DNA of 64,000 nucleotides from the NCBI RefSeq assembly GCF_021389955.1, contig NZ_CP089980.1, forward strand, positions 4,707,001 through 4,771,000, read 5' to 3'. The stretch's first letter is position 1, and each line of letters starts with the position of its first letter. Shown here in pieces: positions 1-64,000 of this stretch. The DNA comes from Fulvivirga maritima (lineage in GTDB: Bacteria; Bacteroidota; Bacteroidia; Cytophagales; Cyclobacteriaceae). The notes beneath the pieces are model-generated. The model saw only the letters and a program-made list of their open reading frames with translations. It made no database searches and was not told the DNA's origin. Both the position numbers and the translations under genes were made by a program.

Positions 1-2
1 AA

Positions 3-767
3 ATTTTATTAAATAGTGCCAAGTCACTTTCTTCTCGCTTTAGTGAAAAGACAGGCTGTATTAAATCTTGGGATTCCAGACCAGAAGATTATTTAGTAAT
101 TATAGATAATATGATGAATCTGGAGCTGCTTTTTTGGGCTACCCAGGAAACGGGAGACTCTACTTATTATGATATAGCCGTTACCCATGCAAATACTACT
201 ATGGAAAATCATTTTAGATCAGACTATAGCTCTTATCATGTTTTGAATTATGATTCACAGACCGGAAAAGTAAAAGAAAAGCGTACCGCTCAAGGTTATG
301 CAGACTCTTCTGCTTGGGCTCGCGGACAGAGCTGGGGATTATATGGCTACACTGTGGTTTATCGCTTCACTCATGATGAGAAATATCTGGAACAAGCGAA
401 ACATATTGCTGAGTTTATATTGAATCATCCGAACCTGCCGGAAGACAAAATTCCTTATTGGGATTATGATGCGCCTAATATACCTAACACTAAAAGAGAT
501 GCTTCTGCTGGAGCGGTTATGGGTTCTGCATTTTTAGAATTAGCTAAATATGTTGATCAAGAGAGTGCAGATAAGTATAAAGCTACAGCTAAAACTATCA
601 TAGAAACATTATCTTCTCCAGAATATAAAGCGGAGATAGGTACTAATGGAGGTTTCGTGCTTAAGCATAGTGTTGGTCATTTTGATCAGGGTACTGAGGT
701 GGACGTGCCGCTTACTTATGCTGATTACTATTTCTTCGAAGCCATGAAACGCTATTTGGAGTGGTAA
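3..767 (+). CDS. Glycoside hydrolase family 88, unsaturated glucuronyl hydrolase, C-terminal part
   Basis: The reading frame is open from base 3, so the gene begins before the window; the ATG at 111 is internal. The visible part contains two family hallmarks: DNMMNLELLFWA (Asp codon near 105) and YADSSAWARGQSWGLYGY (Asp codon near 303). These match the two catalytic aspartates of unsaturated glucuronyl hydrolases such as Bacillus GL1 UGL. The C-terminal FDQGTEVDVPLTYADYYF is also typical. Known members hydrate the double bond of unsaturated uronate ends released by polysaccharide lyases, so this cell probably degrades glycosaminoglycan- or alginate-like polymers. The exact substrate cannot be read from the sequence. 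A terminator follows directly. Confidence 0.9.
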   Translation: MLLNSAKSLSSRFSEKTGCIKSWDSRPEDYLVIIDNMMNLELLFWATQETGDSTYYDIAVTHANTTMENHFRSDYSSYHVLNYDSQTGKVKEKRTAQGYADSSAWARGQSWGLYGYTVVYRFTHDEKYLEQAKHIAEFILNHPNLPEDKIPYWDYDAPNIPNTKRDASAGAVMGSAFLELAKYVDQESADKYKATAKTIIETLSSPEYKAEIGTNGGFVLKHSVGHFDQGTEVDVPLTYADYYFFEAMKRYLEW

Positions 768-797
768 TTTAAGTTTTAGAATGCCTTAGAAAAAAGA

Positions 798-826
798 AAA
801 GACCGCCTCATTACGAGGCAGTCTTT
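798..826. terminator. Bidirectional rho-independent terminator
   Basis: A near-perfect inverted repeat, AAAGACCGCCTC / GAGGCAGTCTTT with a 5-base loop and one mismatch, is flanked by A-rich sequence on the left. It sits between the converging hydrolase (ends 767) and the metal efflux operon (ends 852), so it can serve both, better for the minus-strand operon. Confidence 0.8.
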
Positions 827-851
827 AACGAATCAACCAGCAAGGAAGATC

Positions 852-3800
852 TTATTTATCTTCATTTCTATAAGCCAGGTAGAAAAGCTGTGGCAGCACT
901 GTAAATGATAATAACATACAGATGATGAGTCCACCGCAAATCATAATGGCCAGGGGCTTTTGGACCTCAGATCCCATGCCATTAGATAAGGCAGCAGGCA
1001 GTAAGCCCAGCGATCCCATAAGTGCTATCATGACCACAGGCCGGATACGGCTGTAAACTCCTTCAGAAATGGCCTCTTTTAAAGGCATTTTCTCTTGTAG
1101 GTTTTCTTTCATTACCGCTACCAGTATGATCCCATCAATAGTACATACTCCGAAAAGTATTATGAAGCCTATACCTGCCGAGATGCCGAATATGGTGCCT
1201 GTAACCCAAAGCGATACAAAACCGCCTATAAAAGCGAAGGTAACGGTAGATATGGCTATGAGCATATCTTTAATATTTCCGAAATTCATATAAAGTAAGA
1301 ATACAATCAATAGGAGAGCAGCCGGTACAATGATGGTCAACTGCTTGGTAGCCCTTTCTTTACTTTCGAATTCACCAGCCCATTCTAAGCGGTTATTCTT
1401 AGGGAAGTGTAGCTGTTCATCTACTTTCTTTTGAGCCTCATTAATGGTGCTTCCTAAATCACGACCTTCTATACTGAAACCAACGGCAGTATAGCGGCTG
1501 CTACCATCTCTATAGATAAATGCAGGACCCGTTTTGAAACTGATATCTGCTATTTCTTTCAGTTGCACTTCTTTACCAGTAAGGGTAGGAATCAGTATAT
1601 TTCCAATAGATATTTCATCATCTCTGTAGCCTTCTTCAAAGCGGATTTGAATATCGAATTTCCTTTCATCTTCATAGAAATAAGAAGCCGTTTTACCTCC
1701 AATAGCCATTTCTACTACAGTTTGAGCATCTTCAGTATTCACGCCATATTGAGCCATTTTAGCTTCATTAAGCTGAATTCTGAGTTCAGGAAGACCAATG
1801 TTATTGTATACTTTTATACCTGTAATGCCATGAACCGTTTTTAAAACTTCAGCTACTTCATTAGCCTGATCTTCCATTTTATATAGGTCATCACCAAAAA
1901 TTTTTACTACCAGAGAGCTTTTCACTCCGGCTACAAATTCCTCTACGTTATCTTGAATAGGTTGGCTAAACCCAAAATTGATTCCTGGGAAAACCTGCAG
2001 GCTGTCTTTCATTCTGCTAAGCAGTTCTTCTTTGGTTTCATCTCTGGCCCATTCATCTTGAGGGTGGAGTTCTATGTGAAATTCATTATTGAAAAAGCCG
2101 GTAGGGTCAGTTCCATCATTAGGCCTACCAGTTTGGTTAAGTACAAATTTCACTTCATCAAATTCACTGAGCTTTTTCTTTATCTTTTTCCCTGTTTTAA
2201 CTGATTCCTTTAAACTCACACTGTTAGGCAAGGTAGCTCGTACATATACGGCTCCTTCGTTAAGCTGAGGGATAAACTCGGTACCATAATTCATGAAATG
2301 TATAGCACAGGCGATCAATATGGCAGTGAATGTGCCAAGTGTAATCTTCTTGTGACTGGTGGTCCAGCGGAAAAGCTTGTAAATATTCTCTCTAAAGAAA
2401 TTTACCACAGGGTTATTGATAGGCTTCACATTCTTTTGTAGCATGACTTTACACATGGCAGGCACAAAAGTAAGGCTGAGTATAAGAGAGCCTAAAAGTG
2501 CATAACCCAGAGTGTAGGCCAATGGAGTGAACATTTTTCCTTCTACCTTTTGAAATGAGAAAATAGGGAAGAGGGCAATGATTAATATTAGCTGAGAAAA
2601 GAAAATGTGTGGAGCTACTTTGCTTATGCTGTTTTTAATAGTTCCTGATTTGATCAGCTTATTATATCTATTCAGACCATATTGAGTGGATTTCTCTTCA
2701 AGCTGTACGTATACGGTTTCTACAATTACCAGTGTACCTTCCAGAAGTAGTCCAAAATCTAGTGCACCCATAGATATCAGGTTGGCAGGTAGCCCTTGAA
2801 TTCGCAATAGCGTAATGCTAAATAGGAAAGAAAGAGGTATTACCAATGCTACAGTCACCGTAGTTCTCCAGTTAAAAAGGAATATGAGTACTATTACCGA
2901 AACCAAAATGATCCCTTCCATTAGGTTCTTGCTCACTGTTTTTACAGTGGTGTTAACCAATTCTGTTCGGTCAATGAAGGGTTTTATTTTTACATCATCA
3001 GGTAATATCTCATTGTTGAGCTGATCTATTTTATGCTTCAGCCTTTCTATGACAGCAGCGGGATTCTCACCTCTAAGCATTACTACAATACCTTCTACTA
3101 CATCTTCATTATCATCAAGACTTACCTGGCCGAGTCGTGGTTTAGCAGTTTTCTTTACTGTAGCAATATCCTTTACTAATACCGGAGCTTCTCCTCGTAC
3201 ATTAATCAGCGTATTTTCTATATCATTAATAGAAGTGAGCAGTCCCACACCACGAACCACATAGGCTTGTGTTCCTTTTTCAATAATATCGCCACCTACA
3301 TTTATGTTGCTTTTTGAGATAGCTTCGTAAACATCAAGTGGAGAAAATTCATATTGCTTTAAGGCTACAGGATCTACTTGTATTTGATAGGTCTTTTCTT
3401 CACCACCAAAGCTTTGAACATCAGAAATACCGGCTACTGAGAGTAACTCGCGCTCTATAGTCCATTCCTGAATAGCTGTGAGCTCTTTAATGGGGCGATT
3501 GCTTTCGATAATGTATCTGAATATTTCTCCTGTGGCACCATATGGCGGATCTATTTCCGCATCAGCACCTTCAGGCATATCTACACCCTGTAAGCGGTTA
3601 GAGGCATATTGCTGAGCATAAAAGTCGTCCACTTCATCTTCAAAAATGACTGTAACAACAGATAGGCCAAACAAGGAAATAGATCGGACATTAGACTTTT
3701 TAGGAATGGTGTTCATCGACTTCATAATAGGAAGCGTAATGAACTTCTCTACTTCCTCTGCACTTCGGCCTGGCCACTGAGTAATAATCCTGGCTCTGGT

Positions 3801-3941
3801 GTTAGTAACATCAGGAAAGGCTTCTATGGGCGTGTGTATGTAGCTGATTATTCCTGCTACTGCTAAAAGTATAGTGAGGAAAAATACGATAATAGAATGG
3901 CGCAACGCAAAGGATACGATTCCATTGGTGAAATTTTTCAT
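852..3941 (-). CDS. Heavy-metal efflux RND permease (CusA/CzcA family)
   Basis: This 1029-residue inner-membrane proton/metal antiporter has the usual RND build: an N-terminal transmembrane helix (about 14-36), a large periplasmic loop, a helix bundle at about 340-500, a second periplasmic loop and a C-terminal bundle. The proton-relay helix reads DFGLLLEGTLVIVE (D395, E401, E408). The usual heavy-metal motif is DFGxxxDGAxxxVE, so Glu replaces the second Asp. Known family members export Cu/Ag or Zn/Co/Cd; I could not assign the ion. It is the last gene of a minus-strand operon in the order response regulator, kinase, outer-membrane channel, adaptor, pump, with a 40-base gap to the adaptor. 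Confidence 0.93.
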   Translation of the reverse strand: MKNFTNGIVSFALRHSIIVFFLTILLAVAGIISYIHTPIEAFPDVTNTRARIITQWPGRSAEEVEKFITLPIMKSMNTIPKKSNVRSISLFGLSVVTVIFEDEVDDFYAQQYASNRLQGVDMPEGADAEIDPPYGATGEIFRYIIESNRPIKELTAIQEWTIERELLSVAGISDVQSFGGEEKTYQIQVDPVALKQYEFSPLDVYEAISKSNINVGGDIIEKGTQAYVVRGVGLLTSINDIENTLINVRGEAPVLVKDIATVKKTAKPRLGQVSLDDNEDVVEGIVVMLRGENPAAVIERLKHKIDQLNNEILPDDVKIKPFIDRTELVNTTVKTVSKNLMEGIILVSVIVLIFLFNWRTTVTVALVIPLSFLFSITLLRIQGLPANLISMGALDFGLLLEGTLVIVETVYVQLEEKSTQYGLNRYNKLIKSGTIKNSISKVAPHIFFSQLILIIALFPIFSFQKVEGKMFTPLAYTLGYALLGSLILSLTFVPAMCKVMLQKNVKPINNPVVNFFRENIYKLFRWTTSHKKITLGTFTAILIACAIHFMNYGTEFIPQLNEGAVYVRATLPNSVSLKESVKTGKKIKKKLSEFDEVKFVLNQTGRPNDGTDPTGFFNNEFHIELHPQDEWARDETKEELLSRMKDSLQVFPGINFGFSQPIQDNVEEFVAGVKSSLVVKIFGDDLYKMEDQANEVAEVLKTVHGITGIKVYNNIGLPELRIQLNEAKMAQYGVNTEDAQTVVEMAIGGKTASYFYEDERKFDIQIRFEEGYRDDEISIGNILIPTLTGKEVQLKEIADISFKTGPAFIYRDGSSRYTAVGFSIEGRDLGSTINEAQKKVDEQLHFPKNNRLEWAGEFESKERATKQLTIIVPAALLLIVFLLYMNFGNIKDMLIAISTVTFAFIGGFVSLWVTGTIFGISAGIGFIILFGVCTIDGIILVAVMKENLQEKMPLKEAISEGVYSRIRPVVMIALMGSLGLLPAALSNGMGSEVQKPLAIMICGGLIICMLLSFTVLPQLFYLAYRNEDK

Positions 3942-3981
3942 GATAATTTTTTTAAGAAATCAGATAATTGACGATGATCTG

Positions 3982-5091
3982 TTATTTGGAAGCGTAGGCG
4001 TTATACCATAAGATGGCATCATGATCTACAATTTTTTCTCCTGCCTCTAGGCCTCCATCAATGAAATAACCATTCTTATCCTGGTGGCCAATGGTGACGT
4101 TTCTTACTTCCATATGGCACTGATCGCCGTCTTTGGCTACTATTACATGGTAGCTGTCATTGTTAAATATTACGGCCTTTTTTGGCAGCCATACAGCTTT
4201 ATTGTTGAGCTCTCTATGCGCTATTACCGTTACATTTAAGCCAGGCTTGAGGCTCAAGTCACTGTTCTTTAATATAATTCTGGCCTTCACTACGTTTTCA
4301 TCAGGGTCTATCACCTGAGAGATGTTGTTGATCTCGCCTTTAAAAGTGGTGTCAGCAAAAGCATTACCGCCAATGGTTACTTCCATGCCTTCTTTTACAT
4401 AAGGAATGTCTTTGGCGTATACATTGGCATTAATCCACACTTCATCTAAGTTAGATAGAGTGAAAAGAGGCTCAGACCCTGCATTAATTTGTAGACCAGA
4501 GGCCATGTGGTTGGCCACTATATAGCCGCTAACCGGAGCTTTTATCTCAAAAACACCAGCTTCCGGCTTAGCACTAAATAGTTCTAAGTTAGTTTTTAGG
4601 TTGTCTATCTGAGACTCTATCTGAGTAACTTCACTTTGAGACATGATCAGATCTTTCTCAGAAGAAATGCCGTTTTTATAAAAGCTTTCGGTAGACTGCA
4701 ATTCGCGTTGAGCTACTTTGAGTTGTGCTTGTAACTGCTGCAGGTTCGCTTGCATAGCGTTGAGCTCAGTACTTTTAATAGTAGCCAAAACCTGACCTTT
4801 TTCTACTTTATCACCTAGCGATACAAATGTATTAGTCAGTACGCCATCTACAAGGCTTACATATTGCAATACATTGTTAGGGTTGTAATCTACCTTTCCG
4901 TTTAAAGAAATTTCATAGCTCACTGGCTTTAAAGAAGCAGAAACTAAATTTTGCATTTCATCGGCAGAGAGGCAAGGCTGCTCGTCGATGGCAGCGGTCT
5001 CAGGCTTAGAGTCTGAGCATGAAGTCAGGGTGGCAGAAATACAAAAGCCTATTAAAAAATGCGTTATTATCCTTTTTGATTGACTCTTCAT
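3982..5091 (-). CDS. RND efflux periplasmic adaptor (CusB/HlyD family), lipoprotein
   Basis: This is the membrane fusion protein linking the inner-membrane pump to the outer-membrane channel. I chose the ATG at 5091 (369 residues) rather than an upstream start at 5160: it follows an AAAGGAT-like ribosome site and gives a clean lipoprotein signal with lipobox LTSC (Cys25). The upstream start would overlap the channel gene by about 55 bases. The body shows a biotinyl-lipoyl-like half (VSLGDKVEKGQVLATI), a coiled-coil hairpin, then PVSGYIVANHMASG and beta-barrel segments. The metal-binding Met-rich N-terminus of E. coli CusB is not apparent. It lies 13 bases after the channel gene and is surely co-transcribed with it. 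Confidence 0.9.
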   Translation of the reverse strand: MKSQSKRIITHFLIGFCISATLTSCSDSKPETAAIDEQPCLSADEMQNLVSASLKPVSYEISLNGKVDYNPNNVLQYVSLVDGVLTNTFVSLGDKVEKGQVLATIKSTELNAMQANLQQLQAQLKVAQRELQSTESFYKNGISSEKDLIMSQSEVTQIESQIDNLKTNLELFSAKPEAGVFEIKAPVSGYIVANHMASGLQINAGSEPLFTLSNLDEVWINANVYAKDIPYVKEGMEVTIGGNAFADTTFKGEINNISQVIDPDENVVKARIILKNSDLSLKPGLNVTVIAHRELNNKAVWLPKKAVIFNNDSYHVIVAKDGDQCHMEVRNVTIGHQDKNGYFIDGGLEAGEKIVDHDAILWYNAYASK

Positions 5092-5104
5092 AATCCTTTT
5101 TGGT

Positions 5105-6430
5105 TTAATTTTTTTGATGATGTTGTAGGTTGAGACCAGTAATGTAGTTGAGTTCTTCAAGAGCCGTTAAATACTGCATCTGGTTTTCAAATATGATTTG
5201 CATGTTATCTATGTAGGCTTCCATAAAGTCTAGATAACTGAGCATGTTTACTGTCTGATCTTTGAAAAACTGGTTATACGCTTCCATGGATTTATCCAGA
5301 TCATTTACATAAGAAGCATTAATGGTTTCAAAAAAGCTGGCTACTTGTTGTAGGTTTTTGAGCTTTTGTCTTACCTCACTTTTCACTTTTAAGGTCGCTT
5401 CTTGTTGTATGAGTTGCGCCTGATCAATTTCTGCCTGTGCTCTTTTTATGCCACCTTTGTTACGATCGAAAATGGGTAAATCCAGAGCAAAGCCTACACC
5501 TATAAAATCTTGCATAATGTTACCCCCTCGGTCATAACCTACAGAAAGGTTTAAGTCTGGTGTTCTTAGTGCTTTTTCGTAAGCAAACTGTTTGTTAGCC
5601 TTGCTTACTTGGTGGTTAGCAATGAGTAGTGAGGGTTGATGATCCAGCGCCAGTTCTTGTAATTTGGTAAGCTCTATTTCTTCCGGATTAACTCCGTAAT
5701 TAAAAGATTCATCAAACACCCCAGTAAAAGATAGGGTGGTGTTATCTTCCAAATTAAGCATTACTATAAGTTGACTTTCCTGTTCGTTGAGCTCTTCATT
5801 AATTTCGATAAGCTCATCTTTCATAGCCATGTGGGTGGCTTGCAGTCTTATTAAATCAGCCTTATTAATATTCCCTTCTTCAAACTGCTGTCTGTAAGAA
5901 TTAATGAGCGTGGCTAATGAAGCTACTTGTCTTTCCAGAAGATCTATATAAAGCTTGCTATATTGAAATTGAAAAATAGTTTCACGAAATTCAGTTCTCA
6001 GAGATAATAGAAAGTCCTCTAAATAGGCATCGGCTATTTCCTGATTTACCTGCTCTATGGCTATTCTCTTTTTTCTTTTTCCGGCAAGCTGTACCAGCTG
6101 TTCTATTTGTGCACTGATTTGCCTTTGCCTTCCAAATGATTCACTGCCAAACAGTGAAGGGAGCGTTTCTCCGGTCTTTTTTTGGTAACTGGTGCTCCAT
6201 AGATTAATCTCATCTACTGATAAAGTGGGGTTAGGCCATACTTTGGCTTGTATGACCTCTGCTTCAGCTATATCTATATTAAGTTGCTCGGCCAAAAGCC
6301 CCAGGTTCTGCTTGAGCAGGAGGGCTTCAGCTTCTTCCTGACTAAGCGTAAGTTTCTTGTCCTGTGCATGGCATAAGACCGATGAAAATATGATGATAGA
6401 AGTAATTATAATATGTTTCACTGCTTTCAT
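5105..6430 (-). CDS. TolC-family outer-membrane efflux channel (CusC/CzcC-like)
   Basis: This 441-residue protein has a signal peptide ending near AQ23 and two outer-membrane efflux repeats rich in long alpha-helical, heptad-like segments (about 30-210 and 240-430). It should form the trimeric outer-membrane exit duct for the metal pump encoded downstream. Unlike many CusC proteins it lacks a convincing lipobox, so it is probably not lipidated. It is the first efflux gene after the two-component pair. The 87-base gap between the kinase gene and this gene carries tandem 11-bp repeats and a promoter-like box, which suggests separate induction of the efflux genes. Confidence 0.9.
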   Translation of the reverse strand: MKAVKHIIITSIIIFSSVLCHAQDKKLTLSQEEAEALLLKQNLGLLAEQLNIDIAEAEVIQAKVWPNPTLSVDEINLWSTSYQKKTGETLPSLFGSESFGRQRQISAQIEQLVQLAGKRKKRIAIEQVNQEIADAYLEDFLLSLRTEFRETIFQFQYSKLYIDLLERQVASLATLINSYRQQFEEGNINKADLIRLQATHMAMKDELIEINEELNEQESQLIVMLNLEDNTTLSFTGVFDESFNYGVNPEEIELTKLQELALDHQPSLLIANHQVSKANKQFAYEKALRTPDLNLSVGYDRGGNIMQDFIGVGFALDLPIFDRNKGGIKRAQAEIDQAQLIQQEATLKVKSEVRQKLKNLQQVASFFETINASYVNDLDKSMEAYNQFFKDQTVNMLSYLDFMEAYIDNMQIIFENQMQYLTALEELNYITGLNLQHHQKN

Positions 6431-6444
6431 TTTTATTACTAATG

Positions 6445-6503
6445 CAAATGAAGCAGTTACACATTAAGGTAAATTTTAAGCTACATTAAAAATAGATTAA
6501 AAT
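6445..6503 (-). promoter_or_regulatory. Tandem 11-bp repeats and -7-like box before the metal efflux genes
   Basis: On the plus strand two adjacent 11-mers, TACATTAAAAA (6482-6492) and TAGATTAAAAT (6493-6503), match at 9 of 11 positions. Two weaker units, each with a TTAA core, continue in the same 11-base register at 6460-6470 and 6471-6481. Minus-strand TTCATTTG (6445-6452) matches TAnnTTTG at all but one position and lies 15 bases before the channel start codon. OmpR/PhoB-type regulators bind 11-bp direct repeats on one helix face, so the adjacent regulator (7858-8541) is the obvious candidate. The site assignment is inference. Confidence 0.5.
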
Positions 6504-6517
6504 CAGATGAGAGCTGT

Positions 6518-7861
6518 TTAAGGAAAGGATAGAGATATAGTGGTGCCTTGCTCTGGAGCACTTTTTATGTTAATGGAAATGTGGTGAGCTTCCAATATGA
6601 GGTAAGCTATACTGAATCCCAGGCCGTTACCATCAATTTTTTCAGTGTTTTTTCCTCTGTAAAAAGGCTGTCTCAAAAATTGAATCTCATCAGGAGATAT
6701 ACCAATTCCCTGGTCTTTAATATCTATTTTTAGCTTATTATCTATCTCATATAGTTTTATTAAAACCTGATCTTTAGAGAATTTAGCGGCATTTTCTATA
6801 AGATTAAACATAGCCATATACAGCAGGGTTTCATTGGCTATGGCAGAAAGGATTTGCATTTTCTGAGGCAGTATGTTAATCTCTACCTGAAAACGATCCT
6901 GATGCTTAGGGAGTAAGGCTTCTATTATTTCCCAGATGGTTTCATCGATCCTAACATCATGTTTGTCTTTTAAATTTCGCTGTATTCCCGAGAGTAAAAG
7001 CAGGTTTTTAAGAATGCGTTCTAACCTTAAAGCGGATTGTAATACATTTTCGGAATTTTCCTTATACTCTTCATTGGTTCTGGGCCTTTGTAAGGTTACT
7101 TCAAGAGCATTAATGATAGAAGCTAATGGTGTTTTTAGCTCATGAGAGGCGTGGTCTACAAAGTTCTTCTGCTGTTGATAGCTATTCTTTATTTCTTTGA
7201 GCAAATTATTAAAAGCGGCAAACAGGTTCTCTAACTCATCATTGGTTTTAGGGTATGATAGTAGGAGCTCGGTAGAATTAAGGTCCAAAGTATCTACCTG
7301 ATGAATGATGTTTCTTACCGGCTTGTAAGCATATTTTGCCATTTGCCAAATGAGCAATGTAATAATGAGCATGCCTACACAAAACACGGTAATTAGAATA
7401 ATGAGCAAGGAGGTCTTTTGCTGTTCTATTAAAGCGTTTTTAGCACTGACTATTACTACAAAATCCCCTTGGTTGTCTTCATAAAAAAGACCGTAATAAT
7501 AAGTGTCATTAATAGAAAATTGATGAGCGGATTTCTCTTTAATAGTTTCCAGTACCTCAGGATTGATTTCTAATTGAGACTCAGTGTTAAAAGCAGTGGT
7601 TTTGCTTTGATCGTAAATGCTTATTTTACGGTCAGGGTTCAGCTGGTAAAAGGCATTCTGGATGGGGAGAAAGTTAGCCCGGTTAAGTTCATCTTTCTCC
7701 AGGTAGAACATAGCAGAAATTTGAGCTGTTCTGGAAAGATCTTTATAGAAAATACTTTCAGATGACTTTATGAATGATTTATAAGTAATAAATGATGTGA
7801 AGGCAAATACAAAACCAAAGATGGCGCAAGTGATCAGTATGATTTTATGTTGAATTTTCAT
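6518..7861 (-). CDS. Two-component sensor histidine kinase (CusS-like)
   Basis: This 447-residue membrane kinase has transmembrane helices at about 6-28 and 150-174 around a periplasmic sensor of about 120 residues. A HAMP-like linker follows, then a HisKA dimerisation helix with phospho-acceptor His240 in DHASHELKTPLAS. The C-terminal ATPase domain has N-box NLIENAAKFS, G1 DQGIGIS and G2 GNGLGF. The start codon overlaps the regulator's stop by four bases (ATGA), which indicates coupled translation. Its position next to a CusCBA-like operon suggests that it senses periplasmic metal ions. The ligand itself is not evident from the sequence. Confidence 0.93.
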   Translation of the reverse strand: MKIQHKIILITCAIFGFVFAFTSFITYKSFIKSSESIFYKDLSRTAQISAMFYLEKDELNRANFLPIQNAFYQLNPDRKISIYDQSKTTAFNTESQLEINPEVLETIKEKSAHQFSINDTYYYGLFYEDNQGDFVVIVSAKNALIEQQKTSLLIILITVFCVGMLIITLLIWQMAKYAYKPVRNIIHQVDTLDLNSTELLLSYPKTNDELENLFAAFNNLLKEIKNSYQQQKNFVDHASHELKTPLASIINALEVTLQRPRTNEEYKENSENVLQSALRLERILKNLLLLSGIQRNLKDKHDVRIDETIWEIIEALLPKHQDRFQVEINILPQKMQILSAIANETLLYMAMFNLIENAAKFSKDQVLIKLYEIDNKLKIDIKDQGIGISPDEIQFLRQPFYRGKNTEKIDGNGLGFSIAYLILEAHHISINIKSAPEQGTTISLSFP

Positions 7862-8541
7862 TCGCTGTCAGTAATCATGTAGCCTCTACCTTTAATAGTT
7901 TTTATGAGTTTTTTCTCATTGGGCAGGTCTATTTTATTTCTCAAATAAGAGATGTAAACGTCAATAATATTGGTGTAGGTATCCTGATTTGTATGCCAAA
8001 CACTTTCTAATATTCTTATTCGGGAAACTACCTTATTCTTTTCTTCTAATAGGCAGCATAAAAGCTGATATTCTTTAGATGATAATTGAATCAATTTATT
8101 ACCTCTGTAAATCTTGTTTTTGCTCTTGTCTACCTGCAGGTTATCACAGCTGAGAATCTCGTTAGGCTCATGATGTGATTGATGGAACCTGCGGTGAAGT
8201 GCGTTAATGCGCGAGATCAGCTCTTTGAAGTGAAAAGGTTTTACAATATAATCATCTGCACCTTTATCTAAAGCAGTAATCTTGTCATCAGTTTCGCCTA
8301 AAGCGCTGAGCATTATAATAGGAGTCTTGTTCTTTTTAAAACGGATCATCTCACAGAGCTGAATACCGTTAACCCCGGGCAGCATTACATCCAGGATAAT
8401 CATATCCCACTGTTCTTGAAAAACTCTATCCCTGGCTTCTACGCCATCAGTGATCCACTCAGTATTGAAGCCCTCTTCTATAAGTCCTTTTTGAATGGAC
8501 ACGCCTAATTTCTGATCATCTTCTACAAGCAGGATTTTCAT
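7858..8541 (-). CDS. OmpR-family response regulator (CusR-like)
   Basis: This 227-residue regulator has a receiver domain with the acidic pair at residues 8-9, phospho-acceptor Asp51 in ILDVMLPG and the conserved Lys in DYIVKPFHF. The C-terminal winged-helix DNA-binding domain (about 127-225) ends with IKTIKGRGYMI, typical of the OmpR/PhoB class. It is the first gene of the minus-strand operon. It should be phosphorylated by the kinase encoded next and activate the efflux genes, possibly through the tandem 11-bp repeats at 6460-6503. Confidence 0.94.
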   Translation of the reverse strand: MKILLVEDDQKLGVSIQKGLIEEGFNTEWITDGVEARDRVFQEQWDMIILDVMLPGVNGIQLCEMIRFKKNKTPIIMLSALGETDDKITALDKGADDYIVKPFHFKELISRINALHRRFHQSHHEPNEILSCDNLQVDKSKNKIYRGNKLIQLSSKEYQLLCCLLEEKNKVVSRIRILESVWHTNQDTYTNIIDVYISYLRNKIDLPNEKKLIKTIKGRGYMITDSE

Positions 8542-8697
8542 CTTTCAAAGCTAAGTTACTTTCCTTAATTGATTTTGCTATTTATAAGTAAGCTAGATGC
8601 GAATTAAACAAAATTCTTGGTCAAATAGAGGCTGATGCTTGTTTCAATTATCTTATATTAGTTTTAAAGCAATGTTTTAATTGAATTTGGTAGCAAT

Positions 8698-10395
8698 ATG
8701 GGTATAAGAAGTAAGTTAACCTTAATCATGATTTCTCTGATCATGGGCGTAGTGATCGTGCTTACCTCTATATTCTATCTGGAGTTTGATGCGGCCTTGA
8801 AGGAACGTGTTTTTTTGCAGCTGTCTTCAGTTAAAATGCTCAAAATTGTACAAGTAAGAGAAGTTTTAGCCGCTAGAGCGAAGTCTTTTTCACAATTAGC
8901 TCAGCAGAATGAAGCAAATGATACTTTTTATAAACTGAAGTATTTCGAAAGTTGGCCTGAACAAATCGATAAATATAAATTGCTCCATAAGCTTCCTGAA
9001 AATGGACAGGTTTTGATTCAGGATATTTCTCCGCAAGATTCATCAGGTATTATCACGCTGGCCTATACCACTAAAGTAGATACTAGCTATGTAGTAGCCC
9101 TTATTCAGCTACCTGAGATACAACAGATTTTAATGGAAAGAACAGGCCTGGGAGAAACAGGAGAATCTTATATAGCAGGTAGCGATCTCTCCTTAAGAAC
9201 CCAATCCAGATTTTATCCTGAAAAGAATCCTTTGCTTATTAAAGCAGATACAGAAGGTGTGAAAAAGGGCCTGCAGGGCGAGGAGGGAACTGCCGTTTTT
9301 AGAGACTACAGAGGCACGGAAGTGTTTAGTGCTTATGAGGCCATCACGGCTTTTGGCTTACAATGGGTGCTCTTAAGTGAAATAGACCACAATGAGGCAC
9401 TTTTCCCATTAAAAGTGTTGAGAACCAATATTTTATATGTGCTTATTTTCACTTCTATCTTGGTGTTTTTTATCTCCTTTTTGGTGGCCAGGCAAATAGT
9501 GAAACCTATCTTAATGATGGCTAAGCAGCTTCAGAAAATGTCTAGAGGCGTTTTGGAGCAATCAAATGATTCGGTTGCCAGAGATGATGAGATTGGGGAG
9601 ATGTTTAATGCCTTAGACCAGTTGATCGAAACTATGGAGCGCACCATCATTTTCGCTAAGATGATAGGAAATGGTGATTTCAAAGTAGACTATCAGTTGT
9701 TAAGCAATGAAGATAAGCTTGGTGCATCCCTATTACAAATGCGGGAGCAGCTTAAGAATTATCGTGAGCAGGAAGAAAAACTTATTACCGAAAAGCAACT
9801 GTCTTTGGTAAGGGGGCAGGAGATGGAACGCTCACGCTGGGCTAAAGAGATTCATGATGGACTAGGCCCGCTGCTTACCAGCATGCGCTTGCGTATTCAG
9901 GCACTATACCTGCCGGAAGAAAGAGAAAAGGAGCTGCTATCCCTGCTAGATCAAACCATTAATGAAGTAAGAACTATGTCTAATCGGTTGATGCCCAGTG
10001 TGCTTGAAGATTTTGGGATAGGAGAGGCTATAGCTAACCTGGTGAAGTTTCTACAACCTATGGTGGAGGCTCCTATTTATTTTAAAAATGCGCTTACAGA
10101 CCCCATGATTATTCCTGAAGATATAAGCATTTCTTTATATCGAATAGTGCAAGAATCATTAAATAATGCCATTAAATACGCCAAAGCCACTGAAATACGG
10201 TTATCCATTACCCAATTCGATGATTTGATCACACTATTTATAACAGATAATGGAGTGGGGTTTAATGTAAATAAAAATCATACAGGTCATGGTTTGCAAA
10301 ACATGGCAGAGAGAGTAGCTTTGTTAAACGGCTCTTTTGATATAAGTAGTGAAAAAAGCGGCACTACTATAGATATAGAAATTCCACTGATATGA
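8698..10395 (+). CDS. Sensor histidine kinase of the NarL/DesK type with extracytoplasmic sensor
   Basis: This 565-residue kinase has an N-terminal transmembrane helix (about 8-30), a sensor region of about 210 residues with a Cache-like ending (SAYEAITAFGLQWVLLSEID), a second helix (about 244-264), HAMP (265-320) and a coiled-coil. A HisKA_3 domain carries His386 in AKEIHDGLGPLLTSMR. The HATPase domain has QESLNNAIKYAKA and ITDNGVGFN and ends in GTTIDIEIP. HisKA_3 kinases pair with LuxR-type regulators, and one follows with a 4-base ATGA overlap. It is divergent from the metal-responsive operon, with 156 bases between them. The signal is unknown. Confidence 0.92.
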   Translation: MGIRSKLTLIMISLIMGVVIVLTSIFYLEFDAALKERVFLQLSSVKMLKIVQVREVLAARAKSFSQLAQQNEANDTFYKLKYFESWPEQIDKYKLLHKLPENGQVLIQDISPQDSSGIITLAYTTKVDTSYVVALIQLPEIQQILMERTGLGETGESYIAGSDLSLRTQSRFYPEKNPLLIKADTEGVKKGLQGEEGTAVFRDYRGTEVFSAYEAITAFGLQWVLLSEIDHNEALFPLKVLRTNILYVLIFTSILVFFISFLVARQIVKPILMMAKQLQKMSRGVLEQSNDSVARDDEIGEMFNALDQLIETMERTIIFAKMIGNGDFKVDYQLLSNEDKLGASLLQMREQLKNYREQEEKLITEKQLSLVRGQEMERSRWAKEIHDGLGPLLTSMRLRIQALYLPEEREKELLSLLDQTINEVRTMSNRLMPSVLEDFGIGEAIANLVKFLQPMVEAPIYFKNALTDPMIIPEDISISLYRIVQESLNNAIKYAKATEIRLSITQFDDLITLFITDNGVGFNVNKNHTGHGLQNMAERVALLNGSFDISSEKSGTTIDIEIPLI

Positions 10396-11024
10396 GTAAG
10401 ATAGAAGTTATAATCACGGATGATCATAAACTGTTTAGAGATGGGCTAAGGTCTATTTTGCAACAGTTTGATGACATAGAGATTATCGGAGAAGCCAGCA
10501 GTGAGTCAGAACTGATGGGCATGCTGCAAAATGGCTGTGATCCTGATATAGTACTCATGGACATTTCTCTTCCTGATGGTAATGGTCTGGATATCATTAA
10601 AAAGATGAAAGAGGACTACGGGAGCATTAAATGTGTAGTGATTACTATGCATGCTGAAGGTCAATATGTAGTAAAAGCAGTGAAAAATGGAGCTTACGGT
10701 TATTTGCTTAAGAGTGTAGATCAGTCTGAACTGGTAGAAGCTGTGAAAACCGTAGGCCTTGGTAAAAAGTATTTTAATGCAGAAGTATCTCAGCTAATGG
10801 TTACTGATATGGCTGAGGAGCAGGAGCAAGAAACCAACCTTTCTGAGCGAGAACTCGAAGTGTTACAGCTGGTAGCAAAAGGCTATACTACGAAGGAAAT
10901 AGCCAATCAGCTATATGTGAGCGCCAGAACCATAGAAACACACCGCGTAAATATTATGCGCAAACTTCAGGTGCAAAACAGTGCCGAAATGATAACCAAA
11001 GCGGCTAAGTGTGATCTGATTTAG
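10392..11024 (+). CDS. NarL/LuxR-family response regulator
   Basis: This 210-residue regulator has a receiver with the acidic pair D10/D11, phospho-acceptor Asp57 in VLMDISLPDG, and Lys in YGYLLKSVD. A GerE-type helix-turn-helix follows at about 147-205 (LSERELEVLQLVAKGYTTKEIA, then VSARTIETHRVNI). It is translationally coupled to the kinase gene by a 4-base overlap and is followed 91 bases later by a small secreted-protein gene that it may control. Its regulon is unknown. Confidence 0.94.
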   Translation: MSKIEVIITDDHKLFRDGLRSILQQFDDIEIIGEASSESELMGMLQNGCDPDIVLMDISLPDGNGLDIIKKMKEDYGSIKCVVITMHAEGQYVVKAVKNGAYGYLLKSVDQSELVEAVKTVGLGKKYFNAEVSQLMVTDMAEEQEQETNLSERELEVLQLVAKGYTTKEIANQLYVSARTIETHRVNIMRKLQVQNSAEMITKAAKCDLI

Positions 11025-11115
11025 CAGTCAGTATTAATACGGATTAACATTTACAAATTTTTACTGAACGGCGAGCCATCATAGGCCACGTATAAATGAG
11101 TAAAAGAGAAAAGTT

Positions 11116-11424
11116 ATGAAGTATTTAATGATTATGACGATGATGCTGGCATTCGGATACGCTAATACCGCAGCCGCACAAGAGAAGGAGAGAAAAGACT
11201 TAAAAGGTCCCGCAGCTAAAAACTATAAAGTGTGGAAAGATAAATCGCCTAAAACAGCTATGGTAACTGTTCCTGGAGATGAACTGCAAGGTCCTGAAGC
11301 CAAGAATCATAAAATATGGAAAGCAGAGCCAAAAGAAGAAGCCATAGTAGTGACTAAGAGCTCACGAAATAAATATATGGGGCCCAAAGCCAAAAATTAC
11401 AAGTTGTGGAGAGATAACGATTAA
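11116..11424 (+). CDS. Small secreted protein with three GPxAKNxKxW repeats
   Basis: This 102-residue protein has a signal peptide (hydrophobic 3-20, cleavage near AAAQ) and a mature part made almost entirely of three copies of one short motif: GPAAKNYKVWK (31-41), GPEAKNHKIWK (59-69) and GPKAKNYKLWR (89-99), spaced 28-30 residues apart. The linkers are Lys/Glu-rich. I do not recognise an assigned function. The spacing of Gly-Pro and Trp residues suggests a repeated binding unit exported to the periplasm or surface. It follows the NarL-type pair and ends at a strong terminator, so it may be a target of that system. Confidence 0.75.
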   Translation: MKYLMIMTMMLAFGYANTAAAQEKERKDLKGPAAKNYKVWKDKSPKTAMVTVPGDELQGPEAKNHKIWKAEPKEEAIVVTKSSRNKYMGPKAKNYKLWRDND

Positions 11425-11451
11425 ACACTTGTTTCAAGTTTGACCAATGGA

Positions 11452-11487
11452 AAAAACCTGAAGACATGTCAACGTCTTCAGGTTTTT
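11452..11487 (+). terminator. Strong rho-independent terminator
   Basis: A perfect 14-bp stem, AAAAACCTGAAGAC / GTCTTCAGGTTTTT with an 8-base loop, lies 28 bases after the small secreted-protein gene. The A and T runs make it usable in both directions. Confidence 0.88.
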
Positions 11488-11525
11488 CTACATATAACCA
11501 CCAACCAAATGCCTTATAAAAAAAT

Positions 11526-11550
11526 AAAAGCAGCCTTAATGACTGCTTTT
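11526..11550 (-). terminator. Terminator of the receiver-like gene
   Basis: AAAAGCAG / CTGCTTTT forms an 8-bp stem with a 9-base loop. On the minus strand the hairpin lies 12 bases after the stop of the receiver-like gene at 11562 and is followed by T-rich sequence. Confidence 0.6.
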
Positions 11551-11561
11551 GCTATTTACCC

Positions 11562-11975
11562 TTAACTGTACTGATAAGGCATCACAAAAAATGGCGTTCC
11601 CTTTTTATATAATATTCTGGTTAGTATGTCCTGATGGTGCCTTCTTCTGGTAGGCTTACAATAAAAATGATGAGCACCAAGCATGGGTATCATCTGTATA
11701 GAGCGAGGTATAGTTTCACTATAAATAACATATTTGGTGTTAGCCAGGGCTGGCATCTCCTTCATAGCTATCAGGTAACTATGGGCTTTTAGAAAGGGCA
11801 TATCATAGCTGGTGAAAATAAATTCAGGAGCAGGTAATCCCATGATTAAATGTTGCTTAAGCTCATGAAAGTTCTGCATGTATTGGAGGTTCTCTTTTAT
11901 TCCTGCATCTTTCGCCGCTTGAACGAGCATCTTGTACTCTTGTAATCGGTCATCAATTATTAAAGAAAATGCCAT
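11562..11975 (-). CDS. Degenerate response-regulator receiver-like protein
   Basis: This 137-residue single-domain protein resembles a CheY-type receiver. It has the N-terminal acidic pair (IIDDRLQE, D8/D9), the beta-4 Ser (YVIYSET) and the beta-5 Lys-Pro (HHFYCKP). In EFIFTSYDMP the residue aligned with the phospho-acceptor Asp, four before the Pro, is Ser56, so normal phosphorylation seems unlikely. It has no output domain. It may act as an adaptor or pseudo-receiver; the fold assignment is by motif only and moderately sure. It is a single gene with its own terminator. Confidence 0.7.
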   Translation of the reverse strand: MAFSLIIDDRLQEYKMLVQAAKDAGIKENLQYMQNFHELKQHLIMGLPAPEFIFTSYDMPFLKAHSYLIAMKEMPALANTKYVIYSETIPRSIQMIPMLGAHHFYCKPTRRRHHQDILTRILYKKGTPFFVMPYQYS

Positions 11976-12163
11976 AATTTTAAATGGTTATATTTTACAT
12001 TATTTTATGGTTTAGGTGGTTTTGGATTTTGGAATCGTTTTCTAAAAATGAATTTAACCATTTTTAGTTAAAAAATGGGTTATAATTTGAATTATTTAAT
12101 AAAAATTTAACCTATATGGGGTATTGATCCAATCCTATTGAATTTTTCAATATAAACTTCATC

Positions 12164-12225
12164 CAGAGGTAGCTTATGGCAGATATTGGCCAATCGTTCG
12201 TAATGAATTTTTAAGCATACCTCTG
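12164..12225 (+). other. Imperfect inverted repeat upstream of the antiporter gene
   Basis: Within the 312-base gap 11976-12287, CAGAGGTAGCTTA (12164-12176) pairs with TAAGCATACCTCTG (12212-12225) through 13 bp with one bulged base. The enclosed segment also holds the palindrome TTGGCCAA (12186-12193). It lies just before the -7-like box of the antiporter gene, so it is more likely a protein-binding or cruciform site than an mRNA leader. The rest of the gap is AT-rich, and I see nothing else in it. Confidence 0.35.
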
Positions 12226-12257
12226 ATTTAGGAAAGTAATTACTTGAGTAAACGTTT

Positions 12258-12265
12258 TATATTTG
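12258..12265 (+). promoter_or_regulatory. -7 promoter element before the K+/H+ antiporter
   Basis: TATATTTG is an exact match to the Bacteroidota -7 consensus TAnnTTTG and lies 22 bases before the antiporter start codon. No TTG is found at the ideal upstream distance, so only half of the promoter is supported. Confidence 0.5.
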
Positions 12266-12287
12266 TTTACATACTGAATATGAATAC

Positions 12288-13751
12288 ATGCAGTTAAACA
12301 TTGATAATATACTTTTAGTAGGCTCTCTACTTTTGTTAATAAGTATTTTTGCTGGTAAGACCTCCTATAAGTTTGGTGTACCTACTTTAATTTTATTCTT
12401 AGCAGTAGGTATGCTAGCCGGTTCTGACGGAGTGGTGGGTATTAATTTTGATAATCCTCATATTGCGCAATTCATAGGCATAGTTTCTCTCAATTTTATT
12501 CTTTTTTCTGGTGGACTGGATACCAATTGGAAAACCATTAAACCAGTTTTGAAGGAAGGTATTATGCTTTCTACGCTGGGGGTGTTGCTTACGGCGATGA
12601 CTATTGGCTTATTTGTTTGGTGGGTTACTGATTTCACCATTTATGAAAGCCTATTGCTGGGGTCAATCGTTTCTTCTACTGATGCAGCAGCAGTTTTTTC
12701 TATATTGAGGTCTAAAAGCCTGGCTTTAAAAGAAAACCTAAGGCCTACACTGGAGCTGGAAAGTGGTAGTAATGATCCTATGGCCTATGTGCTTACTATT
12801 TCGTTTCTCAGTTTGGTGCAGCACCCTGAGCAAGGATTTTGGTCAGTATTGCCTATGTTCTTTATGCAAATGGTGCTCGGAGCAGTAGCTGGTTTTGGTT
12901 TTGGCCGTATTATAAAGTGGATAATTAATAAAATAAGGCTTGATTTTGAAGGGCTCTATCCCGTATTGGTCATTGTGCTCATGTTTATTACTTTTTCTGC
13001 TACTGATTATGCAGGGGGTAATGGTTTCCTGGCTATATATATATCAGCGGTTTATCTCGGTAATCAGGACCTTATACAGAAGAAGACCATTCTTAAAATG
13101 TTTGATGGTTTAGCCTGGCTTATGCAAATTGTATTGTTCCTCACCTTAGGGCTATTGGTCTTTCCGTCTCAAATATTACCTGTGGTGGGTATTGGTCTGT
13201 TGATATCTGCAGTACTAATTTTTGTGGCCCGTCCTTTAAGTGTTTTTCTAAGCATGTCTCTCTTTAAGATGAAATTGAGAAGAAAGTTTTACATATCATG
13301 GGTGGGGTTAAGAGGAGCCGTTCCTATTGTATTTGCTACTTACCCGTTGCTGGCAGGTATCGATAAGGCCAATATGATTTTCAATTTGGTATTTTTCATA
13401 TCAGTAACTTCAGTGCTTATACAAGGAACCACTTTAGGTGTAGTTGCTCATTGGCTGCAGGTAGTTTTGCCAGAGAAAGTAAAAGATATAGCTGCTACAG
13501 AACGGTTTGTGTATGACTTCCCAAAAAATACTATGGAAGAAATAGAAATAACAGGCTCTAGTAGTGTTACAGGTAAAAAGCTGGTGGAGTTAGGCTTTCC
13601 TTCTAATGCTATCATTGCCATGATCAAAAGAGATGATACTTATTTGATTCCCAGAGGTACTACCGAGCTGCAAGAGAAGGATAAACTAGTGATTTTGGCG
13701 GAGAATGAAGAAGGTTTGCAAGCTGCTAATGACTGCCTGCTCAATTCCTGA
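12288..13751 (+). CDS. Potassium/proton antiporter (NhaP2/CvrA-like, CPA1)
   Basis: This 487-residue protein has about twelve transmembrane helices (1-400) of the sodium/hydrogen exchanger fold. It includes STDAAAVFSILR and the acidic LELESGSNDPMAYVL motif found in the NhaP2 family, and WVGLRGAVPIVFATYPL in the later helices. A cytoplasmic RCK-C (TrkA-C) domain fills about 416-487 (EEIEITGSSSVTGKKLVELGFP and so on). Family members export K+ in exchange for protons and are gated through the RCK-C domain by small ligands. It is shorter than E. coli NhaP2 and lacks the additional CorC-like C-terminal domain. It is a single gene. Confidence 0.88.
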   Translation: MQLNIDNILLVGSLLLLISIFAGKTSYKFGVPTLILFLAVGMLAGSDGVVGINFDNPHIAQFIGIVSLNFILFSGGLDTNWKTIKPVLKEGIMLSTLGVLLTAMTIGLFVWWVTDFTIYESLLLGSIVSSTDAAAVFSILRSKSLALKENLRPTLELESGSNDPMAYVLTISFLSLVQHPEQGFWSVLPMFFMQMVLGAVAGFGFGRIIKWIINKIRLDFEGLYPVLVIVLMFITFSATDYAGGNGFLAIYISAVYLGNQDLIQKKTILKMFDGLAWLMQIVLFLTLGLLVFPSQILPVVGIGLLISAVLIFVARPLSVFLSMSLFKMKLRRKFYISWVGLRGAVPIVFATYPLLAGIDKANMIFNLVFFISVTSVLIQGTTLGVVAHWLQVVLPEKVKDIAATERFVYDFPKNTMEEIEITGSSSVTGKKLVELGFPSNAIIAMIKRDDTYLIPRGTTELQEKDKLVILAENEEGLQAANDCLLNS

Positions 13752-13871
13752 GATATTGAAACTTATCAATATTGAGAGAAGATGAGTATTGAGTTTAAAG
13801 GTGAAATTAAATATTTACTGATTTAAAATAACTAATTGGATTTTTCTCGGTTATTGGTTAAACTTTTAACC

Positions 13872-14438
13872 ATGCCTAAACCTATATTACTTATTGCCCT
13901 CTTTTTTCTTGCCTTCATAATTGAAGTTAAAGCACAAAGTAGATTTGAAGTAGATAGCCAACAGTCAGAACTGAAGGTAAAAGGATCATCTACTATGCAT
14001 GACTGGGAAGCTTCGGCTCAAGAAGTCTTCGGTAAGGCTGATATCAAAGCCGGTGGTGATGAAGAGGAAATTCAATCGCTTTCCTTTAAACTCAAAGGTG
14101 AATCCTTGAAAAGTGGCAAGTCAGGGATGGAAGAGGACATGTACGAAGCCCTTGATACTAAAGGTCATCCATGGATAGTTTATGAGTTTAAAAAAATAAT
14201 TGGCACGGAAGGTGGTTACCTTTATACATCAGGCATTCTTACCATATCAGGAACTTCTAAAAAGATGGAGATTCCGGTAGAAGTAAAAAAGGCAGCTGAT
14301 CAGGTAACATTTGTAGGTGAAATTAGCTTTAAAATGAGCGATTTTGGAATAGAACCACCTACGGCTATTCTGGGAGTATTAAAAACTGATGATGAGGTTA
14401 CGGTTAATTTCAACATAGTTTATAAAGCAGTACAATAA
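13872..14438 (+). CDS. YceI-family periplasmic protein
   Basis: I start this at the ATG at 13872 (188 residues), which places a clean signal peptide (hydrophobic 4-18, cleavage near KAQ) at the N-terminus; an ATG at 13836 would add 12 residues before it. The mature part is a YceI-type lipocalin-like barrel: FEVDSQQSELKVKGSSTMHDWEA, then LKSGKSGMEEDMYEALDTKGHPWIVYEF and the ending MSDFGIEPPTAILGVLKTDDEVTV. YceI proteins bind isoprenoid or other hydrophobic ligands. The ligand is unknown. It stands alone, with no terminator evident. Confidence 0.88.
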   Translation: MPKPILLIALFFLAFIIEVKAQSRFEVDSQQSELKVKGSSTMHDWEASAQEVFGKADIKAGGDEEEIQSLSFKLKGESLKSGKSGMEEDMYEALDTKGHPWIVYEFKKIIGTEGGYLYTSGILTISGTSKKMEIPVEVKKAADQVTFVGEISFKMSDFGIEPPTAILGVLKTDDEVTVNFNIVYKAVQ

Positions 14439-14601
14439 ATTGATATTATCACGTTTACAATTTAAACATTAGAATATAGCCAGAAATAGAAGAAATCCCC
14501 GTTTCTTAACCCGAGTCACTGAGGTGGCTGATTTTAAATTGATTGGGTTGCTCTGGTTTACTTAAAAATATTATCTTACTATATCCCCTTCTTTCTGTAA
14601 A

Positions 14602-14652
14602 GTGTAGGAAAATCCCACACTATGACTTACAATGTGTTGAAAAAAACCACAC
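14602..14652. promoter_or_regulatory. Twin 19-bp palindromic operators upstream of the drug efflux operon
   Basis: GTGTAGGAAAATCCCACAC (14602-14620) and GTGTTGAAAAAAACCACAC (14634-14652) are identical at 15 of 19 positions. Each has GTGT/ACAC arms and a matching inner G/C pair. Their centres are 32 bp apart, close to three helical turns. They lie 175-225 bases before the adaptor start codon in an otherwise featureless 388-base gap (14439-14826). Paired palindromes of this kind are typical of TetR-type repressors of RND pumps, but no such regulator gene is in the window. The role is inferred. Confidence 0.55.
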
Positions 14653-14813
14653 TTATTGCTACATTTCGTTTTAGCGATTTTTTTTCATTTTAAATTACTT
14701 TCCACTTAATTATTCGTGTAAATGGCTGCTGTATAGCTTTTTAATTCATTTTGTGTCTTACCTGGAAATTCAATGGTATAGTTGTTGGCTTCTGTGGCGT
14801 AATCAGTAAATAT

Positions 14814-14821
14814 TAATTTTG
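14814..14821 (+). promoter_or_regulatory. -7 promoter element directly before the efflux adaptor gene
   Basis: TAATTTTG matches TAnnTTTG exactly and ends six bases before the ATG at 14827. If used, the transcript would have almost no 5' leader. TTG at 14785-14787 is the nearest -33 candidate, but its spacing (26 bases) is long. Confidence 0.4.
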
Positions 14822-14826
14822 ATTTG

Positions 14827-16002
14827 ATGAGAAATAGAACTAGTAAGAATTATATAAATTTCAGCAAGTTTTTTCGAATCGGTTTAGTTGCTTTAGTGGC
14901 TTTTAACTTTGTCAGTTGCCGAGAGAAGGAAAAGAAGGATCATGGATTGCCTCTGCCTGTCATTACTTTGAAAGAAGAGAAAGCTGCTAAATCCTTTCAG
15001 TATCTAGGAGCAATAGAAGGTGTTGATAATGTAGATATCAGACCTCAGGTAGATGGTATTTTAGAAGAGATATATGTAGATGAAGGTGATTTCGTAGAAA
15101 AAGGACAGGCGTTGTTCAAGATTAATAGCCAGCCTTATATGGAAGACTACAAAAATGCCATGGCCAACGTGCAGGTTGAAAAAGCAAAATTGAGAAAGGC
15201 TAAAACTGAAATAGAGAGAATAAGACCTTTAATAGAAAACGAGGTTATCTCAAAAGTACGTATGGAAACCGCTCAGGCAGATTATGAAGTGGCTAAGTCT
15301 TCTTTAGACAGAGCAGAAGCCCTTGCAGCTAACATGCGTATTAATTTAGACTTTACTACTATATATGCTCCCGTAAATGGTTTTATGGGTAGAATTCCTA
15401 AGTCTATAGGAAACGTGGTTAAAAAGACTGATGATGAGCCTTTAACCGTTTTATCAAACGTACAAGATGTATATGTGTATTTCTCTATGAGTGAGTCAGA
15501 CTATCTGTACTATGAGAGAATGAAGAGAGATACTACCTCAAGAAAATTAAATACAGAAGTAAAGCTGGTGTTAGCAGACGGATCTGTTTATGAAAGATCT
15601 GGTGTTATTGATGCTAACTCTGGTCAGATAGATAAATCAACTGGTTCAATAAGTTTAAGAGCTAAGTTTGATAACCCTGATACACTTTTAAGATCAGGTA
15701 ATACTGGTAAAATAATTATGGAGCAAATTTATCCTAGTGCCATTCTTGTCCCTCAAGGAGCTACCACTTCTATACAGGATAAAAAGTTTGTTTTTGCTCT
15801 AAAGCCAGACAGCACAGTAGTAAGGAAGGAAATCAGTATCGAAGGCAGAACCGAAAAGCAATATATTGTGAGTGCAGGTTCATTAGAAGCTGATGATAGA
15901 ATAGTAGTTTCCGGACTAGACAAATTGGCTAATGGCGTTAAAGTAAAACCTATGAAAGTGGGGCGTTTAGTTTTAGACAACAGAACGCTAGGGCAGAGGT
16001 AA
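14827..16002 (+). CDS. RND efflux periplasmic adaptor (AcrA/MexA family), lipoprotein
   Basis: This 391-residue adaptor is taken from the ATG at 14827; a TTG lies directly before it. Lipobox FVSC (Cys31) ends the signal peptide. The order is a lipoyl half (RPQVDGILEEIYVDEGDFVEKGQALFKI), a coiled-coil hairpin (about 110-175), a second lipoyl half (TTIYAPVNGFMGRIPKSIGNVV), a beta-barrel and a membrane-proximal domain. It links the AcrB-type pump to the outer-membrane factor encoded downstream. An unusual 266-base gap with a terminator-like hairpin separates it from the pump gene. The twin palindromes at 14602-14652 probably control it. Confidence 0.93.
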   Translation: MRNRTSKNYINFSKFFRIGLVALVAFNFVSCREKEKKDHGLPLPVITLKEEKAAKSFQYLGAIEGVDNVDIRPQVDGILEEIYVDEGDFVEKGQALFKINSQPYMEDYKNAMANVQVEKAKLRKAKTEIERIRPLIENEVISKVRMETAQADYEVAKSSLDRAEALAANMRINLDFTTIYAPVNGFMGRIPKSIGNVVKKTDDEPLTVLSNVQDVYVYFSMSESDYLYYERMKRDTTSRKLNTEVKLVLADGSVYERSGVIDANSGQIDKSTGSISLRAKFDNPDTLLRSGNTGKIIMEQIYPSAILVPQGATTSIQDKKFVFALKPDSTVVRKEISIEGRTEKQYIVSAGSLEADDRIVVSGLDKLANGVKVKPMKVGRLVLDNRTLGQR

Positions 16003-16047
16003 AATAAAAGCAAGAAAGACCTAGTCTGAATATTTCAGAAACAAAAG

Positions 16048-16092
16048 TTATCTATATGTGTTTTTTCTAAAATGTGTATAGATAATTTTTTT
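16048..16092 (+). terminator. Terminator-like hairpin inside the efflux operon
   Basis: TTATCTATA (16048-16056) and TATAGATAA (16077-16085) form a perfect 9-bp stem with a 20-base loop, followed by seven T. The stem is AT-rich and so weak. Its place between the adaptor and pump genes suggests partial termination or RNA processing. The rest of the 266-base gap (16003-16268) shows nothing recognisable. Confidence 0.4.
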
Positions 16093-16268
16093 ATCCCTTT
16101 TTTTAAGAAAACGATGGGTAAAGCCGATCTTATTTACAATAGATTATTGATAAATCAGGAGAGCTATGTCGTTTTTAATCAGGTAATGATAATAGAGAAG
16201 TCTTTCTTTAACCGTAACCTCTACCACTATTTCAATTCCTTTTAATTATAGATTAAGCAAGAAGATAA

Positions 16269-19200
16269 ATGTTAAAGAAGATAATAGATAGGCCGGTACT
16301 TACTATTGTTATTTCGGTGGTGCTGGTTTTGGCTGGTGCGGCCAGTATGATGCAATTGCCGGTAGAAAGATTCCCAGAAATAGCTCCTCCCAGTGTAAGT
16401 GTGCAAGTAAACTATCCCGGTGGTAACGCAGAAACGGTGGCTAAATCGGTTCTTCTGCCTATTGAGGAGGCCATTAACGGAACTGAAAATATGACATATG
16501 CTAACTCTACTGCCACTAACTCTGGTAAGGGTAGGGTTACCGTATATTTTGAGCCGGGCACAGATCCTAACCTGGCGGCAGTAGATATTCAAAACAGGAT
16601 ATCTGGAGTAATGCAGCAGATACCACCTGAAGTAGTGGAAGCAGGTATTACAGTGCTTAAGCGTATGAAAGGTACGCTAATGACCATTAACATTTTTAGT
16701 GATAGCGAGGAGTCTACTTATGACGAAACCTTCCTTAATGCCTACACTAGAATTAATGTAAGAAGAAAGCTCAAGCGTATTGAAGGGTTAGCGGAAGCAT
16801 CTATTTTGAGGTCAAGAGACTACGCCATGAGAATATGGCTCAATCCTGAAAAATTAGCTCAATATGGACTTACTCCCAGAGATGTGTATGATCAAATAAG
16901 AGATCAAAGTTTTGAGGCTGCACCAGGTAAATTTGGAGAAAACTCTGATGAGGTATTTGAAATTGCTTTAAAGCACACAGGTCGTTTCAGTGAACCTGAA
17001 GAGTATGAGAATATAGTTATCAAAACTGAGCAGGATGGGTTGCAACTTCATTTGAAAGATGTAGCCAGAATTGAGTTTGGAGCCTCTAACTATACCAGTC
17101 AGAACCGGCTTGATGGTCGTCCTTCAGTAACTATAGATATAGTACAGCAAAGTGGAGCAAATGCCGTGGACATTGATCGTGATGTGAGAGCCGTTCTGGC
17201 AGAGCAGGCTAAGGTGTTCCCTGAGGGCATAGGTTATGAAATTACCTATAGTGTGAGGGATCAGATTGATGAATCTATGGGGCACGTGAAGCAAACACTT
17301 ATAGAAGCATTTATCTTGGTGTTTTTGGTAGTGTTTATATTCCTTCAAGACTTTAAGGCAACTTTTATAACGGCTATTACCATTCCTATTTCTTTGGTGG
17401 GTACCTTCTTCTTCCTTTCACTTATTGGTGTATCTATGAACGTACTAAGTATGTTCTCAATAGTACTTTCAATTGGTATTGTGGTGGATAATGCCATTGT
17501 AGTTGTGGAGGCTATATATGAGAAAATGCAGCACCATGCCATGACAGCTAGAGATGCAGTAATGTCCGCTTTAAGTGAGATTACGGGAGCTATTATTTCC
17601 ATTACGTTAGTAATATCAGCAGTATTCCTGCCTGTGGGTTTCTTGCAAGGACCTGTTGGGGTTTTCTATCAGGAGTTTGCTTACACTATTATTATTGCTG
17701 TGGTGATTTCTGCGGTTATTGCTTTAACCTTAGGGCCTGTACTCTTTATATTGCTTTATAAGAAAAAGGAGAAGAAAGCTTCTGAAAATAAGCTGGTGAA
17801 TAAAGTGCAGCAGTCTAAGCAGGTGCAGCAAGCTAGAGATTTAGGTAATAAAGGTCTACGTAAATTCGATGTCTTTTTTGATAAATTGACTAATGGCTAT
17901 ATTAATCTTGCCAGAAAGGCCATTAAGTTTAAATGGGTAAGCTTACTTGGTTTAGCTGGTGTAGTCGGAGTAACAGTTTTTCTTGCGAATAATACGCCTA
18001 GTGCCTTCATTCCAACGGAAGATGATAACTTCCTTATTTTCACTATGTCTATGCCTGAAGGAGCATCTTTGCACAGAACTAACGAAGCTTTAGTGCAAGC
18101 TGACTCTATTTTAAGACAAGAGCCTGCTGTGGCTAGTGTGAATACCGTATCTGGATATAATATTGTGAATAGCTCGGAGAGTCCATCTTCAGGTATGGGG
18201 TATGTGCTCTTAAAAGATTTAGATGAGAGGGGAGATATTAAAAAAATAGATGATGTGGTAAGGCACCTTCTGAATAGACTGAATGTAATAAGTGAAGCAA
18301 GAAGTATAAATATGTATCCCAGACCTACCGTACAAGGCTTTGGTAACTTTGATGGTGTACAAATGATGCTTCAGGATCTGGCTGATGGTGATCCGGCAGA
18401 GTTTGGTAATCTGGTAAATGAGTTTATTGTAGAGCTTTCGCAGCAAGATGAAATAGAAAATGCTTTTACTTCATATAACACTAACTTTCCTCAATATAAA
18501 CTTAATATAGACTATAAAAAGGCAAAGGCCTTGGGCGTGAGTGTTAAAGATATGATGTTCACCATCCAATCTAACTTTGGTAGAACAAGAATTGGTGATT
18601 TTAACCGATTTACCCGTCAATATGGCGTTTATATGCAGTCTGATATACCTTATAGAGAGAGTCCGGAGGCATTTAATTCTATCTATGTTAGAAATAAGAA
18701 AGGGGAGATGGTTCCTGTAAACACTATTGTTCGCTTAGAGCAGGCTTATGGACCTGAAGTGGTGAATAGGTATAACTTGTATAACGCAGCTAAAATTAAT
18801 ATTACACCATCTAAAGGGTACAGTACAGGTGATGTAATGAATAAAATAGAGGAACTTACGGAGAGTAAATTACCTGCCAGTCTTAGCTTCGAGTGGACCA
18901 GCATGAGTTTGGAAGAGAAGAAATCAGGATCTGACTCAACTATCGTATTTATTATCAGTAGTATTTTGGTGTTTTTTATTCTATCAGCTCAATATGAGAG
19001 CTTCTGGTTGCCAATGGCGGTTATGCTTTCATTACCTACGGGTATATTAGGCGTATTTGCCTTTATTAATTTAGCAGGAATAGATAACAATATTTATGTG
19101 CAGGTGGGTGTGATTATGCTCATTGGTTTATTAGCTAAGAATGCCATCCTTATTGTAGAGTTTGCGGCTCAAAAACGAGCAGCTGGTGCCGAAATATTAG

Positions 19201-19442
19201 ATGCGGTGTTAGATGCCAGTGCTTTAAGGTTAAGGGCCATTGTAATGACTTCATTGGCATTTACAGTAGGTTTAGTGCCTCTGATGTTCTCAGAAGGATC
19301 TTCTGCCATTGGTAACAGATCAGTAAGTATTGGTACTGCAGGAGGAATGCTTTCAGGAGTAATTCTTGGAGTGATCATTATTCCGGTACTCACCTTTATA
19401 TTTTTACAACTTAGTGAGAGGTTCAACATCAAAACGAAATAA
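16269..19442 (+). CDS. Multidrug efflux RND permease (AcrB/HAE-1 family)
   Basis: This 1057-residue inner-membrane pump has the full AcrB plan: helix 1 at 10-29, a periplasmic porter loop, helices 2-6 (about 340-480), a second loop and helices 7-12. The relay segment SIGIVVDNAIVVVE has Asp407 as in AcrB but Asn408 in place of the second Asp. The periplasmic start PVERFPEIAPPSVSVQVNYPGGNAETV is characteristic of the family. Proton-driven export of hydrophobic compounds is expected; the substrates are unknown. A charged cytoplasmic linker (about 497-530, KKKEKKASENK) follows helix 6. The outer-membrane partner gene follows 14 bases later. Confidence 0.95.
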   Translation: MLKKIIDRPVLTIVISVVLVLAGAASMMQLPVERFPEIAPPSVSVQVNYPGGNAETVAKSVLLPIEEAINGTENMTYANSTATNSGKGRVTVYFEPGTDPNLAAVDIQNRISGVMQQIPPEVVEAGITVLKRMKGTLMTINIFSDSEESTYDETFLNAYTRINVRRKLKRIEGLAEASILRSRDYAMRIWLNPEKLAQYGLTPRDVYDQIRDQSFEAAPGKFGENSDEVFEIALKHTGRFSEPEEYENIVIKTEQDGLQLHLKDVARIEFGASNYTSQNRLDGRPSVTIDIVQQSGANAVDIDRDVRAVLAEQAKVFPEGIGYEITYSVRDQIDESMGHVKQTLIEAFILVFLVVFIFLQDFKATFITAITIPISLVGTFFFLSLIGVSMNVLSMFSIVLSIGIVVDNAIVVVEAIYEKMQHHAMTARDAVMSALSEITGAIISITLVISAVFLPVGFLQGPVGVFYQEFAYTIIIAVVISAVIALTLGPVLFILLYKKKEKKASENKLVNKVQQSKQVQQARDLGNKGLRKFDVFFDKLTNGYINLARKAIKFKWVSLLGLAGVVGVTVFLANNTPSAFIPTEDDNFLIFTMSMPEGASLHRTNEALVQADSILRQEPAVASVNTVSGYNIVNSSESPSSGMGYVLLKDLDERGDIKKIDDVVRHLLNRLNVISEARSINMYPRPTVQGFGNFDGVQMMLQDLADGDPAEFGNLVNEFIVELSQQDEIENAFTSYNTNFPQYKLNIDYKKAKALGVSVKDMMFTIQSNFGRTRIGDFNRFTRQYGVYMQSDIPYRESPEAFNSIYVRNKKGEMVPVNTIVRLEQAYGPEVVNRYNLYNAAKINITPSKGYSTGDVMNKIEELTESKLPASLSFEWTSMSLEEKKSGSDSTIVFIISSILVFFILSAQYESFWLPMAVMLSLPTGILGVFAFINLAGIDNNIYVQVGVIMLIGLLAKNAILIVEFAAQKRAAGAEILDAVLDASALRLRAIVMTSLAFTVGLVPLMFSEGSSAIGNRSVSIGTAGGMLSGVILGVIIIPVLTFIFLQLSERFNIKTK

Positions 19443-19456
19443 GAATTATTGTAGTA

Positions 19457-20908
19457 ATGAAGTTTTCAAAGCAATTTATATATATCTGTTTAGTAATTAT
19501 TTCGGTTACCGGGTGTAAGGTAGGAGAGAACTACCAGAGACCAGAAATGGACGAAGCTGAAGATTATTACGGCACAGCTGAAGATAGTATCCATGTAGGA
19601 GAGAAGTTGTCACAAATCAACTGGAAAGAGTATTTCTCTGACTCTACTCTTATATCTCTAATAGATTCTGCGCTGGTAAATAACCTAGACATGCAGAAGG
19701 CAATCAAACAAGTGGAGATTGGCTTTCAGAACCTAGAGCAATCTAAGGCAAATTTTTATCCTACTTTAGGTTTTTCTCCATTTGATTTTAACCGTGAATA
19801 TTATTCTGAGAATTATAATAACTATGGCTCTAACCGCGCCAGAAGAAATCATGGAGATTCACCTCCTACTACTTTATATACAGAAAGGCTCGCTTACAGT
19901 TCGGCACTTTCAACCAGTTGGGAAGTAGATATTTGGGGTAAATTCAGGTGGCAAAAGGAAGCAGCTAAGGCATCCTACATGAGAACCAAGGAATTTCAGA
20001 AAGCCGTACAGACTGCTTTAGTTTCAGAAATAGCCTCTATCTATTATAATATGCTTATGATTAATTCTCAGATAGATGTAGCGGAGAAAAACCTGGAATT
20101 GGGTAAGAGGACCTTGAAAATAGTGAAACTACAGTTTGATGCTGATGAAACTACCTCTCTGGCTATTCAGCAAACTGAGTCTCAGATGCTCAGAGCCAGG
20201 TCATTGATACCAAGACTTGAAAAGCAATATAGAGTGCTTGAAAACAGGCTAAATGAAATGCTGGGAAGGTACCCTCAGCCTGTAGGAATAGAAAACGGCT
20301 TAGAGCTGGTGCATCTGGCTAGTGACTATGATACTGGAGTTCCGGTAGAGCTTATAACTAACAGGCCTGATGTGGCTGCATCAGAATATCAGCTTGTGGT
20401 TAGTAACGCCAAAGTAGGTATAACCAAAGCTATGAGGTACCCTTCAATCTCGCTAAGTGCAGGAGCTGGGTTAAACTCATTTCAGTTTGATAAATTCCTG
20501 GATCCGTCAGGTTCTGCTTTTGCCCTTTTAAATGGTTCTATTTTTATGCCGATATTCAAAAATAGAAAGCTTAAAACCAATTATGAAGTAGCGGTGAAAG
20601 AGCGAGAAGTGGCTATACTTGATTTTAAACAAAAATTTCTTGGTGCGGTAGGAGATGTGTCTGATGCTTTAATCACTATTGAGAAGTTGCAAGATGAATA
20701 CACCATAGCTCAGGAGAGAATAGAGGTGACGAGTAAGGGAGTGCAAGACGCATCACTATTATTTGAAAGTGGATTTGCTAACTATCTGGAGGTAATCAAT
20801 GCGCAAGAAGATGCCCTTCAAAGTGAATTGGAACTGGTAGATCTAAAGAGGCAATTATTTTTGGCTAATATAGATCTTTACAGAAGCCTTGGGGGCGGAT
20901 GGAAGTAA
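19457..20908 (+). CDS. NodT/OprM-family outer-membrane efflux lipoprotein
   Basis: This 483-residue outer-membrane factor has lipobox VTGC (Cys20) and the typical start GENYQRPE. Two TolC-type helical repeats follow, with the conserved STSWEVDIWGKFRWQ segment in the first half and ITNRPDVAASEYQLV in the second, both hallmarks of the NodT group. It completes the tripartite pump with the adaptor (14827) and permease (16269). It lies 14 bases after the permease and is followed by a strong terminator. Confidence 0.94.
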   Translation: MKFSKQFIYICLVIISVTGCKVGENYQRPEMDEAEDYYGTAEDSIHVGEKLSQINWKEYFSDSTLISLIDSALVNNLDMQKAIKQVEIGFQNLEQSKANFYPTLGFSPFDFNREYYSENYNNYGSNRARRNHGDSPPTTLYTERLAYSSALSTSWEVDIWGKFRWQKEAAKASYMRTKEFQKAVQTALVSEIASIYYNMLMINSQIDVAEKNLELGKRTLKIVKLQFDADETTSLAIQQTESQMLRARSLIPRLEKQYRVLENRLNEMLGRYPQPVGIENGLELVHLASDYDTGVPVELITNRPDVAASEYQLVVSNAKVGITKAMRYPSISLSAGAGLNSFQFDKFLDPSGSAFALLNGSIFMPIFKNRKLKTNYEVAVKEREVAILDFKQKFLGAVGDVSDALITIEKLQDEYTIAQERIEVTSKGVQDASLLFESGFANYLEVINAQEDALQSELELVDLKRQLFLANIDLYRSLGGGWK

Positions 20909-21004
20909 TATAAGAGAAACTGCTTGAACGCTTAGAAGTAGTTAATTAAATGGTTTAGCATGAAAGTGATAATAGCTTTTAGTTTAAACTATACATAGAT
21001 CCAG

Positions 21005-21036
21005 AAAAGGCAATGTGTAAAAGCATTGCCTTTTTG
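21005..21036 (+). terminator. Terminator of the drug efflux operon
   Basis: AAAAGGCAATG / CATTGCCTTTT gives a perfect 11-bp stem with an 8-base loop, ending in a T run. It lies about 100 bases after the outer-membrane factor gene. Confidence 0.9.
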
Positions 21037-21148
21037 CATTTTATGTTATTAGTCTTTGGAAAGGTTATTACTGATTAGGGTGTTTTAGATTTCTCTTAAT
21101 GTGTATTTACTCAGGTGAATGCAGGAGTGTATAGAGGGGTATAAACAA

Positions 21149-21173
21149 AAAATCCCGGCATAACCGGGATTTT
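21149..21173 (-). terminator. Terminator of the tRNA-Met gene
   Basis: AAAATCCCGG / CCGGGATTTT forms a 10-bp stem with a 5-base loop. On the minus strand it begins five bases after the tRNA 3' end and runs into a T-rich stretch. Confidence 0.85.
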
Positions 21174-21177
21174 AAAG

Positions 21178-21251
21178 TAGCGGGGAGCAGAATCGAACTG
21201 CCGACCTCAGGGTTATGAATCCTGCGCTCTAACCATCTGAGCTACCCCGCC
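21178..21251 (-). tRNA. tRNA-Met (anticodon CAT)
   Basis: The minus strand folds as a full cloverleaf: acceptor GGCGGGG/CCCCGCT with a G-U at pair 1-72, discriminator A, D-arm GCTC/GAGC, anticodon stem CAGGA/CCCTG with loop TTCATAA (anticodon CAT), and T-arm GGCAG/CTGCT with loop TTCGATT. The last anticodon-stem pair is an A-C mismatch. CCA is not encoded. The closed first acceptor pair and the absence of three G-C pairs at the base of the anticodon stem favour an elongator Met tRNA. A CAT tRNA read as Ile after lysidine modification cannot be fully excluded. Confidence 0.92.
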
Positions 21252-21478
21252 ATTTTTGTTGCAAATTTATGAACAATTCTTTCAACTGTTCTCCATTTTA
21301 ACCGTAATATTTAATATTACTTTTTTACTTTTAGCGATATCACCGCCTTGTTGTTCGTTAAATGGAGCGCAAACTTACGCATAATGTTTTTTATTTTCCA
21401 AATGTCTGGAGAAATTTTTATTTATATTGTGCGAATCAATTATTTCGCATATATTTCAATTTACTTAACAATCTGAAT

Positions 21479-21874
21479 ATGAGTAAACATTTGTTTACAA
21501 CTGACTTTGAAATTAATGCATCACCTAAGATGCTTTTTCCTTACTTAAACACTCCTAGTGGTCTGGCGCAGTGGATGGCCGATGATGTAAATGTTAATGA
21601 AGATAAGGTCTATAATTTTATTTGGGATGATGAAGACCACCTGGCAAGGCTTGTTTCCCATAGGGCAAATCAATATGTGAAATTTGAGTTTATCTCAGAT
21701 GACGAAGAGGATCAGTCTGACCCTTCTTATTTTGAATTGCGCCTGGAAACTAACGATTTAACACAAAGCACCTTTATTAAAATAAGCGATTATTCTGATA
21801 TGGATGATACCGAAGAGCTCATGGATCTTTGGGAAAGCTTAGTAGAAAATTTGAAAGAAACCGTTGGAGGTTAG
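21479..21874 (+). CDS. START-like (SRPBCC fold) domain protein
   Basis: This 131-residue cytosolic protein is taken from the ATG at 21479, which gives the N-terminus MSKHLFTTDFEINASPKMLF; a longer frame from 21362 adds a non-conserved stretch. It has the AHSA1/START-like pattern: INASPKMLFPYLNTPSGLAQWMADDV, a beta-rich acidic centre and a long C-terminal helix (ELMDLWESLVENLKETVGG). The fold has a hydrophobic cavity, but no ligand is known to me. It lies 53 bases before the LptF/G-like gene and is probably co-transcribed with it. Confidence 0.8.
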   Translation: MSKHLFTTDFEINASPKMLFPYLNTPSGLAQWMADDVNVNEDKVYNFIWDDEDHLARLVSHRANQYVKFEFISDDEEDQSDPSYFELRLETNDLTQSTFIKISDYSDMDDTEELMDLWESLVENLKETVGG

Positions 21875-21927
21875 TATTCTACAACCTTTTAATTAATTTT
21901 GGCCTTCTTTTTGATGCAAACAACGCA

Positions 21928-23688
21928 ATGAAGAAGCTAGACAAACTAATACTATCCTCATTTCTGGGGCCCTTTTTTCTAACATTTCTGGTGGTAGTAT
22001 TTATTCTACTAACCCAACATATGCTCAAATACTTTGATGACATAGTGGGTAAGGATTTAGGATTTGACGTACTGGCACAGCTTTTTTTCTATTTTGCTGT
22101 GTTTATGACACCCGTTGCCATTCCTTTAGCCGTTTTGCTTTCATCGTTAATGACTTTCGGTAATTTAGGTGAGCATTTTGAACTAACCGCTATTAAAAGT
22201 GCTGGTATCTCTTTGTTAAGAGCACTTCTTCCCATATTCGTTTTTGTGCTGGGGTTAACGGTTTTTGCCTTTTATTCAAATAATTACTTTGTACCTAAGG
22301 CTGCATTGGAGGCTTACAGTCTACTTTATGATATAAAACAAAAGAAGCCAGCCCTTGATCTTAAAGAAGGAGCCTTCTATAACGGACTGCCTGACTTTAG
22401 TATTAAAGTCAATAAAAAGCATGATGATGGCCAAACCATAGAAGATGTAATAATCTATGACCATAGAGGTAAAAATGGCAACAAGAATGTAATTCTGGCA
22501 GATTCTGGTCAAATGTATACTGTAAATAATGATAGGTATCTAAAGTTGGAGCTATATCATGGTAATAGGTATACTGAAGGCGATAATGGAACAGAAGCAG
22601 GGGTGAGGTCCAGTAAAGAAACCTTTAGTAAAGCTAAATTTACCAGAAGTGAATTTGTTCTGGATTTGTCAAGTTTCGTGTTAGATAGGACTGATCAAAA
22701 CTTGTTTAAAGGTAATCGTATTATGCGTAACCTTACAGAGCTTACAGAGGGAGTAGATTCGTTGAAGGAAGGGATATTAGAGAAAAAGCTACAAATATAT
22801 TCTGAAGCACCATATGCCTTCTATTATCATATGAGAGATAGTGGAGTAGCTATGCCTCATTATTTAAAGAAGTTTAAAGCAAAGTCAGACTCAATAAAAG
22901 AAGAGCAACAGAGGTTGGCTATGATAGAAGCCAATAAAAGAGATAGTATTAATAAGCTTAATTCTAAGGATGAAGAAGAAGCCTTAAGAAGAAAGACCAA
23001 CGATGATAAGGATAAAAAAGAACTTACTCCTGCGGTAAAAAAGTCTGTAGCTACAGCTAAGAAAAAATCTAATAAAAAGTCATCCTCTTCAGCAGTTAAT
23101 AAGAAAAAACTTCCTCCAAAACCTATTGCACTGGTGCGAGATTCAGTAGAGCAGGATTCTGTAATTACCAAAGAAGCGGTGGTACAACAGCTCATGGAAG
23201 AGGAGTTGGATCGTGATAACAAGGATTCGAACAGTATTATTGAGTCAGCTCTTAATATGGTGAGACAAATTCAAAATAAAATTCAAGCCAGTAATACTAG
23301 AATTGAAAGGTATAATTATGAGAAAAATGTATATGAGATACAATGGCATAAGATTCTTTCAAATTCAGCAGCATGTATTATAATGTTCTTAATAGGTGCC
23401 CCATTGGGCTCAATTATTAAAAGGGGAGGCTTAGGTGTGCCGGTACTTATTTCAATCGTGTTTTTTATAGTCTTTTATGTAATGAGCATGACTGGTGAGA
23501 AATGGGCTAAACAAGATATGGTAGAACCTGTCTACGGGTTATGGGCAGCAAATGCTATATTGTTACCTATAGGGTTATTCTTTTTGAGACAAGCCAGAAA
23601 TGACGCCAGACTCTTTGATGCAGACTTCTATAATGTAGCTATTGATAAGATTAAAATCTGGTTCAGTAAGTTTAGAAAATCAAAATAG
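21928..23688 (+). CDS. LptF/LptG (YjgP/YjgQ) family permease with long charged insert
   Basis: This 586-residue inner-membrane protein starts at the ATG at 21928; an in-frame ATG at 21829 overlaps the upstream gene and is not conserved-looking. Helices lie at about 10-30, 52-75, 98-118, 477-497, 506-522 and 540-555, framing a periplasmic beta-jellyroll part (about 130-260) as in LptF/G. It should extract lipopolysaccharide or a related lipid together with LptB. The usual length is about 360 residues. The excess is a Lys/Glu/Ser-rich, probably coiled or disordered insert at about 312-440 (KKKSNKKSSSS and so on). Only one such gene is here, which suggests a homodimer or a distant partner. Confidence 0.88.
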   Translation: MKKLDKLILSSFLGPFFLTFLVVVFILLTQHMLKYFDDIVGKDLGFDVLAQLFFYFAVFMTPVAIPLAVLLSSLMTFGNLGEHFELTAIKSAGISLLRALLPIFVFVLGLTVFAFYSNNYFVPKAALEAYSLLYDIKQKKPALDLKEGAFYNGLPDFSIKVNKKHDDGQTIEDVIIYDHRGKNGNKNVILADSGQMYTVNNDRYLKLELYHGNRYTEGDNGTEAGVRSSKETFSKAKFTRSEFVLDLSSFVLDRTDQNLFKGNRIMRNLTELTEGVDSLKEGILEKKLQIYSEAPYAFYYHMRDSGVAMPHYLKKFKAKSDSIKEEQQRLAMIEANKRDSINKLNSKDEEEALRRKTNDDKDKKELTPAVKKSVATAKKKSNKKSSSSAVNKKKLPPKPIALVRDSVEQDSVITKEAVVQQLMEEELDRDNKDSNSIIESALNMVRQIQNKIQASNTRIERYNYEKNVYEIQWHKILSNSAACIIMFLIGAPLGSIIKRGGLGVPVLISIVFFIVFYVMSMTGEKWAKQDMVEPVYGLWAANAILLPIGLFFLRQARNDARLFDADFYNVAIDKIKIWFSKFRKSK

Positions 23689-23708
23689 CATTAGGAAATA
23701 TTATTATT

Positions 23709-23738
23709 TTGTTAATATCAATTAACTTAATATCTTTG
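23709..23738 (+). promoter_or_regulatory. Promoter of rpsO
   Basis: TTG at 23709-23711 and TATCTTTG at 23731-23738 (exact TAnnTTTG) are separated by 19 bases, the classic Bacteroidota housekeeping promoter. The start codon is 40 bases downstream. Confidence 0.8.
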
Positions 23739-23777
23739 CGCTTTGATTTAAAAGAAAACAATTTAATTTAACTAAGC

Positions 23778-24053
23778 ATGTATTTAACAAGCGAGAAGAA
23801 GCAAGAGTTGTTTGAGAATCATGGTCGGTTAAAGTCAAAAGCGGATACTGGTTCACCAGAAGCCCAAATTGCACTTTTCACCTACAGGATTAATCATCTA
23901 ACTCAACACATGAAGAAAAACAAAAAAGACTACTCTACACAGCAGGGTCTTTTGAAGTTAGTAGGTAAAAGAAGAAAGTTACTTAACTTTTTACACAAAA
24001 CAGACATCACAAGGTACAGAGCAATTCTTGCCGAGCTGAATCTGAGAAAGTAA
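23778..24053 (+). CDS. rpsO: 30S ribosomal protein S15
   Basis: This 91-residue protein is a full-length S15: it has the conserved core TGSPEAQIALFTYRINHLTQHMKKNKKDYSTQQGLLKLVGKRRKLLNFLHKTD followed by YRAILAELNLRK. It binds 16S rRNA early in assembly of the small-subunit platform. It has its own consensus promoter and a strong palindromic terminator. The polynucleotide phosphorylase gene follows, the usual rpsO-pnp order. Confidence 0.98.
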   Translation: MYLTSEKKQELFENHGRLKSKADTGSPEAQIALFTYRINHLTQHMKKNKKDYSTQQGLLKLVGKRRKLLNFLHKTDITRYRAILAELNLRK

Positions 24054-24061
24054 AAAAACTT

Positions 24062-24091
24062 AAAAAAGGGAATCCTAGGATTCCCTTTTTT
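24062..24091 (+). terminator. Perfect palindromic terminator after rpsO
   Basis: All 30 bases form one perfect palindrome with six-A and six-T ends around GGGAATCC/GGATTCCC. It begins eight bases after the rpsO stop and must limit read-through into pnp. Confidence 0.92.
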
Positions 24092-24167
24092 AGCTTATTT
24101 CGTGTATCTTTCCAATTAGCGGCTCCCCACGCATCCCTTATTTATAAAATTTTTTTATTCAACAAAT

Positions 24168-26297
24168 ATGCAATTGAACGTAATTAACAAAACAATTAGT
24201 TTACCCGATGGGAGATCCATAACTATAGAAACCGGTAAATTAGCTAAGCAGGCTGATGGTTCCGTAGTAGTAAGAATGGGCAACACAATGTTGCTTGCTA
24301 CGGTGGTTTCTAAACCTGAAGCTGGTGAAGGCGTTGACTTCTTACCTTTATCAGTGGATTATCAAGAAAAATTCGCCTCGTCTGGTAAAATACCTGGAGG
24401 TTTTCTTAAAAGAGAAGGAAAACTATCTGATTATGAAGTATTAATCAGCCGTTTGGTAGATAGAGCCATTAGACCAATGTTTAATGATGACTACCATGCT
24501 GATACTCAAATCGCAATATCATTAATATCAGGAGATCCTGATGCTCTTCCTGATGCTTTAGCTGCCCTGGCTGCATCATCTGCATTAATGGTTTCTGATA
24601 TCCCTTTCAATGGCCCTATTTCTGAAGTAAGAGTAGCCAGAGTAAATGGTGAGTTTATAGTAAACCCTACCATGAGCCAAAATGCTGAAGCAGATATAGA
24701 TCTTATAGTAGCCGCTACTATGGATAATATCTTAATGGTAGAAGGTGAAATGAAACAAGTGTCAGAAGATGAGATGCTTGAGGCTATTAAAGTGGCACAC
24801 GATGCCATTAAGGTACAGTGTGAAGTGCAGCTTGAATTACAAGAAGCTGTGGGTAAAACACAAAAGAGAGAATATAGTCATGAAGTGAATGATGAGGCTT
24901 TAAAAGCTAAAATGCATGATGAACTTTATGAAAAAGTATATGAAATAGCGAGAACACCAAGACCTAAGAAAGAAAGATCTGAAGGGTTTGATGAAATATT
25001 CAGCGCTTTCGTAGAAAGCCTGCCTGAAGATGAGGAGATCGATAGCACTATGCTTTCTCGTTATTTTAAAAGTATTAAAAAGGAAGCTTGTCGTAACCTT
25101 GTGCTAAACGAGCGTATTAGATTGGATGGCAGAGCTCTTAATGAGGTAAGACCTATCTGGACTGAAGTGAATTATCTTCCTTCTACTCACGGGTCAGCTG
25201 TATTTACAAGAGGTGAAACTCAGTCATTAAGTACAGTTACTTTAGGTACTAAAATGGATGAGCAGCTAATTGATGGAGCTATGTACGAAGGTTCTAACAA
25301 ATTTATGCTGCATTATAACTTCCCTGCTTTCAGTACAGGAGAAGTAAGACCAAATAGAGGTCCAGGTCGTAGAGAAGTAGGACATGGAAACCTTGCTTGG
25401 AGAGCGCTTAAAGAGGTTCTTCCTGAGAAGAATACTTATACTATTCGTGTGGTTTCTGATATCCTTGAATCTAACGGTTCTTCATCTATGGCTACAGTTT
25501 GTGCTGGTTCATTAGCGCTTATGGATGCTGGTATCCAAATAGAAGCTCCTGTATCAGGTATAGCTATGGGTATGATCTCTGACAGCGAAACAGGTAATTT
25601 TGCCATTCTTTCTGATATTTTAGGAGATGAAGATCACCTTGGAGATATGGACTTTAAAGTAACAGGTACCGAAAAAGGTATTACTGCTACTCAAATGGAT
25701 ATTAAAGTAGATGGACTTCCTTATGAAGTACTGAAGCAAGCTTTAGAGCAAGCCAGAGATGGAAGACTTCACATTCTTAATGAAATGAAGAAAACTATTT
25801 CTGCTCCTAATACAGACCTTAAACCTAATGCACCTCGTTCAGAAGTGCTCATCATCGATAAAGATATGATCGGTGCGGTAATAGGACCAGGAGGAAAAGT
25901 AATTCAGGAGATCCAGAAAGAAACTGGTGCCACTATAGTAATAGAGGAAATAGATAACAAAGGTCAAGTGAGTGTATTTGCTGTAAATGGCGATTCTATG
26001 AACGAAGCCTTGAAGAGAATAAAAGCTATTGTAGCTCAGCCTGAAATAGGTGAGGTTTATGATGGTAAAGTGAAATCTATAATGCCTTTTGGCGCATTTA
26101 TCGAATTCATGCCCGGAAAAGACGGACTACTTCACATCTCTGAAATTAAGTGGGAAAGAGTAGAAAATATGGAAGGAGTAATGGAAGTTGGTGAAGAAGT
26201 TAAGGTAAAACTTGTTGATATTGACAAGAAAACGGGTAAATTTAGATTATCTAGGAAAGTGCTTTTGCCAAAACCAGAGAAAAAGGAGTCTAAATAA
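24168..26297 (+). CDS. pnp: Polyribonucleotide nucleotidyltransferase (PNPase)
   Basis: This 709-residue phosphorolytic 3'-to-5' exoribonuclease of the RNA degradosome has all expected parts: first RNase PH-like domain (about 10-145, with [14 protein letters not shown]), helical linker, second catalytic RNase PH domain (about 325-480, with [30 protein letters not shown] and [19 protein letters not shown]), KH domain ([15 protein letters not shown]) and S1 domain ([24 protein letters not shown]). The start codon lies 76 bases after the rpsO terminator. TATCTTTC near 24105 is a possible own promoter box with one mismatch. Confidence 0.98.
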
Positions 26298-26393
26298 GGA
26301 TTATTCGGTAATAAGTGCTTGTCATTTGGAACTTAATTTTATAAAATTGATGTTTTCCTAAAGGTCAATTAGTATTAATCAACCCAGACTTGA

Positions 26394-27257
26394 ATGAGAC
26401 AGCTTAAGATTAGCAAGCAGATTACCAACAGAGAGAGTCAGTCTCTGGATAAGTATTTACAGGAGATAGGTAAAGTAGACCTGTTAACTCCTGACGAAGA
26501 GGTAGAATTAGCGCAGCGGATCCGTGAAGGAGATCAGCTGGCTTTAGAGAAACTCACTAAGGCTAACCTTAGATTTGTAGTTTCGGTAGCCAAACAATAC
26601 CAAAACCAGGGCCTTTCATTAGGTGACTTAATCAATGAAGGTAACTTAGGGCTAATTAAAGCCGCTCAAAGGTTTGATGAGACCAGAGGGTTCAAATTTA
26701 TATCATACGCTGTTTGGTGGATTCGCCAATCTATTTTGCAGGCTTTAGCTGAGCAATCCAGGATAGTGAGACTTCCGCTAAACAGAGTAGGTTCATTAAA
26801 CAAAATAAGCAAAACCTTTTCCGAACTGGAGCAGAAGTATGAGCGAGAGCCATCACCAGATGAGCTTGCAGAGGTATTAGAAGTAACTACCGCTGAAGTG
26901 GTAGATACCATGAAAATATCAGGCAGGCATGTTTCTATGGATGCTCCGTTTGTTCAGGGAGAAGAAAACAGTTTGCTAGATGTTTTGGAGAATGATCTGG
27001 ATGAAACTCCGGATTCTGAATTAATGAATGATTCTCTGAGGAGAGAGGTTCAAAGAGCTCTGTCTACTTTAACACAGCGCGAAGCAGACGTGATCACATT
27101 GTACTTCGGACTGAATGGAGAGCATTCTATGACTCTAGAAGAAATAGGAGAGAAGTTTAATTTGACAAGAGAACGTGTAAGGCAAATAAAAGAAAAAGCC
27201 ATTAGGCGTTTAAGACATACATCCAGAAGTAAGGCATTGAAGCCTTATTTAGGATAA
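26394..27257 (+). CDS. rpoD: Primary RNA polymerase sigma factor, sigma-70 family
   Basis: This 287-residue sigma factor begins directly with region 1.2 ([27 protein letters not shown]). Region 2 carries [54 protein letters not shown], region 3 follows, and region 4 has [27 protein letters not shown]. Region 1.1 and the non-conserved region of proteobacterial RpoD are absent, the normal form in Bacteroidota, whose housekeeping sigma recognises TTG/TAnnTTTG promoters like those in this window. It could be called sigA. A strong terminator follows. Confidence 0.95.
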
Positions 27258-27283
27258 CTATCACGGAATAGTAAAAATCAATC

Positions 27284-27325
27284 AGGCCTCATGCTTTTTT
27301 ATAATAGTATGAGGCCTCTTTTTTT
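27284..27325 (+). terminator. Terminator of the sigma factor gene
   Basis: AGGCCTCAT (27284-27292) / ATGAGGCCT (27309-27317) forms a 9-bp stem with a 16-base loop and is followed by a run of T. Confidence 0.85.
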
Positions 27326-27333
27326 TATATTTG
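27326..27333 (+). promoter_or_regulatory. -7 promoter element of trxB
   Basis: TATATTTG matches TAnnTTTG exactly, directly after the sigma-factor terminator and 84 bases before the trxB start. No clear TTG lies at the right upstream distance, because the terminator occupies that space. Confidence 0.45.
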
Positions 27334-27417
27334 TAGTGTAATGGAATGGCAATGAAGCCGAAAGCCCGTAGGGAGTCCATTAAATTGATATTTTAGAACT
27401 AACAGACTTAATAAATA

Positions 27418-28365
27418 ATGACACAAGAAAACGCTAAAGTACTTATTATTGGTTCTGGTCCATCTGGTTATACAGCTGCTATTTATGCAGCCAGAGCTGG
27501 TTTGAAACCTATAATGGTTACAGGAGGAGAGCCTGGAGGACAATTGACTACTACTAATGATGTAGAGAACTATCCTGGTTATCCTGATGGTGTAAACGGA
27601 CCTCAGATGATGGTGGACTTTCAGAAACAAGCTGAGAGGTTTGGTACTGACATTCGCTATGGAATGGTTACTTCAGTAGATTTTTCTGGTTATCCTCATA
27701 AAGCTGTAGTTGATGATAAATATGAAATTATAGCTGAATCTGTAATTGTATCTACTGGAGCCAGTGCTAAATACCTGGGATTACCTTCAGAAGATAAATA
27801 CCTTAACAAGGGAGTTTCTGCCTGTGCTGTTTGTGATGGATTTTTCTATAAAGGAAAAACAGTAGCAGTAGTAGGAGGTGGAGATACAGCGGCTGAAGAA
27901 GCAACTTATCTTGCTAACCTTTGCCCTAAAGTGTATCTTTTGGTAAGAAGAGATGAGATGAGAGCATCTCAAATTATGCAAAACAGAGTAGAAAAAGCTG
28001 ATAATATAGAAGTACTCTGGAATACCGAAACAGAAGAGATTTTGGGAGATGAAGAATCTGTAACTGGTATGAGAGTAAAAAACAATGTTACTGGAGAATC
28101 TAAGGACATTGATATCGATGGTTTCTTTGTAGCTATCGGGCACCAACCAAATACAGAGATATTCAAAGATTTCCTTGAAATGGATGAGACAGGATACTTA
28201 AAAGTGATCCCTGGAACATCTAAAACGAATATCGAAGGTGTTTTTGCCACTGGAGATGCTGCTGATAAAGTGTACAGACAAGCGGTAACTGCTGCAGGTA
28301 CAGGCTGTATGGGAGCGCTTGATGCGGAGAAATTCCTTTTAGCCAAAGAAATGAACGTAGTGTGA
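27418..28365 (+). CDS. trxB: Thioredoxin-disulfide reductase
   Basis: This 315-residue flavoprotein transfers electrons from NADPH to thioredoxin. It shows the FAD motif GSGPSGYTAAIYAARAGL (12-29), the redox pair Cys136-Ala-Val-Cys139 in SACAVCDG, the NADPH motif GGGDTAAEEA (153-162) and the C-terminal FAD-contact segment GVFATGDAADKVYRQAVTAAGTGCMGALDAE. The length is normal for bacterial low-molecular-weight TrxB. It is a single gene between two terminators. Confidence 0.97.
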   Translation: MTQENAKVLIIGSGPSGYTAAIYAARAGLKPIMVTGGEPGGQLTTTNDVENYPGYPDGVNGPQMMVDFQKQAERFGTDIRYGMVTSVDFSGYPHKAVVDDKYEIIAESVIVSTGASAKYLGLPSEDKYLNKGVSACAVCDGFFYKGKTVAVVGGGDTAAEEATYLANLCPKVYLLVRRDEMRASQIMQNRVEKADNIEVLWNTETEEILGDEESVTGMRVKNNVTGESKDIDIDGFFVAIGHQPNTEIFKDFLEMDETGYLKVIPGTSKTNIEGVFATGDAADKVYRQAVTAAGTGCMGALDAEKFLLAKEMNVV

Positions 28366-28393
28366 TTTTGTAGAGATGAACAATTAAAAAAGA

Positions 28394-28430
28394 AGAGGCT
28401 GCTTCCTTAAGGGAGCAGCCTCTCTCTTTT
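28394..28430. terminator. Bidirectional terminator between trxB and the dehydrogenase gene
   Basis: A 13-bp stem (AGAGGCTGCTTCC / GGGAGCAGCCTCT, one G-T pair) with a TTAA loop has A-rich sequence on the left and T-rich on the right. It separates two converging genes and suits both. Confidence 0.9.
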
Positions 28431-28445
28431 TATCGGTATTAATGT

Positions 28446-29336
28446 TTATTTCTTAAAACGATCTGCCACTATTAGGTCTTTAGTGCCATGACTCCATGAG
28501 TAAAAACCACTTCCCGTTTTTACGCCTTTATGGCCAGCCTGCACCATGTTTACTAACAGCGGACAAGGTGCATATTTTTGATTGCCTAATCCTTCATACA
28601 ATACGTTTAATATAGAAAGGCATACATCGAGCCCAATGAAATCAGCGAGTTGCAAGGGCCCCATGGGGTGAGCCATGCCAAGCTTCATTACAGTGTCTAT
28701 TTCTTCTACACCAGCCACTCCTTCAAAAAGGCTATAAATGGCTTCATTGATCATAGGCATGAGTATTCTATTGGCTACAAATCCGGGGTAATCATTTACC
28801 TCAACAGGTGCCTTGCCTAAGGTTTTGGATAGCTCCATTACCGTGGCGGTAGTTTCATCGGAAGTATTATAACCTCTTATTACTTCTACTAATTTCATTA
28901 CCGGAACGGGATTCATGAAATGCATGCCAATCACTTTTTCTGATCGTGAGGTAGAAGCAGCTATTTTGGTGATCGATATAGAAGATGTATTAGATGCTAA
29001 AATGGTGTCTGGATCACAAATGGCATCTAAATCCTTGAAAATCTTCAGCTTAAGATCAGTGTTTTCTGTGGCCGCCTCTACCACCAGTTCGGCCTCTTTA
29101 ACGCCTGCTTTGGTATCAGTATAAGTGGTAATATTTTTTAGCGTAGTGTTTTTGTGTGCTTCTGAGATTAATTCCTTTTTAATCTGTCTGTCCAGGTTTT
29201 TCTCTATGGTAGAGAGTGCCTTTTTTAGAGCATCTTCTGATAGATCAATGAGTGAAACGCTAAAGCCATTTTGAGCAAAAACATGGGCTATGCCATTACC
29301 CATAGTACCAGAACCAATTACAGCAATTTTTTTCAT
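28446..29336 (-). CDS. 3-hydroxyacyl-CoA (3-hydroxybutyryl-CoA) dehydrogenase
   Basis: This 296-residue enzyme is taken from the ATG at 29336, giving MKKIAVIGSGTMGNGIAHVFAQNG, the NAD-binding start of the family; a longer frame to 29411 adds no conserved residues. The catalytic His lies in IGMHFMNPVPVMKLVEVIRG. The C-terminal dimer domain has NDYPGFVANRILMPMINEA and HPMGPLQLADFIGLDV, and ends in GVKTGSGFYSW. It oxidises (S)-3-hydroxyacyl-CoA to 3-ketoacyl-CoA, or runs in reverse, in fatty-acid or butyrate metabolism. It is a stand-alone enzyme of the HbdA/PaaH type rather than a FadB fusion. Confidence 0.94.
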   Translation of the reverse strand: MKKIAVIGSGTMGNGIAHVFAQNGFSVSLIDLSEDALKKALSTIEKNLDRQIKKELISEAHKNTTLKNITTYTDTKAGVKEAELVVEAATENTDLKLKIFKDLDAICDPDTILASNTSSISITKIAASTSRSEKVIGMHFMNPVPVMKLVEVIRGYNTSDETTATVMELSKTLGKAPVEVNDYPGFVANRILMPMINEAIYSLFEGVAGVEEIDTVMKLGMAHPMGPLQLADFIGLDVCLSILNVLYEGLGNQKYAPCPLLVNMVQAGHKGVKTGSGFYSWSHGTKDLIVADRFKK

Positions 29337-29368
29337 GAGGTTAATAGGGTTTTGAATATTGTAATTTT

Positions 29369-29376
29369 CAAATATA
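29369..29376 (-). promoter_or_regulatory. -7 promoter element of the hydroxyacyl-CoA dehydrogenase
   Basis: On the minus strand TATATTTG is an exact TAnnTTTG match 32 bases before the start codon. It supports the ATG at 29336 as the true start, since a start at 29411 would lie upstream of this promoter. Confidence 0.5.
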
Positions 29377-29458
29377 TCAATGAAATTAAGCCCTTTCTCT
29401 CTAGCGAACAAATCTCATTTCTATTGGTTAATTTTTTCACAATAAACTTAGTAGTATC

Positions 29459-29881
29459 ATGCTGACAGAATTCAAGAAATTTATCTCTCGGGGTAATGTG
29501 GTAGAGTTAGGAGTCGGGCTTATCCTGGCTACCTATTTTGGAGCAATTGTAAAATCATTTGTAGATGATATAGTAATGCCCCCTGTAGGTCAACTGATTG
29601 CGGGTATCGACTTTTCAGAGTTAAAATACAAAATAGCTGAAAGAGCTATGGAAGATGGATCACTACAGCCAGTAACTATCAATTATGGCTTATTTATAAA
29701 TAATGTCATTACCTTTTTTATAGTGGCACTGGCGGTGTTTGTGCTTACCAAGATTTATAACAATTTCCTGCAGAAAAAGAAGGCCGAACCTGCGGCTGCT
29801 GAGGCGGCCCCTACAAGTCAGGAACAGCTATTGATGGAAATAAGAGATGCCATTAGAGAGCAAAATAGAATTAAAGAGTAG
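29459..29881 (+). CDS. mscL: Large-conductance mechanosensitive channel
   Basis: This 140-residue protein has the MscL signature: FKKFISRGNVVELGVGLILATYFGAIVKSFVDDIVMPPVGQLIAG, covering the N-terminal amphipathic helix and pore helix 1. A periplasmic loop, helix 2 (about 77-97, NVITFFIVALAVFVLTK) and a C-terminal cytoplasmic helix bundle follow. It opens under membrane tension to release solutes after osmotic downshock. It diverges from the dehydrogenase gene and has no other partner. Confidence 0.96.
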   Translation: MLTEFKKFISRGNVVELGVGLILATYFGAIVKSFVDDIVMPPVGQLIAGIDFSELKYKIAERAMEDGSLQPVTINYGLFINNVITFFIVALAVFVLTKIYNNFLQKKKAEPAAAEAAPTSQEQLLMEIRDAIREQNRIKE

Positions 29882-29899
29882 TTGGATCAATCTTTTCTT

Positions 29900-29907
29900 T
29901 AGTTTTG
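29900..29907 (+). promoter_or_regulatory. -7 promoter element abutting the cvfB-like start codon
   Basis: TAGTTTTG matches TAnnTTTG exactly and ends five bases before the ATG at 29912. If used, transcription would begin at or very near the start codon, giving a leaderless or nearly leaderless mRNA. TTG at 29882-29884 lies 15 bases upstream, slightly short. Confidence 0.45.
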
Positions 29908-29911
29908 CATT

Positions 29912-30739
29912 ATGGAAATAGGTAAATTTTACGATCTGGAAGTAGTTAAGGAACTTGACTTTGGTGTTTATCTTAAGTCTGACTTAGGGGAGATATTGCT
30001 GCCCACTAAATATGTTCCTGAGAGTGCAGCTATTGGTGATGTGCTCAATGTGTTTGTACACAGAGATTCTGAAGATAGGCTGCTGGCTACTACTTTACAT
30101 CCTAAAGGAGTGCTTGGCGACTTTGTAGGGTTGAAAGCCACTCACATTACCTACCATGGAGCTTTCATGGATTGGGGGCTTGAAAAGGACCTGTTTGTGC
30201 CTAAAAGTGAACAGCATATTCCTTTTGTAGAAGGCAATACCTATGTAGTGAGAATATGTATGGACTATAAGTCTGACAGGCTGGTAGGGGTCTCTAAAAT
30301 CAATACTTTCTTAAAGAGTGAGCACGATGAAGATCTGAATGAAGGTGACGAGGTAGATTTATTAATTTACAACCGTACTGATGTAGGCTATGCAGCCATA
30401 ATCAACCAGAAATATAAGGGGCTCATTTATGAAAATGAAGTCTTTGAGCCCGTTAGAATAGGAGACACGAAGAAAGGCTATATTAAAAAGTTGCGAGAAG
30501 ATGGTAAGATAGACTTGAGCTTAACTGCTGAAGGGAAAAAGGCTATCGATCATAATAGTGAGGTAGTGCTTGAGGCTCTTAAGAAAAGTGATGGATATTT
30601 ACCATACCATGACAAATCAGATGCTGATGATATTAAAGATGAATTTAATATGAGCAAAAAGGCCTTTAAAAGGGCAATCGGGTCTTTATATAAAGAAAGG
30701 CTTATCACTATCGAGCAAGGTGGCATAAGATTGTCATGA
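29912..30739 (+). CDS. CvfB-family S1-domain RNA-binding protein
   Basis: This 275-residue protein matches the CvfB/YitL architecture: three S1-type OB segments (about 1-60, 62-130 and 145-210, with VGLKATHITYHGAFMDWGLEKDLFVP and GYAAIINQKYKGLIYENEVF) and a C-terminal winged helix (about 225-275, FNMSKKAFKRAIGSLYKERLITIEQGGIRL). CvfB in Staphylococcus affects virulence-gene expression through RNA binding. The role here is unknown. The stop codon overlaps the start of the next gene by four bases. Confidence 0.88.
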   Translation: MEIGKFYDLEVVKELDFGVYLKSDLGEILLPTKYVPESAAIGDVLNVFVHRDSEDRLLATTLHPKGVLGDFVGLKATHITYHGAFMDWGLEKDLFVPKSEQHIPFVEGNTYVVRICMDYKSDRLVGVSKINTFLKSEHDEDLNEGDEVDLLIYNRTDVGYAAIINQKYKGLIYENEVFEPVRIGDTKKGYIKKLREDGKIDLSLTAEGKKAIDHNSEVVLEALKKSDGYLPYHDKSDADDIKDEFNMSKKAFKRAIGSLYKERLITIEQGGIRLS

Positions 30740-31125
30740 AGGCACTGATCTGGGTTTTGGGTATATGTTTAGTGAGCCTGGTAATACTATATAGCTTTAA
30801 AGAAGAGGTAAGACATTGGCTTTTGCCAAATACAATTATACTGAATAAACGAGGCTCTGTAGATGTGCAGCACTTGCGTATAGATTGGACCTATGAAGCG
30901 GCTAATGATACTATTACTATTTATGATAAAGGAGTAGAAACGAGTGAGCCGTATGAGGCCAGGGGAAGGAATGTCTTTCTTTTGTATTATGATCAAAAGT
31001 TAGTTGGGGAATTTGAGCAGTTTAAAATGTCTGCCAATACTCCCCATACCTATCTTTTTTCAATCACAGCCAGAGAAGATTCAATATTCACTGGTCTTAA
31101 AATTTTAGGGCCAGATATTAATTAA
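30736..31125 (+). CDS. Hypothetical membrane-anchored protein
   Basis: This 129-residue protein has one N-terminal hydrophobic helix (about 3-20, ALIWVLGICLVSLVILYSF) and a beta-rich remainder with no family I recognise. It is translationally coupled to the CvfB-like gene (ATGA overlap). The hydrophobic helix is followed by KEEVRHW, so it is probably a signal anchor or uncleaved signal. Its 3' end overlaps the converging ArsC-like gene by eight bases. Confidence 0.7.
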   Translation: MKALIWVLGICLVSLVILYSFKEEVRHWLLPNTIILNKRGSVDVQHLRIDWTYEAANDTITIYDKGVETSEPYEARGRNVFLLYYDQKLVGEFEQFKMSANTPHTYLFSITAREDSIFTGLKILGPDIN

Positions 31126-31546
31126 CCACTCTCGGCCTAAGGTGCGGAGGTACTTTAAATGATCCTCTGCTGTTTACATCTAACCTTAAAATATCAGTAG
31201 GTTTACGGCATAAAATAGCTCTATCATGATAAACAGCGATAGGAGCCTTGAGTAAATAAGGGTTGTTACAAAGAACTTCAAGCCATCCGGTCATAGTAAA
31301 AGTATTGCCTCTTACCTTGGCCTGATAGTTTGCATTAGACTTGTCCAGCAGGTCTTTCGGACGTAAGTCCAACCTATTAACGATTTCTTTCCATAAGGTA
31401 GTAGTAAGCTTCACCGTGGATAAGTTTAATTCATTAACATTGTTCGATACAGACCTGGCATAGGCTCTCGTTTGCTTACTTGTACTAGTCGATGGATCGT
31501 AGTAAATAAGCAGGAGCTCATTGGGGTGAAATTGAAAACTTCTCAT
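31118..31546 (-). CDS. ArsC/Spx-like thioredoxin-fold protein lacking the catalytic cysteine
   Basis: This 142-residue protein follows the arsenate reductase (ArsC) plan: a start like LLIYYDPSTSTSKQTRAYA, then LRPKDLLDKSNANY, and the late PYLLKAPIAVYHDRAILCRKPTDILRLD, which aligns with the ArsC segment containing the substrate Arg and cis-Pro. The position of the catalytic Cys (usually NPxCxxS) is occupied by Thr in DPSTSTSKQ, so arsenate reduction by the usual route is not expected. A regulatory or structural role, as for Spx, is possible. The homology is by motif and reasonably sure; the function is unknown. Confidence 0.75.
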   Translation of the reverse strand: MRSFQFHPNELLLIYYDPSTSTSKQTRAYARSVSNNVNELNLSTVKLTTTLWKEIVNRLDLRPKDLLDKSNANYQAKVRGNTFTMTGWLEVLCNNPYLLKAPIAVYHDRAILCRKPTDILRLDVNSRGSFKVPPHLRPRVVN

Positions 31547-31617
31547 TTGTTCATGGGTTTGTGTATTCTAATAATATACAAAAAATATCCCTCTAAAGCA
31601 AGAACAAACGATTGTGA

Positions 31618-31986
31618 TTACTCCTTGTAAATCTGCACTTCTTTAGCCAAACCAGTAGCATTGAATCGTATACTTAAGTATATGTGCTGCTCGTTGGTTA
31701 TAGCGCAATGCTCAGGATCTATGATCTCATAAAAGAAAAATTTCTGATTTCTTTTATAAAGCTCGTTTCTGTCTGGTTTTCCTAGTAAGATAACTATTTC
31801 ATCCTGAGTGAGGCCTTTTAGTAGTTCTCTATGCTCTTCTAGTGCGTCAACCATGTCAACTCTCACTTGCTGACAGCCATTATCATCTTGTTGCCATTCT
31901 TTCTCATCAAAGCCAGGTATATCTACTTGCTTAGATGTACAGGCTACTAATAAAATTAAAATGAAGCTTGTGATATATTTATTCAT
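31618..31986 (-). CDS. Small lipoprotein, BamE/SmpA-like
   Basis: This 122-residue protein has a lipoprotein signal with lipobox LVAC (Cys16). The centre TQDEIVILLGKPDRNELYKRNQKFFFYEI resembles the BamE/SmpA pattern, in which a helix and the G-x-P turn precede a beta-sheet; the C-terminus is beta-rich. It probably faces the periplasm from the outer membrane. Whether it belongs to the Bam complex cannot be said. It stands 71 bases upstream of the ArsC-like gene on the same strand and may share its transcript. Confidence 0.7.
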   Translation of the reverse strand: MNKYITSFILILLVACTSKQVDIPGFDEKEWQQDDNGCQQVRVDMVDALEEHRELLKGLTQDEIVILLGKPDRNELYKRNQKFFFYEIIDPEHCAITNEQHIYLSIRFNATGLAKEVQIYKE

Positions 31987-32155
31987 AGAATTTTCATTTG
32001 GATCAAAGTTACAGTGATATGCTGATCATGCACCATCTATATTTAAGAAAAACCCATAATTAGAGATGAGATTTAAAATTAGGTTTATTTGTAGGTGAAA
32101 ATGGCTACTGATGTAGAAATAATAATCTAAATTCGCAGCCAAAGAGATTGTTGTT

Positions 32156-32602
32156 ATGACGCGTTTGATAAAAGCAGCCTGGTTTGTTTCCTTATTAGTA
32201 AGTTTAGCTGCACTATTGTATGTTTATGCTTCTATACCTGTAGAAGTAATTTATAGACTAGATAACTTCGGAAATCCGATAGGGGAGATTTCCAGAGAGA
32301 CTTTCTTTTATGTTTCTCTCATTATTCTTGTTGTTGCCAATTTTTCACTATATACCGTATCCAGATCATTACAGTATAGAGATGAATCTATAAAGAATAT
32401 TATGACCAGCTGGCAGTTGAGCTTTGCATTGGTACTTAATTTCTTTTTTATAATCATATGGAACTTCATATCATTGGTTAATAGTGGTGAGCATTATGCT
32501 TATACTAACTCTGGCTATCTCATATATGTAGCCTTAGGCCTGATCGCTCTTTGGGTTTTAGCCCTGCCTCTGATATTGATTAAGAAAAAGATTTCGTCTT
32601 AA
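32156..32602 (+). CDS. Hypothetical four-helix membrane protein
   Basis: This 148-residue protein has four predicted membrane helices (about 7-25, 46-68, 88-106 and 122-142). Between helices 1 and 2 the segment SIPVEVIYRLDNFGNPIGEISRETFF resembles the loop of DUF1648-type proteins, which read like P-x-x-I-P-x-H-W-N-x-x-G. The function is unknown. It is a single gene upstream of parE, with a 170-base gap in which I see no other feature. Confidence 0.65.
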   Translation: MTRLIKAAWFVSLLVSLAALLYVYASIPVEVIYRLDNFGNPIGEISRETFFYVSLIILVVANFSLYTVSRSLQYRDESIKNIMTSWQLSFALVLNFFFIIIWNFISLVNSGEHYAYTNSGYLIYVALGLIALWVLALPLILIKKKISS

Positions 32603-32772
32603 ATATTACTGGAGTTAAGTTTTTATAAACTTCTGATTTTGAGTTTTTTATAGGGGTGCTGCAGGGCACTGATTGAATAGGTGCGTGTCACTACTTTCTA
32701 TTTGAACTCTTGAATAAATGTGAAATTTGGTGTTTATTCGCTAGATGTGTTAATGGATAATTAAAAGCAATA

Positions 32773-34644
32773 ATGGCCGAGGAAAAGAAAATTGAATATA
32801 CCGAAGATAGTATTAAGTCACTTGATTGGAAGGAGCACATCAGGTTAAGGCCTGGTATGTATATCGGAAAATTAGGTGACGGATCTGCTCAGGATGATGG
32901 TATTTATGTACTGGTAAAAGAGGTAATAGATAACAGTATTGATGAACATATGATGGGTTATGGTAAAACCATAGATGTGAAGATTACTGATCACAGGGTA
33001 GAGGTGCGAGATTATGGTAGGGGTATTCCGCTGGGAAAAGTGGTAGACTGTGTGTCTAAGATCAATACCGGTGGTAAATATGACTCTGGTGCCTTCCAAA
33101 AGTCTGTAGGACTAAATGGTGTGGGTACAAAAGCTGTGAATGCCTTGTCTGACTATTTTAAAGTACAGTCTTTTAGAGATGGTGAAACTAAAATAGCCGA
33201 GTTTAATAAAGGAGAGCTCGCAAATGAAGAAGAGGTAAAAAAATCTAGTGGCCGTAATGGTACACTCATAGCTTTTGAACCTGATGCTTCTGTATTTAAG
33301 AATTTTCATTTCAGACCCTCTTATCTGAATGACCTTATCTGGAACTATGTTTTCTTAAATGCTGGCTTGACCATTAATTTTAATGGAGAGAAATTTCACT
33401 CAGAAAATGGTCTTAAAGACTTATTGGAGAGAAAAACAGACACTGAAAATATAAGATACCCTATTATTCATTTGAAAGGGGAAGATATTGAAGTAGCCTT
33501 AACACATAGTAATCAGTACGGAGAAGAGTATTATAGTTTCGTAAACGGACAATATACAACTCAAGGTGGTACTCACCTGGCAGCTTTGAGAGAGGCTTTA
33601 GTAAAAACGGTGAGAGACTTCTATAAAAAGGATTTTGATGCTACTGATGTGAGAGCGTCAGTAGTAGGAGCTGTAGCGGTAAGAGTGCAAGAGCCCGTAT
33701 TTGAATCTCAGACCAAAACCAAGCTAGGATCTCATAGCGTGGGGCCAGACGGACCTACCATGCGTACTTTTGTGAATGACTTCATGAAAAATCAGCTAGA
33801 TAATTATCTGCATAGAAATGGAGAAGTGGCTGATGCTTTGCTGAAGAGAATTTTACAATCAGAAAGAGAGAGAAAAGAGATAGCAGGAATTAAGAAATTG
33901 GCTAATGACCGTGCCAAAAAAGCTAACCTGCATAACAAAAAGCTGAGGGACTGTCGTATTCACTTGAGTGATAAAAAAGGAGATAGAGTAGATGAAACCA
34001 TGATCTTCATTACAGAGGGAGATTCTGCCAGTGGATCTATCACTAAATCAAGAGATGTGCAGACTCAGGCTGTATTTAGCTTAAGAGGTAAACCTTTAAA
34101 TTGCTTCAACCTTACTAAAAAGGTGGTATATGAAAACGAAGAATTTAACTTGCTTCAACATGCCTTGAATATTGAAGACGGTATTGAAAATCTTCGTTAC
34201 AAAAAAATAGTAATTGCTACTGATGCTGATGTGGATGGTATGCACATTAGGTTATTGCTTTTAACCTTCTTCTTACAGTTTTTCCCTGATCTGATAAAGC
34301 AAGGGCATATCTTTATTCTGGATACACCACTTTTTAGAGTAAGGAATAAAAAAGAAACGATCTATTGCTATAGCGATGAGGAAAGAAGAGCTGCTATTGC
34401 TAAGCTGGGAAGTAAAGCTGAAATCACGCGATTTAAAGGACTCGGAGAGATTTCTCCTGATGAGTTTAAAGGCTTTATTGGAGAAGATATCAGATTAGCA
34501 CCTATTCATTTAACTAAGGATACTACCATCAATCAGTTATTGAAATTCTATATGGGTAAAAATACTCCTGAACGTCAGAATTTCATTGTAGATAGACTAA
34601 GAGTAGAAAAGGATCTGATTGAAGAAGAGCAGGAAGTGGCATAG
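32773..34644 (+). CDS. parE: DNA topoisomerase IV subunit B (ParE-type)
   Basis: This 623-residue ATPase subunit of a type IIA topoisomerase shows GHKL motifs [20 protein letters not shown] and [15 protein letters not shown]. The transducer domain follows, then a TOPRIM domain with EGDSASGS (Glu near residue 415) and [10 protein letters not shown] (near 481), and the C-terminal GLGEI segment. It lacks the long insertion typical of proteobacterial GyrB. It decatenates daughter chromosomes with ParC, encoded at 35701. Two small genes, satD and a membrane protein gene, lie between the subunits in the same direction. Confidence 0.93.
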
Positions 34645-34710
34645 TTTTGTAATAATATTACAAAATATCAATCTTTGTATTTTTATTACAAAATATCTAT
34701 TATTGTAATA
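34619..34710 (+). promoter_or_regulatory. Promoter and array of inverted half-sites before satD
   Basis: TTG (34619-34621), a 20-base spacer and TAGTTTTG (34642-34649, exact TAnnTTTG) form a good promoter that overlaps the parE stop codon. From 34645 there is a palindrome TTTTGTAAT-N3-ATTACAAAA (34645-34665). A second, looser pair follows: TTTGTAT (34674-34680) and ATTACAAAA (34685-34693). ATTGTAATA lies at 34702-34710. The 14-mer TATTACAAAATATC occurs twice, 28 bases apart (34656, 34684). Such an array over the promoter and leader looks like a repressor operator. Autoregulation by the SatD helix-turn-helix is a hypothesis. Confidence 0.6.
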
Positions 34711-34713
34711 TTA

Positions 34714-35346
34714 ATGCAAAAAGAGAAGTATTATATCGTCATGGCAGACATTATTGATAGCTCCGATAAAGCCGGAGGATCATTAATGCACCACTTTAAG
34801 GAGATGGTGAATTCTGTAAATGAAAGGCTCAGTGAAAAGATTATTTCTCCGTTTACCATTACTTTAGGAGATGAGTTTCAGGGAATAGTTAACTCCCTGC
34901 AAACAGCGGTGGAAGTAATCTTTCTTATGGATGAGATATTGCTGGAGGCAGAAGAAGCCTATAAACTGAGGTTTGTAATTAACTTTGGTGTTATAGATAC
35001 ACCCATAAATAAAGAGCAGGCTTATGAAATGTTGGGAGAGGGGCTTACAGTGGCTCGTCGTTCTTTGGGTGAGTTAAAATCAGCGGAAAGTGATATTTTA
35101 GTAGCCGGTCTTGATCAGCCGTTAGAGGAGAATTTGAATATGGCTTTTCAGCTATACAGAATGATTTATGACGACTGGGGCACCAAAGACAGGCCCATAG
35201 CCAGAAGCTTTTTGAAGGAGCCGGACTACAAGAAGGTGGCAGAGATCTATAGTAAAGATATTTCTACCATGTGGAGACGGCAAAAGAGTCTTAAAATTGA
35301 TGAATTTAATATAGCACGGAAACTTATTCTTAATCTTAGCTCATGA
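34714..35346 (+). CDS. satD: SatD-family protein
   Basis: This 210-residue protein is taken from the ATG at 34714 (MQKEKYYIVMADIIDSSD); a frame from 34675 would start inside the operator array. The N-terminal two thirds match SatD: IVMADIIDSSDKAGG, then TLGDEFQGIV and VINFGVIDTPI. The last 50 residues (KKVAEIYSKDISTMWRRQKSLKIDEFNIARKLI) look like a helix-turn-helix. SatD was named from the Streptococcus acid-tolerance locus; its biochemical role is not settled. It overlaps the following membrane protein gene by four bases. Confidence 0.85.
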   Translation: MQKEKYYIVMADIIDSSDKAGGSLMHHFKEMVNSVNERLSEKIISPFTITLGDEFQGIVNSLQTAVEVIFLMDEILLEAEEAYKLRFVINFGVIDTPINKEQAYEMLGEGLTVARRSLGELKSAESDILVAGLDQPLEENLNMAFQLYRMIYDDWGTKDRPIARSFLKEPDYKKVAEIYSKDISTMWRRQKSLKIDEFNIARKLILNLSS

Positions 35347-35681
35347 ACGTCATCCTGTTAATTATCCTTGTTATTGTTGGTTGTGAAGGGGTATCAGTGT
35401 TATTATTTTGGTTACTGGCCAAGATAAATCATAAAGGACACAGTAGTAATAAGGTGAATTTTGGCAGTGTGGTGAAAGGTATGGCAGAGAGGGCTTTTAT
35501 TACCTTTACTATGGTAAATGGTATTACGCAGTCTCTAACACTTTTTGCGGCTCTTAAAATTGCTACTCGCATTAAAGATGAAGAAAATAAGATTTCCAAT
35601 GACTATTATTTATTAGGAAACCTTTTATCTATAACACTGGCAATTATATACAGCCAGCTGATTATAAAATATATTGGATGA
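35343..35681 (+). CDS. Small membrane protein coupled to satD
   Basis: This 112-residue protein has hydrophobic helices at about 3-25, 50-72 and 88-108, the last preceded by the polar segment NDYYLLGNLLS. Its start overlaps the satD stop (ATGA), so it is coupled to SatD. SatD is often found beside a small DUF3307-type membrane protein; I cannot confirm membership from the sequence alone. The parC gene follows after 19 bases. Confidence 0.7.
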   Translation: MNVILLIILVIVGCEGVSVLLFWLLAKINHKGHSSNKVNFGSVVKGMAERAFITFTMVNGITQSLTLFAALKIATRIKDEENKISNDYYLLGNLLSITLAIIYSQLIIKYIG

Positions 35682-35700
35682 TAATTTTTTAAAATAACAA

Positions 35701-38289
35701 ATGGCCGAGGAAAACGCTGAAAATAACGAACAAGAAAAAAATGATGATATCATACATGATATCACCCCGGTATCGGGCATGTATGAAAACTGGTTTTTAG
35801 ATTATGCCTCTTATGTAATATTAGAAAGAGCCGTACCAGCTATCGGAGATGGTTTTAAGCCTGTACAGCGTCGTATTATGCACGCTATGAAGGAAATGGA
35901 TGATGGCAGGTTTAACAAGGTAGCTAATGTTATAGGTAGTACTATGCAGTTTCACCCTCACGGAGACGCCTCCATTGGTGATGCCATAGTAAACCTGGGC
36001 CAGAAAGATCTTCTTATAGAAACGCAGGGTAACTGGGGAGATATAAGAACGGGTGATAGCGCAGCGGCACCTCGTTATATTGAAGCCAGGCTTTCTAAGT
36101 TTGCGCTTGATGTGGTTTATAACCCACAAACTACAGAGTGGCAGCTATCATATGATGGTCGTAAAAAGGAGCCAGTTACACTACCCGTTAAGTTCCCTTT
36201 GCTATTAGCACAGGGTGTTGAGGGTATTGCCGTAGGTTTGTCTACTAAAATATTACCACATAACTTCTGTGAGCTCATTAAAGCAGCCATAGATCACTTA
36301 AAAGGAAAAAAACCTTCAGTATATCCTGATTTTCCAACAGGAGGAATGGCAGATTTCTCTGAGTATAATGAAGGAATGCGTGGTGGTAGAGTTAAAGTCA
36401 GAGCCAAAATAGAAGAGTATGATAAAAAGACTCTTATAATAAAAGATATACCTTTTGGTACTACCACTACCAGTCTTATAGACTCTATCATTAAGGCTAA
36501 TGATAAAGGTAAAATCAAGGTGAAGCAGGTGATAGATAACACCGCTCAGGATGTAGAGATACTTGTGTCTTTAGCGCCAGGCCAGTCTCCTGACATTACC
36601 ATAGATGCCCTTTATGCATTTACTGACTGTGAGAGCTCTATTTCGCCTAATGCTTGTGTTATTATAGAAGATAAGCCTCATTTTATATCAGTAAATGATA
36701 TACTCAGGGCTAATACAGATCAGACAGTAGACCTGCTTACTCAGGAGCTCGAGATTAAAAGAGGTGAGCTAAGAGAGAAAATACTGTTTTCTTCATTAGA
36801 GAAAATATTCATAGAGAACCGTATCTATAGAGATATTGAAGAATGCGAAACCTGGGAGGCCGTATTAGAGACTATAGATCAAGGATTAGAGCCCTATAAG
36901 CCACAGTTTTATAGAGAAATAACTCAGGAAGACATTGTTAAGCTTACTGAAATTCGTATTAAGCGTATTTCTAAGTTTGACTCCTTCAAGTCTGATGAGC
37001 TTTTACGCAAGTTGGAAGAAGAGCTGAAGGAAACTGAATATCATCTGGCTAACATTATTGATTTTTCCATTGCTTATTATGCTAACCTATTGAAGAAATA
37101 TGGTGAAGGTAAAGAGCGTAAAACAGAGATAAAATCATTCGATGCTATAGACACTACCATAGTGGCTGCCAACAACCAAAAGCTGTATGTAAACAGACAA
37201 GATGGTTTTGTGGGTTATGCTTTGAAAAAGGATGAGTTTGTTTGCGAATGTTCTGATATAGATGACATTATTGTTATCAGAAGAGATGGCAAGTGTGTGG
37301 TTTCCAGAATATCTGATAAGGTGTTTATGGGTAAAGACATACTTCATGTGGGCATTTGGAAGAAAGGAGATGATAGAATGACCTATAACTTGGTGTACCT
37401 CGATGGTAAAAGTGGTCGATCTATGATCAAAAGATTCAATGTTACGGCTGTAACTCGTGATAAAGAATATGACCTTACCAAAAAGAACAAAGGCTCCAAA
37501 GTTCTTTATCTAACGGCTAACCCTAATGGAGAAGCAGAGGTAATTAACGTGAAGCTGACATCAGGTTCAAAAGCCAGGAAAAAGGTGTTTGACTTTGACT
37601 TCGCTGATATAGATATTAAAGGTAGGGGAGCAGGAGGAAATATTCTTACCAGATACCCGGTTAGAAAAATAGAGCTCAAGTCTGAAGGAGTCTCTACACT
37701 AAGCGGCCTTGATATATGGTATGATGAATCCGTTGGTCGTTTAAATAAAGACGAAAGAGGTATTCACATTGGTAACTTCAATGGAGATGATAATATTCTG
37801 GTGATTTATAAAGATGGTAGCTATGAATTGACTAGCTATGAACTTACCAATCACTATGAAACCGCCAAGGTTATGCTCATTGAGCGTTTTGATCCTAAAA
37901 AAGTAGTATCAGTAATTTATTATGATGGAGATAGTAAAAACTACTTCGTTAAACGATTCCAGGTAGAAACTACTACTATTAATAAGAAGTTTAACTTCAT
38001 CAGCGAAGCATCCGGATCTAAACTGGTAGTTGCCTCTACTTTCGATAAAACTACTGTAGAAGTAGAATTCATCAGAGGAAAAGGAAAAGATAAGGAAACC
38101 GAAGAACTGGCTTTAGAGGAGCAAATAGATGTAAAAGGATGGAAAGCCATGGGCAATAAACTATCACAGTTTACTGTTAAAAAGGTGAAGTTCGTTGAAG
38201 GTGAAAATATTAAAAAGGAAGTCGCTAACGATAACGATGAGGATGACGACGATACACATGGAGTAGGAGATACCATCGAGTTGTTTTAA
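35701..38289 (+). CDS. parC: DNA topoisomerase IV subunit A (ParC-type)
   Basis: This 862-residue DNA-cleaving subunit has the winged-helix region GDGFKPVQRRIMHAMKE, the quinolone-determining stretch STMQFHPHGDASIGDAIV and the active-site Tyr126 in AAAPRYIEARLSKFA. The tower and coiled-coil regions follow, then a C-terminal beta-pinwheel with degenerate repeats (about 500-830) and an acidic tail (NDNDEDDDD). The pinwheel and its pairing with ParE rather than GyrB support topoisomerase IV over gyrase. It is the last gene of the parE-satD-membrane protein-parC cluster. Confidence 0.93.
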   Translation: MAEENAENNEQEKNDDIIHDITPVSGMYENWFLDYASYVILERAVPAIGDGFKPVQRRIMHAMKEMDDGRFNKVANVIGSTMQFHPHGDASIGDAIVNLGQKDLLIETQGNWGDIRTGDSAAAPRYIEARLSKFALDVVYNPQTTEWQLSYDGRKKEPVTLPVKFPLLLAQGVEGIAVGLSTKILPHNFCELIKAAIDHLKGKKPSVYPDFPTGGMADFSEYNEGMRGGRVKVRAKIEEYDKKTLIIKDIPFGTTTTSLIDSIIKANDKGKIKVKQVIDNTAQDVEILVSLAPGQSPDITIDALYAFTDCESSISPNACVIIEDKPHFISVNDILRANTDQTVDLLTQELEIKRGELREKILFSSLEKIFIENRIYRDIEECETWEAVLETIDQGLEPYKPQFYREITQEDIVKLTEIRIKRISKFDSFKSDELLRKLEEELKETEYHLANIIDFSIAYYANLLKKYGEGKERKTEIKSFDAIDTTIVAANNQKLYVNRQDGFVGYALKKDEFVCECSDIDDIIVIRRDGKCVVSRISDKVFMGKDILHVGIWKKGDDRMTYNLVYLDGKSGRSMIKRFNVTAVTRDKEYDLTKKNKGSKVLYLTANPNGEAEVINVKLTSGSKARKKVFDFDFADIDIKGRGAGGNILTRYPVRKIELKSEGVSTLSGLDIWYDESVGRLNKDERGIHIGNFNGDDNILVIYKDGSYELTSYELTNHYETAKVMLIERFDPKKVVSVIYYDGDSKNYFVKRFQVETTTINKKFNFISEASGSKLVVASTFDKTTVEVEFIRGKGKDKETEELALEEQIDVKGWKAMGNKLSQFTVKKVKFVEGENIKKEVANDNDEDDDDTHGVGDTIELF

Positions 38290-38346
38290 TATTTCCTGAT
38301 TTTCAATGCATTAGAACTAATAAAGTACTTAATCAAATGAAATAAG

Positions 38347-38479
38347 ATGAGGTTGTATCAAAAGTGGTCACTTAATTAGTGAAGGTAATATTGAAGTTTT
38401 TGAATTATATTCCAGATGAAATAATGGAGATTTCAAAAACTTGGGTGTAACTTAAAATCAACTTTTGATATAGCCTCAT
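38347..38479. mobile_element. MITE-like element with 19-bp terminal inverted repeats
   Basis: The 19 bases at 38347-38365 (ATGAGGTTGTATCAAAAGT) and the complement of 38461-38479 match at 17 of 19 positions and enclose a 95-base AT-rich core without coding capacity. The ends resemble the GAGGxTGTATCAAAA-type termini seen on some transposons, so a non-autonomous element is likely. No clear target duplication beyond the AT in the repeat itself is visible. It occupies most of the 201-base gap between parC and the SanA-like gene and ends 11 bases before that gene's ATG, so it probably supplies its promoter region. Confidence 0.6.
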
Positions 38480-38490
38480 TGTCTTTTTGG

Positions 38491-39135
38491 ATGAAAATAC
38501 TCAAGGTAGTTTTAAAAATTTTTACATTTTCATTTATATTCCTTCTCTTAATAGTACTAGTTACCAATTTATGGATTTACTTTGCTACCAAAGATCAGGT
38601 GTATAAAGATATGGGTGATCTTCCCCAGCAAGACGTGGGTTTAGTGTTAGGTACCAGTAATTATCTGATGAATGGAGATCCTAATCCATTTTTTAGAGAG
38701 AGAATGAAGACCGCTGCTAAGCTCTATAAAACCGGGAAGATTAAGCATATTTTAGTGAGTGGAGATAATAGGAGTAGGTATTATAATGAACCTATAAAAA
38801 TGAGGAAGGCCTTAATAAAGCTGGGGATACCAGCAGAGGCCATAACCCTTGATTATGCCGGACTGAGAACTTTAGATTCTATAGTTCGGTGTAAGAAAAT
38901 TTTTGGACAGGATCATATCATTATAATTACTCAGTCATTTCATGGGTTACGTGCGCTCTTTATCAGTAATTATTATGATATGGAAGCCGTAGTAATGGGA
39001 GCTGATAATATTTCTATTTCTATGATTAATGTGAAAATGAGAGAGTGCCTGGCCAGAACTCTGGCTGTTTGGGATCTTTATATTGTTAAGAAAGAACCTA
39101 AATTTTTAGGTAAAAAAGAAACCTTGAATCTCTAA
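38491..39135 (+). CDS. SanA/ElyC/YdcF-family (DUF218) membrane protein
   Basis: This 214-residue protein is taken from the ATG at 38491; a TTG at 38479 would fall inside the MITE-like repeat. One membrane helix (about 5-29) is followed by the DUF218 domain: DVGLVLGTSNYLMNGDPNPFFRERMKTAAKLYKTGKIKHILVSGDN, then MRKALIKLGIPAEAITLDYAGLRTLDSIVRCKKIF and IITQSFHGLRALFI. E. coli SanA affects envelope permeability to vancomycin; the enzymatic role of the family is unclear. Confidence 0.88.
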   Translation: MKILKVVLKIFTFSFIFLLLIVLVTNLWIYFATKDQVYKDMGDLPQQDVGLVLGTSNYLMNGDPNPFFRERMKTAAKLYKTGKIKHILVSGDNRSRYYNEPIKMRKALIKLGIPAEAITLDYAGLRTLDSIVRCKKIFGQDHIIIITQSFHGLRALFISNYYDMEAVVMGADNISISMINVKMRECLARTLAVWDLYIVKKEPKFLGKKETLNL

Positions 39136-39172
39136 TTTGAGTTCAAGTAACATGTGATTAAACTTTACTTGA

Positions 39173-41683
39173 TTGAGAAATAAAGTTAATTTTTTTAACA
39201 AGGCTCTAGTGTTAATGCTAGTTTTTGTGCCTTTTGTTCAAGTGTTTTCACAGAAAACGGTCGTGTCTGGTAAAATAACTGACGCCGGTTCTGGAGACCC
39301 TATCCCTTTTGCTAATGTGGTGTTTAAAGGCACTGATATTGGTACCACTACTAGTTTTGAAGGTTTCTACACCTTAGAGACTACTAAAAAAGTAGATTCA
39401 TTAACCGTATCTTATATTGGGTACCTTACCAAGACTAAAGCCGTAAGCCCAACTGTACAAAAGTTAGACTTTCAGCTCGAAGAAAATGTAGTCAACTTAC
39501 AAGAAGTGGTTTTTGTGGCAGGAGAGAACCCTGCGTATGAGATCATGCGTAATGTCATCCGTAACAAAGATCAAAATGACAAGCGTTCTTTAGATGCTTA
39601 TGAGTATGAAACCTACACTAAAATAGAGGTAGATGTAGATAACATTACTGATAAGTTTAAGAAGCGTAAAATCATGCAGAAAATTACCAGCGTAATGGAC
39701 AGTGTGGAGCGTATGGCTGGTGAAGATGGACAACCCATTTTGCCTATTTTTATTTCAGAATCTTTATCAAAAACTTATTATAGGAATAGTCCGAAACTGA
39801 AGCATGAGAATATACTGAAAACCAAAATTACAGGTGTAGGTATAGAAGATGGTACACTGGTATCTCAGTTTATAGGTAGTTCATTTCAGGAGTATAACTT
39901 TTACCAAAACTGGCTCAATATTGTAAGTAAGGACTTCGTTTCTCCAATCGCTGATGGATGGCGCCTGTATTATGATTATGATCTCACAGATAGTGCTTAT
40001 GTTGAAAGTGACTACTGTTACAGACTAGATTTTTACCCTAGAAGTGAGCAAGATCTGGCCTTTAAAGGTACTATGTGGATTACCAAGAAGGATTATGCCC
40101 TAAAGCAAATGGATGCTACCGTAACGCAAACAGCTAACCTTAACTACATAGAGAAAATAAAAATACAGCAAGAGCTGGCACCAACAGATGCTGGTCCATG
40201 GATTCCTGTTAAAAACAGGGTGCTTCTGGATATCGGGGAGGTAACAGATAACATGGCTGGTGTGTTGGCCAAATTTTACACCAGTAACAGAAATATTACG
40301 GTAGATGCACCCAAAGAGCAGAAGTTTTACGCTCAGCCGATCAAGGTAGAAGAAGATTTCAACATTAATAACGGTAATGATTTTTGGAATGAGCATAGGC
40401 ATGAGCCTTTATCATCTACCGAATTGAATGTGTATAAAATGATAGATACGCTTAAGAGCATTCCTGTGGTTAAAACCTATACAGAGATTCTCAAAGTGGC
40501 TATTAACGGATATAAAAAAGTAGGCAAGTTTGATGTTGGCCCTTATCTAAATTTATATGCTAACAATACTGTAGAAGGACATAGGTTTCAGGCAGGGTTT
40601 AGAACCAACATAGACTTTAGTGATCGTTGGATACTTGGTGGTAGGCTAGCATACGGTACCGAAGACCAGGAATTTAAATATCAGGCCTTTGTTGAAAATA
40701 TTATAGACCGGCATAAATGGACCACGGTGCGGGCAGAATATACTAAAGACAGAGATCAGGTAGGGCTGGCCGCTGAAGATCTCATGGGTAATTATATCTT
40801 CCTTGCAGCCACTAAATTCGGAAATCTCATTAGGCCGTATAAATACGAACAAGCCAAGATAACAGCACAACGAGAGGTGTTTAAAGGTTTTACACCAAAA
40901 GTGGTTTTCAATTATAAAACATTTGATCCGCTTTATAATTTTGCTTATTACACTGATTCCGGGGCTGATGCGCCTTTGGCCAGTCAGTTTAAAACAGCAG
41001 AAACCATTATAGAGACGAGATTTGCTAAAGATGAGGTCTTTGTGCAAGATGATAATAATAGAATCAGCTTAGGGACTTTAAAATGGCCTATTTTTACTAT
41101 GAGATATACCCGTGGGTTTAAAGGGGTTTTTGGTAGCGATTTTGACTATAATAAGTTAGGCCTCAATATTTATAATGACCTTCGCATGGGCTTCTTTGGT
41201 ACCAGTAGCATATCGCTCACAGGTGAGCATGTATTTGAAACATTGCCATATCCATTACTCAAAGCTCATATTGGTAATGAATCGATATTCTATACAACTG
41301 CAGCTTTCAACCTGATGAACTATTCTGAGTTTGTGAGTGATACTTATGTTTCATTAAATTATAACCATTACTTCCAGGGCTTTATTCTTAATAGGATCCC
41401 ACTGATGCGCAAGCTGAAATGGCGTTTGTTGGCTACAGCTAATGTTATTTACGGCCAATTAAGTGATGAAAATAGAGCACTGATTCCACCTACTACCAGT
41501 ACAGGTGAAGAGGTGCCTCCGGTACATTCCTTTAAAAAGAATACTCCTTATATAGAGGTAGGGTATGGTATAGAAAATATCTTCAAAATCATTAGAGTAG
41601 ACTTTTTGCACCGTCTTAATTACTTAGATAATCCTGATGCTACTAAGTTTGGGGTTAAGATTAGTTTTCAGTTTATATTATAG
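39173..41683 (+). CDS. Outer-membrane protein with carboxypeptidase-regulatory-like and DUF5686 domains
   Basis: The start is most likely TTG at 39173: the codon before it is TGA, and the next ATG would remove most of the signal peptide (hydrophobic 9-24, cleavage near FSQ). An N-terminal beta-sandwich (28-115, VVSGKITDAGSGDPIPFANVVFKGTDIGTTTSFEGFYTL) precedes a long DUF5686 region that ends in a beta-barrel-like half with alternating aromatic strands and a terminal Phe (FGVKISFQFIL). It is probably an outer-membrane barrel in the style of TonB-linked proteins without a plug. The substrate is unknown. Confidence 0.87.
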   Translation: MRNKVNFFNKALVLMLVFVPFVQVFSQKTVVSGKITDAGSGDPIPFANVVFKGTDIGTTTSFEGFYTLETTKKVDSLTVSYIGYLTKTKAVSPTVQKLDFQLEENVVNLQEVVFVAGENPAYEIMRNVIRNKDQNDKRSLDAYEYETYTKIEVDVDNITDKFKKRKIMQKITSVMDSVERMAGEDGQPILPIFISESLSKTYYRNSPKLKHENILKTKITGVGIEDGTLVSQFIGSSFQEYNFYQNWLNIVSKDFVSPIADGWRLYYDYDLTDSAYVESDYCYRLDFYPRSEQDLAFKGTMWITKKDYALKQMDATVTQTANLNYIEKIKIQQELAPTDAGPWIPVKNRVLLDIGEVTDNMAGVLAKFYTSNRNITVDAPKEQKFYAQPIKVEEDFNINNGNDFWNEHRHEPLSSTELNVYKMIDTLKSIPVVKTYTEILKVAINGYKKVGKFDVGPYLNLYANNTVEGHRFQAGFRTNIDFSDRWILGGRLAYGTEDQEFKYQAFVENIIDRHKWTTVRAEYTKDRDQVGLAAEDLMGNYIFLAATKFGNLIRPYKYEQAKITAQREVFKGFTPKVVFNYKTFDPLYNFAYYTDSGADAPLASQFKTAETIIETRFAKDEVFVQDDNNRISLGTLKWPIFTMRYTRGFKGVFGSDFDYNKLGLNIYNDLRMGFFGTSSISLTGEHVFETLPYPLLKAHIGNESIFYTTAAFNLMNYSEFVSDTYVSLNYNHYFQGFILNRIPLMRKLKWRLLATANVIYGQLSDENRALIPPTTSTGEEVPPVHSFKKNTPYIEVGYGIENIFKIIRVDFLHRLNYLDNPDATKFGVKISFQFIL

Positions 41684-41714
41684 TTATAACTTTACGAAAG
41701 TGAAACTATACCCA

Positions 41715-42815
41715 ATGCGAATTTTAATCATATTCATAGTATTAATAACCAGCTCCTGCGTTAAGTATTCCAGAGATCCTATGGAAACTGTGGATATGAA
41801 AGTAGATCCTGATCAAACGCTGGAGTATTTGCAAGATTTAGAATCTGATTATCCCAATGAGCCTCAGCTTTACTATCAGCTTGCCAGAACTTATTATCAG
41901 AAAGATAACTATGCCGCTGCTGATAACAACATAAAAAAGGCCATTAAGCTTACGGAAGAAAATCCTGACTATTACTATTTAGAAGGTAAAATACAGCAGA
42001 AGCTTAACCATGCAGAAAAGGCAATAAAATCATTGCTTACCGCAGAAGCGCTTGGTATGAAGAGTTTTGACTTGTATAAAATCTTGGCTCAGGAATACCT
42101 GGATCAAGGTTTGGCCGATAAGGCAAAGTCTTCAGTGGACAGACTTTTACAGTTAGAACAAACAGGAGAGGGGTACAGGCTTAAGGGAGATGTGATGCTC
42201 ATAATGGAGGATACCACTGATGCCATTAAAAATTATGACAAGGCGCTGCAGGTAGATAGTAAAGAAGATGCTGCACATTTAAAGCTATATGAAATTTATG
42301 CTCGTCAGGAGTTGTATAACAAGGCGGAGTATCACATAGACAAGTTATTACAGATTGCCCCTGAGGAACCGAACTATATTGAAAATAAGGCCGATTTACT
42401 CAGCAATACCAATAGACTTGATACTGCTAAAATGCTTTATCAGGAATTGGTGGCGGTAAGAGGCGAGTTAAAGGATCTCTATAACTTAGCCAATACCTTT
42501 TATAAAATGAATGAATATGATTCAGCTGAACAGGTGTCAAGAAAGGCTTATGAAGAAGATAACAACTTTTTAGCTGCTCGTTTAATTACCGCTCGGTCGT
42601 TAGATAAGCAGCGGCAATACCAGCTGGCTATTGAAACTTATGAAGAAATCCTTAAAAAGGACTCTACTAATAATTTAGCACAGACGGAATTGGAGGTTTT
42701 GCAAAGAAAAGTTGCATATTTGTGGCGTTTGCAGCAGGAGAAGACTTCTCAGGAAGCTACCGGTGAAAATTCGCCTGCCGCAGTTGAGAAAAAAGACGTT
42801 ACAATAGAAGAATAA
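41715..42815 (+). CDS. TPR-repeat lipoprotein
   Basis: This 366-residue protein is taken from the ATG at 41715, which gives a lipoprotein signal with lipobox TSSC (Cys15); the longer frame from 41637 overlaps the upstream gene. From residue 35 on it consists of about nine tetratricopeptide repeats (for example PQLYYQLARTYYQKDNYAAADNNIKKAIKL). It ends in a Glu/Ser/Lys-rich tail. It probably acts as a periplasmic scaffold. It lies nine bases before thrS, so it may be co-transcribed with the translation genes, but the function is unknown. Confidence 0.85.
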   Translation: MRILIIFIVLITSSCVKYSRDPMETVDMKVDPDQTLEYLQDLESDYPNEPQLYYQLARTYYQKDNYAAADNNIKKAIKLTEENPDYYYLEGKIQQKLNHAEKAIKSLLTAEALGMKSFDLYKILAQEYLDQGLADKAKSSVDRLLQLEQTGEGYRLKGDVMLIMEDTTDAIKNYDKALQVDSKEDAAHLKLYEIYARQELYNKAEYHIDKLLQIAPEEPNYIENKADLLSNTNRLDTAKMLYQELVAVRGELKDLYNLANTFYKMNEYDSAEQVSRKAYEEDNNFLAARLITARSLDKQRQYQLAIETYEEILKKDSTNNLAQTELEVLQRKVAYLWRLQQEKTSQEATGENSPAAVEKKDVTIEE

Positions 42816-42824
42816 TTATAAAGT

Positions 42825-44780
42825 ATGATTAAGATCACATTACCTGACGGCTCCGTTAGGGAATATGAAAAAGGAGTAACAAGTTATGATGTAGCCATGA
42901 GCATTAGCGAAGGGTTAGCTAGAAATGTGCTTTCTGCTAAAGTAAATGGTGAAGTATGGGATGCTAGCAGACCTATAGAGGAAGACGCTACGGTTCAGCT
43001 ATTAACTTGGAATGACGAAGAAGGAAAATCTACTTTCTGGCATTCTTCTGCTCACTTATTAGCAGAAGCACTGGAAGAGCTATACCCCGGAGTAAAGTTC
43101 GGTATAGGGCCTCCTATTGCTAATGGCTTTTATTACGATATTGACCTGGGAGATCGCGTTCTTGGAGAAGACGATTTACCGGAGATTGAAAAGAAAATGA
43201 GCGAGCTGGCCAAAAAGAAAAGCCAGTTCATCCGTAAGGATATCAGTAAAGATGATGCTATAAAATATTTTAAAGAAAAAGGTGATGAATACAAACTTGA
43301 GCTTATAGAAGGGCTTGAAGACGGTAAAATCACTTTTTACGAACAAGGCAACTTTGTAGACCTTTGCCGTGGACCACACGTGCCGCATACAGGCATTATC
43401 AAAGCTATTAAGCTGATGAACGTTGCTGGTGCATACTGGAGAGGAGATGAAAAAAGAAAGCAGCTTACACGTATATATGGCGTTACTTTCCCTAAACAGA
43501 AAGAGCTAAAAGAATACTTAGAGCTGCTTGAAGAAGCTAAAAAGAGAGATCACCGTAAACTCGGCAAGGAACTGGAGCTATTTACCTTCTCTGAAAAGGT
43601 AGGTATGGGGCTTCCGCTATGGTTGCCAAAAGGTACGCTCTTAAGAGAGCGTCTTGAAAATTTCTTGAGAAAAGCTCAGATTAAAGCAGGGTATGAGCCT
43701 GTAGTTACGCCTCATATTGGTTCTAAGCAACTGTATGTTACTTCGGGTCACTATGAAAAGTACGGAGAGGATTCATTCCAGCCTATAAAGACTCCTAATG
43801 AAAATGAAGAGTTTTTATTGAAACCGATGAACTGCCCGCACCACTGCGAAATCTATAACTCTAAACCCAGGTCTTATAAAGATTTACCAGTAAGATTAGC
43901 TGAGTTTGGTACTGTTTATAGATATGAGCAAAGTGGAGAGTTACATGGGTTAACCAGGGTTAGAGGCTTTACTCAAGATGATGCCCACATTTTTTGCCGA
44001 CCAGATCAGGTAAAAGAAGAATTTGTTAAGGTGATTGACCTTGTGCTTTATGTATTTAAAGCCTTAGGTTTTAATGATTATACCGCTCAGGTATCATTAA
44101 GAGATCCTGAAAACAAGTCTAAGTACATCGGTAAAGATGAACTATGGGAAAAGGCGGAGCGCGAAATTCAGGAAGCTGCTGATGAGCGTGGCCTTACTAC
44201 AATAAGAGAAACAGGAGAAGCGGCCTTCTACGGACCTAAGCTTGACTTTATGGTTAAAGATGCTTTAGGAAGAAGTTGGCAGCTAGGAACTATACAGGTA
44301 GATTATAACTTACCTGAAAGATTTGATTTAGAATACACAGGTTCTGATAACCAAAAGCACAGACCTGTGATGATTCATAGAGCACCATTTGGGTCTCTGG
44401 AGCGATTCGTGGCAGTATTGATAGAGCACTGTGGTGGGAACTTCCCTCTATGGTTAGCTCCTGATCAAATAGCTGTATTACCAATAAGTGAAAAATATCA
44501 TCAGTACGCTGAAGAAATATATACAAAATTGGGAGAAAAGGACATTAGAGGTTATATTGATAACCGAGATGAGAAAATAGGAAGAAAAATTCGTGATGCC
44601 GAGGTGAAGAAAGTGCCCTTTATGCTCATAGTAGGAGATAAGGAGCAGGAAGAAAGCCAAGTGGCAGTGCGAAGACACGGAAAAGGTGATGTAGGAAGCA
44701 TGTCTTTATCTGATTTTGTTGAACATTTTCATAGTGAGAGTAGTTTAACAGAGGAAGAAGGTGCAACATTTAATGTTTAA
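42825..44780 (+). CDS. thrS: Threonine--tRNA ligase
   Basis: This 651-residue class II synthetase has a TGS domain (1-62), an editing domain (about 65-230, with [18 protein letters not shown] as the HxxxH metal site) and a catalytic core (245-540) with zinc ligand Cys in [13 protein letters not shown], motif 2 [29 protein letters not shown] and motif 3 [18 protein letters not shown]. The anticodon-binding domain fills 545-651. It charges tRNA-Thr. It is followed by infC, rpmI and rplT, the conserved thrS-infC-rpmI-rplT order. Confidence 0.98.
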
Positions 44781-44793
44781 GTACAGTTCACCT

Positions 44794-44823
44794 TTGAAAA
44801 ATTAAATTATATATCGATATTTG
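44794..44823 (+). promoter_or_regulatory. Promoter of infC-rpmI-rplT
   Basis: TTG at 44794-44796 and GATATTTG at 44816-44823 (one mismatch to TAnnTTTG) are spaced by 19 bases. They would start transcription about 30 bases before the infC start, giving the infC-rpmI-rplT group a promoter separate from thrS. Confidence 0.5.
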
Positions 44824-44847
44824 CAACCTGTTTTTCCCAATTAAAAT

Positions 44848-44862
44848 AAGGAGGTCAACATT
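44848..44862 (+). promoter_or_regulatory. Strong Shine-Dalgarno and ATT start codon of infC
   Basis: AAGGAGGT (44848-44855), four bases, then ATT (44860-44862). This is one of the very few perfect Shine-Dalgarno sites in the window and fixes the non-standard start of infC. A rare start codon is the known basis of IF-3 autoregulation in Escherichia coli. Confidence 0.8.
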
Positions 44863-45417
44863 AGTAAACAAAAATTTCAAAGAAGGGGCTATCGAGGGAG
44901 AGTAGAAGAGCCCTATAAAGTAAACTCGAAAATCCATGCATCTCAAGTGCGAGTAGTGGGTGACAATGTGAAGGTAGATGTCTACCCCATTGAGCAAGCC
45001 CTAAAAATGGCTCGTGAGCAAAACCTTGATTTGGTGGAAATTTCACCCAAGGCCGACCCTCCGGTTTGTAAAATTATAGACTACTCTAAATTCAAATACG
45101 AACAAAAGAAAAAACAGAAAGAGATCAAGGCGAAAGCCCAGAAGACTGTGGTCAAAGAAATTCGGTTTGGTCCTAACACTGAAGAGCATGATTTTAACTT
45201 TAAGCTAAACCACGCTCAGAAGTTTTTAAAGGAAGGTGCAAAAGTAAAAGCTTATGTACACTTCGTGGGAAGAACAATCGTGTTTAAGGAAAGAGGAGAA
45301 ATTTTACTCTTAAGGTTTGCTCAAGCTTTAGAAGATTATGGTAAAGTAGAGCAAATGCCTAAGCTGGAAGGTAAGCGTATGACTATGTTCATCGCCGCTA
45401 AGGCAGCGAAGAAATAA
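44860..45417 (+). CDS. infC: Translation initiation factor IF-3, with ATT start codon
   Basis: This protein has 185 residues if translated from ATT at 44860. The first in-frame standard start (44947) would remove the conserved N-terminus [36 protein letters not shown]. The N-domain, the Lys-rich linker (about 82-100, [17 protein letters not shown]) and the C-domain ([40 protein letters not shown]) are complete. IF-3 checks initiator tRNA and start codon on the 30S subunit and rejects AUU, which provides feedback on its own synthesis. The strong Shine-Dalgarno compensates for the poor start. Confidence 0.95.
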
Positions 45418-45454
45418 ATTAAAGAGATACAGATCTGATAAATTATATATTAAA

Positions 45455-45649
45455 ATGCCTAAAGTAAAAGTTAAATCAGGAGCGAAGAAGAGATTCAAGC
45501 TTACAGGTACTGGCAAAATTAAAAGAAAACATGCTTTTAAAAGCCACATCCTGACTAAGAAGGAAACGAAACAGAAGAGAAATTTGACTAAAATGTCTCT
45601 TGTGCATAAGTCAGATGAGAACAATGTAAAAGCAATGCTTAACATCTAG
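45455..45649 (+). CDS. rpmI: 50S ribosomal protein L35
   Basis: This 64-residue basic protein has the L35 pattern [43 protein letters not shown]. It lies 37 bases after infC. The ribosomal protein L20 gene follows after 92 bases. Confidence 0.97.
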
Positions 45650-45741
45650 TCTCAGGACTTCAGGTTTTAAATTATTCACCAGGTTTATGGCTTTAAAGTA
45701 CTTGCGAAAGTAGGACGCCCTGAACCAAAAACAATTAAGAA

Positions 45742-46086
45742 ATGCCAAGATCAGTAAATCACGTTGCCTCAAAGGCGAGAAGAAAAAAAATACTTAAAGC
45801 TGCTAAAGGTTTCTTTGGTAGAAAGAAAAATGTTTGGACAGTAGCTAAAAATGCTGTCGAAAAAGGTTGGACTTACGCTTACCGCGATAGAAAAGCTAAG
45901 AAAAGAGATTTTAGAAAACTTTGGATTCAAAGAATTAATGCCGGAGCAAGATTGCACGGTATGTCTTACTCTCAATTTATGGGTGCTGTTAAAAAAGCAA
46001 ACATCGATCTTAATAGAAAGGTGTTAGCTGACTTAGCTATGAACCACCCTGAAGCTTTTGAAGCTATCGTAAAAAAAGTAAAATAA
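45742..46086 (+). CDS. rplT: 50S ribosomal protein L20
   Basis: This 114-residue protein has the complete L20 pattern: [100 protein letters not shown]20 represses its own operon in other bacteria through mRNA leader structures. The 92-base gap upstream (45650-45741) has complementary TTCAGG and CCTGAA segments that could form such a site, but this is not firm. A terminator follows. Confidence 0.97.
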
Positions 46087-46112
46087 GTTCTAACCGATAG
46101 ATCTGTATTGAG

Positions 46113-46143
46113 AAAACCTGACCAATTTTGGTCGGGTTTTTTT
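46113..46143 (+). terminator. Terminator of the thrS-infC-rpmI-rplT operon
   Basis: AAAACCTGACC / GGTCGGGTTTT forms an 11-bp stem (one T-G pair) with loop AATTTT, followed by T. It begins 27 bases after rplT. Confidence 0.9.
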
Positions 46144-46157
46144 ATGCCTTACTATTT

Positions 46158-46703
46158 ATGATTAAGAAACTAGAAATAATTTTTGTTGTATTGTTCCTGC
46201 ATGGTGTGCTATTAAGGTTTATCTCCTTAGAGTGGAGTAATGAACTGTTAATAGTCTCAGCCCTCATGCTATTTGTCATTTATGTGTTTTTTGGGTTTTC
46301 AATTTTCACAAATGTATCGCCTAAATCTATATTCTCAGGAGGATTTAAGGGAGTGCCTGGTTGGCAAATCGGTGTTTCCATATGGTCTGGAATAGTGATG
46401 TGTGCAGCAGTGGCTGGCCTTTTATTCCGGATGCTCTTGCTCACCGGAGCCGATGAAATGTTGATTTTGGCTGTGATAGGAGTGAGTGCTACTACAATAT
46501 TAGTCTCCGCAGTGATGCTGCTAAAAAAGCAATATCTTGATCCTTTTTATGCTCGATTTTTCAAAAGAATGATTCCAGCTTTGGTGTTAACCTTAATTTT
46601 TGTGGGAATATCTAGTTCTGATTTATATAAAATATATACTAAAGATAACCCTGAGGAAGCGGAAAGGATTAGACAAAAATGGAAAGAAGAGAAGCCGAAA
46701 TGA
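46158..46703 (+). CDS. Hypothetical four-helix membrane protein
   Basis: This 181-residue protein starts at ATG 46158, just after the rplT terminator; a TTG at 46128 lies inside the terminator loop. Four hydrophobic segments lie at about 5-22, 30-50, 70-92 and 98-120, with a fifth near 137-157. It ends in a charged tail (NPEEAERIRQKWKEEKPK). There is no family I recognise. Its 3' end contains the 5' arm of its own terminator hairpin. Confidence 0.7.
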   Translation: MIKKLEIIFVVLFLHGVLLRFISLEWSNELLIVSALMLFVIYVFFGFSIFTNVSPKSIFSGGFKGVPGWQIGVSIWSGIVMCAAVAGLLFRMLLLTGADEMLILAVIGVSATTILVSAVMLLKKQYLDPFYARFFKRMIPALVLTLIFVGISSSDLYKIYTKDNPEEAERIRQKWKEEKPK

Positions 46704-46734
46704 ACAGGGAATAAGTTCAGGCTTCTCTTCCTTT
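46686..46734 (+). terminator. Terminator overlapping the end of the hypothetical membrane protein gene
   Basis: GAAGAGAAGCC (46686-46696) pairs perfectly with GGCTTCTCTTC (46720-46730), and an inner TGAAC/GTTCA extends the stem after a 4-base bulge. The 5' arm lies within the last codons of the gene. The T tract after it is short. Confidence 0.6.
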
Positions 46735-46744
46735 AATGTGGGTT

Positions 46745-47026
46745 TTATTTATTCTTTAATTCAAATTCTACTCTACGGTTCTGTTTTTTGCCTTCTAAAG
46801 TAGAGTTATCAGCAATAGGATTATTTTCTCCCTGATCATCTGTAATAATTCTGTCAGATGAAACACCCTTAGCTGCAAGGTACTCAGCTACAATTTTAAC
46901 TCTCTGAAGTGAAAGATCCTTGTTAAGATTCTCTGCCCCAAGGTTGCAAGTGTAGCCCGTTAGTATAATATCAAACTGATCGTATTTCTTAGTAATACCA
47001 GCTACCTCATCTAAGGCATGCAGGTT
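46745..47026 (-). pseudogene. Remnant of an OmpA-family gene (C-terminal domain only)
   Basis: The minus strand encodes about 92 residues of an OmpA-like peptidoglycan-binding domain: LDEVAGITKKYDQFDIILTGYT, LNKDLSLQRVKIVAEYLAAKGV and the ending NRRVEFELKNK before TAA at 46745. A stop (TGA) occurs in frame at 47027-47029, and no start codon or upstream barrel follows, so everything before the C-terminal domain is lost. The motif GYTD, whose Asp binds peptidoglycan, reads GYTC here, a further sign of decay. AT-rich, non-coding-looking DNA follows up to 47199. Confidence 0.8.
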
Positions 47027-47199
47027 TCAAAAGAATAGGTGAAGATCATAGTAAATGGCTGTAAGTTAAAGTGATATATTTTGTTTCTGTTGATGGAATA
47101 TTTAAATATTTACTTAATTAAGTTTTAAATAATATTCTATTTAATTAATTTATGTAATGTATAAGTATAAATAATTAATTAAAATGTTAAAATAGTATT

Positions 47200-47490
47200 A
47201 TGGGTCGCAAATGTGAGTACTATGATGAAATAAAAAAGACGATTATTAAGGATCTTGAAACTTGGGCTCCTAATAAGCCCTTGCTTGATGGAATATGTGA
47301 TTCCTGGGCAGGTTATCCTTTAATCTATGATCGTTCGTTGGTTAGTTATAAAGGTATGGAGCCAATCTATGACACGTGGGAAAATGAGATTGATATGCAT
47401 GCGTTTGTATATGCTCATTTATATAAACACGGAAATAAGCCTTTGCTAATAGCTCAATCCTATTTGGGGTTTAAGGAGTTTGAAATCTGA
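47200..47490 (+). CDS. Orphan hypothetical protein
   Basis: This is a 96-residue reading frame with ordinary amino-acid composition (many aromatic residues, no signal or membrane helix) but no family I recognise. It starts in an AT-rich region without a clear promoter and follows the OmpA remnant. It could be a small single-domain protein or another leftover of a deleted region. The 299 bases after it, up to the usp gene, hold only the TGA-N6-TCA site and promoter. Confidence 0.4.
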   Translation: MGRKCEYYDEIKKTIIKDLETWAPNKPLLDGICDSWAGYPLIYDRSLVSYKGMEPIYDTWENEIDMHAFVYAHLYKHGNKPLLIAQSYLGFKEFEI

Positions 47491-47696
47491 AAAAAGTAGT
47501 GTTTCAAAGCTCAGAATTGGATCTGTTTATGAGGAATAGGTCGTTATGTGAACGTAGCATTTGATGATTTTAAGATAACTAGTTTCCCATATGTATTCTT
47601 CTTATGGATACTGAAAGTGTTAGGCTGGCTGCCTTTATGATGGCTTTTGCTTGATTTTGTTCAATTGCGTGCTTTTAAAATGCTCAAAATAAGGCG

Positions 47697-47765
47697 TTAC
47701 TGATAAAAATCAGTAATAAGCTTGATGCATACCTTTATCCAATTTACCTTTATTCATCACCTTTG
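47697..47765 (+). promoter_or_regulatory. CRP/FNR-type site and promoter of usp-ccoI-ccoS
   Basis: TTACTGAT-N4-ATCAGTAA (47697-47716) is a perfect inverted repeat with the TGA-N6-TCA core of CRP/FNR-family sites (core 47701-47712). CACCTTTG (47758-47765, one mismatch to TAnnTTTG) ends 58.5 bases from the site centre, which would place the site near -62, the position used by activating CRP-type proteins. The gene starts 25 bases after the box. Confidence 0.75.
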
Positions 47766-47789
47766 AACATCATTAAAAGATAGAAAGTG

Positions 47790-48653
47790 ATGAAACGTAT
47801 ACTAGTTCCCGTCGATTTTTCAGAGCAGGCTAAGTTTGCTTTAAAGTTTGCTGCTGAGCTAAATGATATCCATAATGATATGAGGGTAACGGTTCTCCAT
47901 GCAGTGGAGCACCCTATAGAAAGTTACCTGGATCCTACAGGCCTGGCCGTTGGTTTTGGTGCTGATGCTGACCTGTTGCGTGTAATGAAAGAAAATGCTT
48001 CTAAAGCCATGGAAGTGTTTATGAAGGAAACCATCACTGAGGCTCAATTTCAGCAGGTAAACAAAAAAATAGTAGCGGGCACGGCATATGAATGTGTGCA
48101 AGATGAGCTGGCCGAAGAAGAGTATGACATGGTGATAATGGGCACCAAAGGAGCTAGTGGCCTCAAGGAAATGTTCGTAGGCTCTAACGCTGAAAAAGTG
48201 GTGAGGTTGGCGAGTTGTCCTGTTATTACTATGACTGAAGAGGTAGCTGTTCCGTCTATTAAAAATATTGTGTTTGCTACAGCTACTTTGGCTGATATAT
48301 CAGAAGAACTGTTGGCAGAGATCAAACAGTTGCAAGAGTTGTTTGATGCTCAGATTCATCTGGTAAGAATAAACACCCCTAATAATTTTGAACGTGATTC
48401 TGTAGTGAAGCAAGCACTGCAGCAAGTGGCCGATAGGTATATGCTTTCTAACTATACCTTAAATATCTATAATGATAAATATGAAGAGCAAGGCATTATT
48501 GCTTTTGCTAAGGAAATAGATGCTGATATGATTGCTATGGGTACTCATGGCAGACAAGGTTTGGCTCATCTGCTATCTGGCAGTTTGGCTGAAGATATTG
48601 TTAATCACGCATCCTATCCAATTTGGACTTACCACATATCAGAAACTGTATGA
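47790..48653 (+). CDS. Tandem universal stress protein (UspA family)
   Basis: This 287-residue protein is taken from ATG 47790; a GTG lies directly before it. It carries two UspA domains: residues 1-150 (KRILVPVDFSEQAKFALKFAAEL, then VIMGTKGASGLKEMFVGSNAEKVVRLASCPVITM) and 151-287 (IKNIVFATA, then IAMGTHGRQGLAHLLSGSLAEDIVNHASYPIWTY). Both have the G-x2-G-x9-G(S/T)-type nucleotide loop. Its stop overlaps the P-type ATPase start (ATGA), so it is the first gene of a usp-ccoI-ccoS operon and linked to microaerobic growth. Confidence 0.92.
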   Translation: MKRILVPVDFSEQAKFALKFAAELNDIHNDMRVTVLHAVEHPIESYLDPTGLAVGFGADADLLRVMKENASKAMEVFMKETITEAQFQQVNKKIVAGTAYECVQDELAEEEYDMVIMGTKGASGLKEMFVGSNAEKVVRLASCPVITMTEEVAVPSIKNIVFATATLADISEELLAEIKQLQELFDAQIHLVRINTPNNFERDSVVKQALQQVADRYMLSNYTLNIYNDKYEEQGIIAFAKEIDADMIAMGTHGRQGLAHLLSGSLAEDIVNHASYPIWTYHISETV

Positions 48654-51019
48654 TTCAGGTAGAGCAGAAGGTTTTATGTCATCATTGTGGGGAAGAATGC
48701 CGGGATGAACATATAAATTATGATAAGAAAGACTTTTGCTGTGTAGGTTGTAAATCAATCTATGAGCTTTTTCAGGAAGATGACCTAAAAGAGCTTTATC
48801 AAAGCAGAAATAAATCTAACCCACACTTAAGAGGCAAGTATGATTTTTTGAGGAATGACGAAATCAAGGGGCAGCTGCTCAATTTTCAGTCAACCGATCA
48901 TAGTATTATTCATTTAGATTTACCTGATATCCATTGCAGCTCGTGCGTGTACGTATTAGAAAATCTTAATGAGTTTCATGATGGTGTCATTCAGACAAAA
49001 GTCAATTTTATGAAAAGAGCGGCAGAGGTTCACTTTGATCCGCGCCACATTTCATTGGAAGAATTGGCTATTTTGTTATCCTCGATAGGTTATCCGCCGG
49101 AATTTAATGCTGCTGATGGCACTAAAAAAGGTAAGAGCATAGGCAATAGAATATCTCTGAAAATAGGGGTAGCAGCATTTTGCTTTGGTAATATTATGCT
49201 ATTGAGCTTTCCTGAATACCTGGGAATTAAAGATCAGATGTCTCATGACTTCGACCGGTTTTTTAGTTATTTGAATTTGTTTCTGGTACTTCCTGCTTTC
49301 TTCTTTTCAGGTAAGGAGTATTTTATATCTGCTTACAAAGGCTTAAAAAGAGGTTTTGTAAATATAGATGTGCCTATTGCATTGGGTATGGCTATCCTCT
49401 TTATAAGAAGTACTTATGAGATTATCTCAGCAACAGGCTCTGGTTATATGGACTCTTTGGCCGGGCTTATTTTCTTTTTGCTCATAGGTAAATGGTTTCA
49501 AAATAAAACTTATGAAAACCTCTCTTTTGATCGTGATTATAAGAGTTATTTCCCTTTAGCCGTACTTAAGCGTGATGGTGATCAGGAAGTACCTGTGCCC
49601 ATCCAGCAGCTGCAGGAAGGAGATGAGATTATTATTAGGAATCAGGAGATTATACCTGCTGATGCAGTGCTTTTGAGTGACAGTGCTAATATTGATTATA
49701 GCTTTGTTACCGGAGAGCAGCGGGCAGTAAAAATGGATAAAGGAGAGCATATCTATGCCGGAGGGCGGCAGGCTGGTGAGCGTATATATTTAAAAGTACT
49801 TAAAGCCACCTCGCAAAGCTACCTGACCAGCTTATGGAATAGTGATACTTTTCTTAATAAGAAAGATTCCGTATCAATGATTGATCGGATAAGTAAGTAC
49901 TTTACCATTGCTATTTTTACCATTGCAATAGTGTCGTCTGTGTTTTGGTATTTTATTGATCCTAGTCAGATATGGTTGGTAGCTACATCAGTGCTCATTG
50001 TGGCTTGTCCTTGTGCATTGGCACTTTCTGCTCCGTTTACTCATGGCAATACCATGCGTATTTTAGGTAGAAACAGATTTTACCTAAAAAGCGCCGAAGT
50101 GGCGGAAAAGTTAACTAATGTGAATACCATTGTTTTTGATAAAACGGGTACCATTACTACCGCTGGCGATCATAGGGTGACTTATTCAGGATCTCCTATG
50201 AAGTCTGTAGAAAAAAGTATTCTGAAAGGTATGACTGCTAACTCTACACACCCTTTAAGCAAGAGGATTTATGACTCTCTTGAAGATGTGGAGCTAATGC
50301 ATGTAGATGAATTTGAAGAAATAGTAGGTAAGGGGATTAGAGCTGTTTTTGGTAAAAAAGTTTATAAATTAGGTTCCTCTTCATGGGCCTTGCATGATAA
50401 TAAAGTAAATGAAGACAGTGTCTTTTTCTCTGAAAATGATCAGTTGATAGGTTCCTTTCAGGTTACTAATTATTACAGGCCTGGACTTACCAAAATGGTA
50501 GGAGACCTGTCTTTACTAAAATATGACCTTGAGTTGCTTTCTGGAGATAATCATCAGGAAGAGAAAGTGTTGAAAAATATATTGCCTCAGCTTAGGTCTA
50601 TGCTTTTTAAGCAAAAGCCTGATGATAAGCTTAACTATGTTAAATCATTACAGCGGCAGCATCATAAAGTGCTTATGTTAGGAGATGGGTTGAATGACGC
50701 CGGAGCTCTCAGCCAAAGTGATGTGGGAATTGCCGTGGCGGAAGATGTTTCTGCATTTTCTCCTGCCTGTGACGCCATTATTGAGGGGGCTTCAGTAACT
50801 AAACTGAGTGAGTTCTTACAATACGTAACAGAAGCTAAAAAGATAGTTATAGCTAGCTTTGTAATATCCTTTTTGTATAATGTGGTAGGTTTGTCTTTTG
50901 CAGTGGTTGGTTGGCTTACACCTGTGTTTGCCGCCGTATTAATGCCTTTGAGTAGTATAACTGTAGTGGCTTTTACAACCATAGCAGGTAATTTGTTAGC
51001 CAGAAAATTAAAACTATAG
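48650..51019 (+). CDS. ccoI: Copper-transporting P-type ATPase for cbb3 oxidase assembly (CcoI/FixI)
   Basis: This 789-residue protein is taken from ATG 48650, coupled to the usp stop. A Cys-rich N-terminus (C10xxC13, C17, C30, C31, C34) matches the CcoI-specific metal-binding domain. A heavy-metal-associated domain with CSSC (C96/C99), eight membrane helices, CPC in VACPCALALS (near 453), DKTGT (near 497), HP in NSTHPLSK and GDGLNDA follow. CcoI pumps Cu outward for insertion into the CuB centre of CcoN. The FNR-type site before the operon and the adjacent ccoS support this assignment over a general CopA. Confidence 0.95.
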   Translation: MIQVEQKVLCHHCGEECRDEHINYDKKDFCCVGCKSIYELFQEDDLKELYQSRNKSNPHLRGKYDFLRNDEIKGQLLNFQSTDHSIIHLDLPDIHCSSCVYVLENLNEFHDGVIQTKVNFMKRAAEVHFDPRHISLEELAILLSSIGYPPEFNAADGTKKGKSIGNRISLKIGVAAFCFGNIMLLSFPEYLGIKDQMSHDFDRFFSYLNLFLVLPAFFFSGKEYFISAYKGLKRGFVNIDVPIALGMAILFIRSTYEIISATGSGYMDSLAGLIFFLLIGKWFQNKTYENLSFDRDYKSYFPLAVLKRDGDQEVPVPIQQLQEGDEIIIRNQEIIPADAVLLSDSANIDYSFVTGEQRAVKMDKGEHIYAGGRQAGERIYLKVLKATSQSYLTSLWNSDTFLNKKDSVSMIDRISKYFTIAIFTIAIVSSVFWYFIDPSQIWLVATSVLIVACPCALALSAPFTHGNTMRILGRNRFYLKSAEVAEKLTNVNTIVFDKTGTITTAGDHRVTYSGSPMKSVEKSILKGMTANSTHPLSKRIYDSLEDVELMHVDEFEEIVGKGIRAVFGKKVYKLGSSSWALHDNKVNEDSVFFSENDQLIGSFQVTNYYRPGLTKMVGDLSLLKYDLELLSGDNHQEEKVLKNILPQLRSMLFKQKPDDKLNYVKSLQRQHHKVLMLGDGLNDAGALSQSDVGIAVAEDVSAFSPACDAIIEGASVTKLSEFLQYVTEAKKIVIASFVISFLYNVVGLSFAVVGWLTPVFAAVLMPLSSITVVAFTTIAGNLLARKLKL

Positions 51020-51020
51020 T

Positions 51021-51215
51021 ATGTCTGTAATTTTTGTATTGATTTTGGTGAGTATGGTGGTAGCTGGTGGCTTTTTGTCTTTATTTATCTGGGCAGTAAA
51101 AAGTGGCCAGTTCGATGATACCATGACTCCATCTATGCGAGTACTCTTTGACGATAAAAAGAAGAAAAAAGAAAAAGCAGAGCAACAGGCTAATTTGGAG
51201 GAAAATCCTTCATAG
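51021..51215 (+). CDS. ccoS: cbb3-type cytochrome oxidase assembly protein CcoS
   Basis: This 64-residue protein has one membrane helix (3-26, VIFVLILVSMVVAGGFLSLFIWAV) followed by KSGQFDD, the hallmark of CcoS, and a Lys-rich tail. It is needed for cofactor insertion in cbb3 oxidase. It begins one base after ccoI. Its last 26 bases overlap the end of the converging lipoprotein gene. Confidence 0.94.
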   Translation: MSVIFVLILVSMVVAGGFLSLFIWAVKSGQFDDTMTPSMRVLFDDKKKKKEKAEQQANLEENPS

Positions 51216-51705
51216 CGCATTTTATTATTTTCCTTATTTCTTTATCAGTCATATCTTCTCTTAATGATAGTACCTGCTTGCTGGTAGATTTCCATACTAT
51301 CTGTCCTGAGGCTCTATCTGAGATATCGATGACCAAGGAGCCTCTTAAAAAGTGGTAGTAATCATCTTCTTTATAAGGATCCCAATATTGAAGGTCTTCT
51401 TCTTGTACCCAGCCAGTTTTGGAAGAATCGCGGGCAAGCACTATGTGGAAGTCAAGTAAAAGATCCGACTCATCATCGAGCTGAGTGAAGCCTTTATCTT
51501 GCATTTGATAGGCTATTTCATTAGCTACCATTCCCATATAAAGAGAATCCATTAATCCTCTGGGCCCTTCATAGGAGGGTTGGCATCCATTAAGCCAGCA
51601 CCATGAGTGATCATTTTCAAAATTATGCTTATGATCATAAGAGGTTTTTACCTTTACAGATGCACACGCACCAAGTAGGACCAGAAAGATCAACCACGCT
51701 TTCAT
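51190..51705 (-). CDS. DUF4136-type lipoprotein
   Basis: This 171-residue protein has a lipoprotein signal with lipobox LGAC (Cys14) and a body with the DUF4136 flavour: KTSYDHKHNFENDHSWCW at the start, then the acidic SDLLLDFHIVLARDS and a final GSLVIDISDRASGQIVWKSTSKQVL with a C-terminal helix. It is expected at the outer membrane facing the periplasm, function unknown. Its 3' end overlaps ccoS tail to tail by 26 bases. Its start is divergent from hemN. Confidence 0.85.
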   Translation of the reverse strand: MKAWLIFLVLLGACASVKVKTSYDHKHNFENDHSWCWLNGCQPSYEGPRGLMDSLYMGMVANEIAYQMQDKGFTQLDDESDLLLDFHIVLARDSSKTGWVQEEDLQYWDPYKEDDYYHFLRGSLVIDISDRASGQIVWKSTSKQVLSLREDMTDKEIRKIIKCAMKDFPPN

Positions 51706-51755
51706 TGAGTGTTAGAATTGGTTTTGAGGTAAATATAATCAAATTGTGAGTATTA

Positions 51756-51820
51756 TGACATTTGTCAGTTTTTTCCGTGAGTCGGGTCATTTCGATAGCC
51801 CATGAAAAAGGCAACATTTG
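51756..51820 (+). promoter_or_regulatory. CRP/FNR-type site and promoter of hemN
   Basis: TGACATTTGTCA (51756-51767) is a TGA-N6-TCA core whose inner bases are also partly symmetric. AACATTTG (51813-51820, one mismatch to TAnnTTTG) ends 58.5 bases from its centre, the same spacing as at the usp and ccoNO promoters. The hemN start lies 62 bases after the box. Confidence 0.65.
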
Positions 51821-51881
51821 TAACCTGTAACATAGTCACCAGGCTATTTTATAGAAAAGGCGACAAAAAAACATCACACAA

Positions 51882-53246
51882 ATGAAAATTTCAGAAACGC
51901 TAATATCCAAGTATAACGTTCCTGTGCCTAGATATACCAGCTATCCTACCGTGCCTTTTTGGGAGGAAAAGCATGTAGACAAGACACAGTGGCTAAAGAA
52001 TGTTAAGAAAACATTTAATGCATCCAATGATGAAAATGGAATAAGCCTATATATCCATTTGCCTTATTGTGAGAGCTTGTGTACTTATTGTGCGTGTAAT
52101 ACGCGTATTTCAAAAAACCATAAGGTAGAAGACAGTTATATTGATACTGTTTTAGCTGAGTGGAAAATTTATTGCGATACTTTTGAGAAAACACCAGTAA
52201 TCAGAGAAATTCATTTAGGTGGGGGTACGCCTACCTTCTTTACACCTGAAAATCTGCAAAGACTGATTATAGGAATTGTTTCTACTTCAAAATTGCATGA
52301 AGATCACGCTTTTTCTTTTGAAGGACACCCGAATAATACTACTTATGAGCACTTAAAAGCACTGTATGAAGTAGGTTTTAGAAGGGTGAGTTATGGTGTG
52401 CAGGATATGGGTTTAAAGGTGCAGAAGGCCATTAACCGTGTTCAACCCTATGAAAATGTAAAGAGAGCAACAGAAGATGCTCGTAAAATAGGATATACTT
52501 CTGTAAACTTTGATTTGATTTATGGCTTGCCATTTCAAACAGAAGCGGGCGTGCTAGATACTATGGCTAAAACCCTGGAGCTTAAGCCTGAGCGTATTGC
52601 TTTTTATAGCTATGCCCATGTGCCTTGGAAGAGACCAGGACAAAGAGCTTATACAGAAGCAGATTTACCTGATAGTGGGGAGAAGAGGAAGTTATATGAA
52701 TCAGGGAAGGCGCTTTTATTAAAGAACGGATATCATGATATAGGAATGGATCACTTTTCCTTACCAGGAGATGACCTGTACAAAGCCTATCAATTAAAAA
52801 CATTACACAGAAATTTTATGGGCTATACAGCCAATCATACTGATCTTATGATTGGGCTGGGAGCAAGCGCTATTGGTGATGCCAGAACAGCGTACGCACA
52901 GAACGTAAAAACTGTGGAAGAATATAAAGAAATAGTGGCTCAAGGAGAACTGCCATTAGAAAAAGGACATTTCCTCACAGAAGAAGATATACTAGTGAAA
53001 GAGTATATTCTGAGCATAGCCTGTAAAGGTGAACTTTTCTGGGGATATAATCCTGATATTTTAGATTTCAATGCATTATTTCAGTTAAACGCTATGGCTA
53101 AAGAAGGCTTAATTAAGCTCTATGATAATGGCATGAGATTAACTGAACTGGGTATGGCCTTTTTAAGGAATATATGCGCTGTGTTTGATAAAAAACTTCA
53201 GGATAAAAAAGAGAACAATGTGCCTCTATTTAGTAAGGCTATTTAG
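51882..53246 (+). CDS. hemN: Oxygen-independent coproporphyrinogen III oxidase
   Basis: This 454-residue radical-SAM enzyme converts coproporphyrinogen III to protoporphyrinogen IX without O2. It has the HemN start ISKYNVPVPRYTSYPTVPFW, the iron-sulfur motif Cys63-x3-Cys67-x2-Cys70 plus Cys72 (PYCESLCTYCAC), the glycine-rich HLGGGTPTF and GIDPRT-like EGHPNNTT segments, and the C-terminal helical domain. It is HemN proper rather than the shorter HemW. The FNR-type site upstream fits expression under low oxygen, supplying heme for the cbb3 oxidase. Confidence 0.96.
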   Translation: MKISETLISKYNVPVPRYTSYPTVPFWEEKHVDKTQWLKNVKKTFNASNDENGISLYIHLPYCESLCTYCACNTRISKNHKVEDSYIDTVLAEWKIYCDTFEKTPVIREIHLGGGTPTFFTPENLQRLIIGIVSTSKLHEDHAFSFEGHPNNTTYEHLKALYEVGFRRVSYGVQDMGLKVQKAINRVQPYENVKRATEDARKIGYTSVNFDLIYGLPFQTEAGVLDTMAKTLELKPERIAFYSYAHVPWKRPGQRAYTEADLPDSGEKRKLYESGKALLLKNGYHDIGMDHFSLPGDDLYKAYQLKTLHRNFMGYTANHTDLMIGLGASAIGDARTAYAQNVKTVEEYKEIVAQGELPLEKGHFLTEEDILVKEYILSIACKGELFWGYNPDILDFNALFQLNAMAKEGLIKLYDNGMRLTELGMAFLRNICAVFDKKLQDKKENNVPLFSKAI

Positions 53247-53277
53247 TAGGAGTATTGTTTCATTACTTTTCTATTAC

Positions 53278-53304
53278 AAGGTCGCCACACGGCGACCTTT
53301 TTTT
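53278..53304 (+). terminator. Terminator of hemN
   Basis: AAGGTCGCC / GGCGACCTT gives a perfect 9-bp stem with loop ACAC, followed by a T run. It lies 31 bases after hemN. Confidence 0.92.
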
Positions 53305-53420
53305 ATGCCTTGTCGTAGCTGAATCCTCTAAAACTATTCTCATACTTACAACCGTTTCGGGAGTTAACATTTTGTTCAAACGCATAAGAGAAATGACTTA
53401 ATCTACTTCCTAACATCCAA

Positions 53421-53560
53421 GGGCATCTCAGCGGCAGGCGAGATGTATTTGGAATACCCACTGTTTATCTTCCATCTCTGTTGTTCTCACTGCTAAGCCA
53501 CCATTATATGGTCTGTGAGATTCCGGCTCTTCACTTTGTTTCTGCTGGGATGACGGTAAT
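53421..53560. repeat. Degenerate dispersed-repeat-like DNA in a long intergenic region
   Basis: The 404 bases after the hemN terminator (53305-53708) hold no gene. They contain a hairpin CATCTC-N10-GAGATG (53424-53445). Further on is a stretch reading GTGAGATTCCGGCTC, then TCTGCTGGGATGACGGTAA (53514-53560), wording I associate with dispersed intergenic repeats of other genomes. This is less AT-rich than its surroundings. The repeat identity is a recollection of style, not a match I could run. Confidence 0.35.
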
Positions 53561-53708
53561 AAAATTCGAAGAAATGATTACTACGAAAAAAGTAAATGCC
53601 TTGCAAAAATAAGCTCACTTGCACTTATAACTACAACATACACCAACCTGGCTACATTTCTATGGGGCACAACCTTCATGTTTGCACAAACAAAAAGGAT
53701 AAATCATT

Positions 53709-54449
53709 ATGCGAAACATTAAAAATCAGGTGATAGCAATTACAGGTGCAAGTGAAGGAATAGGTAAGGCAATAGCTTTAAAGCTGGCTGCTTATGGAGT
53801 TAAGGTAGCGCTAGGAGCCAGAAATGAACAAAGGCTAGGGCAAATTGTAGATGAGATTAACAGTAAGGGAGGAGATGCCATTTTTGTTAAAACCGATGTT
53901 ACTCAGAAAGAGGATATGGCTCAATTAGTGAAAGAAGCAGTGAAGCATTTTTGCCGATTAGATGTTATTATAAATAATGCAGGAGTAGCCACTTTGAGCC
54001 TTATTGATGAGCTGGATTTGGATAATTGGGATAAGATGATTGACGTAAATATAAAAGGTGTTTTATATGGTATGGCAGCTGCTATACCTGTATTTAAGCA
54101 TCAAAATGCTGGTCATATTATTAATATCATATCCACTTCAGGCATTAAAATTACACCTACACAAGGAGTGTATGCAGGTACTAAAAATGCTGTTCGCACT
54201 ATTGCAGAGGCTTTCAGGCAAGAATCAGATGGAAGTATTCGCATAACGGGTATATCACCAGGCTATATCAATACTGACTTTGCTGCTAAAGGCGTGGCTA
54301 CTGAAGAGCAAAAAGGAGAGATGAGAAAGGTGGTGAGTCAAATAGCCATTAGTCCTGAAGTTATTGCTGATGCTGTCATTTATGCCATCAGTCAGCCTAA
54401 AGAAGTAGAGGTAGGGGACATAGTTATTCGCCCATCGGTTCAAAATTGA
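53709..54449 (+). CDS. Short-chain dehydrogenase/reductase (classical SDR)
   Basis: This 246-residue oxidoreductase has the nucleotide motif TGASEGIGKAIA (12-23), the structural NNAG (89-92) and the catalytic set Ser142, Tyr155 and Lys159 in STSG and YAGTKNA. The ARN after beta-2 suggests NADP(H). Classical SDRs of this type reduce ketones or oxidise alcohols. It is the first gene of a three-gene run with an AraC regulator (22 bases later) and the adenylation/oxoamine-synthase enzyme, so reducing the enzyme's ketone product is a plausible job. It could also be an unrelated general SDR. Confidence 0.92.
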   Translation: MRNIKNQVIAITGASEGIGKAIALKLAAYGVKVALGARNEQRLGQIVDEINSKGGDAIFVKTDVTQKEDMAQLVKEAVKHFCRLDVIINNAGVATLSLIDELDLDNWDKMIDVNIKGVLYGMAAAIPVFKHQNAGHIINIISTSGIKITPTQGVYAGTKNAVRTIAEAFRQESDGSIRITGISPGYINTDFAAKGVATEEQKGEMRKVVSQIAISPEVIADAVIYAISQPKEVEVGDIVIRPSVQN

Positions 54450-54470
54450 TAATTTTGAGTTTAGAGAAGT

Positions 54471-55385
54471 ATGAAGGAGAAATCAGAAATACATTATTTT
54501 AAGAGTATATCGCAATTACTTCAAGAGTTGCAATTACCTGCTCCTAATCATCCGTTAATAGCATTGGTTAATTATAATGGGGTGAAAGTGCAACAGCTGG
54601 AAAGGGGTCGGAAAAATTGCATTGATTTTTATAAAATCTCATTTAAGCTCAGTTTTAAGGGGCAGACAAAATATGGCCGTGGATATTATGACTTTGAGGA
54701 AGGTGGATTGGCTTTTTTACAACCTCGCCAGATAGTTGCCTCTCCTGATAATCTGGGTGACTATGAAGGGTGGGCACTCTACTTCCATCCTGACTTTATT
54801 AGAAATTATGCTTTGGGTAAAATGATGAATAAATATGGTTTCTTTGCTTACGATGTTTCAGAAGCCTTGTTTTTGTCCGCTAAGGAAAAAGAGGTTATTT
54901 CAGATTTATTTAACTCCATAGCTAAAGAGCTAAGCGGTAATATAGATCAATACACTCAAGATGTATTGGTATCTCAGCTTGAATTGCTGTTAAACTACAG
55001 TAACCGGTTCTATAACAGGCAGTTTATTACACGCAAAACGGTTAATAATGATATAATCAATAAGCTGGATAAGTTGTTGGATAATTATTTTAATGCAGGA
55101 GAAGGGTTGCATAATGGAGTACCTTCAGTATTGCATATTAGTGAAGAGTTACAATTATCACAACGCTACCTTAGTGACATGATTAAGTCCTTAACCGGCC
55201 TTACCACACAGCAATATATTCAAAACAGTATGATCGAGAGGGCAAAGGATAAATTATCCACTACTAAGCTATCGGTGAGCCAAATAGCTTATGATTTAGG
55301 CTTTGAGCACTCTCAATCTTTCAGTAAACTTTTTAGGGCCAGTACACAACTCACCCCTCTACAATTCAGAAAGTCGTTTGATTAG
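54471..55385 (+). CDS. AraC-family transcriptional regulator
   Basis: This 304-residue regulator has an N-terminal cupin-like sensing domain (about 30-180, with FQP-type strand YDFEEGGLAFLQPRQIV) and a C-terminal double helix-turn-helix (about 205-302: VLHISEELQLSQRYLSDMIKSLTGLTTQQYIQ, then LSVSQIAYDLGFEHSQSFSKLFRASTQLTPLQFRKS). It lies between the SDR and the large synthetase gene, all on the same strand. It may activate the synthetase or the SDR. The inducer is unknown. Confidence 0.93.
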   Translation: MKEKSEIHYFKSISQLLQELQLPAPNHPLIALVNYNGVKVQQLERGRKNCIDFYKISFKLSFKGQTKYGRGYYDFEEGGLAFLQPRQIVASPDNLGDYEGWALYFHPDFIRNYALGKMMNKYGFFAYDVSEALFLSAKEKEVISDLFNSIAKELSGNIDQYTQDVLVSQLELLLNYSNRFYNRQFITRKTVNNDIINKLDKLLDNYFNAGEGLHNGVPSVLHISEELQLSQRYLSDMIKSLTGLTTQQYIQNSMIERAKDKLSTTKLSVSQIAYDLGFEHSQSFSKLFRASTQLTPLQFRKSFD

Positions 55386-55489
55386 TCTGACAATCTATAA
55401 AATATCGGGCCTGATTTTACCGTTCGAACTATAAATATAGGTAGGCTTAAATAACTAAAATCTTTTGAAATAAAGGGAGGTTACTAGGC

Positions 55490-55592
55490 CTATTTATAAA
55501 TAGAGGTCGCATTTCATATATCCCATTGTCGGGATTTTTCTCTGTTTTACCGGATTTGTACTAATGGTGTGCAGCTTAGCTATATACCTTTG
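55490..55592 (+). promoter_or_regulatory. Palindrome and -7 element before the synthetase gene
   Basis: The 309-base gap 55386-55694 holds a perfect 14-bp palindrome CTATTTATAAATAG (55490-55503) and an exact -7 box TACCTTTG (55585-55592). TTG at 55556-55558 is the nearest -33 candidate, 26 bases away. The leader would be about 100 bases. The palindrome may be a regulator site. Nothing else is evident. Confidence 0.4.
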
Positions 55593-55694
55593 TATTAGTT
55601 GTTTAAGTCCATTTTCAATGGTTTGTCCATCTATTGTAAGCGTAAGAAATAACTAGTATTAAATAAAATTGGTATATCAGAAAAGAAAATTCTA

Positions 55695-58600
55695 ATGAGT
55701 AAATCTGAATCGACCTAAGCCCAGTGTAACAAAACGAAAGATAGAAGATCATAGTGCTGAAAGCATTTGCTCACTATTACATCAGCAGGCAAGTCTAAAT
55801 CCTGAGCGGATAGCTATTATTGATAGAGAAAAGCAAATTACTTTTAATCATCTTAAGGAAAGGGCCAATGCCGTATCGGGTGAACTTGCGTTTAGAGGAT
55901 TAACTACTGGTGATTTGGTGGGAGTGTGCATGGACCGTAGCTGGGAGCTTGTAGCTAGTTTGTGGGGCGTATTAAAAGCTGGCTGTGCTTATGTACCGCT
56001 AGATCCTGCGTACCCTCACGAACGAGTACGTTATATGATGAGGCATTCTAAAGCACGGGCCGTAATAGTAGATGGAGAGGCTACGGCTGAGCTTTGTGAC
56101 GAAGTGAGTGAACAGCTTTGGCTGAAGGATATAGGAGCAAATACTTTTGACAATGTTGTAGAACCTGCAGCAGATGATTTGGCTTATGTTATTTATACCT
56201 CAGGGTCTACAGGTGAGCCCAAAGGAGTGGCAATAGAGCATAGGAATGTAGTAGCTATGATTCAGGCTATGGCTGACCTTGTAGATGAAAAGGATCTTGA
56301 TGGAGTGTTGGCAGCTACTTCTGTTTGTTTTGATCCTTCCGTAATGGAGATACTCGGTACCTTGTCATTAGGAGGAACTGTGGTGATGGCCAAAAACATG
56401 CTTGACCTACCTCAATTAGATTCTGCAAAGCAAGTAAAAAGCTGTGTGGTGGTGCCATCTGCAATACAGGCATTGATATCTACAGGATGGGTGCCGGAGA
56501 GCATTCGTACTATTATTTTTGGAAGCGAAGCGCTTAAACTTCCATTGGTAGAAAAGCTGTTTTCCTTAAAACCTGATATTCGAATTTTTAATGCCTATGG
56601 ATCGACCGAAGATACAGTATTTTCCACTTCAATAAAGATAGAAGAAGGAATACAAGCAGTTACTATTGGTAAATCGGTGCCAAATTCCAGTTCTTATATT
56701 TTAGATGAAGCTATGAATTTAGTGCCTCAAGGTGAACCTGGTGAGCTGTATTTAGCGGGTAATAAATTGGCAAGAGGCTATTTATATGATGAGCCTCGTA
56801 CACAAAAGAGGTTTATTAGTACAGAAAACTATCAACATATTTCGGCAAAAAGAATATATAAAACTGGCGACCTCTGTCGGAAATTAGCGAATGGAGAGAT
56901 TGAATTTTTGGGCCGTGTGGACCAACAGGTGAAAATTAGAGGCTTTAGGGTGGAGTTGGAAGAAATAGAAACAGCCTTAGAAAATTTCACGGGAATAGAT
57001 CTTGCCGCTGCAGTGGCAGTAGAAGGAGGGGCTGGGCAGAATATGCTGGTGGCTTACATAGTAAGTAAGGATAAGTCTATAACTGATGTAGATGTGAAAA
57101 CATTTTTATCGCAAAGAATGCCCAAATATATGATTCCACAAAAGGTGGTTAGGTTAAATGAATTACCTCTGTTACCAAATGGAAAACTAGATCGGAATAA
57201 GCTTTCAAGTATAAAAAATGAAGGTGTTGAAGCGATAAATGCAGAAGTGTCAGAAAACGATTATAAAGGAAATCAAAATTCTCTAAATAATCAGAAATCG
57301 GCCATTTTTTCAATTATTCAGAAGGAAACAGTTGCTTTACTTAATATTACAGATGCCCATCTAGTCACTGAGAACCAATCATTCGATAGTTTGGGAATAG
57401 ATTCTCTTACTACCTTCGAGCTTAGTAGCAGGCTTTCTAAAGCTTTAAATTTGCGTTTACCAGCTACTATTGTATTAGAGCATGCTACTCCGGCAGATTT
57501 GGTTGACTATATTTTAAGTCAAAAGGGTATAACCCAAGAGTTTCAACATAAAAATAACAATACAAAGGCACCAGATTCATTAACTGATTTTCAGGCTAAT
57601 ATACGATCAAGTCATCCTACTTTTCAGGCAGCTAAAGTGTCAGCGTGGTCAGCTACTGACAAAGGTAAGTTAGTGCAAGAGGTATTGCGCATGGTTAATG
57701 ATCAGCGAAGAAACCCCTACAGCAAGGTGCTCAAAACAGGAAGTGCCACTCGGGGTTTGGTGAGCGATGCTTATAATGATGAAGAAAAAGAGGCCATAAT
57801 ATGGACTACCAACTTATATCTTGGGCTTAATAGAGATAAGGAAGTGATAAGTGCAGCCTCTAAGGCACTTCATAGCTTTGGCACTGGTATGGGTACTTCA
57901 GCCGCAGCCTCAGGCATGACAGATCTTCACCTGGAATTCGAACAAGAATTTGCTGAATTAACAGGCAAACCCTCGGCATGTCTTTTTCCTACAGGATATA
58001 CGGCTAATGTGGGGGCTGTTGCAGGAATATTAGGTAGAAATGACGTGGTAATAATTGATCAGTTATTTCATGCCTCCATCGTTGATGGCGCCCGATTGTG
58101 TGGAGCTACTATCAGAACGTTTCAGCATAACAATGCTTCAGATTTGGAAGCGGTGATTAAATCAGAAGTATCTCCTTACCGATCAGTAATGGTTGTTTTG
58201 GAAGGGGTTTACAGTATGGGAGAGGGAGCTGCACCAGTAGCTGATATAGTGAGGGTAGCCAAGAAATATGGAGCACTTGTATTAGTAGATGAAGCTCATT
58301 CATTTGGCTTTTATGGTAAAGACGGAGCGGGTATCTGTGCCGCCCAAGGAATAACCGAGCAGGTAGATTTTATAATGACGACCCTAAGTAAAGCCATGGG
58401 TAGTATTGGTGGAGTGGTAGCCGCTTCACAAGAACATGTAGACCTTATCAAATCTTCATCGAGAGCATATATTTTTCAGGCTTCGGTGAGTCCGGCGGAT
58501 ATGGCTGCAGCGCTTACTTCTTTGCGAAGACTTCGCTCAGATAGTGCACTTAGGGATAGGCTTTGGGATACTACCAGGTATATGCGAAAGCGATTTGAAG

Positions 58601-59283
58601 CTGCAGGTTATGATCTTGGCACGGGAGATGGCCCTATAGTTACGCCACACTTTAGTGATAAGGATAAACTCTATGCCATTGTACAAGAGATGTATAAACG
58701 TGGGGTTCAGACTTCTGCAGTTACCTATCCTATCGTGGAAAGTGGTCGTGGTAGGTTGAGGTTTATTTGCTCTGCAGCACATACTAAAGAAGACGTTGAC
58801 TTTACGTTACAGGCACTAATTGAAGCTGAGCATGAAGTAGACTTACAATTAGCTCAGAAAGAACCGATAGCGCTTGATGGTTCTGATGGAACTGAAAATC
58901 TGAAAGAATGGGGTAACTCTTTTAGTAACTATGTAAAAGATTGGATTAATAATCATTTGAAGTTAATTCCCAATCTGGCTGTTTCGGTTAATTATAAGGA
59001 TGAAAGTGTGAGTATTTTGCTTAAAGACAATGAAGTACTTGTCACCAATCAAAGGAATGAGGATATTCCTCACTGTACCTTAAATTTAAAGGACCAAAAT
59101 GCATTAACTAGCCTGAGTAATTCAGATGTTCAAGACTTATTGCAAAGTATAAGTAATGGCAATTGTGAATTAAAGGGGCAAGTGGAGCCTTTTGTTTGGT
59201 TCATTGCACGCCTGGTAGAGCATAAAAACAACATGTCTATTCTATGCGCACAGGAAGAGCTTAGTTATGCTGGTTGTAATTAG
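55695..59283 (+). CDS. Adenylation-carrier-alpha-oxoamine synthase multidomain enzyme, apparent frameshift near the start
   Basis: Residues are counted from TTG 55915. An NRPS-type adenylation domain (A3 [11 protein letters not shown] 94-104, A4 [41 protein letters not shown]) leads to a carrier domain with phosphopantetheine Ser497 in LGIDSLT. A PLP-dependent alpha-oxoamine synthase of the BioF/KBL/SPT type (about 600-970) has VDEAH (Asp792) and Lys826 in [11 protein letters not shown]. The last 130 residues look SCP2-like. There is no condensation or thioesterase domain. The A domain's N-terminus is coded from 55717 without a standard start; ATG 55695 (MSKSEST then TAA) enters this frame if one base near 55716 is skipped. 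Inference: the carrier-bound acyl or aminoacyl thioester is condensed with an amino acid to an alpha-aminoketone. Confidence 0.85.
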
Positions 59284-59317
59284 ATACTGATTTAAGTTAA
59301 TCAACTGAAAAAATAGG

Positions 59318-59362
59318 AGATGGTAAATGAGATGTTTTAAAACTCACTTACCATCTTTTTTT
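59318..59362 (+). terminator. Terminator of the synthetase gene
   Basis: AGATGGTAAATGAG / CTCACTTACCATCT forms a 14-bp stem (one A-C mismatch) with an 11-base loop, followed by a T run. Confidence 0.88.
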
Positions 59363-59399
59363 GTGTTTTCATCCACAGAACAGCAGCCTGTCTAAACAC

Positions 59400-59450
59400 A
59401 GCATCCCATAGTCCGGAGATTACTTCGTCATATCTGCCTCGTAATCAATG
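59400..59450. repeat. Degenerate dispersed-repeat-like DNA
   Basis: The stretch with GGAGATTACTTCGTCATA and then CTGCCTCGTAATCA (59415-59447) forms an imperfect hairpin: GATTAC pairs with GTAATC. Its wording resembles the GAGATTGCTTCGTC...CTCGCAATGAC repeats found between genes in many bacterial genomes. It lies at the far end of the SDR-AraC-synthetase cluster. The identity is not confirmed. Confidence 0.35.
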
Positions 59451-59470
59451 GATAGGGAAGGTTATCATAA

Positions 59471-60955
59471 TTACTCCCAGTCAAGTACTGATTGTCCTGT
59501 AGCGTCTAGACCAAGCTTACCTTCTTTGGCTCGTACTTTTATAAGGTAGCTTCCAGGTTCTAAGTCTGCAGGTATTTCGATTCTCCAGAGGTGATCACTT
59601 TTATCTTTAGGCTCCCACATTTTGGAGATTTTATCACTATCATATCTGCCATTTTGTTGTAATGTATAGGCTTTAGTTACCAATGGAGCCATGCCCTCGA
59701 ATTTATGCATCGGCTGCCAGTTTTTTCCATCAAAGCTAATCTCTACTTTGGTGTTCTCGCTCCCAGCAAAAACATTGGCGTATATATACTCCTTTTCAAA
59801 ACTATTAAAAACCGTATCCCAATCGTTATTTTCTGGTAGGGTAATGCTCATCTGGTAGTCAGCAGGTTTCCCTGAAGCCTTGTATTGAAAGGTTTCATTA
59901 CTGGTGTTTAATAGCCAATATCCTTTAAGCGTACCATCGTTCATTATGGCTAGTGGTATGCCTCTTTCGTCATGAGGGCCGCTCCACCAAGAGCCGCAAA
60001 CAGCACCAGCTACCAGTTCATGGATAGGCTCTTGTTCTGCTCTGTCAAAATATTTTTGATACTGCGTATGCGTATGTCCGGTTGCCACCATTACATGCTC
60101 ATATTTATCAAATAGTTGTATTAGGCGATCTTTATCCTCCATTTGTTCTAGCGGCATATGCATAAATATGCGGACATGGCTATAGTTGGATTTAACCTGG
60201 CTTAGCAGGTTTTCTATGAAGGTAAACTGGTCATCATCAAGCTTTCCTTTGTAGCCTTTATTTTCTTGCGGGTATATATTGTTAAGTACTACCGCTAATT
60301 CAGTTCCAAATTCAAAAGCATAGTAGGAGGGACCAAAAGAGCTTTCAAAGGTATTATCTCTATAACTGATTTTTTCTGCATTGTAATCTTGGTCATGATT
60401 TCCCATTACATAGAATACGGGGGCGCCAATCAGCCCTAGGCTCTCTGCTAATGGTTCATGTAAGTTACTTTTATCAAAAGTGATATCTCCTAGCGGAATC
60501 ACATACCCTAAATCTTTGCCTGCCAACTCATCTGTAACCAATTTGCTCATATGGTGTACATCATCTATATATTTTACCTGGGTATCTCCCAGTATGGCTA
60601 CGGTCATATCCTGAGGTTCATTATGTGTATATAGAGGAAAATTGTATGATCCTGTGCCCACCGCGTTTTCAGGGATGTAGTTTTGTGGGCGGTGGTCTAC
60701 CATGGGTGAGATATACTGTGTGGGCTTGATGATAAATATTTGATTACCATCTATATAAGATATTTTGTACTCTCCTTTATCATTAGTTTTTACAATGTCT
60801 TTTCCATTAGAAACCAAAACGCCTGCTAGTAGCTTTTCGCCTTTGTCCCATTGCTGGTTACGGTTTTCATCTACATAAACTTTACCTTTTATTGGTTTAG
60901 CCAAGCTGGTATTTATAAAGGCAATGATTGAAATTAGAACTACAAGATTCTTCAT
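59471..60955 (-). CDS. Secreted calcineurin-like metallophosphoesterase
   Basis: This 494-residue protein has a signal peptide (1-19, ending SLA), an N-terminal SdrD-B-like beta domain (21-75, KGKVYVDENRNQQWDKGEKLLAGVLVSNG), the catalytic core (about 118-330) and a C-terminal beta domain. Metal-binding motifs are all present: GDTQ (Asp124), GDI (Asp157), GNHD (Asn186, His187), the His in FMHMPL and GHTHT. Family members with this three-part plan are periplasmic or surface phosphodiesterases or phosphomonoesterases. The substrate is unknown. It is a single gene converging on the synthetase gene. Confidence 0.9.
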   Translation of the reverse strand: MKNLVVLISIIAFINTSLAKPIKGKVYVDENRNQQWDKGEKLLAGVLVSNGKDIVKTNDKGEYKISYIDGNQIFIIKPTQYISPMVDHRPQNYIPENAVGTGSYNFPLYTHNEPQDMTVAILGDTQVKYIDDVHHMSKLVTDELAGKDLGYVIPLGDITFDKSNLHEPLAESLGLIGAPVFYVMGNHDQDYNAEKISYRDNTFESSFGPSYYAFEFGTELAVVLNNIYPQENKGYKGKLDDDQFTFIENLLSQVKSNYSHVRIFMHMPLEQMEDKDRLIQLFDKYEHVMVATGHTHTQYQKYFDRAEQEPIHELVAGAVCGSWWSGPHDERGIPLAIMNDGTLKGYWLLNTSNETFQYKASGKPADYQMSITLPENNDWDTVFNSFEKEYIYANVFAGSENTKVEISFDGKNWQPMHKFEGMAPLVTKAYTLQQNGRYDSDKISKMWEPKDKSDHLWRIEIPADLEPGSYLIKVRAKEGKLGLDATGQSVLDWE

Positions 60956-61199
60956 TATATAAAAGTGGTTATTCTTAGAAGGCCAATCTTAATTTAAAAA
61001 AATCTTCATAACGGAATTCTATAAGTTATTTTTATTTGAATTTTCTGAAATGCTCCAGATCAAAGGGCATGTTGCTCAATAACCCACAAAGATTAAGATA
61101 TAAATAGAGTGTAACTGTCATGTGTAAGTTTTAAGAGATTAAAATGGATTGTTTGGCAGAAAGCATTTGTAATAACAAGCTTATGAAATTATATTAAGC

Positions 61200-61265
61200 T
61201 GACTTTAATCAGTAAGTGTTACTAATAGGAATCATTTCCATTAAAGCAGAATTTGGATTCTTTTG
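61200..61265 (+). promoter_or_regulatory. CRP/FNR-type site and promoter of the second usp gene
   Basis: CTGACTTTAATCAG (61199-61212) holds a TGA-N6-TCA core (61200-61211). TTCTTTTG (61258-61265, one mismatch to TAnnTTTG) ends 59.5 bases from its centre. The gene starts 31 bases after the box. The site lies in a 341-base gap (60956-61296) that shows nothing else recognisable. Confidence 0.7.
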
Positions 61266-61296
61266 AAGCAAGGTTTTACTTCAAAAAAATACTGCC

Positions 61297-62154
61297 ATGA
61301 AATCAAAGTTTAATACCATACTCGTGCCGGTTAATTTTTCAGATTATGCCGCGCATGCTATGGATTTAGCTATAGAAATAGCTAAAAGGAAAAATTCTAA
61401 GATATTACTATTACATGTAATAAATGTGCCTGATTATAGAGGTGTGGTAGAGGGTGTGAAGATAAACTTCCTTGATTCTGTTCGTTTTGTTACCTCACAG
61501 CACCTGGATGGGTTGGTATCAAAAGCTAAAGATCATGGAGTGGAAGCATCTCATACTATGGTAGCTGGCTTGCCAGGAGCAGAGATAGTAAAATTTGCCA
61601 GAGAAAAGCAGGTTAGTCTTATTGTGTTGGGTTCTAAAGACTACAAGCAAATGGATGAGATGCTGGGAGGTTCGGCTACTGAGCGTATTGTAAGGTATAC
61701 GGATTGCCCTGTAATTACAGTTAAAGCCCCTATAGAACTCGCAACTGTAAATAACATCGTATTTGCCACAGACCTGAAGACAACCCATACTTTCATCACT
61801 TTTGAACTTAAGAAGCTGATAGAGCTCACCGGAGCTAAACTGCACATCTTAAAGGTTAATACCCGCGAAACCTGGATGCCTGATGTGGAGATAGAACGGC
61901 AGTTAAAAACCTTTAATGAGATCCATCGCTTTGAAAACTTCACCTTTAAAGTGTGTAACAGCGAGACTATTGAAGATGGTATAGTGCATTATTATGAAAA
62001 GGTAGGTGCCGAGGCGGTAGCCATGTCTATTCATAGTTTGTATCATCAGCCATCAAGAAGTAGTAACTATTTTATCACTGAAAAAGTATTGCAAAGTGGT
62101 CCGGGTATGCTCTGGACTTGTGCTAATGAAACATCAAGGAGCTGGGGCTCATAG
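61297..62154 (+). CDS. Tandem universal stress protein (UspA family)
   Basis: This 285-residue protein has two UspA domains. The first (1-148) carries FNTILVPVNFSDYAAHAMDLAIEIAKRK and LIVLGSKDYKQMDEMLGGSATERIVRYTDCPVITV with an ATP-loop pattern. The second (149-285) starts VNNIVFATDLK and is more divergent, ending in SIHSLYHQPSRSSNYFITEKVL. It resembles the usp protein at 47790 in layout. Its own FNR-type site and its place before ccoNO tie it to the respiratory regulon. Confidence 0.9.
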   Translation: MKSKFNTILVPVNFSDYAAHAMDLAIEIAKRKNSKILLLHVINVPDYRGVVEGVKINFLDSVRFVTSQHLDGLVSKAKDHGVEASHTMVAGLPGAEIVKFAREKQVSLIVLGSKDYKQMDEMLGGSATERIVRYTDCPVITVKAPIELATVNNIVFATDLKTTHTFITFELKKLIELTGAKLHILKVNTRETWMPDVEIERQLKTFNEIHRFENFTFKVCNSETIEDGIVHYYEKVGAEAVAMSIHSLYHQPSRSSNYFITEKVLQSGPGMLWTCANETSRSWGS

Positions 62155-62161
62155 AAAAAAC

Positions 62162-62226
62162 TGACAAAAATCAATTTCTGGTTGAATCTACATCAATACA
62201 ATGCAGATTGGGACCTAGTACTTTCG
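62162..62226 (+). promoter_or_regulatory. CRP/FNR-type site and promoter of ccoNO
   Basis: CTGACAAAAATCAA (62161-62174) holds a TGA-N6-TCA core (62162-62173). TACTTTCG (62219-62226, one mismatch to TAnnTTTG) ends 58.5 bases from its centre. The ccoNO start is 33 bases after the box. The site begins eight bases after the usp stop. Confidence 0.75.
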
Positions 62227-62258
62227 TATCGTCAAAATTTTGTAACAAAACTTCGCTT

Positions 62259-64000
62259 ATGGAACTTGAGAAATTCAGCTATGATAATAAAATCGTGCGA
62301 GCGTTTATCATAGCTACTGTAGTTTTTGGACTGGTAGGAATGCTGGTGGGGCTTACGGCTGCCATTCAGCTTTTTTATCCCATTTTTAATTTTGATACTC
62401 CATATACTACATTTGGTCGTATCAGGCCTCTTCACACTAATGCAGTAATCTTTGCATTTGTGGGTAATGCTATGTTTGCAGGTATTTACTATTCCCTGCA
62501 GCGCTTGCTTAAAGCCCGCATGTTTTCAGATGCACTGAGCTGGATTAACTTTTGGGGCTGGCAATTGATAATTTTAGCAGCTGCTATATCATTGCCTTTA
62601 GGATTTACCACATCAAAAGAATATGCCGAGCTGGAATGGCCTATTGACATCGCCATTACCATTATTTGGGTGGTGTTCGGTATTAACATGATTGGTACTA
62701 TTATTAAAAGAAGAGAAAAACACATGTATGTAGCCATTTGGTTCTACATTGCTACTTTCGTTACGGTAGCTGTGCTGCATGTTGTTAACTCTTTTGAGCT
62801 GCCTGTTGGCTTTATGAAAAGTTACAGCTGGTATGCAGGTGTTCAGGATGCTTTAGTACAATGGTGGTATGGTCACAATGCGGTGGCTTTCTTCCTTACT
62901 ACTCCTTACCTGGGCCTCATGTATTACTACTTGCCTAAGGCAGCCAATAGACCTGTATACTCATACAAGTTGTCTATTATTCACTTTTGGTCGCTCATAT
63001 TTATCTATATCTGGGCAGGACCTCACCACTTACTTTATACTTCATTGCCAGATTGGGCACAGTCATTAGGTACAGTTTTCTCAATTATGCTTATTGCTCC
63101 AAGTTGGGGAGGTATGTTAAATGGTTTACTTACTTTAAGAGGTGCTTGGGATAAAGTACGAGAAGATCCCGTTTTGAAATTTATGGTAGTAGCAGTTACC
63201 GCATATGGTATGGCTACTTTCGAAGGACCTATGCTTTCGCTTAAAAACGTAAATGCTATTGGCCACTTCACTGACTGGATTATTGCTCACGTACACATTG
63301 GAGGTTTAGGATGGAATGGTTTCCTTACTTTCGGTATGCTTTATTGGTTAGTACCTAAAATGTGGGGCACCAAGTTATTCTCTACTAAATTGGCTAACGT
63401 ACACTTCTGGATAGGTACTTTAGGTATCATCTTCTATGCGTTACCATTATATGTAGCAGGTATCACTCAGAGTTTAATGTGGAAAGAATTTAACCCTGAT
63501 GGATTCTTAGAATATAAAAACTTCCTTGAAACAGTAGTTCAGATTCTTCCTATGTACATGCTTAGAGCCGTAGGTGGAGGATTATACTTAATAGGTGCTA
63601 TTATGATGACCTTTAACTTAATCCAAACTGCTAAGAAAGGTAGCTTTATTGCAAGCGAAGAAGCTGCTGCAGCTCCTTTAGAAAAGCACAAAGTACAAAA
63701 AGGTGGCCACTGGCACAGTGTATTAGAAAGAAAACCAGTTTTATTTACTGTACTTACCGCTGTAGCTATATTAATAGGTGGTATAATAGAAATGGTACCT
63801 ACATTCTTAATTAAGAGTAACGTACCTACCATCAGCAGTGTGAAACCTTATTCACCTCTGGAGCTACAAGGTAGAGATTTATATATAAGAGAAGGTTGTG
63901 TAAGCTGTCACTCACAAATGGTAAGACCATTCCGTTCAGAAACAGAGCGTTATGGTGAATACTCAAAAGCAGGTGAATATGTTTATGATCACCCATTCCT
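62259..64000 (+). CDS. ccoN: Fused cbb3-type cytochrome oxidase subunits I and II (CcoN-CcoO), cut by the window end
   Basis: The frame is open from ATG 62259 to the end of the window (580 complete codons). The first 455 or so residues are CcoN, the heme-copper oxidase subunit with multiple membrane helices: RPLHTNAVIF (His59, low-spin heme), QWWYGHNAVAFFLT, GPHHLLYTSLPDW (the CuB His pair) and IGHFTDWIIAHVHIGGLGWNG. A soluble linker (about 465-485, SEEAAAAPLEKHKVQKGG) joins it to CcoO, whose membrane anchor (LFTVLTAVAILIGGIIEMVPTFL) precedes heme-c motif CVSCHSQM (Cys547-His551). CcoNO fusions are usual in Bacteroidota. The protein reduces O2 at low concentrations while pumping protons. Confidence 0.96.
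   Translation, partial: MELEKFSYDNKIVRAFIIATVVFGLVGMLVGLTAAIQLFYPIFNFDTPYTTFGRIRPLHTNAVIFAFVGNAMFAGIYYSLQRLLKARMFSDALSWINFWGWQLIILAAAISLPLGFTTSKEYAELEWPIDIAITIIWVVFGINMIGTIIKRREKHMYVAIWFYIATFVTVAVLHVVNSFELPVGFMKSYSWYAGVQDALVQWWYGHNAVAFFLTTPYLGLMYYYLPKAANRPVYSYKLSIIHFWSLIFIYIWAGPHHLLYTSLPDWAQSLGTVFSIMLIAPSWGGMLNGLLTLRGAWDKVREDPVLKFMVVAVTAYGMATFEGPMLSLKNVNAIGHFTDWIIAHVHIGGLGWNGFLTFGMLYWLVPKMWGTKLFSTKLANVHFWIGTLGIIFYALPLYVAGITQSLMWKEFNPDGFLEYKNFLETVVQILPMYMLRAVGGGLYLIGAIMMTFNLIQTAKKGSFIASEEAAAAPLEKHKVQKGGHWHSVLERKPVLFTVLTAVAILIGGIIEMVPTFLIKSNVPTISSVKPYSPLELQGRDLYIREGCVSCHSQMVRPFRSETERYGEYSKAGEYVYDHPF

Follow-up and report, generated by a model that had tools for sequence, protein, structure and literature searches.

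A candidate self-loading alpha-oxoamine synthase with an SCP2-like tail in Fulvivirga and relatives from three phyla

The window analysed here (a 64,000-nucleotide stretch of the 6.39-Mb one-contig genome of Fulvivirga, a marine-type bacterium) carries a gene for a synthetase which is probably a stand-alone, self-loading alpha-oxoamine synthase (AOS) giving a diaminoketone. Its adenylation domain, carrier, AOS domain and C-terminal tail follow one another on a single chain (Table 1). Pfam searches matched AMP-binding (255.3 bits, residues 28–362 of the open frame at 55699–59280), AMP-binding_C, PP-binding (PF00550; 43.9 bits against a cut-off of 20.8, which places this part among the carriers) and Aminotran_1_2 (158.2 bits, residues 699–1039), bearing out an earlier note on this DNA, made from the sequence alone, which had read adenylation, carrier and oxoamine synthase parts in one protein. 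The remaining Pfam matches up to E 1 were weaker PLP-enzyme families on the AOS stretch and one chance-level match; condensation, ketosynthase and thioesterase domains, all three already recorded as absent in the earlier note, and reductase domains were absent from this list. Pfam and NCBIfam together gave no further assembly-line domain beyond adenylation, carrier and AOS. The four Pfam families were all present in 17 of 17 members scanned (of 24), and 24/24 full-length members keep each of the eight catalytic positions examined: Asp and Lys in the adenylation domain, Ser in the carrier, and His, Asp, His, Lys and Arg in the AOS. A full-length structure model was poor (mean pLDDT 68.7, pTM 0.46, with the AOS part low) and was set aside.

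Table 1 Features of the synthetase locus (positions in the window).
Feature	Position	Strand	Basis or remark
SDR adjoining the locus, not a conserved partner	53709..54449	+	
AraC-type regulator adjoining the locus	54471..55385	+	similar regulators at 2/24 other loci
Start ATG of the F. sediminis orthologue (by position)	55695..55718	+	7-codon frame here, closed by TAA
Synthetase open frame (1194 codons + stop)	55699..59283	+	relatives align from query residue 2–22 onward
Amino-acid adenylation domain, residues 28–496	55780..57186	+	Pfam PF00501/PF13193, TIGR01733, pocket residues
Carrier (PP-binding) domain, residues 547–605, Ser569 at 57403–57405	57337..57513	+	
Conserved carrier-to-AOS-core stretch, residues 622–693	57562..57777	+	mean pairwise identity 0.66, 24 members
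Alpha-oxoamine synthase domain, residues 694–1045	57778..58833	+	mean pairwise identity 0.82, 24 members
SCP2-like tail domain, residues 1064–1194, conserved G-x-x-E-P-F-x-W	58888..59280	+	predicted fold

We investigated the 5′ end of the gene. The start proposed previously, at 55695, does not hold: this ATG opens a frame different from that of the synthetase, which encodes MSKSEST and ends at TAA 55716–55718. Within the synthetase frame, open from 55699, no ATG, GTG or TTG lies upstream of the TTG at 55915, and a start at that TTG would cut away the beginning of the A domain. In F. sediminis, the equivalent ATG, in a similar upstream context, begins a full-length protein whose intact gene lies at L014:7992–11579, and comparison with this orthologue revealed one extra base in the window directly 3′ of ATGAGTAAA, either through an error in sequencing or through a frameshift of recent origin. 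With its start out of frame, the window copy may therefore be silent.

Comparison of the synthetase with its F. sediminis orthologue gave an NG86 dN/dS of 0.10 (dS 1.7, near saturation), with changes at 591 of 1191 third positions and 137 of 1191 second positions, which shows that the gene is under purifying selection. Taken with 23 other full-length proteins of the same domain order, this ratio suggests that the pattern is more than chance. That the window strain holds a recent pseudogene, in which a one-base shift near the start blocks translation from the conserved ATG, is in our view rather unlikely; such a reading concerns the window copy alone and is compatible with all the other explanations considered below. 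The seven-codon frame and the extra base relative to F. sediminis both favour it, but the 1194 stop-free codons and the low dN/dS do not (although the latter averages the whole divergence, not the time after the shift), and a single-base sequencing error would give an identical appearance.

The adenylation domain scored 383.2 bits (window protein) with the amino-acid adenylation model TIGR01733, against a curated cut-off of 317.4, which places it in that family. Equivalents of Asp235 (56332–56334) and Lys517 (residue 496), in PheA numbering, were present in 24/24 members. The window pocket, with positions assigned by hand alignment, reads D-P-M-V-I-G-A-V-F-K, in which the amino-acid Asp is kept and the other residues are mostly hydrophobic; the Asp given in the earlier note is thus retained, and its Ala at PheA position 278 is replaced by Val. 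The consensus over 24 members is D-[TPVA]-[MSTL]-[VI]-[VILF]-G-[AVLC]-V-[FY]-K, with variation at 236 (T12 P10 V1 A1), 239 (M20 S2 T1 L1), 278 (V21 I3), 299 (V16 I6 L1 F1), 322 (A15 V5 L3 C1) and 331 (F12 Y12). The pocket is a good fit to no amino acid; it resembles a tyrosine code, for which a literature search found no paper, and this speaks against the aromatic part of the reading below. The loaded group is most likely a hydrophobic alpha-amino acid, perhaps an aromatic one, judging from the pocket; the invariant Asp235 and the TIGR01733 score support the earlier suggestion of an alpha-amino acid. Among single-stretch solved A domains, McyA matched best (374.7 bits), followed by ApnA A1 (301.4) and gramicidin synthetase 1 (257.2), and because McyA is the best match an aromatic substrate is left unsupported. 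The A5 motif of the window (56590–56610, residues 298–304) is NAYGSTE, with Pro replacing Ser in the other 23 of 24 members.

It is improbable, in our estimate, that the A domain instead loads some carboxylic acid outside the alpha-amino acids (a fatty, aryl or keto acid), giving an ordinary lipid-like or aryl aminoketone bound by the tail. To our knowledge, no acyl donor of an AOS enzyme bears an alpha-amino group, the tail is folded like a lipid binder and the pocket is mostly hydrophobic, all of which would fit such a reaction; however, the TIGR01733 cut-off is passed and the Asp235 equivalent is invariant. AOS-like matches also occur elsewhere in the genome, three in number and in open frames of 389, 399 and 419 aa, so lipid-type AOS work need not be that of the synthetase. 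A fatty-acid ligase identity of the A domain is disfavoured by the TIGR01733 score, and we retained it as a rival.

We then considered the carrier and AOS domains, for which a carrier Ser and a PLP-binding Lys had been noted. Both are there: Ser569, the phosphopantetheine site, and Lys898 (58390–58392) occur in 24/24 members, as do His791, Asp864, His867 and Arg1021, and these residues place the domain among the AOS enzymes. We take Lys898 to be the PLP Lys, His791 the stacking His, Asp864 and His867 the Asp and His of DEAHS, and Arg1021 the carboxylate-binding Arg. Four phosphopantetheinyl-transferase-family matches above cut-off were found in the same genome. None of the NCBIfam cut-offs for named AOS enzymes was reached: serine palmitoyltransferase (NF047599) scored 323.6 of 500, KBL (NF005394) 320.2 of 460, bioF 315.2 of 426.45 and ALAS 257 of 338.55. 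Among PDB entries, the AOS domain matched 3A2B best (229.9–232.2 bits), the serine palmitoyltransferase of Sphingobacterium multivorum, which uses an acyl-CoA donor. The two share catalytic residues, but 3A2B is free-standing and has Arg-Phe-Leu after the active-site Ser, whereas the synthetase and 22 further members (23/24) have Ala-Ala-Ala, which may make space for a thioester that is larger or of another shape.

Another reading, to which we give only a small chance, is that the PLP domain is an AOS by descent only and catalyses other chemistry on the carrier-bound amino acid (racemisation, aldol addition or elimination), or that its aminoketone is passed to an assembly line elsewhere. Ala-Ala-Ala after the conserved Ser in 23/24 members means that the site is partly rebuilt, which together with the failure to pass any named AOS cut-off and the many other adenylation domains in the genome would favour this; the AOS-typical His, Asp, His, Lys and Arg in every member, and the lack of a fixed neighbour gene, argue against it. 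Two regions dense in other adenylation domains lie at 3.505–3.567 Mb and 0.935–0.949 Mb of the same genome, with frames of up to 4575 aa.

The SCP2-like tail reported in the earlier note survives at the level of fold and not of sequence family. A tail model built from seventeen aligned tails was fairly confident (mean pLDDT 81.9, pTM 0.74), and Foldseek returned UbiJ-SCP2 (6H6O) as the best match (E 7.4e-05, probability 1.00), with ranks 1–11 all SCP2 or UbiJ-SCP2 and 7 matches at E ≤ 0.001, which places the predicted structure in the SCP2 fold; TM-scores over these ranks were modest (0.41–0.47 by query length). Three tails scanned alone (of 24) gave no SCP2 family match in Pfam up to E 5, so that UbiJ-SCP2 and other SCP2 domains share the predicted fold of the tail without a sequence-family match. 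The tail has a mean pairwise identity of 41% against 82% for the AOS (24 members, three phyla), and this difference suggests that one fixed reaction is combined with a tail that would be freer to drift.

We infer every chemical step and both substrates of the proposed reaction. The A domain would adenylate an alpha-amino acid, likely hydrophobic and perhaps aromatic, and the aminoacyl group would be passed to the phosphopantetheine of the enzyme's own carrier. The AOS, holding a second, free amino acid as external aldimine, would then attack the aminoacyl thioester; the carboxylate of the second amino acid would be lost as CO2, and the product, a ketone flanked by amino groups (1,3-diaminopropan-2-one type), would be freed without a thioesterase. 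Loading of its own carrier and use of that carrier as thioester donor, as proposed in the earlier note, agree with the parts, their order and the eight residues kept in 24/24 members. The tail may serve as a holder for a hydrophobic product or substrate, or aid subunit pairing. We know of no AOS that takes an alpha-aminoacyl thioester as its acyl donor.

Neighbouring genes were compared at 25 loci using mechanical ORFs of at least 100 aa in flanks of up to ~10 kb, shorter at contig ends; at GC-rich loci spurious ORFs can hide genes, and the L016 synthetase, a member, was masked in this comparison. Two pairs of loci (L037 and L014; L039 and L011) are the same genome places and were each counted once, and L034, a contig-edge fragment with masked stretches, was left out of residue counts and kept among the 25 loci. 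Clustering of 261 ORFs found no gene other than the synthetase at more than 5 loci, from which we expect the enzyme to free its product by itself. The idea that the neighbouring SDR reduces the product is unsupported here: SDRs occur at 5/25 loci including the window, with mutual identity of 27–32%, and on the locus comparison we reject this gene as a partner. AraC-like regulators were found at 3/25 loci including the window (22–42% identity), and with so few similar regulators elsewhere we reject AraC as a fixed regulator. The SDR–AraC pair is missing from the F. sediminis locus, where the genes downstream of the window synthetase persist (metallophosphatase at 83%, universal stress protein at 89%); we regard the two genes as neighbours by location and not as partners. 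The downstream neighbour at 59471–60955 of the window, conserved in F. sediminis, encodes a Calcineurin-like phosphoesterase that has both a MetallophosN and a MetallophosC domain. Directly after the Luteimonas-order relative, an open frame (L055:3997–6078) has, by eye, a FAD-binding-like motif at its start and has no Pfam match.

Full-length members number 24 including the window, with one fragment in addition, and come from Bacteroidota, Acidobacteriota and Gammaproteobacteria. One scan of genome contigs yielded seven full-length relatives of 49–75% identity: F. marina, F. sediminis and an Aquimarina MAG (Bacteroidota), Sulfidibacter corallicola and Acanthopleuribacter pedis (Acidobacteriota), and Luteimonas endophytica and a Pseudoalteromonas (Gammaproteobacteria). 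Genome searches used the carrier-to-AOS stretch as query and included the own or centre genome in each count; several tallies are lower bounds, part of the first-look candidates having been scored. The stretch was found in 10/15 genomes of the genus, 5/98 of the window's family (one being the fragment) and at least 1/395 of its phylum, and in at least 2/249 genomes of the Aquimarina family, 2/297 of the Sulfidibacter phylum, 3/394 of the Pseudoalteromonas order and 2/250 of the Luteimonas order. A query of carrier end, linker and AOS gave at least 3/194 genomes of the window's order, its own included; the two order-level relatives belong to another family and show 83 and 84% identity across this part. 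The synthetase family is thus common within the genus and rare outside it.

A FastTree gene tree of 22 members joined a Pseudoalteromonas-order member to a Bacteroidota clade (local support 0.998), paired an Acidobacteriota-sample member with Luteimonas (0.942) and split the genus into three groups, with weak nodes deep in the tree (0.762) and within the genus (0.040). Horizontal transfer of the single gene would best explain a gene tree that mixes phyla in this way. Five relatives, L011 (7752–7990), L033, L035 (its copy cut by the contig end), L038 and L042, carry ~70 extra N-terminal residues of the pattern MDxLTxFFxxLL...FNSGSSExEIAxNR...LNxAGV, for which the copies scanned gave no Pfam or NCBIfam family; this extension is missing from the window, and L017 has another one.

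The architecture had been called unusual, and in this it has a published forerunner: Milano et al. 2013 list A-CP-PLP2 (AOS) proteins, among them A1ZVW4 from Microscilla marina and A3ZWL3 from Blastopirellula marina, with product unknown, and name template AOS residues His137, Ala211, His212 and Arg366 (PMC3870968). The available part of that paper thus puts the A-CP-AOS layout in print since 2013 with no product characterised there, which makes the architecture less novel but falls short of the known product that the earlier note had set as a refutation. Adenylation, carrier and AOS follow in the same order as in the Fulvivirga synthetase, and Microscilla belongs to Cytophagales, the order of the window. 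No tail appears in their Table 2, which is, however, based on Pfam, and Pfam misses the Fulvivirga tail too; Pfam being blind to the tail, the M. marina protein, and likewise that of B. marina, may belong to the same family as the synthetase, as compared by published layout only. Beyond this layout, we have seen neither the SCP2-like tail nor the three-phylum spread without a partner gene in print, within the available parts of these papers. A search of open-licence PMC papers, mostly by titles and abstract starts, found no characterised A-T-AOS-SCP2 enzyme or product.

Several known systems share part of this design. PigH is, like TamD, a carrier–AOS protein. TamD of tambjamine biosynthesis, a carrier fused to an AOS and thought to condense the carrier-bound group with serine, is described in the available text as a two-domain protein of a 19-gene operon without an adenylation domain of its own (PMC4698589), whereas the Fulvivirga enzyme has its A domain in cis, which sets it outside the two-domain TamD/PigH type. 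BioWF of Corynebacterium amycolatum, a natural adenylating–AOS fusion that converts several acids and three amino acids into alpha-oxoamines in vitro, likewise has both domains on one chain, but the portion of the report available has it using acyl-CoA instead of a carrier, a carboxylic acid as the acyl part and the biotin pathway (PMC9544090). SgaB, from a Pseudomonas PKS sphingolipid pathway, is an AOS acting together with an assembly line, has SPT activity and leads to a sphingolipid product; it is, from the text available, a separate protein beside the polyketide synthase, unlike the single-chain synthetase (PMC12134224). For F. kasyanovii, the accessible part of a 2025 paper describes a single NRPS-like cluster that has no counterpart among characterised ones (PMC12565237).

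Going further, we tentatively suggest, with somewhat less confidence than in the diaminoketone synthase itself, that the acyl donor of these enzymes is an alpha-aminoacyl thioester carried in cis, which would make them the first AOS enzymes of this kind and a one-gene, horizontally moving system for a diaminoketone in which the SCP2 pocket receives the hydrophobic product. A pseudo-dipeptide joined through a ketone has the C–C bond type of protease-inhibitor scaffolds. If the proposal is true, one gene would suffice for the ketone-linked joining of two amino acids, making the enzyme a ready biocatalyst. Alpha-aminoketones can dimerise oxidatively to pyrazines, according to the available part of one report (PMC10230504). 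Since the synthetase is tied to no partner gene and named strains carry intact relatives, its product can be sought through single-gene expression.
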